From Oribacterium sp. (GTDB lineage: Bacteria > Bacillota_A > Clostridia > Lachnospirales > Lachnospiraceae), in the NCBI GenBank assembly GCA_017940955.1, contig JAGAXP010000126.1:1-7631 (forward strand): a DNA stretch of 7,631 nt, in the 5' to 3' direction. The position numbers were made by a program, and so were the translations under genes. The notes beneath the pieces are model-generated. The model worked only from the letters and a program-made list of their open reading frames with translations, did no database searches and had not been told where the DNA came from. Shown here piece after piece: positions 1 to 7,631 of this stretch; position 1 is the stretch's first letter; each line of letters starts with the position of its first letter.

Positions 1-608
1 GAGCAGAAGAAAATGTCTACATAAGGAAGTATCTCAAGGATAGTCTCTCTCGCCTCATCTCCTGTCCAGAGGTTTCCGCGGAAATTCACATCGAAGGAAA
101 TAAGAGCCCCTTTTTCCTTGAATTTCTTTATGGCTTCAATGGTGGTTTTTCTGATCTCCGGAGAAAGTGCAAGTGTGATCCCGGAGGTATGGAAGCACTT
201 GGTCTTCTCATATACATCAGGGGAGATCTCATCAGATGACAACGAGAAAAAGCTTGAATTACGGCGGTCATAGATAACCTGCGGCTTTCTCGGATAGGCA
301 CCATACTCATAATAATAAACAGCCACTCTCGCATCCGGTGCATCATCATATATGAAGAAATCGTCGGAAACACCATAGCTTCGGATGGTTCCCTTCATAA
401 ACTGACCGAGATCATGGGAAGGTATTTTTGAAATGATACCTGTATGGAGTCCCAGAAGGGCTGCTCCTACGGCAACATTAAGCTCAGCGCCGCCTACGTT
501 TTTTTCAAAAACATCACTTCTCGCGATCCTCTCATTTCCAGGAGGAGAAAGCCTCAGCATAAGCTGTCCCATGGTTACAAGATCAAAAGAACGGTTTGGA
601 AAGTTCAT
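1..608 (-). CDS. kdgK: PfkB-family carbohydrate kinase, probably 2-keto-3-deoxygluconate (KDG) kinase; 3' part missing
   Basis: This is the N-terminal 202 residues of a ribokinase/PfkB-family sugar kinase that runs off the left edge. KDG kinase phosphorylates 2-keto-3-deoxygluconate to KDPG in the cytoplasm, the step before aldol cleavage in hexuronate catabolism. Visible marks are GQLMLRLSPPGNERI at residues 14-28, the glycine-rich PfkB motif GGAELNVAVG at 39-48, and SFDVNFRGNLW at 171-181, which resembles the FDxNxRxxLW segment of KDG kinases. The second PfkB signature with the catalytic Asp (GAGD) would lie in the missing C-terminal third. The ATG at 608 is preceded by AAAGGAG (minus strand of 615-621) six bases upstream. 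The gene is divergent from a lacI-type gene and close to uxaC, which supports the KDG assignment. Family assignment is strong. Substrate rests on motif resemblance and context, with fructokinase or another sugar kinase as the alternative. Confidence 0.85.
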   Translation of the reverse strand, partial: MNFPNRSFDLVTMGQLMLRLSPPGNERIARSDVFEKNVGGAELNVAVGAALLGLHTGIISKIPSHDLGQFMKGTIRSYGVSDDFFIYDDAPDARVAVYYYEYGAYPRKPQVIYDRRNSSFFSLSSDEISPDVYEKTKCFHTSGITLALSPEIRKTTIEAIKKFKEKGALISFDVNFRGNLWTGDEARETILEILPYVDIFFC

Positions 609-660
609 GTTCTGCTCCTTTTGTGACTTAAAACACTTGTGTCAAAATTTTCTTAATGCA

Positions 661-689
661 TTGATTTTATATCAAGACTTGGTTATAAT
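661..689 (+). promoter_or_regulatory. Candidate promoter of the lacI-family gene
   Basis: TTGATT (661-666) and a perfect TATAAT (684-689) are separated by 17 bases, a good sigma-70/SigA-type promoter. It predicts a start site near 696, just upstream of the operator at 700-713, so a repressor bound there would sit on the first transcribed bases. It faces and overlaps the minus-strand promoter of the kinase gene. Confidence 0.65.
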
Positions 690-692
690 CAA
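664..692 (-). promoter_or_regulatory. Candidate promoter of the KDG kinase gene
   Basis: Read on the minus strand, a -35-like TTGATT (692-687) and a -10-like TAAAAT (669-664) are separated by exactly 17 bases, leaving a leader of about 50 bases before the start codon at 608. An alternative -10, TATAAA at 671-666, would give a 15-base spacer. The element almost completely overlaps the opposing lacI promoter. Inferred from consensus matching only. Confidence 0.5.
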
Positions 693-699
693 GAAAAAA

Positions 700-713
700 T
701 GTAAGCGTTTACA
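700..713. promoter_or_regulatory. LacI/CcpA-type operator (cre-like palindrome)
   Basis: TGTAAGCGTTTACA has TGTAA/TTACA arms around a central CG and fits the catabolite-responsive-element consensus TGWAARCGYTWNCA at every position; the same form is used by many LacI-family local regulators. It lies at about +5 to +18 of the predicted lacI transcript and about 8 bases upstream of the -35 of the divergent kinase promoter. It could be bound by the adjacent LacI protein (autoregulation), by CcpA, or by both. Sequence alone cannot decide. Confidence 0.75.
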
Positions 714-717
714 GAGT

Positions 718-783
718 GAGGAGTTTGCATAAGGCAAACTCCGAACGATATGGCAAGAGCAGAGCTCTTGTCCCGAAGGGATC
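718..783 (+). repeat. 66-bp hairpin-rich leader repeat, copy 1
   Basis: First of two 66-bp direct copies 98 bases apart, 64 of 66 positions identical. Each unit contains a perfect 9-bp stem, GGAGTTTGC/GCAAACTCC, around an ATAAG loop (here 720-742), then a second stem GGCAAGAGC/GCTCTTGTC around AGA (752-772, one G.U pair), then a short TCCC-GAA-GGGA hairpin (771-781) that competes with the end of stem two. It lies downstream of the predicted lacI start site, so it should be transcribed into the lacI leader RNA. Confidence 0.85.
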
Positions 784-815
784 AGGTGAGGCTATCAACG
801 CCGAACCTGACCGGA
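784..815 (+). promoter_or_regulatory. Hairpin between the two leader repeats
   Basis: TCAGGT (782-787) pairs with ACCTGA (805-810), and GGC (790-792) pairs with GCC (800-802). A symmetric GA/GA internal loop lies between the two helices and a seven-base TATCAAC forms the apical loop. Tandem G.A pairs are common in structured RNAs, so this resembles a deliberate RNA element rather than spacer. It matches no riboswitch class that I recognise. Confidence 0.45.
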
Positions 816-881
816 GAGGAGTTTGCATAAGGCAAACTCCGAACGATATGGCAAGAGCAGAGCTCCTGCCCCGAAGGGATC
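816..881 (+). repeat. 66-bp hairpin-rich leader repeat, copy 2, abutting the lacI start
   Basis: Second copy of the 718-783 unit. The first stem (818-840) is perfectly conserved. Both differences from copy 1 fall in the 3' arm of the second stem: position 869 turns a G.U pair into G-C, and 866 turns an A-T pair into an A.C mismatch. The copy ends with CCCC-GAA-GGGA (869-879), whose 3' side is the only Shine-Dalgarno-like sequence (AAGGGA) before the lacI ATG at 889. Folding of this copy could therefore limit access of the ribosome. Confidence 0.85.
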
Positions 882-888
882 TTCATTT

Positions 889-1917
889 ATGAATATTTAC
901 GATATATCAAAAGCAGCAGGCGTATCCATAGCCTCTGTGTCCCGTGTCATTAACGGAGCGGATAATGTTTCTGAAAAAACAAGAAAAAAAGTCATGGATG
1001 TTATAGATGAATACGGCTATACCCCCAATGCCTACGCAAGAGGCTTGGGACGGGGCTCCATGAAAACCATTGGCATCATGTGTTCGGACTCTTCCGATAT
1101 CTATCTTGCCAATGCCATCTACTACCTTGAAACAGAACTCAGAAAAAACGGTTATAACTGCATACTGTGCTGCACAGGCTATGATTACGAAAATAAAAAA
1201 GCAAGCTTTGAGCTTCTGAAATCCAGGCAGGTGGATGCTTTTATACTTGCGGGTTCAAAATATGTAGAGAAGGATCCGAAGGACAATCAGTACATAATCG
1301 AGGGAGCAAAGGAACACCCGGTGATGATGCTGAACGGATACATTGATGCTGATAATGTTTACTCTGTTGTATGTGATGACAAGGGCGGAATAAAGGATGC
1401 TTTTATAAAGCTATACGAGTCAGGTGCCAGAAAAACCATCTATGTTTATTCCAGTGACAGCTATTCGGGTTCAAAAAAGATCGAAGGCATAAAGGAAGGT
1501 GCCCGGGAATGCGGTATCCCTGAAAACAGCCTTCGTATCGTAAAGGGTGAAAAGACCTTTAACGGTATAGCAGAGCTTCTGGAAAAGGAATATGAGAAGA
1601 AGCCCTTTGATTCCGTCATAACCTCATCTGATACTTCAGGTATCGGAGCCCTGAAATTTGCTGTACGAAGAGGTCTCAGGATTCCGGAGGATATTCAGAT
1701 CGTAAGCTTCAACAATTCAAAGCTTGCCAGTGCGGCAAACCCTGAACTTACAAGTGTGGATGCAAGGCTGGAGGAATCCTGCTCCAGGGTATGCAAGCTT
1801 CTTATGAAGCTGCTGAATCCGCCTCTTGATGAGGAGGGTAACCCTAAACCGGTTTCCATATCTAAGAAAACAAAGGTTAAGTCAAAGCTGGTCACAAGAG
1901 AAACAACAAGATTTTGA
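889..1917 (+). CDS. LacI-family transcriptional repressor, probably of hexuronate catabolism
   Basis: A 342-aa DNA-binding repressor of typical LacI/GalR length. The N-terminus carries the helix-turn-helix and hinge (IYDISKAAGVSIASVSRVIN, then residues 22-60, including an EYGYTPNAYARGL segment). It is followed by a periplasmic-binding-protein-like sugar-sensing domain (about 60-330), opening with KTIGIM and ending in the family's usual LVTRETTR tail. The ATG at 889 is chosen because the HTH begins immediately after it. A longer reading from a TTG at 823 would add 22 residues encoded by the leader repeat, has no properly spaced ribosome binding site, and is rejected. Even the chosen start has only a weak AAGGGA nine bases upstream. 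The gene lies between the divergent KDG kinase and uxaC, so a hexuronate or pathway intermediate is the likely inducer (inference). It probably represses itself through the operator at 700-713. Confidence 0.92.
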   Translation: MNIYDISKAAGVSIASVSRVINGADNVSEKTRKKVMDVIDEYGYTPNAYARGLGRGSMKTIGIMCSDSSDIYLANAIYYLETELRKNGYNCILCCTGYDYENKKASFELLKSRQVDAFILAGSKYVEKDPKDNQYIIEGAKEHPVMMLNGYIDADNVYSVVCDDKGGIKDAFIKLYESGARKTIYVYSSDSYSGSKKIEGIKEGARECGIPENSLRIVKGEKTFNGIAELLEKEYEKKPFDSVITSSDTSGIGALKFAVRRGLRIPEDIQIVSFNNSKLASAANPELTSVDARLEESCSRVCKLLMKLLNPPLDEEGNPKPVSISKKTKVKSKLVTRETTRF

Positions 1918-1954
1918 CACGTTTGCAGGGTGGGCTGTGCATCGGCATTATTAC
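1906..1954 (+). repeat. Imperfect 49-bp direct repeat, copy 1 (overlaps lacI stop)
   Basis: Aligned without gaps to 1974-2022 at an offset of 68, 37 of 49 positions match by hand count. This copy begins inside the last codons of the LacI gene and includes its TGA stop (1915-1917). It looks like an old tandem duplication of the gene end and its downstream flank. No terminator or clear promoter was found inside it. Confidence 0.65.
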
Positions 1955-1973
1955 TCCTTTTATTTTAGCAGCT

Positions 1974-2022
1974 ACAAGATTCTGACATATATGCAGAGTT
2001 AGCCGTGCTTTGGCAGCATTAC
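1974..2022 (+). repeat. Imperfect 49-bp direct repeat, copy 2
   Basis: Second copy of the 1906-1954 sequence, lying wholly in the lacI-uxaC gap. It keeps ACAAGATT, TGACA, TGCAG and TGC/GGCA blocks in register, while the differences are scattered. That pattern fits either decay after duplication or retention of short protein-binding blocks. Confidence 0.65.
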
Positions 2023-2044
2023 ACTCGTAAAAAGAAAAAACCAG

Positions 2045-2075
2045 ATTTTAACGTCGGATGGACCGATGTTTAAAT
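2045..2075 (+). promoter_or_regulatory. Inverted repeat upstream of uxaC; candidate operator over its promoter
   Basis: The core arms AACGTCGG and CCGATGTT flank a five-base ATGGA centre, with one G.U-type mismatch. After a single T/T mismatch the pairing continues for four more bases (ATTT/AAAT), giving 13-base arms. A weak promoter-like pair, TTAACG (2048-2053) and TAAATA (2071-2076) with a 17-base spacer, coincides with it, so it may be an operator covering the uxaC promoter. A 5'-UTR hairpin is the alternative. It differs from the operator at 700-713, so a second regulator is possible. Confidence 0.5.
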
Positions 2076-2100
2076 AATGAACAATTAAATCAATGCTTAT

Positions 2101-2105
2101 GGAGG
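2101..2105 (+). promoter_or_regulatory. Ribosome binding site that sets the uxaC start
   Basis: GGAGG here is nine bases before the ATG at 2115 but only three bases before the in-frame ATG at 2109, so 2115 is preferred. The open frame extends upstream to an ATG at 2058, but that one lies in the loop of an inverted repeat, lacks a ribosome binding site, and would add residues not found at the start of UxaC proteins. Confidence 0.85.
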
Positions 2106-2114
2106 AAAATGAAA

Positions 2115-3530
2115 ATGAAACCATTTATGGACAAGGATTTCCTGCTTTCAACAGATGTAGCAAAGCAGCTTTATCACGACTATGCCGAGAATGCACCTAT
2201 TCTTGACTACCACTGCCACATTAACCCACAGGAGATCGCTGAGGATCGCCAGTTTGACAATATTTTCCAGGTTTGGCTTGGTGGCGACCACTACAAGTGG
2301 AGACAGATGAGAACAAACGGTGTTCCAGAGGAGTACATCACAGGAGATAAGTCAGATCGTGAGAAGTTCCAGAAGTGGGCAGAGACCATGCCTAAGCTTA
2401 TCGGAAACCCACTCTATCACTGGTCTCACCTTGAGCTTCGTAAGTATTTCGGATATGAGGGCTACCTCAACGGAGATACAGCCGAGGAGGTTTGGAACCT
2501 TTGTAATGAGAAGCTTCACCAGAAATCAATGTCTGTAAGAAACATCATTAAGGCTTCCAATGTTACTCTCATCTGCACAACAGATGATCCTGTTGATACA
2601 CTTGAGTGGCATCAGAAGATTAAGGATGATCCGACGTTTGACGTTCAGGTACTTCCCGCATGGAGACCTGACAAGGTTACAAATATCGAGAAGCCTGAGT
2701 TCCCTTCATACATGAAGAAGCTTTCAGAAAGATCCGGCATCGAGGTAAAGGATTTCGCATCCCTTAAGGAGGCTCTGAAGAACCGTCTTGATTTCTTCCA
2801 GTCCATGGGCTGCATAGTTACAGACCACGCACTTCGTTATGTGATGTACGCTCCTGCCACTGACGCAGAGGTTGATGAGATCCTCAAGAAGGGACTCAAG
2901 GGCGAGACATTAACACAGGAGGAATGTGCGAAGTACAGAACAGCTGAGATGCAGTTCCTTGCAAAGGAGTACAACAGGAGAGATCTCGTATTCCAGATCC
3001 ACTTCGGATGTGTACGTGATAACAATGCTGATATGTATAACAAGCTTGGCGCTGATACAGGCTTTGATTCAGTTGATAACTACGCTCCTGCTGACCAGCT
3101 TGCAGCATTCTTTAATGCTCTTTCAGCAACGGATGAGATCCCTAAGACCATCCTTTACTCACTGAATCCTTGCGATAACACAACTATCAACACTATCACA
3201 GGCTGCTTCTGCAAGGCTCCTGTACAGAACCGTATCACTCAGGGGGCTGCTTGGTGGTTCAATGATCACAAGCAGGGCATGACAGATCAGCTTATCAACT
3301 ACGCTAACCTGTCAACACTTGGAAACTTCAACGGAATGCTTACAGATTCACGTTCCTTCCTCTCCTACACACGTCACGACTACTTCCGTCGTATCCTTTG
3401 TGAGCTTATAGGAGGCTGGGTTGAGAACGGCGAGTATCCTTATGACAAGAAGGCACTTGAGGAGATCATCAAGGGTATTTCTTACAACAATGCTGCAAGA
3501 TATTTTGGATTTGATCTTGAGCAGTGCTAA
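2115..3530 (+). CDS. uxaC: Uronate isomerase (glucuronate isomerase, EC 5.3.1.12)
   Basis: This cytoplasmic enzyme interconverts D-glucuronate with D-fructuronate and D-galacturonate with D-tagaturonate, the entry step of hexuronate degradation. The 471-aa product has the usual UxaC length. It begins with the family N-terminus MKPFMDKDFLLSTDVAKQLY and carries the amidohydrolase-superfamily metal motif HCH at residues 33-35 (within DYHCHINPQEIAED). Other family segments are WLGGDHYKWRQMRTNGV, CTTDDPVDTLEWH, the H-containing QIHFGCVRDNN and a C-terminal DSRSFLSYTRHDYFRRIL. Codon choice is noticeably more biased than in neighbouring genes (many CTT, AAG, GAG, ATC), suggesting high expression when induced. 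It follows the lacI gene by 197 bp with no terminator between, so read-through from lacI is possible besides its own promoter. Downstream enzymes (UxaB/UxuB, UxaA/UxuA) are not in the window. Confidence 0.97.
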   Translation: MKPFMDKDFLLSTDVAKQLYHDYAENAPILDYHCHINPQEIAEDRQFDNIFQVWLGGDHYKWRQMRTNGVPEEYITGDKSDREKFQKWAETMPKLIGNPLYHWSHLELRKYFGYEGYLNGDTAEEVWNLCNEKLHQKSMSVRNIIKASNVTLICTTDDPVDTLEWHQKIKDDPTFDVQVLPAWRPDKVTNIEKPEFPSYMKKLSERSGIEVKDFASLKEALKNRLDFFQSMGCIVTDHALRYVMYAPATDAEVDEILKKGLKGETLTQEECAKYRTAEMQFLAKEYNRRDLVFQIHFGCVRDNNADMYNKLGADTGFDSVDNYAPADQLAAFFNALSATDEIPKTILYSLNPCDNTTINTITGCFCKAPVQNRITQGAAWWFNDHKQGMTDQLINYANLSTLGNFNGMLTDSRSFLSYTRHDYFRRILCELIGGWVENGEYPYDKKALEEIIKGISYNNAARYFGFDLEQC

Positions 3531-3543
3531 AACAAAAAAATTC

Positions 3544-3567
3544 GAGCCGGTGCTTATGCACCGGCTC
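3544..3567. terminator. Bidirectional intrinsic terminator between convergent genes
   Basis: A perfect 10-bp stem, GAGCCGGTGC/GCACCGGCTC, surrounds a TTAT loop, 13 bases after the uxaC stop and 17 bases beyond the stop of the minus-strand gene ending at 3585. Read on the minus strand it is followed closely by a run of seven T; on the plus strand only ATTTTA follows. It is therefore a canonical terminator for the minus-strand operon and a somewhat weaker one for uxaC. Confidence 0.92.
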
Positions 3568-3584
3568 ATTTTACATCATATCAA

Positions 3585-3917
3585 TTATTTAACCTGGTTC
3601 CACCATACAGGATAAACCATTCCTTGTGTCATGCCTGTAGACTCAAGAACCTTTAACAGTTCAATATACTCTGCATCAGACATGCACTGATATGTATTGC
3701 AAGAAGGACATACCCAGGTTTTATCACCATACTCGCCGTTTGCGTTTACAACGTTCATAGGCGTTCCGCACTGAGGACAGGTTGCTTCGTTAGCTCCGCC
3801 TACACCGCCGGTAACCTTAGCCATCTCTTCATCAGAAATTGCGGTGTTCTTTGCCTTGATCTTCTCCACTTCTCCGCGATGCTTCTTGATAAACTCGGTA
3901 AACTTGTTGTCTTCCAT
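3585..3917 (-). CDS. Double-glycine-leader protein with zinc-ribbon core
   Basis: A 110-aa protein of unknown function. Residues 1-38 look like a bacteriocin-type leader: a charged N-terminal helix ending in ISDEEMAKVTGG (27-38). This fits the LSxxELxxIxGG pattern cleaved by C39 peptidase-containing ABC transporters, with hydrophobic residues at -12, -7 and -4, Ser at -11 and Glu at -8. After the GG comes a short GGAN linker, then two CxxC pairs (C47/C50 and C70/C73, each CPxC) typical of a small zinc ribbon. An acidic/hydrophobic helix follows, then an aromatic tail containing YPVWW. The start has AAAGGAG (minus strand of 3924-3930) at six bases. It is the last gene of the minus-strand operon, 47 bp after the lipoprotein gene and just before the terminator. 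The core is unlike a classical bacteriocin. It could be a secreted folded protein, a RiPP-like precursor, or a cytoplasmic protein whose leader resemblance is accidental. No exporter is present nearby. Confidence 0.82.
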   Translation of the reverse strand: MEDNKFTEFIKKHRGEVEKIKAKNTAISDEEMAKVTGGVGGANEATCPQCGTPMNVVNANGEYGDKTWVCPSCNTYQCMSDAEYIELLKVLESTGMTQGMVYPVWWNQVK

Positions 3918-3964
3918 AAAGTACTCCTTTCATGAACTGTACATCTATGATTATTTGGTTTTTA

Positions 3965-5146
3965 TTACTTCGATACCCTGACGGTGCTTATGAGCACCCC
4001 GTCGTAGTAAACATTAGCCTCCCCATCAGGTGCAAGATCCTTTGTGTCCACAAGAGTGAATGAGTGGGAGGTCTGAGTATCGCTCTTTACGGTTACGACA
4101 CCATCATCATCCATGAGGCAAGGATAAACCAGCTGACCGCTCTTGGTCTCGATCATGAACTTAGTAGGATCAAAATCCTTTGGCTCACCGGTTTCATTAT
4201 AGAGGTAAAGACAGAACCAATACATCCTTTCTCCGGTAGCACCATCTCCATACTTGATCTTTACTTCACGGCACTGAACCTCATCCTTTGTAATGAAGTG
4301 ACCGTCTTCTAAAGAATTTACGTCTTCAGAGGACTCCTTCTTATCAAGAGTGAGCTTTGTGTTGGCAACCTTTTCATCGATCATTGCCTGTACCATCTTC
4401 TGGTACTCTTCTGACATAAGGAATGAATAGTCAGCAGCGTCACCCTGGGACAGGGCTTCCGCAGGTTCTTCCTCAGGTGTTGTGGTGATGCTGTTGATGA
4501 TGGTCTTTGTAAGCTCCTCAGCTTCATCACCATCCTGCCAGAAGGAAAGCTCTCCGAAATCATTGCCTGCTACGAAAATATAGTTTGCAACAACAAACTC
4601 TCCTTCCTCACCTTCATAGCTTTCCTTTGAGTAATATAGTCCAAGCTCCGTATCATTTATGGTTACTTCAGTAATGCCGTCAGCATTGTACTGCTTTGCT
4701 TCTGTTTCTGTATATGCGTAAAGGTCTCTACCTTCATGCGGATACTGATAAACATCAAAATCCATCAGGAATTCGTCGCTCTTGTAGTAGGCTATCATGT
4801 CATCCTTCCGCTCATGATCCTTTACATCACCCTGATAGTAGCTATTCGGAACCTTTATGAAATACCCGGTGGTTCCGATCTCAATGTAGCCGGCATCCTT
4901 AAAGGATTCCTGAAGGTCAGATGCTTTATCATCCTTTTCGGCTGAGGATGTCTCTTCTACGGCAGCCTCTGTGGTTTCGGCTAATGTTTCTGCCTTGGGT
5001 GCTTCAGTGGTCTCTTGAGCTGTGGTTTCCGCAACTGTCCCTTCCGGTTTTGATCCGGCGGTGTTGTTCTTCGCTTCTCCACAGCCGGACATAAGTGCTG
5101 CAGAGCAGGCTGCTGTCATAAGTATATATAATGCTTTATTGTTCAT
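3965..5146 (-). CDS. Lipoprotein of unknown function with acidic linker and two-part extracellular region
   Basis: A 393-aa predicted membrane-anchored lipoprotein. A signal peptide ends in the lipobox-like MSGC with Cys22 as the lipidated residue (Met at -3 is slightly unusual). It is followed by a low-complexity T/E/A-rich linker (about 25-75) that would hold the folded parts away from the membrane. Residues about 78-220 form a first domain rich in Tyr and acidic residues, containing GYFIKVPNSYY and a YIFVAGNDFGELSFW segment. Residues about 235-393 hold a second, beta-rich domain ending in VYYDGVLISTVRVSK, reminiscent of the Ig-like domains of DUF4352/DUF5067-type lipoproteins. That resemblance is loose. 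The gene begins 19 bp after the DUF3592 gene, with GGGAG seven bases before the ATG, so it is co-transcribed with it. In context it may be an envelope partner or immunity-type companion of the double-glycine proteins, which is inference. Confidence 0.85.
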   Translation of the reverse strand: MNNKALYILMTAACSAALMSGCGEAKNNTAGSKPEGTVAETTAQETTEAPKAETLAETTEAAVEETSSAEKDDKASDLQESFKDAGYIEIGTTGYFIKVPNSYYQGDVKDHERKDDMIAYYKSDEFLMDFDVYQYPHEGRDLYAYTETEAKQYNADGITEVTINDTELGLYYSKESYEGEEGEFVVANYIFVAGNDFGELSFWQDGDEAEELTKTIINSITTTPEEEPAEALSQGDAADYSFLMSEEYQKMVQAMIDEKVANTKLTLDKKESSEDVNSLEDGHFITKDEVQCREVKIKYGDGATGERMYWFCLYLYNETGEPKDFDPTKFMIETKSGQLVYPCLMDDDGVVTVKSDTQTSHSFTLVDTKDLAPDGEANVYYDGVLISTVRVSK

Positions 5147-5165
5147 GCCGTATCTCCCAAATCTA

Positions 5166-5699
5166 TCATTCTTTCTTTTTGAAGAACTCCATAAGCGCGA
5201 GGCCTATGGCTCCACCTACTGCTATCACCGTTACAAGGGAAATCACAAAAGTTATGATTCCGATTACAATAACTGCTATTCCTATCCATCTGAATATCGT
5301 AAGGAAGGTTCCGTCTGAGCTGGAGATATCTTCTGAATACAGCTCCACAGGATCGTTGGGATCCACATAAATAGTGTATTGGTTTCCCACCTTGAAGGTA
5401 TCCTTAAAGGTACTGCTATAGGTGCTTGCATTGGATGAATAGGTCTTTCCGTTATAGTCATATTCAAATACCGGAGTTACTGAGGATGAGTTGGAGCTGT
5501 CACCTTCTGAGCTTTCAGATCTTGCATAACCTGTTACGGTTGCCTCTACCCGGGCTGTACACCGTTCCTTTAAAGCTGCATTTTGTTTTGTTATAAGGGA
5601 TGAAGCAAAGATAAATGCTATTCCGACGATCACCATGATGATGGATCCAAACAGCCCTCCCAAGGGACCGCCGCTACTATGGGTTCTGCTAACTCTCAT
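5166..5699 (-). CDS. DUF3592-type membrane protein
   Basis: A 177-aa protein with an N-terminal membrane segment (about 18-37), an extracytoplasmic domain (about 40-125), and a C-terminal hydrophobic stretch (about 138-172) ending in a KKKE tail. The middle domain shows the DUF3592 pattern: a variable Ser-rich loop (61-73), then PVFEYDYNGKTYSSN (76-90), then VGNQYTIYVDPNDPVELY (104-121), close to the family's YxxDPxxPE hallmark. The family's function is unknown. The ATG is preceded by GGAGG at seven bases. It lies 35 bp after the double-glycine/SH3-like gene and 19 bp before the lipoprotein gene, so it is the second gene of this operon. Confidence 0.85.
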   Translation of the reverse strand: MRVSRTHSSGGPLGGLFGSIIMVIVGIAFIFASSLITKQNAALKERCTARVEATVTGYARSESSEGDSSNSSSVTPVFEYDYNGKTYSSNASTYSSTFKDTFKVGNQYTIYVDPNDPVELYSEDISSSDGTFLTIFRWIGIAVIVIGIITFVISLVTVIAVGGAIGLALMEFFKKKE

Positions 5700-5734
5700 G
5701 ACATATCCTCCCTGATATTTTTTAGCCGGACTTG

Positions 5735-6007
5735 TCAGGACAGCAGTCCGAGATGACCATCTTGAACGTAGGTTTCTATTCTGCCATCCGGGAATCTGAC
5801 AGTATAATACGCTCCGTCTTTATTGTACGGGCTGCGGGTCAATTCCAGAATTACAACAAATGATTGCTTGTCACTGTACCAGCATTTCTGCCCTACACGG
5901 AATCTGTGGGGTTGGCTCCACCGATCGTCTCCTCCCGTAGCCTGTTCCATAATCTCGTCATTGAGTTCTGCGTTTATGTTCATATCCTTATCCATCTTCT
6001 CTGACAT
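5735..6007 (-). CDS. Double-glycine-leader protein with SH3-like core
   Basis: A 90-aa protein of unknown function. Residues 1-26 are Met/Asp/Lys-rich and end in LNDEIMEQATGG (15-26), a fair match to the double-glycine leader pattern (Leu at -12, Met at -7, Ala at -4, then GG). The remaining 64 residues (27-90) look like one small beta-barrel: HRFRVGQKCWYSD (34-46), a strand VVILEL (51-56), then YYTVRFPDGRIETYV (67-81). That pattern recalls SH3/Tudor-like domains, but I cannot name a family. Apart from its leader it is unrelated to the zinc-ribbon protein at the other end of the operon. The ATG has AAGGAGG at eight bases (minus strand of 6016-6022). It is the first gene after the tandem LytTR-like sites at 6123-6155 and so the likely direct target of the neighbouring regulator. 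Confidence 0.8.
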   Translation of the reverse strand: MSEKMDKDMNINAELNDEIMEQATGGDDRWSQPHRFRVGQKCWYSDKQSFVVILELTRSPYNKDGAYYTVRFPDGRIETYVQDGHLGLLS

Positions 6008-6086
6008 TTTGGTTTCCTCCTTATGAATTAGTTCTTCGATATATGGAATCTTTTATTGATTCCCGGTTATGTTTTCTGATGATCTT

Positions 6087-6104
6087 AATCTATCATCATT
6101 AATA
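6087..6104 (-). promoter_or_regulatory. Candidate -10 region of the double-glycine operon
   Basis: Reading the minus strand away from the LytTR sites, TATTAA (6104-6099) begins 18 bases past the end of the second repeat and TAGATT (6092-6087) lies 12 bases further. Either could be a weak -10. No -35 consensus is visible, as expected for a promoter that needs an activator bound in the -35 region. Which one is used cannot be decided from sequence. Confidence 0.35.
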
Positions 6105-6122
6105 CTTACTCACAATAATTCG

Positions 6123-6155
6123 TGTCTATTCGGTTGTTTTTGATGTCTATTCGGT
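6123..6155 (-). promoter_or_regulatory. Tandem LytTR-type operator upstream of the double-glycine operon
   Basis: Two perfect copies of ACCGAATAGACA (minus-strand reading; 6155-6144 and 6134-6123) repeat with a period of 21 bases, two helical turns. Written as ACCGAATAG-N12-ACCGAATAG, the layout and sequence closely resemble the direct-repeat sites I recall for streptococcal HdrR/BrsR-type LytTR regulators (ACCGTTTAG-N12-ACCGTTTAG, from memory). They lie 17 bases past the DUF3021 stop codon and about 116 bases before the start of the 90-aa gene, next to a receiver-less LytTR gene. Confidence 0.8.
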
Positions 6156-6172
6156 AATGGGAACGATCATGA

Positions 6173-6604
6173 CTATGCCGTTTTTCGAGAATTGAATTTT
6201 ATGAGTTCAAGCTGGCTGTTTATCCTTGCGATCTCTTTCTTCCAGAGATAGTATTCCGTAAGCCATATGGCAAGATATGCTACTGAAAAAGCTAAAAGTA
6301 TCAGGAGGAGTATTTCATGGGGAAACCATCCCAGGATTTCGCTTGTGATAAACATTGCGGCAAAAGTAACTATGTAATGGGTCAAGGTAGATCTTCCGAG
6401 GCTCCAGGATTCAAAGTCATATACTATGGCGCCTCTGTTAGCTATAACACCATATAAGCCGGACCCAAACAGCTGCATCAAAAGATATCCTTTATTAAGC
6501 GGTTCGTTTTCGCTTGTAAAGACTACATAGGTGATGGCACCGATCGATATTCCGATGGAGAATCCTACCAAGGCACGTATGATAAACTTAGTTTTGATGT
6601 TCAT
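6173..6604 (-). CDS. DUF3021-family four-TM membrane protein, partner of LytTR regulator
   Basis: A 143-aa integral membrane protein with four predicted membrane segments, starting with FIIRALVGFSIGISIGAITY. The others are around GYLLMQLFGSGLYGVIA, LTHYIVTFAAMFITSEIL and ILLLILLAFSVAYLAIWL, followed by a charged cytoplasmic tail (KKEIARINSQLELIK). Size, topology and the RGA..YDFESWSLGRSTLTHY region fit DUF3021, a family usually encoded next to stand-alone LytTR regulators. By analogy with the HdrM/BrsM membrane inhibitors of streptococci, it may hold its LytTR partner inactive until a signal arrives; that role is inference. The ATG at 6604 is chosen because AGAGGAGG lies six bases upstream (minus strand of 6611-6618); an upstream in-frame ATG at 6628 has no comparable site. 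It follows the LytTR gene by 121 bp. Confidence 0.85.
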   Translation of the reverse strand: MNIKTKFIIRALVGFSIGISIGAITYVVFTSENEPLNKGYLLMQLFGSGLYGVIANRGAIVYDFESWSLGRSTLTHYIVTFAAMFITSEILGWFPHEILLLILLAFSVAYLAIWLTEYYLWKKEIARINSQLELIKFNSRKTA

Positions 6605-6725
6605 GACATACCTCCTCTGTATACGCATGTTTTCACACTTTCACACACCTGACACGCAGATGCAGATCGGCACAGCTCTTAAATAAACTTATTTTAGTCA
6701 TCCATGACTGATATGAAGCTTCTTC

Positions 6726-7196
6726 CTAATCAGCTGCCTTTGAAAGAACAGCTTTGATTTCCTTTACTCTTCTTCTTGAAACGTAGGTTTTTTCTCCGTT
6801 TTCAAGCTCTACGCCTATGGTTCCGGTGGAGGAAAAATCAAAATTTTTCACTCTTTTAATATTCAGGATCTCTGACTGAGAAATACGTATAAAGCTTTCC
6901 TGATCCAGCACTTCCTCAAGGTCTCTGAGATTTTTCCTGACCTCGTATAATCTTTCAGAGGTCTGGATCATGATCTTCCTGTTTACGATATATACCCTGA
7001 AGATCTGTCTTTGGGGCAGCATAACAACGCTGCCCTTAAAATATGCCTGTATCATGGGTTGCTTTTTATCGGCATATGTCTGGATAGCGTTTATTACACC
7101 TTCAACATCATCATTCTTCTCACGGTTCTTTATGATGACGGTGAGTTTTTCGATTGCTTCGTCTATGATCAGTTTGATAACGGGTAAGTCGGACAT
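6726..7196 (-). CDS. LytTR-domain DNA-binding transcriptional regulator (no receiver domain)
   Basis: A 156-aa regulator. The N-terminal part (about 1-60) is a short helical and linker region with no phosphoacceptor receiver domain. The C-terminal part (about 62-152) is a LytTR DNA-binding domain, recognised from IFRVYIVNRKIMIQT, the YEVRKNLRDLEEVL helix, FIRISQSEILNIKRVK and the ending GEKTYVSRRRVKEIKAVL. Such stand-alone LytTR proteins bind pairs of direct repeats spaced by two helical turns and are commonly controlled by a co-encoded membrane protein rather than a histidine kinase. Here the partner would be the DUF3021 protein and the target the repeats at 6123-6155. The start has AAGGA eight bases upstream, overlapping the TGA stop of the preceding small gene, so the two genes are translationally close (12-bp gap). 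Confidence 0.92.
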   Translation of the reverse strand: MSDLPVIKLIIDEAIEKLTVIIKNREKNDDVEGVINAIQTYADKKQPMIQAYFKGSVVMLPQRQIFRVYIVNRKIMIQTSERLYEVRKNLRDLEEVLDQESFIRISQSEILNIKRVKNFDFSSTGTIGVELENGEKTYVSRRRVKEIKAVLSKAAD

Positions 7197-7208
7197 TGCT
7201 CAGTTCCT

Positions 7209-7421
7209 TCAATTGCTGTCAGTATCAGTATTGTCATTATTCTTAGTATTGCTGCTTTCACCTTTATAAAACATTGACACAATGGTCATGGCTATTCCGC
7301 CTGCAAAAACTGCAAGCCAGGCATGCTGGTAGGTCCCGGCAATGGTTCTCCATGCAATCATTACAAAAACGGATATCATAGCGATTGCTGCAATGATTTT
7401 TGATTTTTTCTTGTCTTTCAT
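7209..7421 (-). CDS. Small two-TM membrane protein, first gene of the LytTR block
   Basis: A 70-aa protein with a lysine-rich N-terminus (MKDKKKSK), two membrane segments (IIAAIAMISVFVMIAWRTIA and HAWLAVFAGGIAMTIVSMFY) and a hydrophilic Ser/Asn/Asp-rich C-terminal tail. No family is recognised. The ATG at 7421 is preferred because GAGGTGA, a strong anti-16S match, lies directly upstream with about six bases of spacing. An alternative GTG at 7430 is itself part of that ribosome binding site. Its 12-bp distance to the LytTR gene implies co-transcription, so it may be a third component of the regulatory unit. Confidence 0.75.
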   Translation of the reverse strand: MKDKKKSKIIAAIAMISVFVMIAWRTIAGTYQHAWLAVFAGGIAMTIVSMFYKGESSNTKNNDNTDTDSN

Positions 7422-7576
7422 AAGTTTCACCTCATCAATAAAAGTAGGTTTTTCATTGGAAATCTTCGAAATACAGAGTCTTATACATAAGTGTTAATGA
7501 TCTCCTGACATGACACTCAGCTGATTTGCTTCTATGTCATAAATCTGCTTTGTTTGTTGTCACTAAAACTTATGCT

Positions 7577-7601
7577 ATTGGGTGACGTGCCGTCACCCAA
7601 T
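7577..7601. terminator. Perfect hairpin near the right edge, probable terminator
   Basis: ATTGGGTGACG and CGTCACCCAAT form a perfect 11-bp stem around a three-base TGC loop. Neither side has a good T-run (GTAGATTTATAGG on plus, AGCATAAGTTTTAG on minus), so it is either a weak or bidirectional terminator for a gene beyond the edge, or a protein-binding palindrome. The rest of 7422-7631 holds the promoter region of the LytTR block, where only a poor TATAAG -10 (minus strand of 7480-7485) is visible. Confidence 0.5.
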
Positions 7602-7631
7602 GTAGATTTATAGGCTTACGGATAATAATCC

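Follow-up and report, generated by a model that had tools for sequence, protein, structure and literature searches.

The locus raises the question of what a LytTR regulator and a DUF3021 membrane protein would govern when the genes behind them encode two different small proteins, each headed by a double-glycine (GG) leader. It lies in the window, the whole 7,631-nucleotide stretch of Oribacterium sp. DNA analysed here, and probably represents a LytTR/DUF3021 switch that governs a PCAT/NHLM exporter together with a modular repertoire of mini-proteins. All seven open reading frames are present and co-oriented on the minus strand between 3585 and 7421, as the preliminary description had it (features below are on that strand unless stated), and the window shares synteny with Oribacterium sp. 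KHPX15, where the genes of an NHLM-type exporter, C39 peptidase included, stand close upstream of the matching genes. Six of the seven have a KHPX15 counterpart at the equivalent position and are under purifying selection (dN/dS 0.046-0.196), the exception being the SH3-like gene, which has none between the operator and the DUF3592 gene. KHPX15 similarity stops at 7491, short of a perfect hairpin, ATTGGGTGACG-TGC-CGTCACCCAAT, upstream of the first gene (7577..7601, no strand assigned; 81-nt fold z -3.95). At the other end, the interval between the zinc-ribbon gene and uxaC holds a probable terminator with an 11-bp stem, eight GC pairs and a T tract (3543..3568; terminator-like on the plus strand too), in a region whose terminator-like sites are no more numerous than in shuffles.

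The regulatory block opens with a small transmembrane (TM) protein of about 70 residues and two hydrophobic segments (7209..7421; dN/dS 0.196 against KHPX15), conserved near cargo or LytTR genes in relatives. Its start is the ATG, the listed GTG at 7430 sitting three codons upstream. The LytTR DNA-binding regulator (6726..7196; 156 residues, PF04397 at 6.1e-21 over residues 57-151) has a dN/dS of 0.070 on the same comparison, and a domain profile search returned no Response_reg match, that is, no receiver domain. The DUF3021 gene follows after 121 bp (6173..6604; PF11457, 6.5e-24; start set by the ribosome-binding site and homologues). A receiver-less LytTR regulator and an adjacent DUF3021/DUF2154-type membrane partner, here DUF3021, are both features of a LytTR Regulatory System (LRS), and by analogy with the available account of such systems (PMC6193735), in which the regulator is inhibited by its membrane partner and feedback is positive, the DUF3021 protein is a probable inhibitor of the LytTR protein.

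Between the DUF3021 gene and the first cargo gene stands the tandem LytTR-like operator that had been proposed to join a regulatory to a target block, ACCGAATAGACATCAAAAACAACCGAATAGACA, at 6155-6123 (6123..6155); given its position, the genes fall into two probable transcription units which match those blocks. Its form is ACCGAATAG-N12-ACCGAATAG, a pair of 9-bp direct repeats 12 bp apart, followed after 10 bp by a promoter-like pair, TTGTGA and TAGATT, separated by 17 bp (6087..6115), which a stricter generic promoter scan did not list. The operator precedes the cargo unit, and its repeat spacing and -35 position fit the LRS layout. It scores 51.3 bits, against 12.8 for the best site in 50 shuffles of 67 kb. 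The matrix used was built from sites in the zinc-ribbon genomes, with the window excluded, and operator matches in those loci are therefore not independent. Ignoring kinship, the exact operator occurs in 18/22 genomes with zinc-ribbon cargo and in 5/396 other family genomes. Among 39 unique sites, 31 precede a gene of the system within 1.4 kb (site L083 was left out of the 31, its match being an ABC cross-match) and eight have no such gene downstream. Relatives have the operator in front of genes for cargo, exporter, regulator and lipoprotein; in KHPX15 it precedes the exporter, the GG-TM-LytTR genes (site L001:5653 stands before a GG-GG-TM-LytTR-DUF3021 run), the DUF3592-lipoprotein pair, the zinc-ribbon gene and two distant GG loci. 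Ahead of the TM-LytTR block in the window itself, 210 bp of upstream sequence contain no operator of at least 10 bits.

The target block begins with an SH3-like protein (5735..6007) recognised from its open reading frame, leader profile and structure model: a 26-residue leader (6007-5930) ending AELNDEIMEQATGG and a 64-residue core predicted to form an SH3/Tudor-like barrel, from a model whose confidence is low to middling (mean pLDDT 62.1). A single close homologue is known, at 93% identity, and KHPX15 has SH3-like GG genes elsewhere in its genome. Behind it come a DUF3592 membrane protein in the operator-led unit (5166..5699; PF12158, 1.2e-9), whose KHPX15 counterpart sits directly behind an operator, and a probable lipoprotein of 393 residues, an envelope companion with a lipobox judged by eye (3965..5146); neither is widely conserved. 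The last gene encodes the zinc-ribbon protein (3585..3917), defined by alignment and leader profile, with a 38-residue leader (3917-3804) ending TAISDEEMAKVTGG and a 72-residue core. In its CxxC...CxxC arrangement Cys47, Cys50 and Cys70 are invariant in 30/30 aligned rows and Cys73 is kept in at least 90%, and the gene is under strong purifying selection (dN/dS 0.046 against KHPX15).

That both proteins carry double-glycine leaders, as first proposed, is supported by scores of 37.8 and 37.5 bits against 5.5 for the next best site in six frames, using a profile of 41 training leaders from which the window was left out and in which the near-identical KHPX15 zinc-ribbon leader was included. Both leaders have I/L at -12, M at -7, A/V at -4 and GG, with Glu at -8 in the zinc-ribbon protein only; they are of the C39 type found on class II bacteriocins. 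No NHLP/Nif11 leader (TIGR03793/TIGR03798) was detected in the two window proteins (E up to 1) or in two KHPX15 GG proteins (E up to 0.01). Among relatives one leader kind heads several different small cores (median about 66 residues), with the spacing quoted for C39 substrates, which suggests that the exporter serves a changeable cargo set.

It is possible that these GG proteins are class II-type bacteriocins or toxins, with the TM, DUF3592 or lipoprotein gene giving immunity and LytTR controlling killing as in streptococci. The core of a class II bacteriocin is cationic, amphiphilic and short. No cationic amphiphilic core with a family match was found in the window cargo, whose core charges are +1 and -4, and the 68 non-zinc cores of the wider set have a median charge of -5 and a GRAVY of -0.435; cores that are mostly acidic and hydrophilic argue against ordinary bacteriocins, as does the low dN/dS of the zinc-ribbon gene. 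A profile search placed neither protein in a bacteriocin family above cut-off. The zinc-ribbon protein gave weak matches below it, to BLP_Lacticasei (16.6 bits, cut-off 40), Mersacidin (13.9, cut-off 27.6) and TIGR04149 (13.7, cut-off 25), which would favour a bacteriocin, but the first is confined to leader residues 21-38. Also in favour of a bacteriocin are the several GG paralogues per genome, the small TM gene near the cargo, the GxxxG motif in 28/68 non-zinc and 33/42 zinc-ribbon cores, and the bacteriocin genes of Streptococcus mutans, which in the available part of PMC6193735 go with GG leaders, a C39 exporter and LRS control. Taken together, a killing role is unlikely, and a bacteriocin-type product is not upheld.

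If the leaders direct export, an exporter should accompany the cargo. In KHPX15 a C39-ABC and a second ABC gene (ABC2) lie upstream of two GG genes, the TM, LytTR, DUF3021, DUF3592 and lipoprotein genes and the zinc-ribbon gene; the C39-ABC scores 896.1 bits with TIGR03796 (cut-off 853.3) and the second ABC 703 bits with TIGR03797 (cut-off 709.4). An HlyD-like protein there reaches 24.8 bits with TIGR03794, below the cut-off of 156.2 and over the first 52 profile positions only. Above 709.4 bits, TIGR03797 is matched in 16/22 cargo genomes and 16/397 family genomes. With the NHLM exporter called by TIGR03797 at 600 bits or more, on candidates scored per genome (32 in the cargo set, two in the family set), it is present in 21/22 zinc-ribbon genomes against 37/396 other family genomes, kinship being ignored, so that the predicted co-variation of an exporter with the cargo was recovered. 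The GG-SH3 profile matches 4/397 family genomes (G101 by leader only), all four among the 38 with an exporter; without KHPX15 the figure is 3/3 (p 8e-4, kinship ignored). By extension from KHPX15, we infer an exporter in the window's own genome.

Sequence comparison thus establishes gene content, leaders, operator and exporter linkage in relatives, and the neighbourhood, which had been expected to be conserved, is indeed so: near the zinc-ribbon gene the operator is found in 17/22 loci, the TM gene in 13/22, LytTR in 10/22, DUF3021 in 9/22 and the NHLM exporter gene in 8/22. Many of these loci are cut by contig ends; in the eight with 10 kb on both sides, LytTR with DUF3021 is present in seven, the operator in seven and the exporter gene in five. 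The seven families co-occur in part: LytTR, DUF3021 and TM genes recur beside the zinc-ribbon gene, but the idea of a single conserved seven-gene unit is not borne out (lipoprotein 4/22). One cargo genome, G012, gave no exporter match above 600 bits and no C39 match, and in P6A1 all that is left of the C39-ABC gene is a C-terminal remnant and the genome yielded no C39 domain, although cargo and operator persist. This last case would suit intracellular proteins that bind nucleic acid or ribosomes through their cores, the GG being fortuitous in a conserved N-terminal stretch, and the top matches, by structure and by sequence, come from intracellular proteins, namely their zinc ribbons and Tudor/KOW-like barrels. 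Such a role is nevertheless highly improbable, for two reasons: first, one leader stands on different cores with C39-substrate spacing; second, the exporter is linked to the cargo and co-occurs with it.

The switch and the exporter are separable, because G335 and G379 carry the operator before LytTR/DUF3021 and have no exporter match above 600 bits. Behind the LytTR-DUF3021 pair, several relatives encode a receiver protein, an HPt protein and hybrid histidine kinases, of which one has a dCache sensor, and the operator also precedes several of these genes. This raises the possibility that the cargo is a secreted protein pheromone read by the linked phosphorelay and feeding back on the LytTR switch. 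Known GG pheromones are, however, far smaller than the cores here, many different cores per genome poorly match a single receptor, and the open reading frame lists of the KHPX15 stretch show no recognisable kinase gene; a pheromone is quite unlikely.

It is therefore the regulated exporter with its modular cargo that is preferred. Gating, cleavage, export, folding after export and function are proposed here from the comparison. The window would hold the 3' portion of a secretion locus regulated by LytTR, in which DUF3021 holds the LytTR protein inactive at the membrane; a signal would free it to bind the repeats just upstream of the -35 elements and turn on the SH3-like, DUF3592, lipoprotein and zinc-ribbon genes and, in relatives, the operon of LytTR itself as well as the exporter genes and cargo genes at a distance. 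The cargo would be made as pre-proteins sharing one leader kind, the C39 peptidase of an NHLM/PCAT-type exporter would cut after the GG, and the ABC channel would release proteins of 64 and 72 residues, which we guess act at the cell surface or in a matrix, killing being less likely. More tentatively, and with somewhat less than an even chance, one leader and a LytTR-switched NHLM/PCAT exporter may form, in Lachnospiraceae, many of them from the rumen, a general outlet for polymorphic folded mini-proteins (SH3/Tudor-like barrels, zinc ribbons, other small cores) that serve the surface or matrix and are not bacteriocins, with cores swapped behind a fixed leader and operator. If so, C39/NHLM exporters, usually taken for bacteriocin/RiPP machinery, would in rumen and related Lachnospiraceae double as a regulated route out of the cell for small folded proteins, and genome mining that labels such loci bacteriocins would mislead. 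Because a conserved operator marks out the regulon, experiments on cultured isolates such as KHPX15 could then address its targets, its signal and what the cargo does.

The individual parts are of known kinds, no paper describing their combination was found, and the locus appears to be a little-known secretion route for exchangeable mini-proteins. In the available account of the LRS (HdrRM and BrsRM of S. mutans; PMC6193735), the LRS operon itself has direct repeats 11-13 bp apart immediately ahead of its -35; the window shares with it the receiver-less LytTR, the DUF3021 partner and 9-bp repeats with a 12-bp gap, the second of them 10 bp from the -35, but its repeat is ACCGAATAG, where the LRS tables have mostly the ACCNCTTAN type, its targets would be exporter and mini-protein genes, and a phosphorelay is added in relatives. 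The NHLM/NHLP cluster TIGR03794/03796/03797, as far as PMC2887384 was available, is resembled by the KHPX15 C39-ABC above the TIGR03796 cut-off, the second ABC, the HlyD-like protein and the adjoining GG-leader cargo. The locus differs in that the tested cargo is without an NHLP/Nif11 leader match, the HlyD-like protein has only 160 residues, and the searched part of the KHPX15 open reading frame list yielded no recognisable lanthionine- or thiazole-type peptide-modifying enzyme; 8.4 kb past the zinc-ribbon gene is a gene for a radical SAM protein of the KamA type (TIGR00238, 248.8 bits, cut-off 199.2). EbfG1-4/PteB of Synechococcus elongatus belong to another phylum with other regulation and are compared by description, not core sequence; in the portion of PMC4997328 at hand they likewise comprise several small GG proteins, and EbfG secretion needs a C39-type peptidase transporter and is used in biofilm formation. 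MAM of Faecalibacterium duncaniae is likewise a GG-leader protein, thought to reach the envelope via a neighbouring PCAT, yet in the accessible text of PMC12184118 it is one very abundant protein (mature residues 23-135) with a proposed lattice, against several small different cores and a LytTR-type operator here. CtA of Clostridium thermocellum is described as unstructured inside the channel in the part of PMC6959990 available; it pairs a GG leader with a 66-residue cargo, the median core size found here, and its exporter PCAT1 (4ry2) is homologous along its length to the KHPX15 C39-ABC, which aligns with it across residues 19-718 at 346.9 bits.

All seven open reading frames claimed in the preliminary description are present on the minus strand of the window (3585..7421); LytTR, DUF3021 and DUF3592 score above the Pfam cut-off there, neither double-glycine (GG) protein has a Pfam family above cut-off, and none of the seven proteins has an NCBIfam match above cut-off. 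Judged on sequence, the window belongs to an organism close to Oribacterium sp. KHPX15, the zinc-ribbon GG protein being 98% identical across 109 residues and the glucuronate isomerase encoded by uxaC 98.9% identical. The matching KHPX15 locus (stretch L001) shares the gene order near the seven genes, and one flank likewise holds uxaC and genes for a LacI-type regulator and a PfkB kinase. Six of the seven genes are under purifying selection between window and KHPX15, with dN/dS of 0.046 for the zinc-ribbon gene, 0.070 for LytTR, 0.114 for DUF3021, 0.134 for the lipoprotein, 0.156 for DUF3592 and 0.196 for the small transmembrane (TM) gene; the seventh, encoding the SH3-like GG protein, has no counterpart at the equivalent position in KHPX15. 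Upstream of the LacI-type gene the window also carries two 66-bp direct repeats (718-783 and 816-881; 97% identical) with the internal palindrome GGAGTTTGCATAAGGCAAACTCC, and at least one similar copy is found in KHPX15 (L001 13296-13362).

The tandem LytTR-like operator that had been claimed is borne out: on a matrix built from 25 sites in relatives the window site scores 51.3 bits, against a maximum of 12.8 among 50 shuffles of 67 kb. It is a single site, reading ACCGAATAG - 12 bp - ACCGAATAG - 10 bp - TTGTGA - 17 bp - TAGATT, and the TM-LytTR block of the window has no operator in the 210 bp examined upstream. As described in passages of PMC6193735, repeats of the LytTR Regulatory System (LRS) are 9 bp long, spaced mostly by 12 bp and often placed 10 bp ahead of the -35 element. 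In KHPX15, operators precede the exporter genes (L001:319), a GG-GG-TM-LytTR run (L001:5653), DUF3592-lipoprotein (L001:7806), the zinc-ribbon gene (L001:9829) and two distant GG loci (L122, L123). DUF3592 there follows its operator directly, whereas in the window the SH3-like cargo gene lies between the two, which is the appearance expected of an exchangeable cargo gene. Between the operator-linked promoter and this cargo gene the window has a hairpin, GGAATC-N7-GATTCC (6045-6063), and similar inverted repeats lie downstream of the KHPX15 operators at 7806 and 5653, so that the hairpin may be a conserved element of the 5' leader.

The exact operator pattern occurs in 18 of the 22 genomes with zinc-ribbon cargo and in 6 of 397 genomes of the family (KHPX15 being in both sets), the reversed control pattern in 1 and 3 respectively. 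The 44 places in both sets reduce to 39 unique sites with readable downstream DNA, and by script a gene of the system lies within 1.4 kb downstream of 32, or 31 once L083, where the ABC match is to a transporter of a different type, is rejected. Counting a site more than once where needed, the genes that follow are DUF3021 (13), LytTR (12), a receiver protein (10), GG cargo (8) and, more rarely, C39-ABC, HPt and TM (4 each). The remaining eight sites precede a large secreted protein (four, by a crude signal-peptide pattern), a kinase, the ABC transporter of L083 or, in two cases, nothing recognised. Operators ahead of large secreted proteins were observed in the stretches L078, L081, L084, L104 and L106, in L081 and L084 directly after the zinc-ribbon gene. 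An operator of 25 bits is missing from 5 of 22 zinc-ribbon loci, one of which (L020) has a variant repeat.

A co-varying C39-peptidase transporter, sought since the preliminary description, lies in the same locus in KHPX15: an HlyD-like protein (L001 761-1243; TIGR03794, 24.8 bits, far below the cut-off of 156.2), the C39-ABC (1240-3420; TIGR03796, 896.1 bits, cut-off 853.3), whose alignment to PCAT1 spans residues 19-718, and a second ABC (3426-5609; TIGR03797, 703 bits, cut-off 709.4) are followed by two GG genes (5858 and 6136) and then by TM, LytTR, DUF3021, DUF3592, lipoprotein and zinc-ribbon genes. TIGR03797 reaches at least 600 bits in 21 of 22 zinc-ribbon genomes and 38 of 397 family genomes, KHPX15 among the latter; with KHPX15 left out of the background (37/396) Fisher's test gives p 5e-19, a value overstated because the genomes are related to one another, and the background may be low since two candidates were scored per family genome against 32 in the zinc-ribbon set. 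Raising the threshold to the curated 709.4 bits leaves 16 of the 22 zinc-ribbon genomes and 16 of the 397 family genomes. The SH3-like GG profile matches four family genomes (G001, G063, G101, G329), the G101 match and one of four in G001 being to the leader only, and all four belong to the 38 exporter genomes (chance 7e-5; without KHPX15 3/3, 8e-4).

The conserved neighbourhood of seven families stands only in part: the lipoprotein gene is found in 4 of 22 loci. Exporter genes occur within the available stretch around the zinc-ribbon gene in 8 of 22 loci; where 10 kb is available on either side (8 loci), 5 have them. Searched as whole genomes, 20 of the 22 with zinc-ribbon cargo contain a C39 domain. 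The genome G012 has cargo and operator, and neither a C39 domain nor a full exporter match was found in it. Oribacterium P6A1 keeps cargo, switch, an operator and a full-length second ABC gene, beside which the C39-ABC gene is a C-terminal remnant (L125 14227-14496), and no C39 domain was found in its genome. Two further genomes (G335, G379) have an operator ahead of LytTR-DUF3021 without a full exporter match.

Both GG leaders claimed for the window were recovered, at 37.8 and 37.5 bits on a 14-residue matrix trained on 41 sequences from outside the window; nothing else in the six frames of the window exceeds 5.5 bits. The zinc-ribbon family (29 homologues) has as invariants GG, a second GG, EATCPxCG and a second CxxC, its last Cys in at least 90%. 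For the SH3-like protein a single-sequence search found one close homologue and the family profile 38, part of them by leader alone. A motif scan of relatives' loci gave 56 distinct GG proteins with zinc-ribbon, SH3-like and other cores, the non-zinc cores forming two alignable groups, the first with a structure model, and further subtypes by eye. The 62 non-zinc leaders all have GG and D at -10, and most also have L at -12 (58 leaders), M at -7 (52) and A at -4 (50); the motif used for selection already calls for GG and, near -10, for an acidic residue or one like it. The SH3-like profile (A4) weakly resembles, among solved structures, the sequences of B. subtilis YdhK (E 2.9e-4) and the thiocyanate hydrolase alpha subunit (E 0.044). 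In G274, a family genome without zinc-ribbon cargo, several proteins (L055, L066-L070) have, by eye, Nif11-like leaders ending in GG and differing small CxxC/CxxC cores, and look like a further instance of GG cargo resembling zinc ribbons.

The non-zinc cores tend to be acidic and hydrophilic (n=68; median charge -5, GRAVY -0.435, +2 or more in 3). Such cores, and high conservation as in the zinc-ribbon protein, are unlike ordinary bacteriocins. GxxxG, a motif often seen in two-peptide bacteriocins, is present in 28 of 68 non-zinc and 33 of 42 zinc-ribbon cores. Given the acidic hydrophilic cores, the conserved zinc-ribbon protein and the precedents of EbfG1-4, GG proteins described in part of PMC4997328 as having a role in biofilms, and MAM, a GG protein placed in the envelope in part of PMC12184118, our guess by analogy favours a surface or matrix role for the cargo.

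Several relatives carry, downstream of the LytTR-DUF3021 pair, genes for a receiver protein, an HPt protein, a DUF3798 protein and hybrid histidine kinases, of which one has a dCache domain; some add a STAS protein or SpoIIE-type phosphatase. Ten of these proteins were assigned by search and the rest by likeness. None of these was seen in the KHPX15 stretch, which suggests a switch in two forms, simple and phosphorelay-rich. LytTR, DUF3021, receiver, HPt and large sensor kinases cluster in the stretches L126, L131, L139, L140, L142 and L143, some with DUF3798; this may be an LRS coupled to a phosphorelay. Among the reading frames of the KHPX15 stretch no enzyme of lanthionine or thiazole type was recognised; a gene for a radical SAM protein of the KamA type is found 8.4 kb past the zinc-ribbon gene, beyond sugar and transport genes.

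Among the matches listed, titles and abstracts of open-licence PMC papers hold no description of the operator/exporter/GG-cargo combination, and the Hungate1000 bacteriocin survey nowhere mentions Oribacterium, NHLP, Nif11 or LytTR in its text. A figure of LRS operons in PMC6193735 includes Pseudobutyrivibrio ruminis and Butyrivibrio fibrisolvens, and the neighbouring genes drawn there include ABC transporters. The C39 leader consensus, as quoted in part of PMC12184118 and similar in PMC6363468, is I/L/V at -12, E at -8, L at -7, V at -4 and GG; the window zinc-ribbon leader has I, E, M and V at these positions and the SH3-like leader L, I, M and A, the Ile at -8 leaving the latter without the Glu. 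The PCAT1 substrate CtA has a 24-residue leader and a 66-residue cargo (PMC6959990, in part), and the cores found here measure 58-84 residues, save two short entries (30 and 35), with a median of 66 over 68 cores. Every part is of a known kind; the apparent novelty lies in the cargo families, the leader that they share and the operator common to cargo, exporter and switch.
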